This document shows, piece by piece, positions 1-50,531 of a stretch of DNA of 50,531 bases. The DNA comes from Ruminococcus sp. GTDB lineage: Bacteria > Bacillota > Clostridia > Oscillospirales > Ruminococcaceae. Each line of letters opens with the position of its first letter. The stretch's first letter is position 1. Where the stretch lies: assembly GCA_017934425.1 (NCBI GenBank), contig JAGBJO010000011.1:1-50531 (forward strand), written 5' to 3'. The notes below the pieces were generated by a model that saw nothing but the letters and a program-made list of their open reading frames with translations, did no database searches and was not told where the DNA came from. The translations under genes and the position numbers were made by a program.

Positions 1-24
1 AAAGGGGGTTCAGGAAAGGGGAGT

Positions 25-125
25 CCAGAGGGGAAAACCTAAGGGGGAAAAGGGGGAGGAAATGCCGATTTTTGTCGGGTTTAATTAGTCCCTCCCCCTT
101 TTCCACCTTGGGTTGTCCCCTTTGG
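25..125. repeat. Imperfect long inverted repeat at the window edge
   Basis: A G-rich arm at 25-59 is complementary, with a few mismatches, to a C-rich arm at 91-125, leaving a loop of about 30 bases. The transcript would fold into a stem of about 35 pairs. No coding frame is convincing here. It could be a MITE, a strong terminator of a gene to the left, or part of a larger element cut by the window. It is not clearly homologous to repeat families R1-R3. Confidence 0.55.
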
Positions 126-260
126 CGGAACGTCACGGAGACTAACAATTTTCTTAAAATATAAAGCGACAGTAAATGGTGAATAACGAATAGTGAAAAG
201 TGAATAGAAATAGTATCGCCTTGCGGCGATACATTTTAAAGTCGCAGTTCACACAAATCT

Positions 261-377
261 GCCAGAGAACATTGTACCAAGCAGAATATGGTTGAGCGAC
301 GGCAAAATGTGATGTTCTGCCAAAGTAAGCGAGCAAGCGAGCGACAACGTGAGAAGCGGTCAAGCTGGCTCAGCTTG
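261..377 (+). repeat. Dispersed repeat R1, copy a
   Basis: This is a single copy of a repeat found five times in the window. The shared parts in order are a GTACC-containing left end, the 12-mer GGTTGAGCGACG (here 290-301), a run rich in GCGAGC, then CAACGTGA, and a palindromic tail of the form CAAGCTG-N3-CAGCTTG (361-377). It lies directly upstream of the promoter of the ECF sigma gene and encodes no plausible protein. Confidence 0.8.
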
Positions 378-417
378 AAAAGTAAATGCTGCTGCCCTGT
401 TATGCATTATCAATTGA

Positions 418-446
418 TTGACAAAACGCTCTTTAAATGTTATAAT
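418..446 (+). promoter_or_regulatory. Sigma-A promoter of the ECF sigma operon
   Basis: TTGACA at 418-423 and TATAAT at 441-446 are separated by 17 bases, a full consensus match. It lies about 50 bases before the GTG start at 498, and a strong AAAGGAGG ribosome site sits at 483-490. A housekeeping promoter suggests the sigma factor gene is basally expressed. Any additional autoregulated promoter was not recognised. Confidence 0.8.
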
Positions 447-497
447 TATTCTATATACCATTTTATATGGATACTCCTGGAGAAAGGAGGTCGCCCA

Positions 498-974
498 GTG
501 ATAAATAAAGAGGAATGCAGCAGGATCATCAGTCAGTACTACAAAGAGATCTATAACTACTGCTATTCCCGGCTAAGCTTCGATAAACAGTCCGCTGAGG
601 ACTGCGCTCAGGAGGTCTTTGTCACCTTCTTCTCAAAACGTGAGAAACTAAGCGACGAAGCCATAAGGCTCTGGCTATACCGCACCGCAGACAATATCAT
701 CAAAGCCTACCTGCGAAGCCGTGACCAGAATACCGTAAGCCTTGAGGACAGCCCGGAAGCAGAAAATATCGCTGCCGACTCCCCCTTCCCCGACGAGAAT
801 GAAAGTCTGCTGGATATCCTCAGCGATGAGGAAATGAATATCCTGCGTGTGTACTATGATTCCGCTTACGGAGACAAAAAAGCTGCCGCCAAAAGCCTGG
901 GGCTTTCCCTGCCGGCACTTTACCAGCGAATACATAAAATCAAACTGAAATTAAAATCTGGTCAGGATAAATAA
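498..974 (+). CDS. ECF-type RNA polymerase sigma factor
   Basis: A 158-residue sigma-70 family protein of the small extracytoplasmic-function class, which redirects RNA polymerase to a specific regulon. Residues about 10-50 fit region 2 (YCYSRLSFDKQSAEDCAQEVF matches the conserved 'AEDxxQExF' core). Residues about 110-155 form the region 4 helix-turn-helix (KKAAAKSLGLSLPALYQRIH). Regions 1 and 3 are absent, as usual in the class. The GTG at 498 is chosen because AAAGGAGG lies 7 bases upstream; an open frame reaches back to 288 but crosses the promoter and repeat R1. The next gene encodes a membrane protein that is probably its anti-sigma partner. The target regulon is not visible here. Confidence 0.85.
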   Translation: MINKEECSRIISQYYKEIYNYCYSRLSFDKQSAEDCAQEVFVTFFSKREKLSDEAIRLWLYRTADNIIKAYLRSRDQNTVSLEDSPEAENIAADSPFPDENESLLDILSDEEMNILRVYYDSAYGDKKAAAKSLGLSLPALYQRIHKIKLKLKSGQDK

Positions 975-1009
975 AAACTAACGAATTTTTTTGTGTAAAC
1001 TTCCAAAAA

Positions 1010-1041
1010 ATTAAGGGCGAAGAAAAAAGTTGCCCTTAAAC
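1010..1041. promoter_or_regulatory. Inverted repeat between sigma gene and anti-sigma gene
   Basis: TTAAGGGC and GCCCTTAA flank about 14 A-rich bases in the 132-base gap between the sigma factor and the membrane protein. It could be a weak attenuator or mRNA-processing hairpin setting the ratio of the two proteins, or a protein-binding palindrome. There is no T-run, so a simple terminator is unlikely. Confidence 0.4.
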
Positions 1042-1106
1042 CGACATTTATATTACAGAGAGGAGCTTAAAAGCCTTTCGCAGATCATCTGCAAAGGGGA
1101 GATCTT

Positions 1107-2099
1107 ATGAATAAGGATGAAATCTTCAATGCTCTTGTGAAGGATGATGATTCACAGCAGCAGATGCTCTCTGACCTGGAAAGCGCTCTCAATGAAGCAC
1201 TTTCGCTTCCTGAAAATGAACGTGATTACAGCGCCATCGCAGAGCTTACCGCCGCTATTGCTGAAATAAGCGGAGGAGAGCTTGATAAGGACGAGGAAGA
1301 ACGGAATATCGCCGCTGTCCTCGAAGAAACAACTGCCGCAGATAAGCGCAGAAAAATAGATACCATCATTAAATGGGCTACAGCCCTCAGCGCTTGCTTC
1401 GTTCTCGGAGTAGCTATGAATATCTATACCTCAGCCGCTTTCGGTGCAGACCTTTTCACTACTGCCGTTATGTTCACAAAGAACGGCTTCTCCTTCGACT
1501 TTGCCGGGTTTGATGACCCTTATGAGCATGGCGAAACTATCATCGCTACTTCAAGCGAGGACACCGGGACTACTACTACCTACAACCCCTGGTGGACTAT
1601 CCCCTGGCTGAGTGAGACAACAGCAACTACTGCTGTACAGACTGATGCCTCAACAGAAACAGCTGCTACAGTTCCGGTGCAGACTGAGCCGGAATCTATG
1701 GCTCGTTACCTCAGCTTCAGCCGTGAACAGGGTGTTTTCCCCTGTTATCCGGTATCGGGGATTTTTGATGATATGCCCCTCACAGACTACAGCGTGGAGG
1801 ACAGCGGCCTTTCCAAAGACCTCTACTTCACATTCATGAACGATGAACAGAGACTCGATATCATGGTCGAGGTGTACCATAGCCGTGAGGAGATCCCCTC
1901 ATTCTTAGTACCTACCGACGAGCCAGATTATGAGACTTACCCCTCCAATGTGGGTACTGTATTCGTTTTCGGTCAGGAGGGCTATTCTACAGCCGTTTTC
2001 GCACACGACAATATTCTCTACACCATTGTAGGACAGAATATGGACGCTCAGACCTTCATTGATGCTGCTACAAGCTTCACTGACGGTCAGCAGAATTGA
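1107..2099 (+). CDS. Membrane-anchored probable anti-sigma factor, DUF4367-like
   Basis: A 330-residue protein starting at ATG 1107 after AAAGGGGAG. Residues 1-85 are charged and helical and would be cytosolic, where an anti-sigma domain would grip the sigma factor. One membrane helix follows (about 87-112, ATALSACFVLGVAMNIYTS). Then comes a Thr-rich linker (about 150-195) and an extracytoplasmic C-terminal domain (about 200-328) that resembles the DUF4367 domain of many Firmicutes anti-sigma-like proteins. Position right after an ECF sigma gene is the main argument for function. No zinc-binding HxxxCxxC anti-sigma motif is visible, so this is not the classical ZAS type. The signal it senses is unknown. 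Confidence 0.65.
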   Translation: MNKDEIFNALVKDDDSQQQMLSDLESALNEALSLPENERDYSAIAELTAAIAEISGGELDKDEEERNIAAVLEETTAADKRRKIDTIIKWATALSACFVLGVAMNIYTSAAFGADLFTTAVMFTKNGFSFDFAGFDDPYEHGETIIATSSEDTGTTTTYNPWWTIPWLSETTATTAVQTDASTETAATVPVQTEPESMARYLSFSREQGVFPCYPVSGIFDDMPLTDYSVEDSGLSKDLYFTFMNDEQRLDIMVEVYHSREEIPSFLVPTDEPDYETYPSNVGTVFVFGQEGYSTAVFAHDNILYTIVGQNMDAQTFIDAATSFTDGQQN

Positions 2100-2109
2100 G
2101 GGCAGCAGT

Positions 2110-2940
2110 ATGAGATTCAGACCCTTAATTACTGCCGCTGTCCTTGGTGCAGTATGCGCTGTTTCCGCCCAGCAGACAGTATGCGTCGCAGCGGATAGCC
2201 AGAAGTCAGCGTCAGGGCTTATATCAAAGTGTATGCTCTCCTGCTCAGGCAGCGGAGGTATGCTGGATATATATGCGAAGACCCAGTCAACTATGGTAAT
2301 GGACAATATAGGTTTCAATGATATTGTCCTCCAGAAAAGCAGCGACGGAACAGATTGGACTGATGCGCTTTCATTAGGTTCAGTAGTCCACTCCGATCTT
2401 CGTTACTATACATACTCAGCGCAGATAAAGGTCGATGGGGGTTACTTCTATAGGGTAACCTGCATTCACTACGCTGAGGGCACTCCTTACAGGAGCAATG
2501 CCACATTTGTGCAGACCGCTGAAAATACGTCGAAGTCTTTCTTTATGGAGTCCGATCAGGGCAGCCATGGAGCCGCTGAAACTACTCCGCAGGTAACGTA
2601 TACCACGTCAGCACAGCCTGTGACACAGGTGCCAGCAATTCCGACCACTGCTGTCGCCGCTAACCTGCCGGAACCGCCGGTAACTACTACCCTTACCGCT
2701 GCTGCTATACCCGCATCAGCTACAACAGGGAATACTTCCGCTAAAACTTCCGCAGGCTCGTCCTCTGCTTCTACAGTCGTAACTTCCGGTACTGCTAATA
2801 CTGCCGTAAGTACAGCTTCTTCCAAGGCTGAGACTGCAAAAGAAGCAGGTCCACCCACTACCGGAACTTCTGCTCCCGCTGCTGCCGCTGTTACAGTGAT
2901 CGCAGCCTCCGCAGTTGTTCGACGCACCCGTAAGAAATAA
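2110..2940 (+). CDS. Secreted Thr/Ala-rich protein with PPTTG-type cell-wall sorting signal
   Basis: A 276-residue protein beginning at ATG 2110, 10 bases after the preceding stop, so probably cotranscribed. Residues 1-28 are a signal peptide. Residues about 35-155 look like a compact beta-sandwich with fibronectin/Ig-like features and some resemblance to DUF6147-type proteins (low confidence). Residues about 160-245 are a low-complexity Pro/Thr/Ala/Ser wall-spanning stalk. The end has the tripartite sorting pattern: PPTTG, a hydrophobic stretch and RRTRKK. By analogy with LPXTG proteins it would be attached to peptidoglycan by a sortase, although the motif is non-canonical. The operon position suggests the sigma/anti-sigma pair may respond to or control this surface protein. 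Ligand unknown. Confidence 0.6.
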   Translation: MRFRPLITAAVLGAVCAVSAQQTVCVAADSQKSASGLISKCMLSCSGSGGMLDIYAKTQSTMVMDNIGFNDIVLQKSSDGTDWTDALSLGSVVHSDLRYYTYSAQIKVDGGYFYRVTCIHYAEGTPYRSNATFVQTAENTSKSFFMESDQGSHGAAETTPQVTYTTSAQPVTQVPAIPTTAVAANLPEPPVTTTLTAAAIPASATTGNTSAKTSAGSSSASTVVTSGTANTAVSTASSKAETAKEAGPPTTGTSAPAAAAVTVIAASAVVRRTRKK

Positions 2941-3600
2941 CCGCAGGCACGGATATGCTGTGTAACGTCTGCATCGGCTCCTGGGGGGGATGCCGCAGAT
3001 ATTCACTGCAAGCTGTGGTAAATTCAAGGTGCAGCCGGTGAGTATGCCACTAAGCCTATACCGGATTACCTATAATTGTCTGTATTTTATTCCCGGTATG
3101 GCTCGTGCAAGTATCACCGTATCAAGCCAGCCGCAGCATATCATGACTACATAAGGCTTTCTTTAATATCTCAGGCAGCAGCATAGCGCTGTATACAGGC
3201 AGGCTATGTATGCACCAAAACGCTCAGGCTCAATAGGCAGAGCCGGAGCAGGGCTTATCTCCGCTCGCCCTAAAAAGCGGGAAACGCTGCTTTTGCACTG
3301 TAAGCAGTTAAATGTTAGGATGGATCTAAGAGAAATATTCTCCGCCGGAGGATTCCGGCAAAAGCCTGATTTTATCAGGGAAATAGGGGACTGCATATAC
3401 TTTATGCAGTCAGATGAGTGATAAGGGAAGTTCCGCCGTTCTCTTAAATGGGACGGCGAAGGACTTCTTTATCAGGAAATGGAACAGGTGCCATTAAAAC
3501 TACGAATATTCCAGTATTTGCTTTCAGATAATGCCTGCTGCGCTCCGCTGCTGATTTATGCGGAGCAGCGGTGGGTCAGCTATGTTGTAAATACGATGAA
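2941..3600. other. Long intergenic stretch without a confident gene
   Basis: Short open frames exist on both strands (for example 3206-3421 plus and 3163-3396 minus), but they lie on top of each other, lack a good ribosome site and resemble no family I know. Several short palindromes occur, including one around 3537-3570 (CTCCGC/GCGGAG). It may be decayed coding DNA or the long 3' untranslated region of the preceding operon. Confidence 0.4.
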
Positions 3601-3616
3601 ATAAGAGGGATGAAAT

Positions 3617-3655
3617 ACCGCAGGTGATGAGAGTCGCCTGCGGTGTCTTCTTTTT
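3617..3655 (+). terminator. Rho-independent terminator, plus strand
   Basis: ACCGCAGG (3617-3624) pairs with CCTGCGGT (3637-3644), followed by GTCTTCTTTTT. It would end plus-strand transcripts coming from the 498-2940 operon. It faces a minus-strand terminator a few bases away, so the two sets of transcripts stop against each other. Confidence 0.7.
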
Positions 3656-3659
3656 AAAA

Positions 3660-3796
3660 GAGAAACTGCCGCAAATGACGTACTGCGGCAGTTTCCCCGA
3701 AAAGGTGTGTATGTATATGAACGCCCGGAGGTATTGGGGCGATGAAACGGTTGAGAGCTGCGGGTCTTGTTGTATTACCCGCTTTCCTTTGTTCTG
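3660..3796 (-). ncRNA. Candidate small RNA, minus strand
   Basis: On the minus strand a promoter with TTGCAA and TATAAT 17 bases apart (3830-3802) predicts a start near 3796. The transcript would contain a GCGGGT...ACCCGC hairpin, then a GCCC...GGGC hairpin, and finish with a strong terminator whose stem is at 3662-3695 (GAAACTGCCGC/GCGGCAGTTTC), followed by CTCTTTT. That is about 135 nt with three hairpins and no open frame with a ribosome site. I do not recognise the family. Confidence 0.5.
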
Positions 3797-3801
3797 TCTA
3801 T

Positions 3802-3830
3802 ATTATACCCCCTATGCAGAAAAATTGCAA
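3802..3830 (-). promoter_or_regulatory. Sigma-A promoter of the minus-strand candidate RNA
   Basis: Read on the minus strand, TTGCAA (3830-3825), a 17-base spacer and TATAAT (3807-3802). No coding gene follows before the terminator at 3662-3695. Confidence 0.6.
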
Positions 3831-3912
3831 TAACAGGCGATTTTCAAATAGTATACAATTTAGTACATAAGGTTACAGACCGTTTTCATATCACGCCCTT
3901 CCAGTATTTTCT

Positions 3913-3942
3913 TTGACACTTCCGGCTATTCCTGCATAGAAT
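3913..3942 (+). promoter_or_regulatory. Sigma-A promoter of the plus-strand candidate RNA
   Basis: TTGACA (3913-3918), 18-base spacer, TAGAAT (3937-3942). No start codon with a ribosome site follows before a terminator at 4065-4104. Confidence 0.6.
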
Positions 3943-3948
3943 AGTGTA

Positions 3949-4104
3949 GACGACGGTGTGAATGAGAACGGCGGAGGCAAGTGGCATACGATGTAAAGCG
4001 CAGCGCTGCCCGTGAATAGCTCACTTCTGCAATAGGCTTCAGACCGCCGTTTTCATATAGATCAGGTCATGTTCCGGTATTCTCCGGGGCATGACCGTTT
4101 TTTT
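3949..4104 (+). ncRNA. Candidate structured small RNA, partly antisense to spoIIID
   Basis: From a promoter at 3913-3942 a transcript of about 155 nt would run to a strong terminator (GGTCATG 4065-4071, CATGACC 4090-4096, then seven Ts). Its 5' part AATGAGAACGGCGG can pair with CCGCCGTTTTCATA near 4045-4058, enclosing an inner AAGTG/CACTT stem and an AGCGC/GCGCT hairpin. This gives a rod-like fold loosely reminiscent of 6S RNA, although I cannot assign it. The last 38 bases lie opposite the end of spoIIID, and the spoIIID stop codon is inside the terminator stem. No protein frame is plausible. Confidence 0.5.
4065..4104 (+). terminator. Rho-independent terminator overlapping the spoIIID stop codon
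   Basis: The 7-bp outer stem GGTCATG/CATGACC with an inner CCGG/CCGG section is followed by GTTTTTTT on the plus strand. The minus strand lacks a T-run, so the terminator serves a plus-strand transcript, not spoIIID. Confidence 0.7.
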
Positions 4105-4354
4105 CGGCAAGTTCACGATACTTGCGCTGAGTTGCCATACCGCCACGGATATGGCGCTCCTGCTTATTTATTTCAAGAACGTCCCTGACCTTTGCATAAA
4201 GCTGAGGGTCTTGCTTTTTCAGACGCTCGCTTACATCCTTATGTACGGTGCTTTTTGATATCCCGAATTTGCTGGCAGCCGCACGTACTGTAGCACGGCA
4301 GTCAATGATGTACTGACCGAGAATGACCGCCCGTCGGTCAGGCTGCATCTTCAT
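4067..4354 (-). CDS. spoIIID: Sporulation transcriptional regulator SpoIIID
   Basis: A 95-residue DNA-binding protein; the Bacillus homologue has 93. SpoIIID acts in the mother cell, activating or repressing sigma-E genes and helping to switch on sigma-K. The helix-turn-helix is AAASKFGISKSTVHKDVSERL (residues about 26-46, only part quoted elsewhere), and the C-terminal basic segment HIRGGMATQRKYR is characteristic of the family. The start at 4354 is chosen because AAGGAGGTGATC lies just upstream; an open frame continues to 4438. A sigma-E-like -10 (TATACATT) occurs about 35 bases upstream with a poor -35 match. Its 3' end overlaps a terminator of a plus-strand RNA. Confidence 0.9.
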   Translation of the reverse strand: MKMQPDRRAVILGQYIIDCRATVRAAASKFGISKSTVHKDVSERLKKQDPQLYAKVRDVLEINKQERHIRGGMATQRKYRELAEKNGHAPENTGT

Positions 4355-4457
4355 ACAGATCACCTCCTTCCTGCTAATGTATATGCACAATAGAGGTGGG
4401 TAATTCATTTGGGGCGATGTATATAAGAACCTGTTCATTTTTCTTTCATATTTACTA

Positions 4458-4486
4458 TTGACAAATTACTTTATCAGTCCTATAAT
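4458..4486 (+). promoter_or_regulatory. Sigma-A promoter of the glycerophosphodiesterase gene
   Basis: TTGACA (4458-4463), 17 bases, TATAAT (4481-4486), a full consensus match. The leader to ATG 4549 is about 55 bases. Confidence 0.8.
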
Positions 4487-4548
4487 TTAAATAGTAATAT
4501 TCACCTGTTATAGGTTTAATATAAATTACTGGTAAAAGAGTGAACTTA

Positions 4549-6366
4549 ATGAAGAAAAAATTTTTTGGCTCTGTGGCGGTGTTCCTCAGGGCTATGCCCC
4601 ATTTCCTTGTCTTTGAGATGCTGTTCAAACTCATTCTTATGGGTATCGGCGCTCCGGCTATGACAAAGATACTGAAGCAGACCATGAAGGCTGCCGGTAT
4701 CTCCTATCTGTCCGATGAGAGTATGCTGGTCTACCTGAAAAAGCCGGTAACGCTGGCGGTCATAGTAATTATCCTGTTTATGATGGCACTGTTTTCATTC
4801 ATTGAGCTATCCGCACTTGCCGGGTGTTTTGCCTGTTTCCAGAAGAAGCAGCGGCTCTCCGCATCGAGTATGCTGACAACTGGTATACGGGCTTTTGTCA
4901 AGGCTTTCCGTGGTACTGGTATCCTCCATTTCATGCTGTTCATGCTGTTCATGCCTATGGCGCAGTTCACGCTGTCCTCTGGTATGTTTATGGCACCGGC
5001 GCTTCCGGTAGTGCAGCGGCTTTTCAGACCTATTGACAGCCGTATCGGAGTAGCAGTACTGATACTTATGAATGTGCTTTTCATAATGTTTATGGTCAGC
5101 CGAAGCTACAGCCTTCATCTGCTTGTCCTTACTGATAAGAAGTTCTCCGACTGTACAAAGACAAGCCGTGAGATGATCGGCAAGAATAAGCTGAAAATGA
5201 CACTATCCCTGCTTCTGTGGAGTCTGTTCATGATTGCGGCAGCGGCGGTAGTGACATTCGTTATCAGCTTCATTGTGCTGCTTTTCATCAAGGGTGTAAG
5301 CCGACCGGGAAGGGCAGTACTTGCGGCGCTGAAAGTACTGAGATACGCTGGTAAGATATTCATGGCGGTGTCTGCTTTCTTCTCAGCCCCGGCGATAATG
5401 TGCTGGCTGACCTGGCGTTTCCTTATGGATTATCCGGAGGACGAAAAGATAATACTCCCCAGCAGCGATACGAACCGCCTGGGAACTGTTCCCCGTGCAG
5501 CAATTGCGGTAATGGTAGCAGTAGTGGCATTTACACTGAATTTCAGCTATTTCAAGTCACTGTATCAGGGAAATATAAGCCTTAACGTGGGTATCCTTTC
5601 CAAGACCCAGATAACCGCCCACCGTGGTGCATCGAGAGAAGCGCCGGAGAATACACTGGAAGCCTTTGAAGCGGCGCTGGACAGCGGTGCGGATTACATC
5701 GAACTTGATGTACAGCTTACCAAGGACGAACAGCTTGTGGTGTTCCACGATGAGACGATCGACCGCACAACCAACGGCAAGGGTAAGCTTTGCGATATAA
5801 CCTATGCTGAGTTGCAGAAGTATTCAGCCGGTTCATGGTTCGGAACGAATAAAGAGTTTGCAGGGGCGAAAGTGCCGCTGCTGAGCGAAGTTCTTGACCT
5901 TGTGGGTGACGAGATAATGCTGAATATCGAGATAAAGAATCATGGCGACATTGTAAAGACAGTGGAAAAGACAGTGGAACTCATACATGAGTACGACATT
6001 ACAGAATCCTGCTATGTTACGTCGTTTTCCTACAAGGCGCTGAAGAATGTCAAGAAACTCGACCCTGACATCAAGACTGGTCTTATAGCGAATGTAGCGG
6101 CTGCATCTGGCTATTCACGGCTGAAATACGTTGATGTGCTGAGCCTGAACCAGATCTTCGTAAATGCAACAGTTGTAAGTGCCGCACACCAGAATGGCAA
6201 GAGGGTGTTTGTGTGGACCGTAGATCAGACCCCGGATATGAAGAAGATGATATCCCTGGGCGTTGACAATATCATCACCAACCGTCCGGCAGCCTGTGCG
6301 AAGATAGTCTACTCAGCTGATGTAGGCGACCAGGTGCTTAATATCCTGAAAACAATCTTTTCCTGA
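4549..6366 (+). CDS. Membrane glycerophosphodiester phosphodiesterase
   Basis: A 605-residue protein with two parts. Residues 1 to about 340 hold some seven or eight hydrophobic segments of the kind seen in the membrane domain of GlpQ-like enzymes. Residues about 355-590 are the GDPD catalytic domain with HRGA (His358), the metal-binding ExD in YIELDVQL and the FHD motif in LVVFHDETIDR. It should cleave glycerophosphodiesters, such as deacylated lipids or teichoic acid fragments, to sn-glycerol 3-phosphate and an alcohol. The membrane domain may orient it to the lipid surface. ATG 4549 is preferred (AAAGAG eight bases upstream); an in-frame GTG lies at 4540. It is monocistronic and ends at a terminator inside repeat R3. 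Confidence 0.85.
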   Translation: MKKKFFGSVAVFLRAMPHFLVFEMLFKLILMGIGAPAMTKILKQTMKAAGISYLSDESMLVYLKKPVTLAVIVIILFMMALFSFIELSALAGCFACFQKKQRLSASSMLTTGIRAFVKAFRGTGILHFMLFMLFMPMAQFTLSSGMFMAPALPVVQRLFRPIDSRIGVAVLILMNVLFIMFMVSRSYSLHLLVLTDKKFSDCTKTSREMIGKNKLKMTLSLLLWSLFMIAAAAVVTFVISFIVLLFIKGVSRPGRAVLAALKVLRYAGKIFMAVSAFFSAPAIMCWLTWRFLMDYPEDEKIILPSSDTNRLGTVPRAAIAVMVAVVAFTLNFSYFKSLYQGNISLNVGILSKTQITAHRGASREAPENTLEAFEAALDSGADYIELDVQLTKDEQLVVFHDETIDRTTNGKGKLCDITYAELQKYSAGSWFGTNKEFAGAKVPLLSEVLDLVGDEIMLNIEIKNHGDIVKTVEKTVELIHEYDITESCYVTSFSYKALKNVKKLDPDIKTGLIANVAAASGYSRLKYVDVLSLNQIFVNATVVSAAHQNGKRVFVWTVDQTPDMKKMISLGVDNIITNRPAACAKIVYSADVGDQVLNILKTIFS

Positions 6367-6367
6367 A

Positions 6368-6507
6368 TTAAGGCATAATTCTGAAGCGGAAATTTACTGC
6401 CGCAGTTTATACAAAATAAAAACCGTCCGGCTCACATTGTGAACCGGACGGTATCTTTTTAAATTCGCCGCTGTAAGGCGGCATCATAAATTACGCATTA
6501 TGCATTA
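6368..6507. repeat. Dispersed repeat R3, copy 1, including a terminator
   Basis: Between convergent genes. It carries ACCGTCCGG...CCGGACGGT (6422-6452) followed by ATCTTTTT, then a GCCGC...GGCGGC hairpin and an end with ATTACGCATTATGCATTA. The left side has GAATTAAGGCATAATTC. The same order of parts recurs at 46571-46766. It probably acts as a terminator for the gene on its left. Confidence 0.7.
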
Positions 6508-6509
6508 AT

Positions 6510-7871
6510 TTAAGCATTATCGCTGTCATCGAGTATCTTCTGGTAGCTTTCGGCTTCTTCCAGTTCCTTCTGCTCTTTGTCAGCTTTTTTTACAGCAGCA
6601 GGCGCACTTTTTTTGCCCTTTGCCATAAGCTTTATTGCAAATACTGCTGCTGATATGAGAAGTGCAGCAGCCACTACGATAAATGCCAGGGATTTAATAC
6701 TGCGGTTCACCACGTTATACGCTATACCATTTGACTTAGCGTAGGAAAGTCCTGGTGTATTGGAGTGAACGTCCAGAGTAAAGCCCTCCTGAAGCGTATA
6801 TTCGCCGTCGTCGCTGATCTTGTATCCGAAAGCGTTAGCGCCTATATCCGTAAGGCTTTCCGGCAGAAGAACTCCATTCAGCGCAGGGCAGTCTACGAAA
6901 ACGCCCTCGCCCACGGAGGTGATACCGTCGGGAATAGTGACCCTTGCAAGTGCCTTGCACTGATAGAATGCGCCGTCGCCTATACTTTTGAGCGTAGTGG
7001 GGAAGTCGGCGGATTCCAGAGCATAGCAGAATTTGAAAGCGATATTTCCGATAGAGTTAAGTCCATCAGCCATATCGATCTTCTTCATTGATGAACAGTA
7101 GGAGAAAGCGTCATCGCCTATACTCATAACTGATGAGGGCAGGAAAACGTGTTCTATTGATTCGCAAAGTGAGAAAGCACCGGGGAGTATCCTCTCGACA
7201 GTGTTGCCGATGACAACATCGCCGGAAAGTGCAGTAGATGCACGGTAAATGTCGGTCATATCCTTGTTGTAGAGGATACCGTCAGATACGGTGAACTCTG
7301 AGGAGTTTGAAGCGTCAATATTTGTAAGACCCATGCACTCTGCAAACGCCATATCTCCAATGGAAGTCAGTGAAGCCGGAAGTTTTATCTCTGAAAGTAC
7401 CTGACAGCCAAAAAATGCGTAGTCATCAATGATAGAAACGCTGTCTGGGATATCCACGCTCTCCAGCATTGTGCAGCCCATGAAAGTACCGTCAGCGATC
7501 CCGCCCAGTTTATCAGGCAGATGTACTGACTTCATGGAAGTGCAGTAAGCGAAAGCACTTCTGCCGATGGACTTTACTGTATCAGGGATAGTAATTTCAG
7601 GGATATATGCACAGTTCATGAAAGCGCCGTCAGCTATGGCAGTAATAGCATAGCCGTTACGCATTTCTGGTATCTCGGATACGATCGCAGTAGCTTCGCA
7701 CTTTGTAATGGTGTATGAGCCGTTCACGATCTCGTATGTGAACGTACCGTCAGTAAGCTCAGTCTCAGCGCCGGCAAGTGAGTTTACTGCCCCGGCAGTC
7801 ATAGGAGCAGCCGCAGTCAGGAGCATGAAAGCGCCGGCTATACCTGCAAATAGTCTTTTAACGGAGTTCAT
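6510..7871 (-). CDS. BspA-like leucine-rich-repeat surface protein
   Basis: A 453-residue protein with a signal peptide (residues 1-28), about ten LRR_5/BspA-type repeats with the pattern 'IPxSVxxIGxxAFxxCxxL' (about 60-350), a membrane helix (about 392-415, FIVVAAALLISAAVFAIKL) and a Lys/Glu-rich cytosolic tail. BspA-type repeats form curved binding surfaces and are used for adhesion to host or substrate; the ligand here is unknown. Its ATG overlaps the stop of the upstream LRR gene by one base (TAATG), so translation is probably coupled, and GGAGGAC is the ribosome site. Confidence 0.75.
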   Translation of the reverse strand: MNSVKRLFAGIAGAFMLLTAAAPMTAGAVNSLAGAETELTDGTFTYEIVNGSYTITKCEATAIVSEIPEMRNGYAITAIADGAFMNCAYIPEITIPDTVKSIGRSAFAYCTSMKSVHLPDKLGGIADGTFMGCTMLESVDIPDSVSIIDDYAFFGCQVLSEIKLPASLTSIGDMAFAECMGLTNIDASNSSEFTVSDGILYNKDMTDIYRASTALSGDVVIGNTVERILPGAFSLCESIEHVFLPSSVMSIGDDAFSYCSSMKKIDMADGLNSIGNIAFKFCYALESADFPTTLKSIGDGAFYQCKALARVTIPDGITSVGEGVFVDCPALNGVLLPESLTDIGANAFGYKISDDGEYTLQEGFTLDVHSNTPGLSYAKSNGIAYNVVNRSIKSLAFIVVAAALLISAAVFAIKLMAKGKKSAPAAVKKADKEQKELEEAESYQKILDDSDNA

Positions 7872-9946
7872 TATTTGTCCTCCTTTTTCTGTGCAGCAGG
7901 CTTCTTGTTCTTTTTCTTAGCCTTTATGCTTTTTCCGGTGAATACGCCGATTACTGCAAGTATTGCAGCGCCGGCGATGCCTGCAAGGGTGTACAGGAAA
8001 CCGGTAGAAACGTTATTATCGCCCATACTTATAGTGCCTGTGACTACCTCGATCCCGAAATGGTCAGCGTACTGGTAAGCAGTAGTATCCTTATCTGTGT
8101 ATATCTTGAAACCTTCCTTGACCTTGTTGATGTCGTAGAAGTCGGTATTCTGTGTACTGCCGGATTCGTTCTGCTGCTTGGCAGCCTCGATAGCGGCTTC
8201 CTCATCGTAAATGAAACCAACGGCGTAGTCGCCTATCTCAGTAACATTTGCGCCCAGGCGTATAGAGGGCAGATTAAGGCAGTTGTAGAAAGCATGGTCG
8301 CCCACGCTTTCCAGCTTGTCAGACAGTTTGACGGACTCAAGACTTCCGCAGCCGTCGAAAGCGTAGTTTCCGATAGTTTTAACGTTGGGGAGTGAAACGG
8401 TCTTGATAGAATTATTGCCGCAGAAAGCAGACATTGCTACAGACTCAGTTTCTTCCGGGGCGGTGAATTCCTCATCGGTCTTGGCATGGGGGTAAAGGAT
8501 AATTTCCGAGAAGCCGCTTGAAAACAGCACGCCATCACGGGAAGCGTAATTGCCGTTACCCTCAGTAACGTTTACAGCTTTTAAAGCAGTGCAGTTGATG
8601 AAAGGCTCAACTCCCTCGATGCTTTCGCAGCCGCCGGGAATGGTAAGAGTCTCCAGGTATTCTCCGAACTGCGCTTCACCGATAGTCTTGACAGTCTCCG
8701 GGAGGACTATTTCCTTAGAGTAGCAGTTCAGGAAAGCGCCCTTGAAAATGGAGGTAATGGTATAACCGTCTATCTCTGACGGAACTTCGACGATATCATC
8801 GCTGGAGGTACACATAAGGAGCATAGCCTCATTATCGTTCAGGATAGAGTACTGATAGTCGCCGGAAGTCTGGGGGTCAAGGCTCTTGTATTCTTCGAGA
8901 ACGTCGTCAGCCTCCACGGGAACGAACTCAAACTCGTTCTTATAGCCGTAGTCGGCATCTTTATCAGTAGAGTACACTTCAGCCGCAGATCCGGTCTCAC
9001 CTACGATAGTAAATCCGGGCACAGCTACCTCGTTATCGTCGTAGCCGAAAGCGCAGTAGTCGATAAGGCGAACGCTTGAAGGGATACGCACCTTCATGAT
9101 AGCAGTACCCATGAAAGCGGACTGACCGATCATAAGCACGCCGTCAGGGATAGTGATATTCTCCAGTGATGAGCAGCTCATGAAAGCAGCGCCGCCGATC
9201 TCAGTCATACCCTGTGGAAGCTGAACGTCAGTGAGCGCAGAGCAGCCTGCACATATCATAACGGGAAGCTTCTCAATGGTTATCATGCTCATATCAATGG
9301 ATTCAAGCTTTTCGTTCAGTGCAAAGGTATGGCGGTTCAGTTCAGTGATGCCGCTGTGAAGCTTTATCTCTTTTAGCTGAGTGCCGTATATTGAAGCTAT
9401 AGCCAGCTTTGTGACATTTTCCGGGACAGTGAAGGAGTCGCCGGTTTTTTTCTGGGGATAGCAGAAGAGGCAGGTCTTGTCCTTGGTATAGAGGATACCG
9501 TCCTCGGAGCAATAGTTCTCGTTTTTCTCGTCAACGGTTATTTCAGTCAGTTCCTCGCATCTGGAGAAGCAGTTCTCAGCGTAGATGTACTCGATAGTTG
9601 CGGGGATATGTACCTTTTCCGGTGAGACTTCAGCGAATATATCCGCACCCATTTCAGTAACAGCCATACCGTCTATCATATCGGGGATAGTGAGGTCTTT
9701 AGCCTGGTCACGGACAGCGGTAAGACAGGCAGTACCCTCGTCTGTAACGATATAGGAGTAGTCGCCGGACTCTATTTCTTCCGGTTCAGCAGTTTCGCTC
9801 TGGTCTATTTCGGGTTCTTCTTCCCATTCGGACTGAGCAACCTGACTATCCTCCTCAGCCCGTGCCTGAGATACCGGGCAGACGGCGGCAGATGCGCACA
9901 AACACAGGCACACAGCCAGTGCAGCCGACTTTTTATATTTAAGCAT
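7871..9946 (-). CDS. Large BspA-like leucine-rich-repeat surface protein
   Basis: A 691-residue protein: signal peptide (1-30), an acidic segment (31-60), then two LRR modules. Each begins with a similar SGDYxY segment (about 60 and 365), pointing to an internal duplication. A membrane helix near 652-672 and a Lys-rich tail follow, giving the same anchor style as the next gene. Repeats have the BspA/LRR_5 pattern (for example IPDGVLMIGQSAFMG). It is likely displayed on the cell surface for binding. It is first in a two-gene operon behind a promoter at 10023-9995. It may instead be a decoy or scaffold; no catalytic motif is seen. Confidence 0.75.
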   Translation of the reverse strand: MLKYKKSAALAVCLCLCASAAVCPVSQARAEEDSQVAQSEWEEEPEIDQSETAEPEEIESGDYSYIVTDEGTACLTAVRDQAKDLTIPDMIDGMAVTEMGADIFAEVSPEKVHIPATIEYIYAENCFSRCEELTEITVDEKNENYCSEDGILYTKDKTCLFCYPQKKTGDSFTVPENVTKLAIASIYGTQLKEIKLHSGITELNRHTFALNEKLESIDMSMITIEKLPVMICAGCSALTDVQLPQGMTEIGGAAFMSCSSLENITIPDGVLMIGQSAFMGTAIMKVRIPSSVRLIDYCAFGYDDNEVAVPGFTIVGETGSAAEVYSTDKDADYGYKNEFEFVPVEADDVLEEYKSLDPQTSGDYQYSILNDNEAMLLMCTSSDDIVEVPSEIDGYTITSIFKGAFLNCYSKEIVLPETVKTIGEAQFGEYLETLTIPGGCESIEGVEPFINCTALKAVNVTEGNGNYASRDGVLFSSGFSEIILYPHAKTDEEFTAPEETESVAMSAFCGNNSIKTVSLPNVKTIGNYAFDGCGSLESVKLSDKLESVGDHAFYNCLNLPSIRLGANVTEIGDYAVGFIYDEEAAIEAAKQQNESGSTQNTDFYDINKVKEGFKIYTDKDTTAYQYADHFGIEVVTGTISMGDNNVSTGFLYTLAGIAGAAILAVIGVFTGKSIKAKKKNKKPAAQKKEDK

Positions 9947-9994
9947 AATTATTCCTCTCTCTTTTCATGTTTTCGGTGCTTTTACAGCATTATA

Positions 9995-10023
9995 ATTATA
10001 TCACACAGCTACCCATTTTGCAA
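9995..10023 (-). promoter_or_regulatory. Sigma-A promoter of the LRR pair
   Basis: On the minus strand TTGCAA (10023-10018), 17 bases, TATAAT (10000-9995), about 45 bases before the ATG at 9946. Confidence 0.7.
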
Positions 10024-10064
10024 CGGCTTTCACATATTTTTCATGGATTTCTCAGTCCAACGCC

Positions 10065-10098
10065 AAAAAACGGCGCTCCGCCATTGGGAACGCCGTTT
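10065..10098 (-). terminator. Terminator of the LRR-dockerin lipoprotein gene
   Basis: On the minus strand AAACGGCGTT pairs with AGCGCCGTTT, followed by a T-run (plus-strand AAAAAA at 10065-10070). It begins four bases after the stop codon of the upstream gene. Confidence 0.75.
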
Positions 10099-10101
10099 AT
10101 A

Positions 10102-11160
10102 TTATTCCTGATGAGATCTCAGCCCCGGCAATGCTGCATATTCAAGCAGAGTAGCCTCGCCGCCTATTGAAAGGTAGGAATAGTAGCTGAGTATGAGCGA
10201 TGCGTCCGCAGCAGTAACATTACCGTCGCCGTCAGCGTCAGCGATAATCGGGTCAAGGGGAAGATCTCCGCCAATAGAAGCGGCAGCGTAGCCGCTTAAA
10301 ATAAGAGAAGCATCATTGGAATCAATGCTGCTGTCGCCATTCACATCACCAATATCAGATATTACGCCGATATCACGGAAGGACTTGCCGTACCTATCAG
10401 CATAGTCCTTAGCGGTGGAGGGGGTGACACCTCTTATCTCAGGTTTGCCATCGCTGCCGGAGATAGTGTCGCTGCGGTCTGCTATTTCGCAGCCGTCAGC
10501 AAGTATAGTTATAGTAGAAAGGGAAGTGCAGCCGCCGAAAGCATATTCGCCGATGCTGGTGACTGACTCCGGGAGAATAATGTTCTCCAGATTTTCGCAT
10601 TTATGGAATACCCGGTTGCCGATAACGCCTAAATCATCGGGCAGACTGATATTCCTGAGGGAAATGCATTCGTCGAAGCAGCCGTCGGGAAGCTGCTCCA
10701 GTGATTCCGGGAGCTGGACGCTTATGAGATTCTTGCAGCCCTGAAACGCCTCGATCCCTATACTTTTTACCGAATCCGGTATCTTAGCATCACGCAGGGC
10801 GGTGCAGTGCCAGAAACAGTAGCGGTGGATCGTCTTAACGCCCTCCGGTATAATGACCGAAGTAACGGCGAGATTGCCGGAAAAAGCGGCATTTTCCGAG
10901 AAAAGTTCCGGCGCAGAAAGTTCCGTTATTGGCAGACCGTCCACTTCATCAGGTATAACAGCCCTGCTGTCCATACCTGTCCATTTTATCAAAGCCACAT
11001 GGTCGGCGTACTTTCGGTAAATGAAATCGTCCGTCTTACATTCAAGGTAGCCGTCCTCTGGTATCGCAGCTTCCGGTTTGTCGGCTTTCCCACAGCCGGT
11101 AAACAGCGCCATGACCGCAGCGGTCATGAGCAAAAAAATATCCTTTATAATAGTTTTCAT
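10102..11160 (-). CDS. LRR lipoprotein with C-terminal type I dockerin
   Basis: A 352-residue protein. The N-terminus is a lipoprotein signal with lipobox ALFTGC, so Cys23 would be lipidated. Residues about 45-250 carry BspA-like LRR repeats. Residues about 272-340 form a type I dockerin with two Ca2+-binding loops (DVNGDSSIDSND and DADGDGNVTAAD), each followed by the ASLILS helix start. Dockerins bind cohesins of scaffoldins, so a membrane lipoprotein with a dockerin could tie a scaffold to the membrane, the reverse of the usual arrangement. No cohesin gene lies in the window. Promoter at 11234-11206; the ribosome site is weak. Confidence 0.75.
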   Translation of the reverse strand: MKTIIKDIFLLMTAAVMALFTGCGKADKPEAAIPEDGYLECKTDDFIYRKYADHVALIKWTGMDSRAVIPDEVDGLPITELSAPELFSENAAFSGNLAVTSVIIPEGVKTIHRYCFWHCTALRDAKIPDSVKSIGIEAFQGCKNLISVQLPESLEQLPDGCFDECISLRNISLPDDLGVIGNRVFHKCENLENIILPESVTSIGEYAFGGCTSLSTITILADGCEIADRSDTISGSDGKPEIRGVTPSTAKDYADRYGKSFRDIGVISDIGDVNGDSSIDSNDASLILSGYAAASIGGDLPLDPIIADADGDGNVTAADASLILSYYSYLSIGGEATLLEYAALPGLRSHQE

Positions 11161-11205
11161 AGTTAATACCCAAAATGTCGGTTAATTGTTTCATGTATAT
11201 AAACA

Positions 11206-11234
11206 ATATTAACATAAATTGTGCGAAATGTCAA
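11206..11234 (-). promoter_or_regulatory. Sigma-A promoter of the LRR-dockerin lipoprotein
   Basis: On the minus strand TTGACA (11234-11229), 17 bases, TAATAT (11211-11206). Confidence 0.65.
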
Positions 11235-11279
11235 TAACTTTATCGCTATCTTTCCCCAATTAAGGAAAATTTCATAGAG

Positions 11280-11310
11280 TTGCACAAAATCAGGGGCTTT
11301 GCATAATATA
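11280..11310 (+). promoter_or_regulatory. Sigma-K-like promoter of dpaAB
   Basis: CACA (11283-11286) and CATAATATA (11302-11310) match the sigma-K pattern of AC, 16 bases, CATAnnnTA. In Bacillus the dipicolinate synthase operon is transcribed by sigma-K in the mother cell. The same bases can also be read as a poor sigma-A site (TTGCAC, 16, CATAAT). Confidence 0.55.
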
Positions 11311-11343
11311 TGGTGTAGGCGAAAAACTTGTGGAGGAGAGAAT

Positions 11344-12162
11344 ATGACAAAGATACAACGAATTCTTGTCGCCGGCGGTGATGCACGTCAGATATATTGC
11401 GAACGCCACCTGTCACGGCGATTCGATACAGGGCTTACGGGTTTTGAAAACGGGCGTATGGAGGGCGTTTACGACTGTTTGATACTGCCGTGTATCCCCA
11501 TTGATGAGAATGGGAGCGTACCCTCAGAAACAGGAGGTATACCTGTGCAGAAACTCCGGGAAAGCCTTGCCCACGGCGCACTTATCATTGCCGGACGCAT
11601 CACTCCGGAACTCCGGCAATATTTCCCGGATAATACCATTCGTGATTATCTTACCCGTGAGGAATTCCAGCTAAGCAATGCCGTTCCCACCGCCGAGGGC
11701 GCTGTTGAGACAGCCCTCCGGGAACTGCCGGTAACTCTCAGCGGAAGCCGTGTGTTGATAGTTGGGCTTGGACGCATCGGAACTTCCCTTGCCGGAATAC
11801 TAAAGGGTTTCGGCGCAGATGTTACCGCAGCTGTCCGAAGCGCAGAAAGTGCCGCAAAATCAAGGCTTTTGGGAGTTCGCCCCATATGTATGGAGGAAAT
11901 TGGCGGAGATTGCGACGTTGTTTTTAACACTGTCCCCTGCACAGTGTTGAAAACTACGCAGCTTGAAAAATTTCCCCGGAAAACGATCTTCATCGAACTT
12001 GCATCGCCGCCCTACGGCATAGATCTTGAAGCCGCAGAAAAAGGCGGTTTCCGGGTTATAAAAGCCTCTGGACTTCCCGGAAAGACTGCCCCCGTTACTG
12101 CCGGCAGGATAATCGCAAATACCGCAGAATACATCATCAGCGAGGAGGTTAACTATGAATGA
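11344..12162 (+). CDS. dpaA: Dipicolinate synthase subunit A
   Basis: A 272-residue protein (SpoVFA type). Together with subunit B it oxidises the lysine-pathway intermediate dihydrodipicolinate to dipicolinic acid, which is loaded into the spore core and gives heat resistance. A Rossmann nucleotide-binding motif VLIVGLGRIG is at about residues 137-146, followed by the family segments VVFNTVPCTVL and FIELASPPYGID. ATG 11344 follows GGAGGAGA; the frame is open further upstream but passes through the promoter. It overlaps dpaB by eight bases. The promoter resembles a sigma-K site, consistent with late mother-cell expression. Confidence 0.9.
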   Translation: MTKIQRILVAGGDARQIYCERHLSRRFDTGLTGFENGRMEGVYDCLILPCIPIDENGSVPSETGGIPVQKLRESLAHGALIIAGRITPELRQYFPDNTIRDYLTREEFQLSNAVPTAEGAVETALRELPVTLSGSRVLIVGLGRIGTSLAGILKGFGADVTAAVRSAESAAKSRLLGVRPICMEEIGGDCDVVFNTVPCTVLKTTQLEKFPRKTIFIELASPPYGIDLEAAEKGGFRVIKASGLPGKTAPVTAGRIIANTAEYIISEEVNYE

Positions 12163-12745
12163 TATGAGTGGACTGAGGATAGGCTACGCCATGACCGGCT
12201 CGTTCTGCACATTCAGCCGGAGTTTTGAAGCAGCGCAGAAACTTCGTGATATGGGCGCTCAGCTTGTGCCTGTAATGTCCGACAGCGCCGCTAATACCAA
12301 CACACGCTTTGGAAAAGCTGTGGAAAACTTATCAAAACTCAGTGAGATATGCGGCAGGGAGGTCATAACCACAATTTCAGAAGCCGAGCCAATTGGTCCT
12401 AAAAATATGACCGATATTATGGTAGTTGCTCCCTGTACGTCCAATACCGCCGTGAAGCTTGCCTGCGGCATCACTGATACTCCGGTAACAATGGCTGTAA
12501 AGTCACACCTGCGTAGTGGAAAACCCGTCCTCCTGGCGATAGCGTCCAATGACTCTCTTATGGGTTCAGCACGGAATATCGGTGAACTTTTCAGCCGCAA
12601 ATATTATTATTTCGTCCCCATGCTTCAAGATGACCCGGTAAATAAGCCCACGTCCCTTGTCGCTCAGTTCGATATGCTACCCCAGGCAGTCACCGCCGCC
12701 CTCAGCGGAATCCAACTCCGCCCTATCATACACCATTCCCTGTAG
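12155..12745 (+). CDS. dpaB: Dipicolinate synthase subunit B
   Basis: A 196-residue flavoprotein-like partner of DpaA (SpoVFB type). The start (RIGYAMTGSFCTFSRS, about residues 8-23) and the middle (VVAPCTSNTAVKLACGITDTPV) match the family, in which the phosphate-binding and Cys-containing loops are typical of the HFCD flavoprotein fold. The reading frame begins eight bases before dpaA ends, so the two are translationally coupled. The presence of both subunits and of SpoIIID indicates the organism makes, or recently made, true endospores. The transcript runs into repeat R2. Confidence 0.9.
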   Translation: MNDMSGLRIGYAMTGSFCTFSRSFEAAQKLRDMGAQLVPVMSDSAANTNTRFGKAVENLSKLSEICGREVITTISEAEPIGPKNMTDIMVVAPCTSNTAVKLACGITDTPVTMAVKSHLRSGKPVLLAIASNDSLMGSARNIGELFSRKYYYFVPMLQDDPVNKPTSLVAQFDMLPQAVTAALSGIQLRPIIHHSL

Positions 12746-12774
12746 GCTGCCCGGCTGAGGCTTCCTTATGGGTC

Positions 12775-13009
12775 ACGGCTGCTTTTCCTGGGAGGAAACC
12801 TTTCTGAAGAAAGGTTCTCCTCCCAGACCCTCTTTCCAAAGACTTTTAGCTTAAAAAAATTTCCCCCTGATATGGCGTACCCAACACTTGCCGGAATCGG
12901 TAGATGTGATGCGCCATATCAGGGGGAAATTTTTAATCTGGAAGTTTTAGGAAGGGGGGTTGGGGGATAACCCTTTTTCAAAAGGGTTTCCCCCAAAAAA
13001 AGCAGCCGT
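12775..13009. repeat. Dispersed palindromic repeat R2, copy 1 (between convergent genes)
   Basis: The whole 235-base element is self-complementary. Outer arms ACGGCTGCTTTT (12775-12786) and AAAAGCAGCCGT (12998-13009) pair. Inside are a left hairpin around GGAAACCTTTCTGAAGAAAGG, a right hairpin around AACCCTTTTTCAAAAGGGTTT, a second arm pair near 12830-12850/12938-12960 and a central perfect 21-bp stem (12857-12877 with 12912-12932). The fold is cloverleaf-like on either strand. The same design occurs at 22620-22873. It fills the gap between dpaB and the symporter gene. Confidence 0.85.
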
Positions 13010-13025
13010 AGTCCATAAGAAAGCC

Positions 13026-14825
13026 TTAGTTGGACAGCTTACTGAAATATGTGTCGGTATACTGGCGGAACTGGCTGCGGAACTCCTCGTCGTTTTCCTT
13101 GATATCGTGGAGATAGGCGTGGAGGTTAGTTTTCTCGTCAGTCTCGATGAGGCAGCCGGCAATATTTGAGCAATGGTCGGAAATACGTTCCAGGTTAGTG
13201 AGAACGTCCTGGAAGATATATCCCAGTTCAACGGTACATTCGTCGTTCTGGAGACGGCGGATGTGGCGGTTTTTGAGTTCGGTGCTGAGGTTGTCCACCA
13301 CTTCCTCAAGCGGCTCTACTTTATGGGCGATAGCCAGGTCATTAGTGATATACGAATCGACCGCCTTGTCGATATTTTCGCTTATCGCCTGAGTGATGAC
13401 GGTCAGTTCGTGTATGCACTCAGGCGAGAATTGAATACCTTTCTCGTGGCACTCCTGAACAGATTCAATAAGGTTAACAGCGTGGTCGGAGATACGCTCG
13501 AAATTTCCGACGCAGTGCATCATTTTTGAGACTTTACGGCTGTCAGCGCCGGTAACGGAACTTTTTGCGACCTTGACCAGGTAGCTGTTTATCTGGTCTT
13601 CGTACTTGTCGATAGTATTTTCTTTCTCGATAACGTCAGCAGCAACATTTTCGTCATAGGGGGCAGTAAGTGCATGAAGGGCGGAGTTGATAGCATCACG
13701 GGTGAGGTTAGCCATTTCGATAGTAGCGCTTCTGCAAGTTTCTACAGCCACGCTGGGGGTCTTGAGGAAGCGGATATCCAGACCCTTTATCTGGTACTGG
13801 TTAGTAGTCTCCTCCTTGTCTGAGTTCTTGCTGTCTTTAACGATAATGCGTGAGAGCTTGACAAGCTGATTTGTGAATGGCAGCAGCATAATTGTATTAG
13901 CAAGGTTGAAAAGTGTATGCATAGCAGCGATGCCTACGAATCCGACTGTTTCGTGGAATATGCTGAGTCCGATGACTTCTTCCAGAATAAGAACGATCGG
14001 CAGCATTACGCAAGCGCCAATGACCTTGACCATAATATGTATGCAGGCAACTCTCTTAGCGTCCTTGTTTACGCCGATACTGGATATAAGTGCAGTAACG
14101 CAAGTACCGATATTCAGACCCATGATGATAGGCAGCGCCATACCATAGGTCAGACCGCCTGTAGTTGAGAAGGCAAGGAGAATACCGATAGAAGCCGCAG
14201 AACTCTGAATGATACCAGTAAAACCAGCACCTACCAGAACACCCAGTACGGGGTTTTTGAAAGCGGTGAGTTTTTCACGGAATTCTTCTGATTCTGCAAG
14301 GGGAGTAACTGCATCGGACATAAGTGTCATACCTGTCATAAGTACAGCGAATCCGAGGAATATTCTTCCGATGTCCTTGTGCTTGTTCTTTTTGCACATC
14401 ATGACCATAATTATTCCCACCAGTGCAAGCAGAGGTGAAAACGACTTAGGTTTCAGAAGCTGCAAGAAAAAGTTTCCTTTTGCGTCAAGACCGCCCAGGC
14501 AAAGTATCCAGGCGGTGAAAGTAGTACCGATATCAGCGCCGAAGCATACAGCAACGGTCTGTTCCAGTGTCATGATGCCGGAGTTTACAAAACCGACAAG
14601 CATAACTGTTACCGCAGATGAGGACTGAACTGCGACAGTTACCACCATACCCAGGATAATACTCATTATCTTGGTGGAGGTCATTTTTTTCAGGGCGATC
14701 TCAAGCTTACCGCCGGTGAGTTTTTCCAGACCGGTTGACATAACGTTCATACCATAGAGGAAGAAAGCGAGTCCGCCCATCATAGAAAACAAGTTAAAAA
14801 TACTGAATGATTCGTCCATAAACAT
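13026..14825 (-). CDS. Na/Pi cotransporter family protein with PhoU domain
   Basis: A 599-residue protein. Residues 1 to about 320 are the membrane part with the duplicated Na+/phosphate symporter signature (QSSSAVTVMLVGFVNSG near residue 65 and QSSAASIGILLAFSTTG near 205; GADIGTT and GLNIGTC loops). Residues about 360-590 are two PhoU-type three-helix repeats in the cytosol. Proteins of this type import or export inorganic phosphate with sodium. The PhoU tail suggests regulation by phosphate status, although no two-component system is nearby. It is monocistronic, with promoter at 14882-14855 and an end 16 bases from repeat R2. Confidence 0.85.
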   Translation of the reverse strand: MFMDESFSIFNLFSMMGGLAFFLYGMNVMSTGLEKLTGGKLEIALKKMTSTKIMSIILGMVVTVAVQSSSAVTVMLVGFVNSGIMTLEQTVAVCFGADIGTTFTAWILCLGGLDAKGNFFLQLLKPKSFSPLLALVGIIMVMMCKKNKHKDIGRIFLGFAVLMTGMTLMSDAVTPLAESEEFREKLTAFKNPVLGVLVGAGFTGIIQSSAASIGILLAFSTTGGLTYGMALPIIMGLNIGTCVTALISSIGVNKDAKRVACIHIMVKVIGACVMLPIVLILEEVIGLSIFHETVGFVGIAAMHTLFNLANTIMLLPFTNQLVKLSRIIVKDSKNSDKEETTNQYQIKGLDIRFLKTPSVAVETCRSATIEMANLTRDAINSALHALTAPYDENVAADVIEKENTIDKYEDQINSYLVKVAKSSVTGADSRKVSKMMHCVGNFERISDHAVNLIESVQECHEKGIQFSPECIHELTVITQAISENIDKAVDSYITNDLAIAHKVEPLEEVVDNLSTELKNRHIRRLQNDECTVELGYIFQDVLTNLERISDHCSNIAGCLIETDEKTNLHAYLHDIKENDEEFRSQFRQYTDTYFSKLSN

Positions 14826-14854
14826 ACTCCTTTATTAAACCGTTTCTGATTTAC

Positions 14855-14882
14855 ATTATACATTTAAAAGCGGAATAGTCAA
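14855..14882 (-). promoter_or_regulatory. Sigma-A promoter of the Na/Pi symporter gene
   Basis: On the minus strand TTGACT (14882-14877), 16 bases, TATAAT (14860-14855). Confidence 0.65.
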
Positions 14883-15027
14883 GGGCTGCGACAATAATTT
14901 AACGCAGATTTAACATTCAAGCTTTCATTATGAATATGTGCTGAGAACAAGGCAGCGTTTTTGTGCAAGGCTACAAAGATGCGGTGAAGAATCGACTTTT
15001 TATGCCCTTAAAGTTACTTGTTATTAA

Positions 15028-15063
15028 GAAACCTCCGCAGAGAGGGAAAGGGGCGGAGGTTTC
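15028..15063. other. Perfect 11-bp hairpin in the gap downstream of glmM
   Basis: GAAACCTCCGC (15028-15038) and GCGGAGGTTTC (15053-15063) pair exactly. There is no clear T-run on either strand. The surrounding 14883-15177 has no convincing gene. It may be a terminator or part of an untranslated RNA. Confidence 0.45.
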
Positions 15064-15177
15064 TGTCAGAGAGGGAAAAATAAGAGGGATTCTTATTTGC
15101 ACTATAAGGAATTTATTTGCACTGTATTCCTTGTATGAATATATAATACTCCCCATTACTTAAAATAGTCTTAAACG

Positions 15178-15309
15178 AACTGAGCCAGCTTGACCGCTGC
15201 CGCTTAGCGAGCGGCGGCGCTTATCACGTTGTCGCTCGCAAGCTCGCTCACTTTGATAGAAACGGTGCTTTGTACGTCGCTCAACCGTGTTTGTACTGGT
15301 ACGAAGTTC
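15178..15309 (-). repeat. Dispersed repeat R1, copy b
   Basis: Reverse orientation. The 12-mer core lies at 15286-15275 on the minus strand, with the CAACGTGA part, an extra GC-rich hairpin (CCGCTTAGCGAGCGG) and the CAAGCTGG tail. With copy c it forms an inverted pair around the glmM terminator. Confidence 0.8.
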
Positions 15310-15324
15310 TTGTGATGCATTATT

Positions 15325-15376
15325 AAAATAAAAAAACAATTCCCCGGAACAATTTAAAACTGCTCCAGGGAAATTT
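15325..15376 (-). terminator. Terminator downstream of glmM
   Basis: On the minus strand TTTCCCTGGAGC pairs with GTTCCGGGGAA, with two bulges, followed by TTGTTTTTTTATTTT. It lies between the two inverted R1 copies, about 140 bases past the glmM stop. Confidence 0.65.
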
Positions 15377-15391
15377 TTAGTTATTCTGCCA

Positions 15392-15521
15392 TAGAACTTT
15401 GTACCCTGCAAAACATGGTTGAGCGACGGAAAAATGTGATGTTCTGTCAAGGTAAGCGAGCAAGCGAGCGTCAACGTGATATGTGGTCAAGCTGACGCAG
15501 CTTGCAAGCTGGCTCAGCTTG
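15392..15521 (+). repeat. Dispersed repeat R1, copy c, overlapping the glmM 3' end
   Basis: Forward orientation, core at 15417-15428. The tail is doubled: CAAGCTGACGCAGCTTG (15488-15504) followed directly by CAAGCTGGCTCAGCTTG (15505-15521). The last palindrome supplies the glmM stop codon (15514-15516) on the other strand. Confidence 0.8.
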
Positions 15522-16899
15522 CGTGACCGTTCTTTTTGATGATGTTTACTACGTGGTCAACGTATTTCTGGCAGATCTCCTTGTCCTCAGCCTCTACCAT
15601 AACTCGGATAACCGGCTCAGTACCGCTTTCACGGACGAGTATTCTTCCTGTTGTGCCAAGTGCGTCGGAAACCTCCTTGACTGCCTTCTGCACCTCAGGG
15701 TCATTCTGCGCCTCAGGCTTGCTCTTTACACGGACATTAACAAGTACCTGCGGGTACTCCACAAAAGGTGCAGCCAGTTCGCTGAGTTTCTTTTCCTTGG
15801 ACATGATTACCTGCATTATCTTCAGGCTTGTGAGGATTCCGTCACCGGTGGAAGCGTACTTTGAGAATATGATATGACCACTCTGCTCACCGCCGATAAC
15901 GCAATCATGCTCCTTCATGTACTCATAAACGTACTTGTCACCAACAGCAGTCTTAGCATAGTCGATACCCAGTTCGTCGAAAGCCTTGAACAGACCAAAG
16001 TTTGACATGATAGTAGCAACAACGGTATTATTCACCAGCTTGCCTTTTTCCTTCATGTATCTTCCGTAGATGTAGAGGATATGGTCGCCGGAGATAAGAC
16101 CGCCCTTTTCGTCAACGCAAAGGCATCTGTCAGCGTCGCCGTCATAGGCAAAGCCAGCGTCCAGACCATTGTCCACAACGTACTTCTGGAGTACTTCTAT
16201 ATGAGTAGAGCCGGCGTTATTGTTTATATTAGTACCGTCGGGTTCAGCGTTGATAACATGAGTTTCAGCGCCCAGAGCATCGAAAACGGCTTTAGCGATA
16301 TTCCATGAAGCGCCGTTAGCGCAGTCAAGACCTATTTTCATGCCACGGAAAGAGTACATACCCAGGGAGATAAGGTAGCCGATGTATCTGTTTCTGCCGG
16401 AAACGTAGTCAACAGTTCTGCCGATCTCAGCGCCGTGAGCGTAGGGGAGTTCTGCCCAGTCCTGACCGAAAGCATTCAGCTTGCCGTCCAGGTAAGCTTC
16501 GATAAGGTCGATAACGGAGTCCTCCATTTTCTCGCCCTGCTTATTGATAAGCTTGATACCGTTGTCGTAGTAGGGGTTATGGCTTGCGGAGATCATGATA
16601 CCGCAGTCGAAAGCATCAACTCTGGTAACGTAAGCAACGGAGGGAGTTGTAGTAACGTGGAGCAGGTAAGCATCAGCGCCGGAAGCAGTAAGACCGCCCA
16701 CAAGTGAGTACTCGAACATATAGCTTGAGCGTCTTGTGTCCTTGCCGATAACTATTCTTGCGGGCTCATTTTTACCGGAGCGTCTATTGAGTTCACCGTA
16801 GTACCAGCCGAGGAATCTGCCTACTTTGAAGGCGTGGTCAGCTGTGAGGTTTTCGTTAGCGGTACCTCTGAAACCGTCAGTGCCGAAATATTTTCCCAT
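15514..16899 (-). CDS. glmM: Phosphoglucosamine mutase
   Basis: A 461-residue enzyme that converts glucosamine 6-phosphate to glucosamine 1-phosphate for UDP-GlcNAc, hence peptidoglycan. The active serine is in ISASHNP (Ser106), the Mg2+ loop is YDGDADRC (about residue 250), the sugar-binding loop is GGEQSGHI, and the phosphate-binding loop RESGTEPVIRVMVE is near the C-terminus. Length and motifs favour GlmM over phosphomannomutase, although a ManB-type role for the GDP-mannose pathway elsewhere in the window cannot be excluded. ATG 16899 follows AAAGGAGAAT. The final residues and stop codon are encoded within repeat R1. Promoter at 16987-16959. Confidence 0.9.
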   Translation of the reverse strand: MGKYFGTDGFRGTANENLTADHAFKVGRFLGWYYGELNRRSGKNEPARIVIGKDTRRSSYMFEYSLVGGLTASGADAYLLHVTTTPSVAYVTRVDAFDCGIMISASHNPYYDNGIKLINKQGEKMEDSVIDLIEAYLDGKLNAFGQDWAELPYAHGAEIGRTVDYVSGRNRYIGYLISLGMYSFRGMKIGLDCANGASWNIAKAVFDALGAETHVINAEPDGTNINNNAGSTHIEVLQKYVVDNGLDAGFAYDGDADRCLCVDEKGGLISGDHILYIYGRYMKEKGKLVNNTVVATIMSNFGLFKAFDELGIDYAKTAVGDKYVYEYMKEHDCVIGGEQSGHIIFSKYASTGDGILTSLKIMQVIMSKEKKLSELAAPFVEYPQVLVNVRVKSKPEAQNDPEVQKAVKEVSDALGTTGRILVRESGTEPVIRVMVEAEDKEICQKYVDHVVNIIKKNGHAS

Positions 16900-16958
16900 T
16901 TCTAAAAATTCTCCTTTATATATAATGTCTGAAAAGACTGTTGATATATGCACATATT

Positions 16959-16987
16959 ATTATATCATATGAAAAAAATAATGTCAA
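16959..16987 (-). promoter_or_regulatory. Sigma-A promoter of glmM
   Basis: On the minus strand TTGACA (16987-16982), 17 bases, TATAAT (16964-16959), a full consensus match. Confidence 0.8.
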
Positions 16988-17093
16988 TGACAAATGACAA
17001 AAAATGGAAGAAAATGTGGTAACATTTTTTCAAAAACAGTACTGAGCAGAAAATCACTAAAAAACTATCCTCATGGTATCATCACCTTTCCAC

Positions 17094-17122
17094 TTGACAA
17101 ATTAACGGAATGGGGGTAATAT
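17094..17122 (+). promoter_or_regulatory. Sigma-A promoter of the CPBP protease gene
   Basis: TTGACA (17094-17099), 17 bases, TAATAT (17117-17122); ribosome site GAAAGGAG at 17142-17150. Confidence 0.7.
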
Positions 17123-17156
17123 ATTATTAATAATTTATCTGCGAAAGGAGAAGAAT

Positions 17157-18128
17157 GTGGATACAAAACCTTTTAACTATAAACCCGGAATGTTCCGGGA
17201 AGCAGAAAAAAACAGCGGTGCTGAGTCGCTTGCCGGAAAAATAATAACATTCATTGTGGTGTTCATTATCGTGATACTTCTGGAGTCTGTTGCACCTACT
17301 ATACTCACTATGCCTCAGATAAGCAGTATAGCCGAAGATCCGGAGATCGCACGGCTTGAATTCGGCGACAGGTTCAAAACCATGGTCGGAGTTACCTCTG
17401 GTATCATGAGCGCTTCGCCCTCTATAATGATAGTATCGCTTTTCAGTACTATATTCGGCATAATCACAAGCGTGGTATACTGCCGCATGATGGAGCTGAG
17501 AACGCTTAGCTCTATGGGATTCCGGAAAGAAAAAGCCGGAGTGCATTACCTCCGTGGCTTGTTTACCGGATTCTGCCTTATGGCGGCTATAACCGGGCTT
17601 AGTATAGTTACCGGAGTGAACAGGATCGCCTTTGAGGGCGGAAATGCCGGGATAATTCTCCTTTACCTTGCTGGATTCCTGGTACAGGGAATGAGCGAGG
17701 AGGTAATTTTCCGAGGCTATCTGATGACGACCATAGGCGGTTCACATAAGACCTGGCTTGCGGTACTCATAAGTGCGGCTGCCTTTTCCCTCGCCCATGC
17801 CGGAAACCCCGGATTTGGCGTATTTTCAGCCTTTAACCTGGCACTGTTCGGAGTTTTTGCCGCAATGTATATAATTGCTTTTGATGACATCTGGGGAATA
17901 AGTGCTATCCACTCAATATGGAATTTCACACAGGGCAGTTTATGGGGAATAAGCGTCAGCGGAACAGGCGGAGTTGAGTCGATATTCCGCACGTCCGCCA
18001 AAAGCAGCATCTCATTCCTTACCGGCGGCGAATTTGGTATCGAGGGAAGCGTATTCACCACTATTGTGCTTGGTGCGGGTATATACGTTCTCTGGCGTAA
18101 GATCGCAAAGCAGAGCAGCGCTTCCTGA
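17157..18128 (+). CDS. CPBP-family intramembrane metalloprotease (CAAX-like)
   Basis: A 323-residue integral membrane protein with about eight hydrophobic segments. The conserved motifs of the ABI/CPBP family are present: EEVIFRGYL (motif 1, about residue 182), SLAHAGNPGFGVFSAFNLALFG (motif 2, His near 218, only landmarks intended) and the helix with IHSIWNFTQG (motif 3, His near 256). Bacterial members cleave peptides in the membrane and are used in bacteriocin self-immunity or peptide maturation; the substrate is unknown here. It starts with GTG at 17157 after GAAAGGAG. Monocistronic, terminated at 18153-18183. No peptide gene is visible beside it. Confidence 0.8.
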   Translation: MDTKPFNYKPGMFREAEKNSGAESLAGKIITFIVVFIIVILLESVAPTILTMPQISSIAEDPEIARLEFGDRFKTMVGVTSGIMSASPSIMIVSLFSTIFGIITSVVYCRMMELRTLSSMGFRKEKAGVHYLRGLFTGFCLMAAITGLSIVTGVNRIAFEGGNAGIILLYLAGFLVQGMSEEVIFRGYLMTTIGGSHKTWLAVLISAAAFSLAHAGNPGFGVFSAFNLALFGVFAAMYIIAFDDIWGISAIHSIWNFTQGSLWGISVSGTGGVESIFRTSAKSSISFLTGGEFGIEGSVFTTIVLGAGIYVLWRKIAKQSSAS

Positions 18129-18152
18129 ATATGGCGCATATAATTTAAAAGG

Positions 18153-18183
18153 AAAAAGTCTCCGTTATGGGAGACTTTTTTTC
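18153..18183 (+). terminator. Terminator between convergent CPBP and CorC-like genes
   Basis: AAAAAGTCTCC pairs with GGAGACTTTTT around a short loop, followed by further Ts. The A-run on the left makes it potentially bidirectional. Confidence 0.8.
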
Positions 18184-18186
18184 TTA

Positions 18187-19464
18187 TCATGAAGCTTTTT
18201 CTTCTTTGTTGGTTGAGATATCTTCCTCCTGGGGAAGTATTTCTATCCTTACCTTTTCGATAGTCTGTTCGTTTACCTTTGAGGCGGTGAGCCGGAAAAC
18301 GCCTGTCTGCGCCGTTTCGCCCTCCTCCGGGATATGCTCCATAACGTCCGTTACCCAGCCGCCTACTGAGGTATAGTCGGTATGTATCATATCATCGTCT
18401 AGTTCAAGCCGCTCCAGCAGATCGCTGATACTCAGGTCGCCCTCTACCTCGAAGCTGTTCTCGCCAATTCGGACAATGCTGGGGATTATCTCGTCGTCCT
18501 CGTCGTATATCTCGCCTACAAGTTCCTCGATGATGTCCTCAAGGGTGATGATGCCCTTTGTTCCGCCGTACTGGTCAGTAACGGCTGCAAGGTGGACTTT
18601 CGAGCGCTGCATATACTTCATCGCCTCGCTGATAAGCTGAGAATCGGCGATATGCGGCACTTCCTGGATAATATCCTTTATATCAGTACCGCCCTCCACA
18701 AGCATCTTGAAAAACGCCTTGTTGGTTATCATGCCTATGATATTATCAAGGCTTGTCTCATACACCGGCAGACGGGAATACATTTCCCTTGTGAATATCT
18801 CCTTTATTTCCTCGATGGAAGTGCCATACTCTATGCCCACCACTTTCACACGGGGGATAAGTATCTCGTTGACGGAGATCTCGTCGAACTCCAGCGCACT
18901 TTTTACCAGTTCGCTTTCCTGTTCCTCAATTACGCCCTGTTCTTCGATCTCGTCGATCATGTATTTCAGCTCGTCCTCAGTAACACTGGGAGCGTCGTCG
19001 CCCTTTGACACAAGGTCAGACAGCTTATTTAGCAGGAATACCAGCGGTTTCAGAACTGCTACCAGTACCGACAATGGCGCTGCAAAGGCAAGGGACAGTT
19101 TTTCCGCATTCTTCTTGGCGTATGACTTCGGCAGGACCTCGCAGAATATCAGCACCAGTACCGTTATTACCGCCGTTGAGATACCAGCGCCGGACTTTCC
19201 GAAAAGGCTGACGAACAGCAGGGTACTTACCGACGATGATGCGATGTTCACGATGTTATTGCCGATGAGAACAGCCGTAAGTACCTTATCGAAGCTGTTG
19301 GCAAGCTTCAGGGCTTTGGCAGCTTTTTTGTTTCCCTGAGCCTCATAGTTTTTAAGGCGCAGTTTATTCACACTGGAAAAGGCAGTCTCCGCACTTGAAA
19401 AAAGCGCTGAGCCTACCATCATAAGCACTACCAGTATTATCTTCCATAAATCAGATTTGTCCAT
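18187..19464 (-). CDS. HlyC/CorC-family transporter (CNNM, CBS pair, CorC domain)
   Basis: A 425-residue membrane protein. Residues 1 to about 185 are the DUF21/CNNM transmembrane domain, residues about 205-325 a CBS pair that would bind adenine nucleotides, and residues about 340-415 the CorC/HlyC C-terminal domain. Members export Mg2+ or Co2+ or influence metal homeostasis. The older 'hemolysin' label does not imply a toxin. Segments such as LPVYETSLDNIIGMI and GGTKGIITLEDIIEELVGEI mark the CBS pair. ATG 19464 is preceded by GAAAGGATAG. Monocistronic; promoter at 19555-19527. Confidence 0.85.
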   Translation of the reverse strand: MDKSDLWKIILVVLMMVGSALFSSAETAFSSVNKLRLKNYEAQGNKKAAKALKLANSFDKVLTAVLIGNNIVNIASSSVSTLLFVSLFGKSGAGISTAVITVLVLIFCEVLPKSYAKKNAEKLSLAFAAPLSVLVAVLKPLVFLLNKLSDLVSKGDDAPSVTEDELKYMIDEIEEQGVIEEQESELVKSALEFDEISVNEILIPRVKVVGIEYGTSIEEIKEIFTREMYSRLPVYETSLDNIIGMITNKAFFKMLVEGGTDIKDIIQEVPHIADSQLISEAMKYMQRSKVHLAAVTDQYGGTKGIITLEDIIEELVGEIYDEDDEIIPSIVRIGENSFEVEGDLSISDLLERLELDDDMIHTDYTSVGGWVTDVMEHIPEEGETAQTGVFRLTASKVNEQTIEKVRIEILPQEEDISTNKEEKAS

Positions 19465-19526
19465 ATCTATCCTTTCTTTTCAGGTCTGTAACCCCGTCCT
19501 GGGGGATCTTCACTCTGATAATGACT

Positions 19527-19555
19527 ATTTTATCACAAAAATTATAACTTTGCAA
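19527..19555 (-). promoter_or_regulatory. Sigma-A promoter of the CorC-like gene
   Basis: On the minus strand TTGCAA (19555-19550), 17 bases, TAAAAT (19532-19527). Confidence 0.6.
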
Positions 19556-19656
19556 GGCTTTTGCGTACTTTCGTTACTATTGCCCTTAAACATCGGGAAA
19601 TTAACCGGCATTATCTCCACCAAAAGTGCAAAATATACATAATTATGAATAATCTA

Positions 19657-19685
19657 TTGACAACTTTAGTATAACGTGTTAGAAT
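19657..19685 (+). promoter_or_regulatory. Sigma-A promoter of the dockerin metalloprotease gene
   Basis: TTGACA (19657-19662), 17 bases, TAGAAT (19680-19685). The leader of about 85 bases has a short TGAAC/GTTCA hairpin just before the GAAGGAGGAA ribosome site. Confidence 0.75.
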
Positions 19686-19777
19686 CAAAGTAGATTATAT
19701 GGGCGGTATAGGCACCGTCATTGATCGGAAAGACAAAAAGTGAACCGAAAAAAGTTCACAGAAGGAGGAATTTGTTT

Positions 19778-22609
19778 ATGAAGAATATTTCCAGAAAGCT
19801 TACTGCTATGGCTTCGGCTATGGCAATGGCTTTGTGCGCCCTGCCGACAATTCCGGCGGTTACCGCATCGGCTGAGGACGAGTATAACGTCCGTGACCCA
19901 TTCTTCAATTTCAGCAGTAAGTACCACTACTACGAATCGGAACACTTCCAGTTCATATGGGGCGACACAGGTAATGACAGCGCTAAAGTAACTCAGTCGT
20001 TCCTTGAGGGAAATGCAAGAAATATGGAGGCTATCTGGAACGTTTACACCTATGACCTGGATATGATAACCCCCAGCGAGTCCGTTGAGGCGTATCTCCG
20101 TGACGGCAAGAAGTACAAGACCAATATCTACATCTCCGGTACTGGTCTGGAGGGTATGCAGGACGACTGGGCGTATATGTCCTGGGACAGCGGCGGTTTC
20201 GCTTATATGTTCTGCTGCGTGGACTCCATGAGAGTTGACCCGCCGTCGTGGGTTCTTCCCCATGAGTACGGTCACGTCGTTACCGCACATCAGGGCGGCT
20301 GGAATTCCAATAAGTACTCCTACGCTTGGTGGGAAACGATCGCTAACTGGTATCGTGAACAGTACCTCTACAGCGACTACTCCACCGACGAGGAAGGTCA
20401 CGGCACTAACTTCTTCGTGACATATATCCGCAACCTCTGCTTTACCGCACCTCTCGGCAGAGACTACTACGACGCTTGGCCGATACTCCAGTACCTCACC
20501 GAGAACCCCGATAACCTTGAAGGCTACGGCAAGGACTTCGTGAAGAAAATGCTGGTAGAGGGTCAGCGTGACGAGTACCCCTATAATCAGATAGACCGTC
20601 TTGCCGGCGCTGACCTGAAAGAGACTTTAGGCAGATTTGCTGCACATATGGCAGGTCTGGACTTCGCCCACGGCGACGCTTACCGTGCAAGACTGGAGGA
20701 ACTGAACAACGACGAGAACTGGACCTGGCAGCAGGTATATACAATGCTCGAACCCGTTGCCGGTACTGACGGAACTTTCGCCGTTCCTGCCGAGAGAGCG
20801 CCTCAGTTCGCCGGAATGAATATAGTCCCCCTGAATAACGCCGGCGGCGATATCACCGTTACCCTCACCGGCAAGGCGCAGGGCGACGATAACTGGCGTG
20901 GCTGCATCGTTCAGCAGGACGCTTCCGGTAAATGCACCTACTCCGAGCTTTTCACAAGCGGTCAGACCATTACCGTACCTGCTGCACCCGGCGCTGTGAA
21001 AACTTACCTTTCCGTTATCGCTACCCCCGACCTGGACAGCGTTACTAAGACCGGTCTGCCCGGTATTATGGAGGATTCATCTGAGTTCGCAGAGAGCAAG
21101 ATACCTTTCTCCGCCAAGACCCGCTACCCCTATACTGTCACACTCAGCAGCAACATAAGCATCATGGAGCGTGAGGTCAAGACCGGCAATAACTGGTGGG
21201 AAAGCTACCACCAGCACTCAAACGGCGGAGGTCTTGTGTCCGATAACGCTAAGGTTGACGCAAGCGTTTACGTTGCACCTGATGCCAAGGTTCTGGGTAA
21301 TGCTACAGTTACAGGAAATGTTCAGGTGCTTGACCATGCGGTTATCGAGGGCAATGCCACTGTCTCCGATAATGCTGTAGTTTCCGGCTATGCTATCGTT
21401 GCCGGAAATGCTAATGTCAGCGGAAATGCACTTGTGGGCGACTGCGGTATAGTTACCGACAGGGCGACAGTTTCCGGCAACGGCAAGGTCATTGAGAACG
21501 CCTGCCTGCGTGACTCCTCCTCCGTCAAGGACTACGGCATCGCAAAGGGTAACGCATTTATCTATGTCAGCGGAACTATCTCCGGCGAGGGCGCTGCTGA
21601 CGGTGACTACTACGACGACGGCAGCAAGAACATCTCCAAGGGCGTGGCTTACGGCTGGGAGTCCTCAAAGGCTTATGCTGCGGCACTTCCCGATACAGAT
21701 GCACTTATCTACGCCTACGACTTCTCCGAGGACAGCACTTTTACCGCTAAAGACCGCTACAGTTCCACATATGCCACAAACTTCGGCGCTCAGTGGGAAG
21801 CTGAGAGAACTTCCGCAAGCGGCGTTCTCACTTTCGACGGCGGCGACTTCCTTGAACTGGATAAGTCCGTAATGTATGCGGATAATTTTGAGTTCCAGAC
21901 CGCCGTACTCAACCGTGATGCCAAGGGCGGCACTCTCCTCTACCTGGGCGACGATGCAAACTTCATCAGCGTTCGCCTTGAAAACGGCGCTGTAGTGTAC
22001 CAGTGCGGCGATAGTATCGTTTCCACCGGCGAGGACGCTGTAAAACCCGGCGAATGGGCAAAGATAGGCGTTCAGGTCATTGACGGTCAGGCTTCCATAA
22101 GCGTGAATGGCATTGTTGCTGCACAGGCGCAGTCCGCTGGTGTACCGGCTGATATCGTAAAGTCTATCAAGGATTCAAGCGCAGATGCCGCTTACCGCCT
22201 GGGCGCTGACAACCACGCAGAAAACGGCTTCACCGGTTCTATGGACTTCGCACGCTTCTACTTCGGCGATGTGGCTGAACCTGCCGAAATCTACTCCGGT
22301 ACTGAGGAAATAGTCCCAGTTACTACAACTGCCGATACTACCACCACCACAGAGACAACTACTACCACAACAGCGGAAGCCTCCGCTAAGGTATGGGGCG
22401 ATGCCGATAACAGCGGCGACGTTAGTATCTCTGATATCGTGCTGGTTCTCCAGTATTCCGCTAATAAGGATAAGTACCCCCTCGATGAACAGCCCCTTGC
22501 TAACTGCGACGTTAACGCCGACAGCGTTGTAGACGCTAAGGACGCATTCATAATCCAGATGCTCGACGCAAACCTCCTCTCCCAGGAAAATATGCCCTAC
22601 ACCGAGTGA
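19778..22609 (+). CDS. Secreted dockerin-bearing zinc metallopeptidase with beta-helix and LamG-like domains
   Basis: A 943-residue secreted protein starting at ATG 19778 (AAGGAGGAA upstream). In order: signal peptide (1-32); peptidase domain resembling DUF6055 with HEYGH (162-166) as zinc and catalytic residues and Glu186 in WWETIAN as the probable third ligand; a domain at about 330-480; a beta-helix of short hexapeptide-like turns with repeating A/V/N-A (about 492-605, for example GNATVTGN); a LamG/concanavalin-like domain (about 640-835); a Thr-rich linker; and a type I dockerin (about 872-935) with DADNSGDVSISD and DVNADSVVDAKD loops. It would dock to a cellulosome-like scaffold and cut protein or glycoprotein. 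The substrate is unknown. Confidence 0.75.
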   Translation: MKNISRKLTAMASAMAMALCALPTIPAVTASAEDEYNVRDPFFNFSSKYHYYESEHFQFIWGDTGNDSAKVTQSFLEGNARNMEAIWNVYTYDLDMITPSESVEAYLRDGKKYKTNIYISGTGLEGMQDDWAYMSWDSGGFAYMFCCVDSMRVDPPSWVLPHEYGHVVTAHQGGWNSNKYSYAWWETIANWYREQYLYSDYSTDEEGHGTNFFVTYIRNLCFTAPLGRDYYDAWPILQYLTENPDNLEGYGKDFVKKMLVEGQRDEYPYNQIDRLAGADLKETLGRFAAHMAGLDFAHGDAYRARLEELNNDENWTWQQVYTMLEPVAGTDGTFAVPAERAPQFAGMNIVPLNNAGGDITVTLTGKAQGDDNWRGCIVQQDASGKCTYSELFTSGQTITVPAAPGAVKTYLSVIATPDLDSVTKTGLPGIMEDSSEFAESKIPFSAKTRYPYTVTLSSNISIMEREVKTGNNWWESYHQHSNGGGLVSDNAKVDASVYVAPDAKVLGNATVTGNVQVLDHAVIEGNATVSDNAVVSGYAIVAGNANVSGNALVGDCGIVTDRATVSGNGKVIENACLRDSSSVKDYGIAKGNAFIYVSGTISGEGAADGDYYDDGSKNISKGVAYGWESSKAYAAALPDTDALIYAYDFSEDSTFTAKDRYSSTYATNFGAQWEAERTSASGVLTFDGGDFLELDKSVMYADNFEFQTAVLNRDAKGGTLLYLGDDANFISVRLENGAVVYQCGDSIVSTGEDAVKPGEWAKIGVQVIDGQASISVNGIVAAQAQSAGVPADIVKSIKDSSADAAYRLGADNHAENGFTGSMDFARFYFGDVAEPAEIYSGTEEIVPVTTTADTTTTTETTTTTTAEASAKVWGDADNSGDVSISDIVLVLQYSANKDKYPLDEQPLANCDVNADSVVDAKDAFIIQMLDANLLSQENMPYTE

Positions 22610-22619
22610 TCTGCCTGGC

Positions 22620-22873
22620 GGGGGCTGCTTTTCCGGCTGCCCACTGGGGGGAAACCTTTCTGAAGAAAGGTTCTCCCCCCAGACCCCCTTTCCAAAGACT
22701 TTTAGCTTAAAAATTCCCCCTGATATGGCGAACCTACACTTGCAAGAGCCTGTAGTTTTTCGTCCGCCATATCAGGGGGAATTTTTTAATTTAGAAGTTT
22801 TAGGAAGGGGGTTTGGGGGATAACCCTTTTTCAAAAGGGTTTCCCCCAACGGATAGCCGGAAAAGCAGCCCCC
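22620..22873. repeat. Dispersed palindromic repeat R2, copy 2 (between convergent genes)
   Basis: The same plan as copy 1. Outer arms of 19 bp (GGGGGCTGCTTTTCCGGCT at 22620-22638 with its exact complement at 22855-22873), left hairpin CCTTTCTGAAGAAAGG, right hairpin CCCTTTTTCAAAAGGG, and a central 20-bp stem (22711-22730 with 22765-22784). The central stem is nearly identical to copy 1, while the loop and outer arms differ but stay paired. It separates the metalloprotease gene from secF. Confidence 0.85.
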
Positions 22874-22884
22874 AACCGGACATA

Positions 22885-23856
22885 TTACTTAGCGGAGGCT
22901 TTTTCACGGTTCTTCCACCATGACCATGTGACAGGTGCAACGAACAGTGAGGAGTAAGTACCGGAGAGAAGTCCGAATACCAGGGGTACAGAGAAGCTGA
23001 GCAGTGAATTATAGCCGCTTACCCATACCACGATAGTAACGATGAGCATAGTGCCGATAGTAGTTACAGAAGTTCTGATAGAACGTGTAAGGGACTGTGA
23101 GCAGCCTGTATTGATAAGCTCATTCAGACTTGCCTTGGGCATGATGCCTCTATTCTCACGGATACGGTCGTAGATAACGATAGTATTATTTATGGAGTAA
23201 CCCAGGATAGTAAGAACTACCGCAACGATATTTGAGTTGAACTCATAGCCAAAGAGGATAGATGCTGCTACAGCAACCACAAGGTCGTGGCACAGAGCAA
23301 ATACTGAGCAAACGCCAGCGCTCCAGCCGCCTATCTTGCGGAATCTGATAGCGATATAGATGATAATAACGATAGCAGCGAAGATTATAGCTACCAGACA
23401 CTTGAGCAGGAATTCACGTCCTGTTGAGGGGTTAACGTCGTTGGAATCGGAAAGTTCCAGGTTGTTATCCGGGAAAGCAGTCTGGAGTGCGCTTGTAAGC
23501 TCGAACTGTCTGTCTGCTGTAAGACCCTCATTGGAAGTGAACGCAATGGTCAGTTCCTTGTTTCCTGAATCGACGCTCTCGCCGGTACGGATAGTAACGG
23601 AAGTATCGATAACGCTTTTCAGGGTACTTTCAACAGCGTTTGTGTCAATATCGCCGTCGTAGGTGTAGGTAATGAGAGTACCGCCCTTGAACTCGATAGC
23701 CAGGTGAACTCCTCTGATAATGATACCGGCAACCAGTGCAAGAACTACGCATATAGCGATAGTGAGTATCATTTTCTTCTTGGAACAGAAGTCGTAAACC
23801 TTACCTGTTACAGCAGGAGCAGCAGTTGCCTGGGAATTTGTCTTTTTCTTGCTCAT
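22885..23856 (-). CDS. secF: Protein translocase subunit SecF
   Basis: A 323-residue membrane protein with six predicted helices. With SecD it uses the proton gradient to help pull exported proteins from SecYEG. Family landmarks are FKGGTLITYTYDGD after the first helix and the cluster LTILGYSINNTIVIYDRIREN (about residue 215-235, quoted in part), plus RTSVTTIGT. It overlaps secD by four bases (ATGA-type) with GGAGGTGATAAGGC upstream inside secD, so expression is coupled. SecD and SecF are separate genes here, not one fused SecDF as in Bacillus. It ends next to repeat R2. Confidence 0.92.
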   Translation of the reverse strand: MSKKKTNSQATAAPAVTGKVYDFCSKKKMILTIAICVVLALVAGIIIRGVHLAIEFKGGTLITYTYDGDIDTNAVESTLKSVIDTSVTIRTGESVDSGNKELTIAFTSNEGLTADRQFELTSALQTAFPDNNLELSDSNDVNPSTGREFLLKCLVAIIFAAIVIIIYIAIRFRKIGGWSAGVCSVFALCHDLVVAVAASILFGYEFNSNIVAVVLTILGYSINNTIVIYDRIRENRGIMPKASLNELINTGCSQSLTRSIRTSVTTIGTMLIVTIVVWVSGYNSLLSFSVPLVFGLLSGTYSSLFVAPVTWSWWKNREKASAK

Positions 23857-25262
23857 GCCTTATCACCTCCGTAAAGTTTTCTGTTCTGGAATCCCTTGAA
23901 CTTGGACAGAGATGTTACCATAAGTCTTGAAGCGAATACGCCGAACACGAAGTTGCAGATAACGCCGGCGAGAAGTGTGAAGCCGAATGAGTAAACAACG
24001 CCCTCAGCAGTAGCGCCGAAGAAGGCGAATACAGTGCTGTTGAGTATCTTTGAGAAGAAGCTTGAGGGAACGCCGAATGCACCCATAAGGATAATTGCGA
24101 TAAGTACGTTTGTGATGTTACCGTCCAGGATAGCGGAGAACGCTCTCTTGTAGGCAACTCTGATAGCAGCGTCAAGGGACTTTCCTGAGCGGAGTTCCTC
24201 CTTGATACGCTCGCCTGTGATGATATTTGCGTCAACGCCCATACCTACTGACAGTATGATACCGGCGATACCGGGTATAGTTAGAGTTGAACCGGGCATG
24301 AATCCGAACCAGCCTGTTACTGCGGCGATAGAGCCTGCGATCTGACCGGTCAGGGCAAGTACTGCAACGAAGCCGGGAAGCCTGTAGAGTACGATCATAT
24401 ATATAGCGATGCATACGAATGCGATGCCTGCTGCAAGAAGGATAGCGTCCAGAGAGCCTTCACCCATAGTAGGTGAAATAGTCTTGAAGCTTTTTGTCTC
24501 CATTTTGAAGGGGAGCGCACCGGAGTTGATCTGGTCAGCCAGCTTCTTGGAAGATTCGCTGTCGAAGCTTCCTGTGATAACAGCATTGCCGTCAGTAATA
24601 GCGTTGTTTACTGTAGGAGCTGAGATCATAGTATCGTCCATCCAGATAGAGATAGGTGTGCTTGTGCCTGCAAGCTCGCTTGTAGCCTGGGAGAACTTCT
24701 CCCTGCCGCTTGCGTTCAGTGAAAGGGATACTACCCACTGAAGATCGCCGTAGTCATTGGGCTGCTGTCCATAGTTAGCCTCTGCGATATCTTCGCCGTT
24801 GAGAACTATCTCACCTGTAGGAGTGATATTTCCCTCCTCGTCGGTGTCGTAGTCGCTGCCCTTGCGGAAAGTAAGCTCAGCCATATCGCCGAGTTCCTTA
24901 ACTGCTGCGCCGGCATCGAAATCGCTCTCGCCTGCCTGCCAGGGGAATCTTACGATGATACGGTCGCTTTCGGGGTCGCTGTAGATCTCGTTGTCGTTGA
25001 TACCAAGTGACGTAAGTCTTGTCTTGATAGTTTCGGTGGCTGCGTCCAGCTGTGCTTCAGTAGCGTCAAAATCGCCTGCCGGGGCGAAGGTAACATCTAC
25101 ACCGCCCTTGATATCAATACCAAGGCGGATATCATCAACACCCTTTATAACTGAGGTCGCCTTATCTCCGTAGAAATAATCAAGACCCAGGGCAGATGAA
25201 GCCGTAAACAGCGCAATCAAGCAAACGACAATGAAGAACGTTGATTTGCTGATTTTTTTCAC
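23853..25262 (-). CDS. secD: Protein translocase subunit SecD
   Basis: A 469-residue protein with an N-terminal helix, a periplasm-side-type P1 domain (about 35-260) and five C-terminal helices. LGIDIKGGVDVTF near residue 48 is the conserved D1 motif, and GMGVDANIITGERIKEELR is the D4/D5 region. It works with SecF and SecYEG in late stages of secretion, which fits the many secreted proteins nearby. The start at 25262 is followed by a typical membrane-anchor N-terminus. The 260 bases upstream, up to the atp operon end, hold the atp terminator and no other gene. Confidence 0.92.
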   Translation of the reverse strand: MKKISKSTFFIVVCLIALFTASSALGLDYFYGDKATSVIKGVDDIRLGIDIKGGVDVTFAPAGDFDATEAQLDAATETIKTRLTSLGINDNEIYSDPESDRIIVRFPWQAGESDFDAGAAVKELGDMAELTFRKGSDYDTDEEGNITPTGEIVLNGEDIAEANYGQQPNDYGDLQWVVSLSLNASGREKFSQATSELAGTSTPISIWMDDTMISAPTVNNAITDGNAVITGSFDSESSKKLADQINSGALPFKMETKSFKTISPTMGEGSLDAILLAAGIAFVCIAIYMIVLYRLPGFVAVLALTGQIAGSIAAVTGWFGFMPGSTLTIPGIAGIILSVGMGVDANIITGERIKEELRSGKSLDAAIRVAYKRAFSAILDGNITNVLIAIILMGAFGVPSSFFSKILNSTVFAFFGATAEGVVYSFGFTLLAGVICNFVFGVFASRLMVTSLSKFKGFQNRKLYGGDKA

Positions 25263-25478
25263 GGTCTGTGCCTCCTGATTAAATTTTTACAGCAAACTGT
25301 GGCAAAACATTTAAATAAATAGCACAGACCTGCTGTATTGCCATACGACAATTATAATTATTGTACTATAAAATCCCGGAAATGTCAAGCAATGGGGCAA
25401 AGCTCCGCCTACATTTCAAGAATATGCACAATTTACACAATCTTTCATATAGCATCTTGCATAATTATACAAATACTC

Positions 25479-25512
25479 TATTGCGTCCCAAGCGGCGGCA
25501 AGGGACGCAATA
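25479..25512 (-). terminator. Probable terminator of the ATP synthase operon
   Basis: An 11-bp stem TATTGCGTCCC (25479-25489) with GGGACGCAATA (25502-25512) lies 10 bases after the atpC stop. The following minus-strand bases have only a weak T-run. Confidence 0.65.
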
Positions 25513-25522
25513 AAGGCGTTGT

Positions 25523-25933
25523 TTATTTGAAGTGCTTCTGGGAGACTTTAAGGCGGTTCATTGCACGGTTGAGTGCCGCCTGTGTCTGGTAGTACTCCAT
25601 GATGCTCTGCTTCTGGCGGAGCTGTTCCTCGGCACGCTGACGTGCTTCTTCTGCACGCTTTATGTCGATCTCCTCCGGAAGTTCGCAGGAATCAGCGAGT
25701 ATTACCGCCTTATCCGGGAGGACCTGGATAAAACCCTCGGATATAGCGGCGTAGTGCCACACTCCTCCGATCATATATTTCAGCTCTCCGGTGGGCAGAC
25801 AGGTAACAAGCGGCTCATGACCTGCCATGATACCTAAAAGTCCGTCGATAGCTGTTATAACCAGATGCTCCACCTGACCCTGGAAGAATATTCTGTCCGA
25901 GGCGATTATCTCAAGCTGAAAGGTCTTTTCCAT
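25523..25933 (-). CDS. atpC: ATP synthase epsilon subunit
   Basis: A 136-residue F1 epsilon subunit. It has the N-terminal beta-sandwich (FQLEIIASDRIFFQGQVEHLVI, about 5-26, GLLGIMAGHEPLVT about 33-46) and the C-terminal two-helix segment (about 90-130) that can inhibit ATP hydrolysis. It couples gamma rotation to the c-ring and is the last gene of the operon. It begins nine bases after atpD ends, with GGAGGAC within the atpD 3' end. Confidence 0.92.
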   Translation of the reverse strand: MEKTFQLEIIASDRIFFQGQVEHLVITAIDGLLGIMAGHEPLVTCLPTGELKYMIGGVWHYAAISEGFIQVLPDKAVILADSCELPEEIDIKRAEEARQRAEEQLRQKQSIMEYYQTQAALNRAMNRLKVSQKHFK

Positions 25934-25942
25934 AGCTTTGGT

Positions 25943-27352
<1,410 letters not shown>

Positions 27353-27369
27353 TCAGCCCATAAGCTGCA

Positions 27370-27933
27370 TTACTCAAAATCAAAAGTAGGATGGATCTTG
27401 GTTACGATCTCCTTGAAAAGCTGAGGGATATGAGCCTGAATAATGCCGCTGGGCAGGGGCGAGCGTCTGTAGATGCCGAAATGTATGGACTTGATGATAT
27501 TGTCTATCTCCTTGCTGTCGTAGGGAGGCAGTTCGAGGATAGGCGGCATAAGACACTGGAAGTCGTTGATGTCGATGTACATGGGGTTGAATGTTTCGTC
27601 GATGTCTATTTCAAGGACTACTGCATTTCCCTCGACAAGGTGATTCCAGAGTGACTCGATAACCTCCTTCTTAGAGCGGATAAGTGTCTTGAAAGCCTTA
27701 TAGTCAGGTATCTCGCAGGGGTTATTGTTCTCATCAGCGCCGGTGAAGCAGAATACCAGACCAGGGAATTCGCTGTTATGTATCTTATTGAAGTTATTGA
27801 GGACAGTATTATAAAGTACTGCCAGGTCAGGGTCACGTCTTACGTAGTCGCTCTCCTTAAATATAGGCTGATAAGAGCCGTTATTTGCAATAGCATTAAC
27901 TATGCCTGCATTCTGTACAGTCCATAATTTCAT
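27370..27933 (-). CDS. Protein of unknown function inside the atp operon (DUF3841-like)
   Basis: A 187-residue soluble protein between atpG and atpD in the same orientation, with gaps of 25 and 35 bases and its own good ribosome site (AAAGGAGCG). The start MKLWTVQ and overall size recall DUF3841 proteins, a family without known function; this assignment is tentative. It has no membrane helix and no signal peptide. It contains many aromatic and acidic residues (for example EIDIDETFNPMYIDIND) and a HNS-E-F motif around residue 55. It is not an ATP synthase subunit I know of. It may simply have been inserted, or may regulate or help assemble F1. Confidence 0.55.
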   Translation of the reverse strand: MKLWTVQNAGIVNAIANNGSYQPIFKESDYVRRDPDLAVLYNTVLNNFNKIHNSEFPGLVFCFTGADENNNPCEIPDYKAFKTLIRSKKEVIESLWNHLVEGNAVVLEIDIDETFNPMYIDINDFQCLMPPILELPPYDSKEIDNIIKSIHFGIYRRSPLPSGIIQAHIPQLFKEIVTKIHPTFDFE

Positions 27934-27958
27934 ATTTTCGCTCCTTTATGCTGGATTA

Positions 27959-28870
27959 TTATTCTTCGCCGAGACTGTTAGCGCCACCGACTACCTCAGT
28001 GATCTCCTGAGTTATAGCCGCCTGTCTTGCACGGTTATACAGCAGCGACAGTTCTCGTATCATGTCTTTTGCACTTGTGGTAGCAGCGTCCATAGCGGTC
28101 ATTCTTGACTGCTGTTCGCAGCAGAACGCCTCGACCATAGCGCCGTAGATTATTCCCTTTGCGTACTGGGGGATAAGGTAGTCCATAACCTTTTCCGGCG
28201 AGGGAACGAATGATGCTTTCGGCAGCTTCTTCATAGTACCGTCGGAGGCTTTGCCCAGGTGCTTTCTCTCGAATGGGAGAAGGCGGAGGCTTCTTGTCTC
28301 CTGCACAGCAGACGTTACCATATCGGTGTACAGAACGTACACCTCATCAAGTTCGTGGTTGCGGAACTTCTCGATGACCAGTTCTGCTATCTCCATAGCC
28401 CTGTACATTGTAGGGTTCTGGGTGGTATACAGGAACTCGCTGTCAACGGTGAAGTTCTTGTCGTTGCGCTTTTTGTGCTGGAAATGCATTCTGCCCACCT
28501 GTCCCATTACGAACAGGTAGCAGTTGTCGATATCTGGTACTTCGTCTATCTTCTGCTCAGCGAACTTGATGATATTGTGGTTATAGCTTCCGCAAAGACC
28601 CTTGTCAGCTGTTATAACGATATAACCTTTTTTACGTTTTTCCTCAGGTATACCTGATCTTCTGTCGAAGAAAAGCTGACGGGTATGGGGAGTATGCTCC
28701 AGAACGCTGTCGATAGTTTCCTGGAGCTTATAGAAGTAAGGCTCAGTGGCTTCAAGTGATTTCCTTGCCTTTTTCAGCTTTGAGGACGACATCAGGTACA
28801 TAGCGTTAGTTATCTTGAGTATCTGCTGGATACTTGCGATACGCTCCCTGATCTCTCGCATATTAGCCAT
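27959..28870 (-). CDS. atpG: ATP synthase gamma subunit
   Basis: A 303-residue central-stalk subunit. The N-terminal helix REIRERIASIQQILKITNAM and the C-terminal helix with ARQAAITQEITEVVGGANSL form the coiled coil that rotates in the F1 core. The middle part forms the Rossmann-like globular domain (GYIVITADKGLCGSYN at about 82-97). Length is slightly above the usual 285-290. It begins 14 bases after the fused atpHA stop. Confidence 0.93.
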   Translation of the reverse strand: MANMREIRERIASIQQILKITNAMYLMSSSKLKKARKSLEATEPYFYKLQETIDSVLEHTPHTRQLFFDRRSGIPEEKRKKGYIVITADKGLCGSYNHNIIKFAEQKIDEVPDIDNCYLFVMGQVGRMHFQHKKRNDKNFTVDSEFLYTTQNPTMYRAMEIAELVIEKFRNHELDEVYVLYTDMVTSAVQETRSLRLLPFERKHLGKASDGTMKKLPKASFVPSPEKVMDYLIPQYAKGIIYGAMVEAFCCEQQSRMTAMDAATTSAKDMIRELSLLYNRARQAAITQEITEVVGGANSLGEE

Positions 28871-28884
28871 AGTCTTGCGCCTCC

Positions 28885-30903
28885 TTATTCCTCAAAGGCA
28901 GTAACGATACGCTCAATGCGCTCGCCCAGATCCTCGGTAAGCACCTTCTTCTCCTCGATCTCCTCGATGATGTCCTGACCATAGCTGCGGATATAGCTCA
29001 TAAGTTCAGAGGTATAGTCCTTCAGTTCTTTCAGGGGGATAAGGTCGAAAAGACCGTGCTGAGCCGCATACAGCAGTATTACCTGCTCATAGTGGGGCAG
29101 AGGGTGGTAAAGGGGCTGTTTCAGGAGTTCTGTCAGCATATGACCGTGGTTTAAGAGGTCAGTGGTAGTCTGGTCAAGTTCAGAGGAGAACTGTGTGAAT
29201 ATCTCCATTTCCTTGAACTGTGCCAGGTCGATACGCAGATTGCCGGCAGCCTTCTTCATAGCCTTAGTCTGTGCTGCACCGCCTACACGGGATACTGACA
29301 GACCGTAGTTTACCGCAGGACGCTGACCGGAGTTGAAAAGCTCGCTCTCCAGGAATATCTGTCCGTCGGTGATAGAGATAACGTTAGTAGGTATATAAGC
29401 GGAGATATCGCCAGCCAGAGTCTCGATAATAGGCAGGGCAGTAAGTGAACCACCGCCATGTTCGTCGTCAAGACGGCTGGAACGCTCCAGAAGTCTCGAA
29501 TGGAGATAGAAAACGTCGCCGGGGTATGCCTCACGTCCGGGCGGACGGTGCAGCAGCAGGGACATTGCACGGTAAGCAACAGCGTGCTTGGAGAGGTCAT
29601 CGTATACGATGAGAACGTCCTTGCCCTTTGACATGAAGTATTCAGCCATAGCCGTACCTGAATAGGGGGCAATGTACTGGAAAGGTGCAGGGTCGCTGGC
29701 GCTTGCGCATACAACTACGGAGTAATCCATAGCGCCGTACTTTTTCAGGGTATTAACTACCTGTGCAACGGTAGAATTCTTCTGACCGATAGCAACGTAG
29801 ATACAGATAACGTCCTGACCCTTCTGGTTTATGATAGTATCAACAGCGATAGAGGTCTTACCGGTCTGGCGGTCGCCGATGATAAGCTCACGCTGTCCAC
29901 GTCCGATAGGGAACATAGCGTCGATAGCCAGTATACCTGTCTGGAGCGGCACGTTTACCGACTTACGCTCGATAACGCCAGGGGCTTCACGCTCGATAGG
30001 GAAGTAATCGTCAGCACGGATAGCGCCCTGACCGTCGATAGGGCTTCCCAGGGCATCAACAACACGTCCCAGCAGCTCGTCACTTACGCCCACGCCGGCA
30101 CGCTTGCCAGTGCGGACAACTGTAGAGCCTTCTGTAAGACCGTGGTCATCGCCCAGGAGAACAACGCCTATAGACTTCTCCTCCAGGTTCTGAACGATAC
30201 CTCTTACGCCTGTCTCGAATTCAACAAGTTCGCCGTACATAACTGAGTTCATGCCGTGAACACGGGCGATACCGTCACCGATACGGGTAATGAAGCCTGT
30301 CTCAGTCTCGCCGGACTTTACGGTAAAGTCTTTTACTTCGGTTTTGAGTACAGATATGATATCGCCGGAATCAACGTCCTCGCTGTCGGTTATCTCAGTC
30401 GCTTTACTCTGGAGAGTTTCACGCATAGCACGCAGACTTGTGCGGTAGCTGCGGTCATACTCCACATCGCCGGCATTGAGGATAAATCCGCCGATAAGGT
30501 CGGGATCCTGGCGGTACTCGATATCAACGTCCTCCTTGACGAAGCGCTCCATGATGAACTTTTTCAGGTCAGCCTGCTGCACTTCTGTAAGGGGAGTAAC
30601 GTAGCGTACTACTGCCTTGATGCTTCCCTGCTTCTCGATGAGGATATCGATATAGTCCTCCAGTATTTCAGGGATATGGTCAACAGCCTTTTCCTTTACT
30701 GCGCTGTGGAAGAATTTTCCCATGCTCAGGGGAAAGAGCTTATTTATTACTGCTTCCTTCTCGTCGCTTGTTACCAGAGGGTTAGCGAGAGTCTCTGCCA
30801 CGTCCGGGCAAGTCTCCAGAACGCCCTTGGCAAGGTCGATATCCTCTCTGGGGATATCCTTGCGGACAAGCAGATCGAGCAGTTCCTTGTCAGTATCTCT
30901 CAT
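28885..30903 (-). CDS. atpHA: Fused ATP synthase delta-alpha subunit
   Basis: A single 672-residue frame. Residues 1-167 match the delta subunit (OSCP): the N-terminal helical bundle and the typical C-terminal segment [13 protein letters not shown]. Residues about 178-672 match the whole alpha subunit, with [13 protein letters not shown]-loop GDRQTGKTS and the terminal ALSTDDL-type helices region. The roughly 10-residue linker (168-178) is acidic. There is no in-frame ATG, GTG or TTG between Met160, which lies inside delta, and the alpha domain, and no ribosome site there, so separate alpha synthesis is not evident. Each F1 normally has three alpha and one delta, so a fusion poses a stoichiometry problem. 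It overlaps atpF by four bases. Confidence 0.88.
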
Positions 30904-31415
30904 TTACTGCTGCCCTCCTCCTCGGAAAGGAACTCGTCAACAAGCTTGCGGTTCTTTTCGTCGTCAAGGTTAGCGCCGACAATCTTGGAAGCGGCTTCGA
31001 TCGCAAGGTCAGCTATCTGGCTCTGAGCCTGCTGGATAACTCTCTTGCGTTCATTTTCGATAGTTTTACCGGCAGCCGCAACTATCTCGTCAGCCTCCTC
31101 CTGAGACTTCTTGATAAGAGCTGCCTTTTCAGCCTCGGCATCTTCGTGGGCTTTGGCGATTATCCTGCCAGCCTCGTCCTTGGCTTCGCTGATGGAATCC
31201 TCATACTGCTGCTTTAAAGCCTCAGCGTCCTCCTTAGCCTTCTTTGCAGAGTCGATATCCTCCTGGACGGAGCGAGTCCTGTCCTCCATGAGTTTATTTA
31301 TCGGCTTGAAAAGGAATATCCTAAGAAGTATGTAGAGAATGATAAGGTTGACAGCAGTCCAGATGAAGTTCCATATATTAATGTCAAGCATTGTGCCTTT
31401 CAGTGCTTCTCCCAT
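30900..31415 (-). CDS. atpF: ATP synthase b subunit
   Basis: A 171-residue peripheral-stalk subunit with one N-terminal membrane helix (about 13-32, [20 protein letters not shown]) followed by a long charged coiled coil that reaches delta at the top of F1. A single b gene is present, so a homodimer is expected. Its stop overlaps the start of the delta-alpha fusion by four bases. In this operon b and delta are separate, unlike the b-delta fusion known in mycobacteria. Confidence 0.92.
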
Positions 31416-31452
31416 GTCAAATCGTCCTTTCTTTCAAAACTGTAGCCGCTGA

Positions 31453-31674
31453 TTATTTCAGCAGGAAGATTATAAGGATAGCAATAACGAAACCATAGAT
31501 AGCTGTAGCTTCTGCCAGAGCGCATCCCAGAAGGAGCGCCTTGTTGATATCGCCCTTAGCCTCAGGCTGACGAGCGATAGCGTCTGCTGCCTTAGATGTA
31601 GCGATACCGATACCGATACCAGCGCCAGCGCCTGTAAGAACTGCCAGACCTGCGCCCAGTGCTATTGAACCCAT
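31453..31674 (-). CDS. atpE: ATP synthase c subunit, second copy
   Basis: A 73-residue, two-helix c-ring protein with the ion-binding Glu in ALAEATAIYG (Glu54) and the polar loop ARQPEAKGD. At the positions where Na+-type rings have Gln in helix 1 and Ser after Glu, this protein has Ile and Ala, so H+ coupling is predicted. The protein is identical to the copy at 31732-31953. Their DNA differs at about 18 sites, all synonymous and mostly in the last third. It follows its twin after 57 bases. Confidence 0.93.
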   Translation of the reverse strand: MGSIALGAGLAVLTGAGAGIGIGIATSKAADAIARQPEAKGDINKALLLGCALAEATAIYGFVIAILIIFLLK

Positions 31675-31702
31675 AAAAATATACCTCCCGTTCAGGAATA
31701 CA

Positions 31703-31724
31703 CAGACTCTAAATAGTCTGTGAG
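31703..31724 (-). promoter_or_regulatory. Hairpin between the two atpE copies
   Basis: CACAGACT and AGTCTGTG form an 8-bp stem with a 6-base loop in the 57-base spacer. There is no T-run. It may protect or set a processing point in the mRNA, where c subunits must be made in excess. Confidence 0.5.
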
Positions 31725-31731
31725 TGATGAA

Positions 31732-31953
31732 TTACTTGAGTAAGAATATGATAAGTATAGCTATTACGAAGCCGTAGATAGCTGTAGCCTCAGCCAGGGC
31801 GCATCCCAGGAGGAGTGCCTTGTTGATATCGCCCTTAGCCTCAGGCTGACGAGCGATAGCATCTGCTGCTTTAGATGTAGCGATACCGATACCGATACCA
31901 GCGCCAGCGCCTGTAAGAACTGCCAGACCTGCGCCCAGTGCTATTGAACCCAT
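31732..31953 (-). CDS. atpE: ATP synthase c subunit, first copy
   Basis: 73 residues, identical in protein sequence to the next gene. The first two thirds of the two genes are almost identical in DNA, while the last third has many silent differences. That pattern suggests an old duplication with partial gene conversion. Two copies would raise the dose of a subunit needed at 9-15 per complex. The ribosome site GGAGGTATA lies upstream. It begins 30 bases after atpB. Confidence 0.93.
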   Translation of the reverse strand: MGSIALGAGLAVLTGAGAGIGIGIATSKAADAIARQPEAKGDINKALLLGCALAEATAIYGFVIAILIIFLLK

Positions 31954-31983
31954 GAAATATACCTCCGTAAGTTAGTTGTGTGG

Positions 31984-32673
31984 TTATTCTTCCTCGCCCA
32001 TAGCCTCTGACATGAACAGAGATGTGAGGAATACGAATACATATGCCTGAATACAGCCGTCGAAGATATCAAAATAGAAGCTGAGCACCAGTGGGATACC
32101 CACGGGGATAACCATTTTGATAAGCTCCATTACAACGAATGCGCCAAGGACATTACCGAAAAGTCGCATACAAAGTGACAGAGGCTTGATAACAAGCTCC
32201 AGTATGTTCATCGGCAGCATCAGCGGCATAGGTTCTATGAAGCTGCGAAGCCAGCCCTTAGGCGATCTTTCTCTGATACCGCTGTACTGTATAAGGAGTA
32301 TAGCGAATATAGCTAAAGTAGCGGTAACGCCCATATCCTTCGTAGGCGGTCTTAATCCTACCAGACCGATTATATTCGATACGCCGATATATATAAGCAG
32401 AGTCTCAAGGAACGGCAGATAGCGCTTACCCTTCGGACCGAGTATCTCCAGGAAAAAGTTATTCATCCAGTTGATAGCTATTTCAAGCAGACATTGCGAA
32501 CCGGTAGGCACTTTTTTCAGCTTTCTTACCAGAAGTATGGAAGCTAATACAAGCACAGCCATTATTACCCATGTGATAACGCAGGACTCCGGTACGGGGA
32601 TACCGTTTCCTATTGGAATAGTAAACGCCACCCTACATTCGAGTTCTTCCTGTAGTTTCTCTCCGATATCCAT
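31984..32673 (-). CDS. atpB: ATP synthase a subunit
   Basis: A 229-residue membrane subunit with five or six helices, first gene of the operon. The essential Arg lies in KPLSLCMRLFGNVLGAF (about residues 163-179), which faces the c-ring Glu and provides the proton half-channels with the helix at the C-terminus. Length is typical of Clostridia. There is no atpI or uncharacterised gene between the promoter and atpB. The leader contains two hairpins, one terminator-like. Confidence 0.92.
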   Translation of the reverse strand: MDIGEKLQEELECRVAFTIPIGNGIPVPESCVITWVIMAVLVLASILLVRKLKKVPTGSQCLLEIAINWMNNFFLEILGPKGKRYLPFLETLLIYIGVSNIIGLVGLRPPTKDMGVTATLAIFAILLIQYSGIRERSPKGWLRSFIEPMPLMLPMNILELVIKPLSLCMRLFGNVLGAFVVMELIKMVIPVGIPLVLSFYFDIFDGCIQAYVFVFLTSLFMSEAMGEEE

Positions 32674-32705
32674 TCAAACACCCTCTTTCTATTTAGGAAT
32701 AGTAG

Positions 32706-32747
32706 CAAAAAGAAAAACGGAGACTGCACAATGGCGCTGATCTCCGT
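32706..32747 (-). terminator. Terminator-like hairpin in the atp leader
   Basis: On the minus strand ACGGAGA (32747-32741) pairs with TCTCCGT (32723-32717), an inner GCGC/GTGC adds pairs, and TTTTTCTTTTTG follows. It lies downstream of the promoter at 32828-32800 and 33 bases before atpB, so it would attenuate the operon. It could also stop readthrough from the polysaccharide operon. Confidence 0.65.
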
Positions 32748-32766
32748 TGATTCAGTCAAGCTGCAA

Positions 32767-32791
32767 TGACGCTTCAAAGACCCAAGCGTCA
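32767..32791 (-). promoter_or_regulatory. 5' hairpin of the atp mRNA
   Basis: TGACGCTT (32791-32784 read on the minus strand) pairs with AAGCGTCA (32774-32767), eight perfect pairs starting within a few bases of the predicted transcription start. It may stabilise the mRNA or take part in control together with the downstream terminator-like hairpin. Confidence 0.55.
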
Positions 32792-32799
32792 ATACATAT

Positions 32800-32828
32800 A
32801 TAATATAACAAAACTCCGATAAAGTCAA
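32800..32828 (-). promoter_or_regulatory. Sigma-A promoter of the ATP synthase operon
   Basis: On the minus strand TTGACT (32828-32823), 17 bases, TATTAT (32805-32800). The start is expected near 32793. Confidence 0.7.
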
Positions 32829-32885
32829 GTATTTTGCGGAAAATTTTTCATTTTATACAACTTTACCAAATTCCATGAATGGCAC

Positions 32886-33218
32886 TCAGTCTGTATCGCC
32901 CTGAGCCAGGCGCATAGCCCGGTCAAGCCGCTCTATTGCGCCGGAATTGAGTTTTTCGGTAAGGCGTATGCGGTCGAGTTCCTTTTTGAAGCCGGAAAGC
33001 TCGACGGCGATCTTTTTCAGTATCTCATCATCACGCTCAGCCTTGTCCTCCAGAGCGCACACACGTCTTATCAGGTCGTTGATATTGGCGGCAAGCACCT
33101 CGTTGGCTGCGTTCTGAAGCTCGCCCATTTCGGTAAGCTTTGCCGAAACCGTCAGCACACCGATCTTCTCGTGTCCGTCAAAGGTTTTCATCTTGTCCCT
33201 TGTCAGTCTCATGTCCAT
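32886..33218 (-). CDS. Small coiled-coil protein of unknown function
   Basis: A 110-residue, highly charged, helical protein without membrane segment or signal peptide. Residues about 30-100 have heptad-like hydrophobic spacing typical of a coiled coil. It is the last gene of the minus-strand polysaccharide operon, 24 bases after rmd, with a clear AAGGAGGC ribosome site, so it is very probably expressed. I do not recognise a family. It may be an assembly or length-control factor or may have no link to the glycan. Confidence 0.6.
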   Translation of the reverse strand: MDMRLTRDKMKTFDGHEKIGVLTVSAKLTEMGELQNAANEVLAANINDLIRRVCALEDKAERDDEILKKIAVELSGFKKELDRIRLTEKLNSGAIERLDRAMRLAQGDTD

Positions 33219-33242
33219 ACTTACAGCCTCCTTGTAAGTTTC

Positions 33243-34178
33243 TCAGACCTTGTCTCTCCAGTAACCGAGAGTATCTGCAATGGTTTGTTCCAGTGTGATC
33301 CTTGCTTCCCAGCCGGCATCATTGAATATCTCCGAAACGTCCGGCTCGATTATCGGTATATCAGATGCACGCATCTTAGCCGGGTCAGTCTCGACACGGA
33401 TATCCGTTTTTGCCATAGAGACTGCGGTTTCCAGGATATAGCTTATGGGAACGGCCTTTCCTCTGCCCACGTTATAGACTTTGCCCTTTTTGCCGGATCC
33501 TCCCAGCAGACGGTAAGCCCTTACAACGTCCCTTACATCTGTGAAATCACGTTTAGCGGAGAGGTTTCCCACACGCATGACGTTTTCACGGTTTCCGGCT
33601 TCGATATCGGCTATCTGGCGGCAGAAGTCGGAGATAACGAACATATCGCTCTGCCCCGGACCTGAGTGATTGAATGCACGGACGAAGATCATGTCCATAC
33701 CGTAGCTTCTTGAGTATATCATGCCGATAGATTCCTGGCAAGCCTTTGTAGCGGCGTAGATATTGCCGGGGTGGAGGGGTTCGTCCTCGTCAAGTGGGCA
33801 AGTGTCAGGGCGGATAAAGCCGTACTGTTCACCTGAACCGATGACAACAGTCCTTACCTTATCAAGCCCGGAAGCCCTTATTCCCTCGAATACATTTATA
33901 GCGCCGATAACGTTCACCTGCGCTGTAAGCTGGGGCTTCTTCCATGAGACAGCCACCGAACTCTGTGCGGCGAGATGATAGATAACGTCCGGCTCAACTT
34001 CTTTCAGGAGCGCCGTAATATCGTCCTGAACCATAATATCCAGCACATGAGTGCTGCACGGCACGTTCACAGTTTCATTTGGCAGATGTGTAGCATGGAC
34101 TTCCTGCCCTGCGGCGGAAAGTTCACGGATAAGGTATCCGCCCACGAATCCTGCTGCGCCGATTATCAATGATCTCAC
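33243..34178 (-). CDS. rmd: GDP-6-deoxy-D-mannose reductase (Rmd-like)
   Basis: A 311-residue short-chain dehydrogenase of the extended type. The NAD(P) loop GAAGFVGGYL is at about 8-17, the catalytic Tyr and Lys are in IYAATKA (about 138-144), and the segments FNHSGPGQSDMFVISDFCRQI and GNLSAKRDFTDVRDVVRAY are close to those of Pseudomonas Rmd. It should reduce GDP-4-keto-6-deoxymannose, made by Gmd in the same operon, to GDP-D-rhamnose. A GDP-fucose synthase is less likely because the epimerase-specific regions are not apparent. Start GTG 34178; its GGGAGGT site lies in the last codons of the preceding glycosyltransferase. Confidence 0.82.
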   Translation of the reverse strand: MRSLIIGAAGFVGGYLIRELSAAGQEVHATHLPNETVNVPCSTHVLDIMVQDDITALLKEVEPDVIYHLAAQSSVAVSWKKPQLTAQVNVIGAINVFEGIRASGLDKVRTVVIGSGEQYGFIRPDTCPLDEDEPLHPGNIYAATKACQESIGMIYSRSYGMDMIFVRAFNHSGPGQSDMFVISDFCRQIADIEAGNRENVMRVGNLSAKRDFTDVRDVVRAYRLLGGSGKKGKVYNVGRGKAVPISYILETAVSMAKTDIRVETDPAKMRASDIPIIEPDVSEIFNDAGWEARITLEQTIADTLGYWRDKV

Positions 34179-34182
34179 GGTC

Positions 34183-35319
34183 TTACCTCCCTGACGACAG
34201 GTAGTTATAGAGCCTGTCGATGATAGTTTTCTCGTCAAAATGTTCAGCGGCACGTTTTCTTGCCGCTTCGCCGTACTTTTTCCGCAGACTTTCGTCCGAA
34301 GCAAGAGTACGCATAGCCGCCGCAAGTATACGGTAGTCCTTGGGCGGAACAGTCAGACCTGTCCTTCCGTGTATGCTCACATACGGCACACCGGAGGGCA
34401 GACGGGTATTTATAACGGGTTTTCCGCTTGCCATAGCCTCAAGCTGGACTATGCCGAACGCTTCGCTTTTCTCAACAGAGGGCAGCACGAAGATATCGCA
34501 GTCAGCGTAAGCCTGTTTCAGGTCATCGTCATCGAGGAATCCCAGAAAATGGACTCTGTCGCCGATGCCTGAGCTGACTGCGAAATGCCGCAGACTGTCC
34601 TCAAGTTCACCGCTTCCGGCTATGAAAAGCTCAGCATTGCGGAGGTTAGCAGCCCTGAAAGCTTTCAGCAGAACGTCCACGCCCTTGTAGTAGACCAGTC
34701 TGCCGGTGAAGAAAATTTTCACGCTGCCTTTATTGGTGCATTTCTCGGTAAGCAGCGGTTTTTCGGGGACAGTAAGGTAGTCCTCCACATTTACGCCATA
34801 GGGCAGCACTCTGCACTTTCTGGCGTATGGGCGCAGCCAGTCAGAGCCTTTGATGTGACCTTTTGTGGCTACAAAAATAATATCCGCCCTGCGAAGAAGG
34901 CTTCTCAGCAGCGGAGCATAGAGTTTCAGCAGTTTTTTCTGCTTGACGATATCACTGTGCCATGATACTGCCACTTTTCCTTTAAATCCGGAAAGCAGCA
35001 GCGCAAGGTCTGCCAGCGGAAAGGGGACATGGATATGCACCACGTCCGAATTTGCAGCCATTTTGCGGAAATCACGCAGGAACGACAGTGATAAAGGGCA
35101 TGAAAAGTACGTCCCCATGCTGCCTGAGCGCCGCAGGTGTACTCCTCCGATGCATTCGCTCATAGGAGTGCCGAAACCGTCACGGCACACCAGTGTGCGG
35201 ATCTTTACATCAGGGTGTGCAGTACCAAGTTCCTCGGAGTATTGTCTGACAATGCTCTCAATACCGCCCACATGGGGGAAGTATGCCTTATTTACTTCAA
35301 GAACACGCAGCCTTGCCAT
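34183..35319 (-). CDS. GT4-family glycosyltransferase
   Basis: A 378-residue GT-B-fold enzyme. N-terminal features include YFPHVGGIESIVRQYSEEL (residues about 13-31) and HIHVPFPLADL. The C-terminal GT4 domain has FTGRLVYYKGVDVLLKAF and the donor-binding EX7E region (EKSEAFGIVQLEAMASGKPV). It resembles the WbpZ/WbaZ group that transfers mannose or D-rhamnose from GDP-sugars in A-band-type glycans. It is cytosolic or membrane-associated. Its ATG overlaps the stop of the upstream 72-residue gene (TAATG), and its end carries the rmd ribosome site. Confidence 0.82.
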   Translation of the reverse strand: MARLRVLEVNKAYFPHVGGIESIVRQYSEELGTAHPDVKIRTLVCRDGFGTPMSECIGGVHLRRSGSMGTYFSCPLSLSFLRDFRKMAANSDVVHIHVPFPLADLALLLSGFKGKVAVSWHSDIVKQKKLLKLYAPLLRSLLRRADIIFVATKGHIKGSDWLRPYARKCRVLPYGVNVEDYLTVPEKPLLTEKCTNKGSVKIFFTGRLVYYKGVDVLLKAFRAANLRNAELFIAGSGELEDSLRHFAVSSGIGDRVHFLGFLDDDDLKQAYADCDIFVLPSVEKSEAFGIVQLEAMASGKPVINTRLPSGVPYVSIHGRTGLTVPPKDYRILAAAMRTLASDESLRKKYGEAARKRAAEHFDEKTIIDRLYNYLSSGR

Positions 35320-35537
35320 TATTCCTGTCCTGGGGTTTTTGTGGCATCTATGACCATTTGCTGAAGGTCAAGACCCAGCTTTTCGCCCTTATTCATCAGT
35401 TCAATAGTCCAGGCTTTGAAAGACTCATCGGTTTCGAGAGTATCCATTCTTGCGTGGTTCATAAACTCAGTGAAATAGCGCTCAAATTCCAGTTTGAATT
35501 CGTCCTCAGGGGTGAGGAAGTTAGTGAAATCAGTCAT
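35319..35537 (-). CDS. Small protein of unknown function between glycosyltransferases
   Basis: A 72-residue acidic helical protein beginning at ATG 35537, after a strong AGGGAGGC site. The last base of its stop codon is the first base of the next glycosyltransferase. No membrane helix, no Cys and no motif that I recognise. Tight coupling on both sides supports a real gene that may work with the flanking transferases. Confidence 0.6.
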   Translation of the reverse strand: MTDFTNFLTPEDEFKLEFERYFTEFMNHARMDTLETDESFKAWTIELMNKGEKLGLDLQQMVIDATKTPGQE

Positions 35538-35550
35538 AGCAGCCTCCCTG

Positions 35551-36699
35551 TTAAAAAAGTTCCTTGTATACATTATATAATTGCTTTGCAGAAGCGTCCC
35601 AGGTAAACTGCGAAGCCCTTTCCAGACCACGGCGGCTGAGATCAGCCCGAAGTGCCGTATCGTCGTAAAGGCGCAGAAGTCCCTCGGCTATGCTCTCCTC
35701 GGAGTAGGCATTGCAGATAACCGCACAGTCGCCAGTTACCTCCGGCAGAGAAGCCGCATCTGAAGCAAGCACCGGCACTCCGCACGCCATAGCTTCCAGC
35801 GGCGGCATACCGAACCCTTCATAGATAGACGGGAATACAAAAGCAACAGCACCGCACATAAGAGGGTTCATATCCTCGGAGGGGACGTATTTTGTGAATA
35901 TCACCCTGTCGGTCAGACCCAGTTCAGTGACTTTGGCGAAGATACTGTCGTACAGCCAGCCCTTGCCGCCGGCGAGAACCAGTTTCGGCAGGTCGCTGCC
36001 TATGCGCTGAGTGCAGATATGGTACGCCTTGATAAGGCGCTCCAGGTTCTTTCTCGGCTCGATAGTACCCAGGTAGAGGAAGTAGTCTCCCTCGATGCCA
36101 AGGGACTTCTTGACTTCCGGTATACGCTCAGGCTCAGTGCATGGGCGGAATTTTTCCAGATCAACGCCGCACTGCACTACTCTTATCTTATCGCTGTGCT
36201 GCGGAAAATACTTAATTATTTCGTCTTTTGAAAACTGTGAATCAGTAACGATCATATCTGCCCTGTTCATGGACTGTTTCAGTCCGGAATTGAGCATATA
36301 CTTAGTCCTTGCCCTTACAGTCTCCGGGAACGCCTTGTACACCATATCATGAACGGTGACAACGGTCTTTCCCTTGACTCCCGGCGGCACGATATAGTTG
36401 AAAAAGTGCGTCAGGTCGTCGGAAGTGCCGAAGAATGTGCTGTACGGCACAGGCAGGAACGTGCTTGCGGCACGGTAGATATATCCGGAGAAATGCACCA
36501 GCCGGGTGTTGATATTCTTCCCGGCGAATGGTGCGATCCTCTCCAGCTTGATATGGTCGTCCTTGCGTGAGAAGAAGCTGTAGGTATAGCGGTTTTCCGG
36601 GTACAGGCGTGCGAGTGCCATAGTCTGCCCAGCCTCACACCAGCCAATTCCAGTCATGCGGTCGCTGATAAGCGGAACTGCGTCAAAAGATATATTCAA
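35551..36699 (-). CDS. GT4-family glycosyltransferase
   Basis: A 382-residue GT-B enzyme. It has FHDMVYKAFPE-like TVHDMVYKAFPETV in the N-domain, and GTIEPRKNLERLIKAY (about 222-237) plus the EX7E region YEGFGMPPLEAMACGVPV (about 296-313) in the C-domain. This is the mannosyl/rhamnosyltransferase type seen in WbpY and related proteins. The start is TTG 36699, with CAGGAGGAG about ten bases upstream; no ATG fits better. With the second GT4 and the large transferase on the other strand it would assemble the repeat unit of the glycan. Confidence 0.82.
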   Translation of the reverse strand: MNISFDAVPLISDRMTGIGWCEAGQTMALARLYPENRYTYSFFSRKDDHIKLERIAPFAGKNINTRLVHFSGYIYRAASTFLPVPYSTFFGTSDDLTHFFNYIVPPGVKGKTVVTVHDMVYKAFPETVRARTKYMLNSGLKQSMNRADMIVTDSQFSKDEIIKYFPQHSDKIRVVQCGVDLEKFRPCTEPERIPEVKKSLGIEGDYFLYLGTIEPRKNLERLIKAYHICTQRIGSDLPKLVLAGGKGWLYDSIFAKVTELGLTDRVIFTKYVPSEDMNPLMCGAVAFVFPSIYEGFGMPPLEAMACGVPVLASDAASLPEVTGDCAVICNAYSEESIAEGLLRLYDDTALRADLSRRGLERASQFTWDASAKQLYNVYKELF

Positions 36700-36729
36700 A
36701 TCAGCTTCTCCTCCTGTTAAATGTTTGTC

Positions 36730-36975
36730 TTAAAGTGCGGCGAGCTGTGCCACAAGTTGTCTTACGTAGTTATCCACGTCAGACTTTTTGAAACTATTGA
36801 AAAATGCCGTTCTTATGGGGCTTGCGGCGATCTGCTGAGCCTCTGTCAACGCCTGGCTTTTGCTTACCAGATTGTCTCTCACGTCAGCTACCAGTGTATT
36901 TATACCGTCCAGCTTCATGAGAACGTCGCCTTTGTCATAACCTATCAATGCTTTGCGAAGAATAGTCTTTTTCAT
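36730..36975 (-). CDS. Small protein, paralogue 1, DivIVA-motif-like
   Basis: An 81-residue helical protein. It contains GYDKGDVLMKLDGIN (about 12-26) and FKKSDVDNYVRQLVAQL (about 62-78), both resembling the 'GYdxxeVDxFL' motif at the N-terminus of DivIVA/GpsB proteins. The upstream gene encodes a paralogue with the same two motifs at the same places. No membrane helix. It may bind membranes or cell-envelope machinery, but this is an inference from motif likeness. The ribosome site is AAGGGGTA. Confidence 0.6.
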   Translation of the reverse strand: MKKTILRKALIGYDKGDVLMKLDGINTLVADVRDNLVSKSQALTEAQQIAASPIRTAFFNSFKKSDVDNYVRQLVAQLAAL

Positions 36976-37018
36976 GATAATTACCCCTTATCATCAACAA
37001 GATCCAGCGGTATGCCGG

Positions 37019-37264
37019 TCAGAGTGCAGCGATGTAGTCAAGGAGTTCACGGATATAGTTATCCGTATCCTCCTTGTTAAAACCGTCAAAGAATGCGGTT
37101 TTCATAGGTGTTTCTGCGATGAGCTGAGCCTCGTTGCAGGCATCAGCCTTGCTTATCGAGCCGTCCTGAACGCCCATAATAAGGACATTCAGCTGATCCA
37201 GCTTCATCATCACATCATCTTTCTTATACCCCTTTTTTTCGCTTCTCAGCACTTTCATTTCCAT
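37019..37264 (-). CDS. Small protein, paralogue 2, DivIVA-motif-like
   Basis: 81 residues when started at ATG 37264, the position that matches the spacing from AAGGGGTA in its paralogue; an ATG six bases upstream (37270) is too close to that site. It shares with paralogue 1 the segments GYKKDDVMMKLDQLN and FNKEDTDNYIRELLDYIAAL, the central ASP/TPxRTAFF-like block and the C-terminal AAL. The two genes arose by tandem duplication and differ at about half of the positions. Function unknown. Confidence 0.6.
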   Translation of the reverse strand: MEMKVLRSEKKGYKKDDVMMKLDQLNVLIMGVQDGSISKADACNEAQLIAETPMKTAFFDGFNKEDTDNYIRELLDYIAAL

Positions 37265-37288
37265 AGTCATTACCCCTTTTGACTATTA

Positions 37289-38326
<1,038 letters not shown>

Positions 38327-38388
38327 CTAAAATTTCTCCTTTTAATATAATGGTATTATGTGAAACACTGTGGTTTAAACAGTGAGGA

Positions 38389-39453
38389 TCATGTGAGATT
38401 ATCTCTGCCGGCTTCACGAAGCTGGGTGATGACCTTCTTAACGTCCTGGGTATGGTTCTTTGAGCATACCAGCACAACGTCATCGGTATCCACAATGACT
38501 ATATCCTCTACGCCGATAGCAGCCACAAGGCGTTTACCGCCGCATATGGTGGTTCTCTCGGAGTCAACAGCGATAACGTCGCCGTCGATATAGTTCTTAG
38601 CGTCGTCAGTCTCATTGATACGCTCAATAGCCAGCCAGCTTCCAACGTCGTCCCAGCCGAAGCTGCCGGGGATAGTGTATATGCTCTCAGCCTTTTCCAT
38701 GATGCCGAAGTCGATTGACTCGCTGCGGAAGGCTGTGAATTCTCTTACCAGAGTGTCCTCAAAGTCGGGAGTTCCGAATGACTCGCCGATCTTTACTGCG
38801 CCCTCATAGATATCTGGCATGAAGTTCCTGATATTCTCCATAACGGAGGATATCTTCCAGACGAACATACCGCTATTCCAGAGGTATTTTCCGGAAGCCA
38901 GATAGCCCTTGGCGGTTTTCTTGTCGGGCTTTTCAACGAATCTTTCGACCTTGAAAGCGTCGCCGCATTCCTCACCGAAGTTGATGTAGCCGTAGCCTGT
39001 TTCAGCGTAGGTGGGAGTGATGCCGATAGTGACAAGGTTCTTGTCCTTCTCTGCGACCTTTATAGCCTTTTTCAGTGTGCTGATATAGATATTCTCATAA
39101 CCGATAAGGTGGTCAGAGGGAAGCACCAGCATGACCGCATCATCGTACTTCCGGCTTATTACAGCGGAAGCAAAGGCAATGCAGGGGGCTGTGTTCCTTG
39201 CACAAGGCTCAGCCAGGATATTCTCCTCCGGCAGACCCTTTATCTGATCCAGAACAAGCTGCTTGTATGCGGCGTTTGTAACGATATAGATGTCCTCCAT
39301 ATCAACTATTGGCAGAAGGCGCTTTACGGTCTTCTGTATCATAGTCTCGCCGTCCGATGTCAGGGACAGGAACTGCTTTGGTCTGGAGTTGCGGCTTTTC
39401 GGCCAGAAGCGCTCGCCTCTGCCGCCAGCCATGATAACTGCGGTAGTCTTCAT
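38389..39453 (-). CDS. manC: Mannose-1-phosphate guanylyltransferase
   Basis: A 354-residue nucleotidyltransferase making GDP-mannose from mannose 1-phosphate and GTP. The signature loop is MAGGRGERFWPKSR (about 8-21), with RPKQFL after it, VLPSDHLIGYENIY and the FVEKPDKKTA motif. It has only the pyrophosphorylase domain, with no C-terminal isomerase, so mannose 6-phosphate must come from a gene elsewhere. It overlaps the preceding sugar-phosphate transferase gene by four bases. Confidence 0.92.
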   Translation of the reverse strand: MKTTAVIMAGGRGERFWPKSRNSRPKQFLSLTSDGETMIQKTVKRLLPIVDMEDIYIVTNAAYKQLVLDQIKGLPEENILAEPCARNTAPCIAFASAVISRKYDDAVMLVLPSDHLIGYENIYISTLKKAIKVAEKDKNLVTIGITPTYAETGYGYINFGEECGDAFKVERFVEKPDKKTAKGYLASGKYLWNSGMFVWKISSVMENIRNFMPDIYEGAVKIGESFGTPDFEDTLVREFTAFRSESIDFGIMEKAESIYTIPGSFGWDDVGSWLAIERINETDDAKNYIDGDVIAVDSERTTICGGKRLVAAIGVEDIVIVDTDDVVLVCSKNHTQDVKKVITQLREAGRDNLT

Positions 39454-40814
39454 TTTTCAGAATCCTCTTTTCTGTTAGTCTGTTCACCGGCAGCTTCATT
39501 TGAGCGTGACGGAAAGAACATGGTTTTTATGGTCATGAGAATTATCTGCATATCCATGCGGAAGGAGTAATTCTCTATATACATCAGATCCATTTTCAGC
39601 TTATCGTATGGGGTAGTGTCGTAAACGCCTGTTACCTGAGCGTAGCCGGTAAGACCAGCCTTAACACGCAGTCTGAAGCGGAATTCAGGCATATCCTTTT
39701 CGTACTCCTCGGTAAGTTCGGGGCGTTCCGGGCGAGGGCCTACAACTGACATATCCCCTTTGAGGATATTGAGAAGCTGCGGCAGCTCGTCAAGGCGAAA
39801 TCTACGCATTACCTTGCCTACAGGCGTTATCCTGGGGTCGTCCTCAGAAGCAAGCTGAGCGCCGTGCTTTTCAGCGTCAACTATCATACTGCGGAACTTA
39901 TACACGCTGAACTCTTTGCCGTTGATGGTAAGGCGCTTCTGTTTGAAAAACACCGGACCGCCGTCGCTGGTTTTGATTATCAGCGCCAGTATTAGCATAA
40001 GCGGGCTGGATATTATCAGGAAAATAGCGGAAAATATGATATCGAATACTCTTTTCAGGAATTGCTGCTCAAAGTCGAGCCCGTAGTTACGGCAAAGAAG
40101 CAGGGGAGTATCGAAAAGGCGGATATCGTCAGCACCTCTGATAATAATATCTGATATCTTCGGTGCAATATACGCACGCTTTGAATTTTCAAAGCAGAAT
40201 TTCAGGGTATCATTTCGCTGTTCTGCCGGGATATCGCAGATGATAACGCCCTCATACTTCATTATAAGGCTTTTGATATGCTCTGCTTCGTCATTAATGC
40301 TGACAGATTCGCATATCATATACTTGTCCACTCTCTCGCTCATTTTCTGGACGAGAGCGGCAGCCTGGTGGCTTCCGTAGAGGATAAGCAGTTTTCTTGG
40401 AGGATATATCATGAAGTACAGCCATGAGGACACAAGCGTCCAGACTGATATAAAGCCGAAGTCCGCAATAGTAAGCAGAACTATTGGCATAGGCGGCATA
40501 AAGTCACGACCGATAAGGCTTATGAGGAAGTAAGCGACGAAATTGATGCACACCATTGAAATAAGCTGGGAATACAGCATATCTGTTTTTTTCAGGTAAC
40601 CCAGCTTGAAGCCGCCGTAAACCCGGAAAAACAGCCATACTATAATGCCGTAGATGCCGATAAGCACCCAGTTTCCACGGCGGTAATAGGGCAGGACTAT
40701 AGTATCGCTGAAGTATCTGTACCACATCCAGGCAAAAGCGCCCATGAGGATACCCATAAGGACTACAGCCGAGCCGAAGGAAATAATTCTTTTGAAACCG
40801 TCTCTCTTTGTCAT
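39450..40814 (-). CDS. Undecaprenyl-phosphate sugar phosphotransferase (polyisoprenyl-phosphate hexose-1-P transferase)
   Basis: A 454-residue initiating transferase of the WbaP/WcaJ/PssA type. Four N-terminal helices (about 12-125), a central CoA-binding-like domain (about 140-245), a re-entrant helix (KRVFDIIFSAIFLIISSPLML) and the catalytic bacterial sugar transferase domain (about 255-440) with FKQKRLTINGKEF, the SMxxDAE segment and RFRLDELPQLLNILKGDMSVVGPRPERPE. It loads the first sugar phosphate on undecaprenyl phosphate at the membrane and so starts the glycan. It is first in the minus-strand operon, behind a consensus promoter at 40935-40907. Confidence 0.88.
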   Translation of the reverse strand: MTKRDGFKRIISFGSAVVLMGILMGAFAWMWYRYFSDTIVLPYYRRGNWVLIGIYGIIVWLFFRVYGGFKLGYLKKTDMLYSQLISMVCINFVAYFLISLIGRDFMPPMPIVLLTIADFGFISVWTLVSSWLYFMIYPPRKLLILYGSHQAAALVQKMSERVDKYMICESVSINDEAEHIKSLIMKYEGVIICDIPAEQRNDTLKFCFENSKRAYIAPKISDIIIRGADDIRLFDTPLLLCRNYGLDFEQQFLKRVFDIIFSAIFLIISSPLMLILALIIKTSDGGPVFFKQKRLTINGKEFSVYKFRSMIVDAEKHGAQLASEDDPRITPVGKVMRRFRLDELPQLLNILKGDMSVVGPRPERPELTEEYEKDMPEFRFRLRVKAGLTGYAQVTGVYDTTPYDKLKMDLMYIENYSFRMDMQIILMTIKTMFFPSRSNEAAGEQTNRKEDSEK

Positions 40815-40906
40815 ATTGTAAATGCAGATTTGCTGCGATAGTCTCCTTTATGTTAACAATAGCCAAACTGCTCAGCAGCCGGCAGGCAAAATACCTATAC
40901 GCACTT

Positions 40907-40935
40907 ATTATACCAAATTCTCCCCCAAATGTCAA
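40907..40935 (-). promoter_or_regulatory. Sigma-A promoter of the minus-strand polysaccharide operon
   Basis: On the minus strand TTGACA (40935-40930), a 17-base spacer containing TTTGGGGGAGAA, TATAAT (40912-40907). The spacer and flanks resemble those of the oppositely directed promoter at 41210-41238. Confidence 0.8.
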
Positions 40936-40940
40936 TACCA

Positions 40941-41056
40941 TGCCGCTTAGCGAGCGGCGGCGCTTCTCACGTTGACGCTCGCAAGCTCGCTTACATAATA
41001 GAAGCGAGACTTTTTCCGTCGCTCAACCATATTCTGCTTGGTACTAAGTGCTATTC
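40941..41056 (-). repeat. Dispersed repeat R1, copy d
   Basis: Reverse orientation, 12-mer core at 41028-41017, with the GC-rich CCGCTTAGCGAGCGG hairpin also present in copy b. It forms an inverted pair with copy e in the gap between the divergent operons. Confidence 0.8.
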
Positions 41057-41093
41057 AGGATTTTTTGTGTACTTGCTACTCTATATTTTACCG

Positions 41094-41207
41094 GAGAACT
41101 CTGTACCAGTACAAACAAGGTTGAGCGACGGAAAAAGTTCTGCTTCTATTATGTGAGCGAGCGTAAGCAAGCGTCAACGTGAGATGTGGTCAAGCTGACG
41201 CAGCTTG
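41094..41207 (+). repeat. Dispersed repeat R1, copy e
   Basis: Forward orientation, core at 41119-41130, palindromic tail CAAGCTGACGCAGCTTG at 41191-41207. The tail ends three bases before the -35 box of the plus-strand operon promoter. Confidence 0.8.
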
Positions 41208-41209
41208 GC

Positions 41210-41238
41210 TTGACATTTTGGGGGAAACGTGGTATACT
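41210..41238 (+). promoter_or_regulatory. Sigma-A promoter of the plus-strand polysaccharide operon
   Basis: TTGACA (41210-41215), 17-base spacer with TTTTGGGGGAAA, TATACT (41233-41238). It mirrors the promoter at 40935-40907 on the other side of the repeat pair. Confidence 0.8.
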
Positions 41239-41272
41239 AAACTGAATGTATTATCACAAAGGAGTATTGCTT

Positions 41273-41767
41273 ATGAACGATATCGACAGGAATCTGTATG
41301 CCGCTATTTATGACATCGTCGACAAAAACTACAGCGCTGCCGGCGGCAAAATGAGTATCGACAAACCCTGCTATATGACTATGGCTGTTAATGTACCTGG
41401 TACTGTTAACGTCCTGGCTATGACCGAGGAACAGGATAACGACCGCTTCCTCAAAACTGCCTACCTTTCCATGCTTGCCCGTCAGATAGACCCTGCGGCT
41501 CTCGAAAACTGGGCGGAATATGAGGATATGCCGACACTCGACTTCCAGCACAGAGTAGTTAACGCTCTGAAAAGTTCCGATGAATTCTTCAATACCCAGA
41601 TAAGGCTCACAAACAACGTCTACTCCGCTAACAACTCCTTCGGCGGCAGCCTGTCCGGACTTAAGAGTTCCTCCAGCGTTTCTATCCCCGAAAAACTCAT
41701 GAACACCTACCGCAAAATGCCTGAATTCATGAAAAAAGCTGCCCGCAAGGTCATGGGCATGAAGTGA
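41273..41767 (+). CDS. DUF4214-like protein, first gene of the plus-strand glycan operon
   Basis: A 164-residue soluble protein starting at ATG 41273 (AAAGGAG upstream). The middle part (AYLSMLARQIDPAALENW...ALKSSDEFFN, about residues 62-108) resembles the DUF4214 repeat, which often accompanies glycosyltransferases and secreted calcium-binding proteins. The N-terminal 55 residues have no match that I know, and the last 30 form a basic amphipathic helix (KLMNTYRKMPEFMKKAARKVM) that might touch the membrane. It lies 20 bases before the large glycosyltransferase. The function is not established. Confidence 0.6.
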   Translation: MNDIDRNLYAAIYDIVDKNYSAAGGKMSIDKPCYMTMAVNVPGTVNVLAMTEEQDNDRFLKTAYLSMLARQIDPAALENWAEYEDMPTLDFQHRVVNALKSSDEFFNTQIRLTNNVYSANNSFGGSLSGLKSSSSVSIPEKLMNTYRKMPEFMKKAARKVMGMK

Positions 41768-41787
41768 TACGAAAGGATTACTGATTT

Positions 41788-44211
41788 ATGAAGTTTTATA
41801 TTGATCTGTCTAATCTTATGCTCGTTGACTTTTTAACGGGTATTCAGCGTGTTGTCCGTGAGGTAACTGTGAGATTGCTGGAAAATAAGGAGCATGAGTT
41901 CATACTCCTTAGCTATTCCCACAGAAAGAAAGCTTTCCAGCGCCTTAATAACGAGCGCTTCATCAGGTACTTCACTGAGGGCGATATAGAGCGCTATTCC
42001 ATCCTCACACCGCAGGTCATCGAGATAAGGGATATCCCTTCCGGCTCGGTGTTCTTCGACATTGACAGTGTGTGGAATTCACGCCTGAAAAGAAGCTGGC
42101 TGTTCCCTATCCTCAAGCAGAAAGGCGTTAAGATAGTAACTCAGCTTTACGACCTTATCCCCATTACTGATCCCCAGTTCTGCCACGATAATACTACTGC
42201 CAACTTTATGCTGTATGTAGGCGCTAATATAAAGTACGCAGACCTTATCATAACCAATGCCCAGACTACTGTCAAGGCACTTGATGACCTTGCAGATAAG
42301 CTGGGAGTTCCGCATAAACCGGCTATCGTCGTTCCACTCAGTGCTGATTTCACCAACAACGGCACTAAGGAGACCCGTGAGGAAGTTGATGAGCAGGTAA
42401 AGGATATCGCCGGAAAGGGCAAGTACCTGCTTATGATCGGTACTATCGAGCCACGAAAGAACCATGCTCTCGTTATCGACGCTCTGGAAAACGGTCTGGC
42501 AGCAGCCGGAATGAACGCAGTTTTCGCCGGACGTATCGGCTGGAACGTGGAGGAACTGGAACAGCGTATCAACGAGCATAAGCTTCTTGGCAAGAACCTT
42601 TTCTTCGTGGAAAAGCCCAACGATGCTACTGTTGACTACCTTTATAAAAATGCTTTTGCGGTTGCGTTCCCCACATTCAACGAGGGATTCGGTCTGCCCC
42701 TTATCGAGGCATTCATGAGAGGAACTCCCGTTGTTGCTTCGGATATCGGTGTACTTCACGAAGTTGCCGGCGATTATGCTGACTACTTCGATCCACATGA
42801 CAAGAATAGCCTTACTGAATGTGTCAAGTCGCTCATGAACGATGACGCAAAGTATCAGTCCCGCAAGGAGCGCCTGAAATCCTATGTTCCCTTTACCTGG
42901 GATCAGTCCGCTGAGGCTATGATGAAGGCTCTGGAAACTCTCGGCGAGAACCCGAAGAAAGTTCCGGAGGGTACTACTATCAAGCAGCTTGTATGTCTTA
43001 CTGCAAGAAATGACGATATACTGGCAACTCTCCCCTTTATTGAGGAGTTCATGCCGTTCATAACTGAAATGGTGCTTTGTACTCCCGACAAGAACGTTGA
43101 GGAGATCAAGGAGCGCTACAAGGGCAGACTTACCCTGAAATTCCTGACCGACAGCCAGATCCTCGCAGGCAGAGCCCTCCCGGAAGACCACGGTACACGT
43201 AATTTCTTCCTCCGTGCTCTTGCCCTGCGTAACCCTATATTCGACGACGTTTTCATCATGACTGATGATGACTACCGCCCTCTGCGTACCGTCACTATCG
43301 AGGACTTTATCAAGGACGGCGCTTACAACGCTTACTACTGCTACGACCTGAACGAGTGGGAGGGACGATACAACCGACCCACTTCCTTCGACCTCCAGCA
43401 GTTCCGCACAAAGAAGTTCCTGGAAGAAAACGGCTACCCCACTATGATGTACGCTTCCCACCAGATGCAGGTCATCGACAGACGCATCTACAACGAAATG
43501 ACTGAGAAGTACGACTACATCATCGACAAGGGCGTTTGTGAATGGGCGACCTACTTCAACTACGGTATGAAGACTTACCCGGATATGTTCAGGGCTGTAC
43601 CATATGTATCAATGTGCTGGCCCGGTACTAAGTCCGACTGGAACGTTTTCCTCCAGCCGAAGGAGTTCCTTTTCGAGAACCACTACAGTATCCTCTACAA
43701 GGACGGTCATGTGTTCGAGGGACTGCGTGAGGACTTCCACGAGAATGTCCGTGAGGAGAACCAGATAAAGATAATGCGCTTTGCAAGAGAACTTCAGCTT
43801 CAGCAGGAGGCTAAGGACGTATACAAGTCCTACTGCGATTCATACTTCCTGCTTTACCGTGAAAAGCCTTCATTCTGTGCAGTTGTCGGTGCTGAGGACA
43901 ATATCGCCGTCAGCGCACCTGCTTTCTTCATGGCTAAGGCAAAGAGCTGTACAAGAGTTCCGTTCACTATCGACAAGAATATCATTGAGCGCCTGGGTTC
44001 AAAGGATATCACCGTAAACTACTGGTTCGTTGATGAAGCAGTAGTACACCTTACTCCCGTAGGAAGACAGAGCATCGACCTGAATAATCTGTCGTTCCTT
44101 CTGCCGGTAGTCTGCCCGCAGGGTTCTGAGAGATGCGTCATGAACATCAGGGTTATTCTTGAGGACAAGGAAATTGCCGGTTCTGCCGCAATAAGAGCAG
44201 TCATAGTTTAA
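41788..44211 (+). CDS. Large two-enzyme glycosyltransferase (GT4 plus second transferase domain)
   Basis: An 807-residue protein with three parts. Residues 1 to about 385 are a GT-B GT4 enzyme with GTIEPRKNHALVIDAL and FNEGFGLPLIEAFMRGTPVVAS. Residues about 400-640 look like a GT-A-type transferase: VCLTARNDDILATLPFIEEFM at the start, a DDDYRP acid cluster suited to metal/nucleotide binding (about residue 492), and conserved aromatic segments (YNRPTSFDLQQF, YASHQMQVIDRR). Residues about 700-807 form a predicted beta-sandwich that may bind carbohydrate. It probably adds two different sugars or makes a repeat. The second domain is not one I can assign to a GT family. Confidence 0.7.
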   Translation: MKFYIDLSNLMLVDFLTGIQRVVREVTVRLLENKEHEFILLSYSHRKKAFQRLNNERFIRYFTEGDIERYSILTPQVIEIRDIPSGSVFFDIDSVWNSRLKRSWLFPILKQKGVKIVTQLYDLIPITDPQFCHDNTTANFMLYVGANIKYADLIITNAQTTVKALDDLADKLGVPHKPAIVVPLSADFTNNGTKETREEVDEQVKDIAGKGKYLLMIGTIEPRKNHALVIDALENGLAAAGMNAVFAGRIGWNVEELEQRINEHKLLGKNLFFVEKPNDATVDYLYKNAFAVAFPTFNEGFGLPLIEAFMRGTPVVASDIGVLHEVAGDYADYFDPHDKNSLTECVKSLMNDDAKYQSRKERLKSYVPFTWDQSAEAMMKALETLGENPKKVPEGTTIKQLVCLTARNDDILATLPFIEEFMPFITEMVLCTPDKNVEEIKERYKGRLTLKFLTDSQILAGRALPEDHGTRNFFLRALALRNPIFDDVFIMTDDDYRPLRTVTIEDFIKDGAYNAYYCYDLNEWEGRYNRPTSFDLQQFRTKKFLEENGYPTMMYASHQMQVIDRRIYNEMTEKYDYIIDKGVCEWATYFNYGMKTYPDMFRAVPYVSMCWPGTKSDWNVFLQPKEFLFENHYSILYKDGHVFEGLREDFHENVREENQIKIMRFARELQLQQEAKDVYKSYCDSYFLLYREKPSFCAVVGAEDNIAVSAPAFFMAKAKSCTRVPFTIDKNIIERLGSKDITVNYWFVDEAVVHLTPVGRQSIDLNNLSFLLPVVCPQGSERCVMNIRVILEDKEIAGSAAIRAVIV

Positions 44212-44241
44212 ATACTTTATCCGCAATGCAGGACACCTTTT

Positions 44242-44392
44242 TTAATGCGTAATGCGTAATTCGTAATGCGTAATTAAGGCAACGCAATGCGGCGATGGAT
44301 ATTAAAATAACAATTCGTAATTCATTTTCTGATTTGTGAGCGGAGCGAACTCTTTCATTACGCATTGATGTTTAAGGTGAATTACGCATTGA
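44242..44392. repeat. Dispersed repeat R3-related, copy 2
   Basis: Starts with repeated TAATGCGTAATTCG units (44242-44275) and ends with CATTACGCATTGATG and AATTACGCATTGA. The interior differs from the other copies and has no GTCCGG hairpin. It fills the gap between the glycosyltransferase and wzm genes and may be a degenerate MITE. The wzm ribosome site (GAAAGGACG) follows it. Confidence 0.65.
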
Positions 44393-44416
44393 CTCAAAGA
44401 TAGAAAGGACGCAACA

Positions 44417-45205
44417 ATGCTTGATGCTGTAAAAAATCAGATCACACAGCTTAAAAAGCACAAGTTCCTTTTCGAGGAGCTTGTTAAAAGAGATTTTAAA
44501 AAGAAGTACAAACGAACAGCCCTGGGTATGGTGTGGAGCCTTATCTCGCCTCTGATGCAGCTTCTCATCATGAGTATAGTATTTACCCACTTCTTCGGCA
44601 GAGACAAGCCTCACTACACCATATACCTTTTCGCCGGCAACCTGACTTACGCCTTCTTCAAGGACTCGACTTACGGCGGTATGAGCAGCCTTATGTCGAA
44701 TGCCGGTATCATCACCAAGATCAACCTGCCGAAGTATATGTTCCTATTGTCAAAAAATGTGGCATCTCTTATAAACTTCGGTCTGACGCTGATAATATTC
44801 TTTATATTCGCCGCTGTGGACGGCGTTGTGTTCCACTTCCGCTTCCTTATGCTGATATACCCAATAATCACCCTTATCGTGTTCAATATCGGCTGCGGAT
44901 TCATTCTCTCGGCGCTGTTCGTTATCTTCAAGGATATACAGTACCTCTACGACATCTTCACACTTATGCTCATGTACCTGTCGGCAATATTCTACTACAC
45001 CGACACCTACCCTGAGAACGTGCGTAAGCTGTTCTACCTTAATCCCCTGTACGTCTACATTACCTATATACGCCATATAGTCCTCGACGGCTATATCCCC
45101 GGCATCAAGACCCATGCACTGTGCCTTCTTTACGCTTTGCTGGCTGTTGGCGTGGGCGCTTGGATATATAAGAAGTACAACTACAAGTTCCTGTACTATA
45201 TGTAA
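44417..45205 (+). CDS. wzm: Polysaccharide ABC exporter, permease subunit
   Basis: A 262-residue ABC-2 membrane protein with six helices. The N-terminal cytosolic helix (FEELVKRDFKKKYKRTALGMVWSLISPL, about 18-45) is typical of Wzm/TagG-type exporters, and LNPLYVYITYIRHIVLDGYIP is the conserved late segment. With the ATPase in the next gene it would flip the undecaprenyl-linked glycan across the membrane. TagG of teichoic acid export is the closest alternative name; the rhamnose genes favour a Wzm role. ATG 44417. Confidence 0.88.
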   Translation: MLDAVKNQITQLKKHKFLFEELVKRDFKKKYKRTALGMVWSLISPLMQLLIMSIVFTHFFGRDKPHYTIYLFAGNLTYAFFKDSTYGGMSSLMSNAGIITKINLPKYMFLLSKNVASLINFGLTLIIFFIFAAVDGVVFHFRFLMLIYPIITLIVFNIGCGFILSALFVIFKDIQYLYDIFTLMLMYLSAIFYYTDTYPENVRKLFYLNPLYVYITYIRHIVLDGYIPGIKTHALCLLYALLAVGVGAWIYKKYNYKFLYYM

Positions 45206-45223
45206 TGATCGGGGGGCAGTATT

Positions 45224-45961
45224 TTGAAAAAGATCGAACTGAATGACGTTTCTGTTTCCTACATCGTGGGCGATTTCTCCACCGTGGGACTGAAAGACGT
45301 TATTATCCAGAAACTCAAAGGCACTTACACCGAAAAGGAATTCAAGGCAGTAAACCACGTCACTTTCTCTATCGACGAGGGCGAACTGCTGGGGATCATC
45401 GGCACTAACGGCGCTGGAAAATCAACACTCCTGAAAGTGATATCCGGTATCATGCGCCCTACTGAGGGTACTATGGCTGTAAGAGGTACTATCGCCTCTC
45501 TGCTGGAACTGGGTACTGGCTTCGACGGCGACCTTACCGTTAAGGAGAATACCTTCCTCCGTGGCGCTATGCTGGGTTATACCCGTGAATTCATGAACGA
45601 TACCTACGAGAGTATCATACAGTTCGCTGAACTGAAAGAATTCGAGGACAGGCGGTTCTCCCACCTTTCCTCTGGTATGAAATCAAGGCTTGCGTTCTCT
45701 ATCGCCTGCCTGGTAAAGCCGGAGATACTCATTCTCGACGAGGTGCTTTCCGTTGGCGACGGCGCTTTCAGGAAAAAGAGCGAGGACAAGATGCTGGAGA
45801 TCATCAAGGGCGGCGCTACCACTCTGCTGGTTTCCCACTCCCTCGACCAGATACGTCGTATGGCTACTAAAGTACTTTGGCTCGACAAGGGAAATCAGGT
45901 GGCTTTCGGTGAGACTAAAGAGATCTGCGATAAGTATGAGGAATTCCTCAAAAGGAGATAA
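45224..45961 (+). CDS. wzt: Polysaccharide ABC exporter, ATP-binding subunit
   Basis: A 245-residue ABC ATPase with Walker A GTNGAGKST (about 65-73), signature LSSGMKSRLAFS (about 145), Walker B ILILDEVLSVGDGAF and the H-loop in SHSLDQIRRM. This DEVLxVGD form is typical of Wzt/TagH. It lacks the C-terminal carbohydrate-binding domain that recognises the end of some O-antigens, so substrate recognition must differ; a beta-sandwich at the end of the large transferase might supply it. The start is TTG 45224 with GGGGGGCAG upstream, 18 bases after wzm. Confidence 0.88.
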   Translation: MKKIELNDVSVSYIVGDFSTVGLKDVIIQKLKGTYTEKEFKAVNHVTFSIDEGELLGIIGTNGAGKSTLLKVISGIMRPTEGTMAVRGTIASLLELGTGFDGDLTVKENTFLRGAMLGYTREFMNDTYESIIQFAELKEFEDRRFSHLSSGMKSRLAFSIACLVKPEILILDEVLSVGDGAFRKKSEDKMLEIIKGGATTLLVSHSLDQIRRMATKVLWLDKGNQVAFGETKEICDKYEEFLKRR

Positions 45962-45963
45962 TC

Positions 45964-46569
45964 ATGACAAGATATCAGCTTATTATGGCTATGTACAACA
46001 TTCTGGAGCAGAAACTCACTGAGGACAGCTCCGAGGAGTACTGCGATTTTGTCGCAGGACTTGACCCCTATCTCTGGACTGACGGCAAGACCGCTGACCC
46101 GGATATTTACGACGAATTCTCCGCACTGGCTGACGAAAAGGGTCTGCCGGAGGATATCGAACCCGGCAGCGGTATGGCGCTTATCCTGGAATTTATAAAA
46201 CTCCAGGACATCAGCGATATGACCTACGCTTTCGAGAATATCTACATCAAGGAGTGGAACAAGGTCATCGAGGATATGACCCAAAACACTACTGCTAAGA
46301 AGGCTTGCGACTGCTGCGGATACTTCACACTGGAAGCCAAAGACCAGTCTGTCGTTTGCCCGGTGTGCTACTGGGAGGACGACAAGGCACAGCGCCTTGA
46401 CCCAACTCTTGCAGGCGGCGCTAATAAGCCCAGCCTTGAGCAGGCAAAGGAGAATTTCGCTGTATGGGGCGCTTGCGATGAAAAGGTGATCCCCTTTACC
46501 CGTATGCCTACCGCCGAGGAAGTCAGCGGACTCACTGCTTCGCTTTCTGACGATTCAGAAGAACTCTGA
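45964..46569 (+). CDS. CPCC-type cysteine-rich protein
   Basis: A 201-residue soluble protein two bases after the wzt stop, with AAAAGGAGATAATC before ATG. The second half has CDCCGYFTLE (about 115-124) and CPVCYWEDD (about 136-144), a zinc-ribbon-like pattern of the CPCC domain family, followed by LAGGANKPSLEQAKENF. The first half is acidic and helical, with no match that I know. CPCC proteins are often stand-alone and of unknown role. The operon position does not prove a role in glycan export. The gene ends in repeat R3. Confidence 0.65.
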   Translation: MTRYQLIMAMYNILEQKLTEDSSEEYCDFVAGLDPYLWTDGKTADPDIYDEFSALADEKGLPEDIEPGSGMALILEFIKLQDISDMTYAFENIYIKEWNKVIEDMTQNTTAKKACDCCGYFTLEAKDQSVVCPVCYWEDDKAQRLDPTLAGGANKPSLEQAKENFAVWGACDEKVIPFTRMPTAEEVSGLTASLSDDSEEL

Positions 46570-46570
46570 A

Positions 46571-46766
46571 ATTAATGCGTAATTCGTAATTCGTAATGCG
46601 TAATTGCGCTGCACTATTTCTGTAGCGGAAGTTTAACGCCGCAAGCCATACCAAAAAGCAAACCGTCCGGCACAGTACACAATGTACTGTAGCCGGACGG
46701 TTTTAAATTCATCGCCGCAAGGCGATACCATTAATTACGCATTACGCATTACGAATTACGAATTAT
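46571..46766. repeat. Dispersed repeat R3, copy 3, MITE-like with terminal inverted repeats
   Basis: Ends of about 33 bases made of TAATGCGTAATTCG-type units at 46573-46605 are inverted relative to 46732-46765. Between them lie a GCGGAAG...CGCCGC part, a long hairpin (AACCGTCCGGC 46661-46671 with GCCGGACGGTT 46692-46702, inner ACAGTACA/TGTACTGT) that acts as a terminator, and TCGCCGCAAGGCGA. The order of parts matches the copy at 6368-6507. Confidence 0.75.
46661..46704 (+). terminator. Terminator hairpin inside R3 after the glycan operon
   Basis: Nineteen pairs with one bulged A, loop CAA, then TTTT. Strong stem; the same AACCGTCCGG/CCGGACGGTT outer part is used at 6422-6452. Confidence 0.7.
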
Positions 46767-46776
46767 GATGTGGGTC

Positions 46777-46805
46777 TTGCTATTTGACGGATTTTGTGGT
46801 ATAAT
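46777..46805 (+). promoter_or_regulatory. Sigma-A promoter of the nadB operon
   Basis: TTGCTA (46777-46782), 17 bases, TATAAT (46800-46805). Confidence 0.65.
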
Positions 46806-46812
46806 GTTTGTA

Positions 46813-46830
46813 TGCTACTCCATTGAGTAG
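46813..46830 (+). promoter_or_regulatory. Palindrome at the nadB transcription start
   Basis: GCTACTC-CATT-GAGTAGC, seven perfect pairs, begins at about +1 of the nadB promoter. It could be an operator for an NAD-responsive repressor or a 5' mRNA hairpin. It does not match an operator I can name. Confidence 0.5.
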
Positions 46831-46866
46831 CCGGATTGATAAATTCTATAAAGGACGTGTTTTGTT

Positions 46867-48324
46867 ATGTCTGTAAATTATGACGTTATCATCGTGGGCT
46901 GCGGTGCGGCTGGTCTTTACGCCGCTATCAACCTCCCCTCCGAACTGAATATACTCCTCCTGTGCAAGAGAGAACTGCCCCTGTGTAACTCCTCACTGGC
47001 TCAGGGCGGTATCGCCGGTGTTTACAACTCTCCCACCGACAATATCCAGTACCACCAGAACGATACCCTCATCGCCGGCAGCTTCAAGAACAACGTTGAC
47101 GCTGTTCATACCTTAGTAAGCGAAGCCGCTCAGGATCTGGAGCGTATCATCGAACTGGGCGTTGAATTTGACAAAAACCCCGACGGTACTTACCACCGTA
47201 CCCTCGAAGGCGGTCACTCCCACCACCGTATCTTCCACCACGCTGACGCTACCGGTAAGGAGATAACCTCCACCCTCCTGGAAAATGTCCAGAAGCTTCC
47301 CAATGTCACTATAATGGAAAATACTATCGTATGCGCCACTAAACAGACTTCTACCGGCTACTCCGCTTTCCTGAAAACTACCGATGATGAGTATATCACC
47401 GCTAACTGCCACTTCCTTATCTTCGCTACCGGCGGTATCGGCAGAGTTTATAAATTCACCACAAACTCAGCTATCGCTACCGGTGACGGCATCACTTTCG
47501 CCTACGAAATGGGCGCTAAGATCAAGAACCTGAGCTACGTTCAGTTCCACCCCACTGCTTTCAATAACAGAGCTACCCGTGAGTGCTTCCTTATTTCCGA
47601 GGCTGTCCGTGGCGAGGGCGCTTACCTGCTCAACTGCCACAAGGAGCGCTTCATGCACAACTACGACGAGCGCCTGGAACTCGCTCCCCGTGATGTAGTT
47701 TCCCACGCTATAATCCTCGAATCCCGCAAGCAGGGTTCTGATGACTTCTACCTTGATATAAGCTACAAGGACAGCGAGTTCCTCAAAAAACGCTTCCCTA
47801 TGATCTACAAGAACCTGCTCGAACAGGGCTATGACCTGACCAAAGAGCCTGTGCCGATATTCCCATGCCAGCACTACCTCATGGGCGGTATCGACGTTGA
47901 CAAGAACTCCGAGACTACTCTGCCCAACCTCTTTGCCTGCGGCGAGTGTTCACATACCGGCGTTCACGGAAGCAACCGCCTCGCCAGCAATTCACTCCTT
48001 GAGGCACTGGTATTCTCCCGTCACGCTGCCGGCTGCATCGCAAGCCGTATGAACGACGTTCCTGCTGACTTTGAGGAGGCACAGTTCGATGCTCACATCG
48101 GCGCTGAACGTATCCCCAAGGGTGTCCGCACTGAGACAAGAAGCATACTCCAGAACTCCTACTTCGTTATCCCCGACAAAAAGGCTGCTGCTGAGGGATT
48201 CAAGCGCATAACCGAGATAAGAGAGCAGCTTCTCAGCGGCGGTTATCTTGTGGACGCTGACTTCGTGCTGGCTAAGTCCATTGTTACCGTGGCTTACATC
48301 ATTCTCAGCGAAGTTATGCAGTAA
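46867..48324 (+). CDS. nadB: L-aspartate oxidase
   Basis: A 485-residue FAD enzyme that oxidises aspartate to iminoaspartate in de novo NAD synthesis. The FAD loop GCGAAGLYAAINLP is at about 11-24, then SSLAQGGIAG, the active-site region HHRIFHHADATGKEI, FHPTAF, the RGEGAYLLN loop and GECSHTGVHGSNRLASNSLLEALVF. It is somewhat shorter at the C-terminus than the usual 530 residues. nadA is not upstream, because the promoter and R3 lie directly before nadB, so NadA must be encoded elsewhere. A dockerin protein gene follows after 20 bases. Confidence 0.93.
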   Translation: MSVNYDVIIVGCGAAGLYAAINLPSELNILLLCKRELPLCNSSLAQGGIAGVYNSPTDNIQYHQNDTLIAGSFKNNVDAVHTLVSEAAQDLERIIELGVEFDKNPDGTYHRTLEGGHSHHRIFHHADATGKEITSTLLENVQKLPNVTIMENTIVCATKQTSTGYSAFLKTTDDEYITANCHFLIFATGGIGRVYKFTTNSAIATGDGITFAYEMGAKIKNLSYVQFHPTAFNNRATRECFLISEAVRGEGAYLLNCHKERFMHNYDERLELAPRDVVSHAIILESRKQGSDDFYLDISYKDSEFLKKRFPMIYKNLLEQGYDLTKEPVPIFPCQHYLMGGIDVDKNSETTLPNLFACGECSHTGVHGSNRLASNSLLEALVFSRHAAGCIASRMNDVPADFEEAQFDAHIGAERIPKGVRTETRSILQNSYFVIPDKKAAAEGFKRITEIREQLLSGGYLVDADFVLAKSIVTVAYIILSEVMQ

Positions 48325-48344
48325 TACAGGAGGCTTTATAGTAT

Positions 48345-49385
48345 ATGAGAATCAGATTCATTGCCGCTTCACTGGCTGCTGCGCTGTGTACAGTCCCTTT
48401 CACTGGGATTTCCGTCGCAAAGGCTGAAAATACCTGCACAACAGGCGACCTGAACGGCAATGGTACACTTGACTGCCCGGATATACTCATTCTTCAGAAG
48501 TATATCCTGGGCGCTGAAAAACTCACCCTGGAAAGCGCTGTGTCTGCGGACATAAACGGCGACGGCAAAGTTAACGTATTTGACATGATAGACTGGCGTG
48601 AACAGTACTCCGAAACTGCCGTGAAGCTCGACCTTTCCGGCACTTTCGTTACAGATTCCGGCGCAGTCGTCCGCATTGCAGGCGACTGCGGAAACGACGG
48701 CGTTTCACAGTTTTCCGTAAGCTGCAAGGGCGAGGACGTTTCCTTCTCCTATCCGGACGGCGTGAAGAAGTCCGGCACTGTCTCATTCTCCGACAAGAAC
48801 CACTTCTCCGTGAAATGGTCTGACGGCAGTACCGAGAACTTCACAAGGCGTGAGATAAAGATAATCCAGGGCATTACCTACGTTAACGATATACTTATCG
48901 CCAATAAGTCCTACTCCCTGCCGGAAACCTACAATCCCGGCGCTCTTACCGCTGATACTCAGGCTGCCTTTGAAAAGATGCAGGCGGCTGCCGCCAAGGA
49001 CGGCATAAAACTCTGGGTATGCTCCGGTTTCCGAAGCTACAGCTACCAGGCGCAGCTTTATAACGGCTACGCTTCCCGTGACGGCTACACAAAGGCTGAT
49101 ACCTACTCCGCCCGTCCCGGTCATTCCGAGCATCAGACCGGTATGGCTATGGATATTTGCTATGCCGCAAGCTGGTTCGACAATACACCGGAAACTATCT
49201 GGCTGGCGAAGAACTGCTACGACTACGGCTTCATTCTCCGCTACCCCAAGGGCAAGGAGAATATCACCGGATATATGTACGAGCCCTGGCATATCCGCTA
49301 TGTAGGGCTTGAAAATGCACAGCTTATCCATGATTCCGGACTTACTCTTGAAGAATACCTGGGCATTGATTCCTATTACCATTAA
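48345..49385 (+). CDS. Secreted D,D-carboxypeptidase (VanY/M15B) with N-terminal dockerin
   Basis: A 346-residue protein. Signal peptide (1-27); type I dockerin at about 34-88 with DLNGNGTLDCPD and DINGDGKVNVFD calcium loops; a small beta domain (about 95-170); and an M15B peptidase domain (about 195-335) with the zinc motif GHSEHQTGMAMD (His near 260, Asp near 268) and EPWHIRYVG (Glu and His near 313-316). It should trim the terminal D-Ala of peptidoglycan peptides. N-terminal dockerins are less usual than C-terminal ones. It lies between nadB and nadC (20 and 14 bases), an odd place for a wall enzyme. Confidence 0.85.
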   Translation: MRIRFIAASLAAALCTVPFTGISVAKAENTCTTGDLNGNGTLDCPDILILQKYILGAEKLTLESAVSADINGDGKVNVFDMIDWREQYSETAVKLDLSGTFVTDSGAVVRIAGDCGNDGVSQFSVSCKGEDVSFSYPDGVKKSGTVSFSDKNHFSVKWSDGSTENFTRREIKIIQGITYVNDILIANKSYSLPETYNPGALTADTQAAFEKMQAAAAKDGIKLWVCSGFRSYSYQAQLYNGYASRDGYTKADTYSARPGHSEHQTGMAMDICYAASWFDNTPETIWLAKNCYDYGFILRYPKGKENITGYMYEPWHIRYVGLENAQLIHDSGLTLEEYLGIDSYYH

Positions 49386-49399
49386 AAGAGGTGCTTGAT

Positions 49400-50239
49400 A
49401 TGAAACTTTTACAGTGCTACATTGATAATATTATTACCACCGCACTCATGGAGGATATTAACTACATCGACGCTGCGGCTGATAACCTTATCCCTGCTGA
49501 CCACAAAAGTCAGGCTTACTACGTTGCAAAGGACACAGGCGTTGTCTGCGGTATCGAGATAGCTAAGAGAGTTTTCGACTTAGCCGGCGGAAACGTTGAC
49601 TTCCGCATACTCCTGAATGACGGCACTAAGGTGAAAAAAGGCGATATCATCGCTGAAATGGAGGGAAGCACTCTTACTCTCCTGAAAGGCGAGAGAACTG
49701 CCCTGAATATACTCCAGCATATGTCCGGCATCGCTACCGCTACTAATAAGTGCGTGGAACTGGTTGCCGGTACTAACGCTTCTGTTACTGATACCCGCAA
49801 GACCCTCCCCGGACTGCGTGCGCTCCAGAAGTACGCTGTTACCGTTGGCGGCGGAAAGAACCACCGCTTCAACCTCTCCGACGCTGCTATGCTCAAGGAT
49901 AACCACATCGACGCTTACGGCGGTATCACCGCTGCTGTTGCGGCTCTCCGTGAGAAGATAGGTCACACCGTAAAGATCGAGGTAGAGGTGCGTACTCTTG
50001 ACGAACTCCGTGAGGCGCTGGAGAATAAGGTGGAGATAATCATGCTGGATAATATGTCCTGCGAGGAAATGGCTGAGGCTGTACGTATCACCGACGGCAA
50101 GGCACTTCTGGAAGCTTCCGGAAACGTTACCGCAGAGAATATCCGCAGCGTTGCTGAAACCGGCGTTGACATCATCTCTTTGGGCGCTCTTACTCACTCA
50201 GTAAAATGCTTTGACATTTCCATGAAAATAAAAAAATGA
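49400..50239 (+). CDS. nadC: Quinolinate phosphoribosyltransferase
   Basis: A 279-residue enzyme that converts quinolinate and PRPP to nicotinate mononucleotide. Conserved segments are ERTALNILQHMSGIAT (about 94-109), DTRKTLPGLRALQKYAVTVGGGKNHRFNLSDAAMLKDNHI (landmarks about 132-171, the PRPP and quinolinate pocket), KIEVEVRTLDE and IISLGALTHSVK near the end. ATG 49400 is used, with AAAGAGGTG before it; the same frame extends to GTG 49391. With nadB it forms an NAD operon. A weak terminator stem follows at 50248-50280. Confidence 0.93.
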   Translation: MKLLQCYIDNIITTALMEDINYIDAAADNLIPADHKSQAYYVAKDTGVVCGIEIAKRVFDLAGGNVDFRILLNDGTKVKKGDIIAEMEGSTLTLLKGERTALNILQHMSGIATATNKCVELVAGTNASVTDTRKTLPGLRALQKYAVTVGGGKNHRFNLSDAAMLKDNHIDAYGGITAAVAALREKIGHTVKIEVEVRTLDELREALENKVEIIMLDNMSCEEMAEAVRITDGKALLEASGNVTAENIRSVAETGVDIISLGALTHSVKCFDISMKIKK

Positions 50240-50247
50240 TATTGTAG

Positions 50248-50280
50248 ATGCGCATGATATCAACCGATTTTCATGCGCAT
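50248..50280 (+). terminator. Possible terminator after nadC
   Basis: ATGCGCATGA (50248-50257) pairs exactly with TCATGCGCAT (50271-50280). The following TATCCTTGTT is only a weak T-run. Confidence 0.5.
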
Positions 50281-50318
50281 TATCCTTGTTAATATTGACT
50301 TCTTTTCTCGATTGCTTA

Positions 50319-50347
50319 TTGACATTTTTAGCAAAACAAGTTATAAT
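50319..50347 (+). promoter_or_regulatory. Consensus sigma-A promoter at the right edge
   Basis: TTGACA (50319-50324), 17 bases, TATAAT (50342-50347). No gene begins before the window ends at 50531; the transcript has GGCAACACCGCAC and a CATAC/GTATG hairpin near 50467-50480. It may lead into a gene with a long leader, an untranslated RNA or the end of an insertion element. Confidence 0.65.
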
Positions 50348-50531
50348 ATATCATATCCGCTGAAATCATAAATTAAATCACTTACAGATAAGGCAACACC
50401 GCACAGAGATTGTGGCGCAGATACGCAGTCAGATTTTTCGGCAGATTGTGCAGAAATTTTGCAGGCATACTGACGTATGTCAAAAAATTTATGTGCAAGA
50501 TGCCGGAAAATATGCAAGTATATGCGCTGCA

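Follow-up and report, generated by a model that had tools for sequence, protein, structure and literature searches.

The ATP synthase operon and its fused gene

The stretch of DNA analysed here (the window, 50,531 nucleotides of a Ruminococcus sp. contig) carries an ATP synthase operon whose genes all lie on the minus strand, in the order a, c, c, b, delta-alpha, gamma, an unknown frame of 187 aa, beta and epsilon. Subunits a (31984..32673) and b (30900..31415; 171 aa, an ordinary length) are each encoded once in the operon, while subunit c is encoded by two tandem copies (31732..31953 and 31453..31674) that specify identical proteins of 73 aa. The genes for gamma (27959..28870), beta (25943..27334) and epsilon (25523..25933) follow downstream of the fused gene. 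In an ATP synthase motor alpha is present three times and delta once, and the two are normally separate proteins. In the window both are encoded by one frame of 672 codons (28885..30903, stop codon included), which runs from an ATG at 30903 to a TAA ending at 28885 and specifies delta together with a complete alpha in a protein with a calculated mass of 74.35 kDa. In the tetranucleotide ATGA the stop codon of b and the start codon of the fusion overlap, and the Shine-Dalgarno stretch of the fusion, GAGGAGGAGG (minus strand, approximately 30914..30924), lies within the 3' end of the b gene.

An earlier note on this DNA had proposed that delta (residues 1-167) and alpha (residues 178-672) share this frame, and the Pfam and NCBIfam matches bear this out, with limits that were accurate to a few residues. 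Residues 20-164 align with positions 24-172 of the Pfam profile for OSCP/delta (PF00213; E 1.2e-25), and the score of 91 bits against a gathering cut-off of 22.3 places this part of the protein in the delta/OSCP family. Three Pfam alpha/beta domains fall on residues 202-266, 323-538 and 545-670, and the NCBIfam model for atpA (TIGR00962) covers residues 179-671 (positions 4-498 of 503) with 772.5 bits against a cut-off of 484.45, making this part a member of the alpha family; for TIGR03324, the model of the N-ATPase or alternate F1F0, the alpha part falls short of the cut-off (624.2 against 750.5 bits). Both families with which the note had suggested comparing the frame are matched, PF00213 from position 24 onwards, so that about 23 positions at the start of that profile, which represent helix 1, are left without a counterpart. 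Within the window delta is not encoded as a separate polypeptide but shares its one frame with alpha.

The delta part comprises an N-terminal domain (residues 1-90; 30634..30903), which aligns with the N-terminal domains of other deltas and has about the same length as in relatives, and a C-terminal domain (residues 91-164; 30412..30633), whose counterpart in an engineered fusion binds the b dimer (PMC12229609). A linker (residues 165-180; 30364..30411), the most variable of the stretches compared, leads into the alpha subunit (residues 181-672; 28888..30363), whose own N-terminal helix (residues 181-193) is nearly invariant. All of these features are on the minus strand.

Distribution of the fusion in Ruminococcus

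The genome to which the window belongs is a draft, 54% complete, in which we found no other delta and no other alpha, the second match to alpha being the beta gene. Although a draft of this quality may invite the suspicion that the joint between delta and alpha arose in sequencing or assembly, such an error is practically excluded, because the fusion is found in 91 of 100 genomes of the same genus (the window's own included) and in 80 of 80 named loci, several of them in isolate assemblies of R. flavefaciens. The fusion is real and it is old, and the search of related genomes that the earlier note had called for recovered the same gene. In 88 of the 91 genomes the frame is fully open, and in the other three (G036, G033 and G061) it is cut or broken.

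A search with the whole protein gave matches in 95 of the 100 genomes. Among these 95 genomes with a delta, 83 have the fusion only, eight have the fusion and a separate delta, and four have only an unfused delta. If we consider the 55 genomes of good quality (at least 90% complete and at most 5% contaminated), the fusion is the only delta in 48, four have both forms and three have unfused deltas only; none of the 48 fusion-only genomes yielded a second alpha at E 1e-60, each giving a single alpha match. In one genome (G066) we also observed a third, weak match in a frame of 758 aa. From 108 relatives of the delta part returned by the scan of named genomes we kept 80. Every one of them is fused, and the titles of 76 read Ruminococcus, with the R. 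flavefaciens isolates FD-1, ATCC 19208, 007c and SAb67 among them. Two of the 80 have short frames, one at a contig end (L115) and one that ends early at 576 aa (L095).

Is the fusion made as a single chain?

If alpha were also produced separately by internal initiation, a single F1 could combine one fused chain with two unfused alphas. The earlier note had mentioned this way out, while remarking that no start codon lies between Met160 and alpha and that no ribosome site is present there. The remark holds, and the start-site scores speak against the way out. We scanned ATG, GTG and TTG codons from the delta YDxS motif to the alpha barrel in 50 fused genes (the repeats L001, L032 and L034 excluded). 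The real start was taken to be the best-scoring site, looked for within codons 1-45 of a fused frame and 20-45 codons before the barrel of an unfused alpha. In the window, the true start of the fusion pairs with the 16S tail at -12.3 kcal/mol, a strong ribosome site at the end of the b gene, whereas Met160 (30424..30426, minus strand), the sole in-frame start codon between the YDRS motif and the alpha barrel, pairs at 0.0 kcal/mol and is without Shine-Dalgarno pairing; moreover, a start at Met160 would retain part of delta on alpha. For the best start within codons 1-45, the 50 fused genes show a median of -11.9 kcal/mol; 47 of them contain at least one start codon in the scanned interval, and among these 47 the median for the best internal site is -2.8 kcal/mol. 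The starts of 27 separate alpha genes, in comparison, lie 35-38 codons upstream of the barrel and score from -5.1 to -10.8 kcal/mol. Three fused genes gave no internal start codon, but in two of these (L066 and L079) the anchor was misplaced, so that only L078 truly has none.

Some fused genes do offer better sites. L051 retains an ATG that matches the Met near the alpha start of its unfused sister (-4.3 kcal/mol) as well as an ATG at -7.8; GTG codons reach -7.1 in L008 and L010 and -7.2 in L014; L062 has a GTG at -7.0, L062-L064 an ATG at -5.7 and L070 a GTG at -5.5 kcal/mol. These sites occur in a minority of the fused genes, are not common to the genus, and in several cases lie deeper in alpha. 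Internal initiation is therefore unlikely on these scores, and as an account of the fusion as a whole we consider it very improbable. Delta terminates in CGGAGGTGA in two of the unfused sisters (L038 and L042), so that its stop codon lies together with a likely ribosome site of alpha.

Cleavage of the linker after translation would release an ordinary free delta and an ordinary alpha, with surplus delta being degraded, and would bring back the stoichiometry of one delta. The linker is acidic and may be exposed, and among 49 Ruminococcus proteins it is the most variable stretch, with a mean entropy of 1.91 bits; the corresponding values are 1.30 for the N-terminal domain of delta past helix 1, 0.46 for its C-terminal domain and 0.14 for the alpha helix. 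Against this, we saw no conserved site: linker sequence and length differ among the Ruminococcus proteins, the distance from EYDxS to the alpha helix being 32-39 residues in the 46 of 49 proteins in which both motifs were found. In relatives whose fusion lacks the delta N-terminal domain (below), cleavage would free a delta deprived of its anchoring domain, and the fused state has been gained or lost several times, which also argues against cleavage. We consider cleavage improbable, and judge it likely that delta-alpha is made as a single uncut chain.

Repeated fusion across the family and the phylum

To describe the history of the fused state we counted its changes (gains or losses of fusion) on trees of alpha. 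On the family tree (76 rows, without L001, L002, L032, L034 and rows with fewer than 200 residues past the P-loop) the fused state requires four changes, all forced by well supported branches. Clade A is the genus Ruminococcus, with L037-L039 and L045 as its unfused sister; clade B (L043/L046/L051/L068) has L047/L048 as unfused sister, clade C (L069/L070) has L042/L044, and clade D (L062-L067) has L050. A careful tree of the phylum (87 rows, with 12 of 38 genus rows kept and with 37 of 40 loci giving an alpha frame, the exceptions being L182, L188 and L190) requires seven changes, five of them forced, and a quick tree of 95 rows, which has seven more fused-type loci and one more unfused locus and does not include L237, requires six, five of them forced. 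The order within the clade of L162, L163, L042/L044 and L069-L176 depends on branches with support of 87/80 and 90/84. A single origin of the fusion is rejected by all three trees. Because a loss would need a new stop codon, a new ribosome site and a new start, gains would be the simpler reading of most of these changes.

In a draw of 297 genomes from the family, 207 have a delta, which is fused in at least 26 (five in the genus, four in clade B, two in clade C, six in clade D, six more without the delta N-terminal domain, and three with a b-like arm, described below); in a draw of 398 genomes from the phylum, at least 15 others have an open fused frame. One candidate, L177 (586 aa), was rejected since its upstream part is not delta, and a frame of 595 aa in G173 was left uncounted, as the alpha P-loop pattern gave no match. 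The delta match of L175 in G614 reaches 21.5 bits, which is under the Pfam cut-off.

Many of these fusions have lost the N-terminal domain of delta. This applies to 14 of the 15 fusions from outside the family that were read (L163-L176), L162 retaining the domain, and within the family to L068-L070, L214, L216, L217, L219, L220 and L222. In such fusions, which we call NTD-less, the delta profile is matched only from positions 83-113 onwards; scanning the L168 protein itself gave a match from position 89. In all 12 of the operons that we looked at, the NTD-less fusion lies downstream of b, and in none of the 12 is there a separate frame for the missing domain between b and the fusion. In G393 the delta match continues upstream across two stop codons over the b gene, which we took as noise. 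Of 23 genomes with an NTD-less fusion, 15 have no other delta (G164, G256, G662, G560, G457, G413, G694, G393, G474, G361, G315, G383, G182, G159 and G280), including one that consists of a single contig of 2.9 Mb (G413), and a separate full-length delta is found elsewhere in the other eight. By comparison, 23 of 24 unfused deltas (169-202 aa) cover both domains and the remaining one (L045) is cut by a contig start. Unfused deltas of G151 and G149 are matched from positions 64 and 84, in frames of 167 and 189 aa, and may have a diverged N-terminal domain. Among the genes looked at, the deltas that have clearly lost the N-terminal domain are all joined to alpha, and the plain reading of this is that the tether can replace the anchoring that the domain provides.

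Three of the 297 family genomes go further. In G342 a frame of 736 aa (L215) joins a b-like arm, the delta C-terminal domain (residues 152-228) and alpha; the arm matches PF00430 at residues 4-107 with 23.9 bits, under the cut-off of 28, and a separate b gene of 141 aa (37.4 bits) lies just upstream, with a, c, gamma and beta nearby. L215 sits on a very long branch of the alpha tree. In G218 a b'-delta-alpha frame of 749 aa (L237) is 44% identical to L215 over the b'-delta part and is preceded by a b-like gene of 138 aa, and in G293 a chain of the same kind (L221) is cut by a contig end. The b'-delta-alpha chain is the only delta in G342 and G293, while G218 has another; two other searched members of the genus of G342 gave no match to it. 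If these chains are used as made, every alpha would have its own stalk arm into the membrane, which would be hard to square with one stalk.

Constraint on the two domains of delta

In the intact fused genes of Ruminococcus the delta profile is matched from positions 18-28, as compared with positions 1-4 in 12 unfused deltas of the genus. That the unrecognised helix 1 is a result of fusion is ruled out by the unfused relatives outside the genus, five of nine of which show likewise a start at positions 19-35 (L038, L039, L040, L047 and L053, but not L037, L041, L042 and L050). Hence the change in helix 1 preceded the fusion or stood apart from it, and the window's delta can be described as a delta with a diverged first helix, which is no mark of fusion. 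Helix 1 is unrecognised in two of the three direct sisters among the unfused relatives. By eye, and as a weak indication, the Tyr-Ala/Gly motif of helix 1 is retained in the sisters L037-L039 and in clade D but not in the genus.

We expected a relaxed N-terminal domain after fusion and did not find it; the change is in the C-terminal domain. Expressed as tree length relative to alpha, the C-terminal domain gives medians of 1.3-1.7 for the two fused clades that the test covers (genus sets of 15 and 8 rows sharing 3, and clade D with 6 rows) as against 3.3-4.0 in nested unfused sets, and the intervals of fused and unfused sets do not overlap (20 bootstraps each, LG+G4 on a fixed FastTree topology). 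For the N-terminal domain the medians are 4.7-4.9 in the genus, 3.7 in clade D and 4.1-7.3 in the unfused sets. The N-terminal domain evolves at a normal pace, indicating that it still has a task and is no simple relic. The slowed C-terminal domain fits work at all three alphas, or packing on its own alpha helix in each copy.

Relation to known systems

The earlier note knew of no delta-alpha fusion, and this has to be corrected. In the Discussion of PMC12229609, natural NTD-less fusions are named in Acidaminococcus fermentans and in two further entries, UniProt G4Q3K6 and A0A1I2C5T3, and Ueno et al. (2025) report there an engineered NTD-less delta-alpha fusion in the FoF1 of Bacillus PS3, with up to three stalks, a proton-to-ATP ratio of 5.8 instead of 3.0 (about doubled), and a cryo-EM structure with three nearly identical sites for b2 stalks. 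According to the same report, the delta N-terminal domain, located on the threefold axis, limits the number of stalks to one. The window aligns with PDB 9jc1, which we take from its molecule name to be the structure of PMC12229609, over the C-terminal domain, the linker and the alpha helix (E 1.9e-14, with one gap of five residues). In both proteins the C-terminus of delta is joined in frame to the N-terminus of alpha through a short linker, with the same order of parts. However, the PS3 fusion is engineered and lacks delta residues 2-104, whereas that of the window is natural, provides the sole delta in the majority of genomes from its genus, keeps the N-terminal domain (residues 1-90) and has a linker five residues longer than in 9jc1.

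The fusions of the Acidaminococcus type resemble that of the window in being natural and in lying in an ATP synthase operon, but are described in PMC12229609, whose description is our basis of comparison, as lacking the delta N-terminal domain. The NTD-less fusions found here (L163-L176, L068-L070, L214 and others) have the same joint and an alpha of the same family, although most fall in other fused clades than the window's. The b'-delta-alpha chains (L215, L237 and L221) share the joining of the delta C-terminal domain to alpha and differ in the extra b-like arm before delta and in the missing delta N-terminal domain. A b-delta fusion is described in mycobacteria and Gordonia (PMC5709465; PDB 7jg5, 9vkp); there too delta is joined to another subunit, but one delta per F1 is kept, whereas the delta of the window is joined to a subunit present three times. 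Two apparent cases were discarded: in PMC3999925 atpD of Nannochloropsis is a separate gene, and 'b-delta-alpha' in PMC5709465 appears to be gene-order notation, not a triple fusion. Among the open-licence full texts listed we found a natural delta-alpha fusion in PMC12229609 alone, and found none that reports the Ruminococcus fusion, a fusion keeping the N-terminal domain, or b'-delta-alpha.

How many stalks?

In V/A-type ATPases two or three peripheral stalks are attached to the non-catalytic subunit, a relative of alpha. An F1 with fused deltas and several stalks would work like these enzymes, although the window's subunits are F-type by their families.

The fusion is the only delta, and the only alpha found, in most genomes of the genus, which implies three delta domains per F1 if the chain is uncut; this consequence, already drawn in the earlier note, is supported by the 48 of 55 good genomes. 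Alpha of Ruminococcus would thus be made as one delta-alpha chain, and the alpha3beta3 head would have three delta domains tethered to its three alpha N-termini. As seen in the engineered fusion, each C-terminal domain would pack against the N-terminal helix of the alpha to which it is joined, and would offer a site for a b2 stalk. The tether, as the losses in relatives suggest, may take over from the delta N-terminal domain the anchoring on F1, although this domain stays in Ruminococcus. Such a head could accept one to three stalks, and each stalk could bring an a subunit, which would raise the number of protons moved per ATP. We regard this series of steps as probably correct as far as the head with room for up to three stalks. 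That every F1 has three tethered C-terminal domains is quite likely, but that a real share of the complexes has more than one stalk is a claim to which we give somewhat less than an even chance. The best reading of the genes is a natural three-delta F1, which is possibly multi-stalk.

The strongest rival holds that three deltas are present and one works: one N-terminal domain would occupy the threefold axis, one b2 stalk would bind, and the other two delta units would be idle, the fusion serving as a guarantee that every F1 has a delta. The presence of the delta N-terminal domain in the window and in the genus is counter-evidence to several stalks, since by the rule of Ueno et al. (PMC12229609), which makes this domain the limiter on the axis, a fusion that keeps it should have one stalk; by the same rule, NTD-less relatives are better candidates for multiple stalks than the window. 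In addition, the N-terminal domain is constrained relative to alpha as in unfused deltas, its unrecognised helix 1 is common to unfused sisters and is no sign of a lost task, and the operon has one a and one b gene. On the other hand, constraint on the C-terminal domain, measured relative to alpha, is two to three times that in unfused deltas, which is unexpected for idle copies, the axial domain is absent in many fused relatives, and b' has also been fused in three genomes. We give this alternative serious weight, although we would not put it at even odds.

Returning to the three-delta F1, selection for the fusion is suggested by its recurrence, by the relatives in which the N-terminal domain has gone, and by the b'-delta-alpha chains. 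In its boldest form, which we put forward tentatively and consider rather doubtful as a whole, the interpretation would be that R. flavefaciens and its relatives possess an F-type ATP synthase that is naturally multi-stalk, every alpha having its own delta and being able to hold a b2 stalk and an a subunit, so that stator arms and protons per ATP could reach up to three times the usual number; the N-terminal domain would have a new place or task in the threefold head, b' would have been fused in other genera of the family, making a stalk arm part of each alpha chain there, and this state would have been reached several times by losing the stop codon between delta and alpha.

What we see is a product of nature, a fusion that serves as the sole delta in the majority of genomes of a genus from rumen and gut, with cultured strains among them. 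It is a form that engineers have not made, keeping the very domain that the report of the engineered enzyme holds responsible for the limit of one stalk, and it offers a direct natural test of the one-stalk rule (PMC12229609). The fusion is well spread and can be tested in cultured strains. If the multi-stalk interpretation is true, up to threefold protons per ATP would suit fermenters that live with a weak proton gradient.

Distribution of fused and unfused forms

A separate, unfused delta occurs together with the delta-alpha fusion in eight of the 100 genus genomes searched (G034, G043, G085, G021, G081, G042, G066 and G094), and this separate delta comes with an alpha that is likewise unfused and shows about 54-61% identity; the unfused form is found alone in four of the 100. 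In the unfused relative L045 (genome G358), the 202-aa frame that precedes alpha contains two delta-like C-terminal stretches in tandem, and this frame lies at the very start of its contig. The Ruminococcus-type fusion is also present at two loci, L120 and L145, in records titled Alistipes, and these bins are therefore probably mislabelled or mixed.

Variation within the ATP synthase operon

Between gamma and beta, the window carries a 187-aa frame (27370-27933, minus strand) without a match in Pfam or NCBIfam. The corresponding gap in relatives ranges from about -20 to 1,312 bases and is either empty or occupied by different small frames that are unrelated, which gives it the look of an insertion spot within the operon. 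The two tandem c genes of the window (31453-31674 and 31732-31953) encode the same 73-aa protein, and relatives whose loci reach far enough have one to three c genes. In three operons whose fusion lacks the delta N-terminal domain (L069, L175 and L176), the c genes encode 120-142 aa with leader-like N-termini, and a long frame of 285-385 aa with an odd N-terminus occupies the expected place of subunit a.

Triple fusions

In three genomes from two genera, a single frame, b'-delta-alpha, runs from a second b-like arm through the delta C-terminal domain into alpha, at loci L215 (2112-4322; genome G342), L237 (2400-4649; G218) and L221 (1403-2074, cut by the contig end; G293). A separate b gene adjoins the frame at these loci. 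Such a chain would mean that a stalk arm is borne by every alpha of the ATP synthase.
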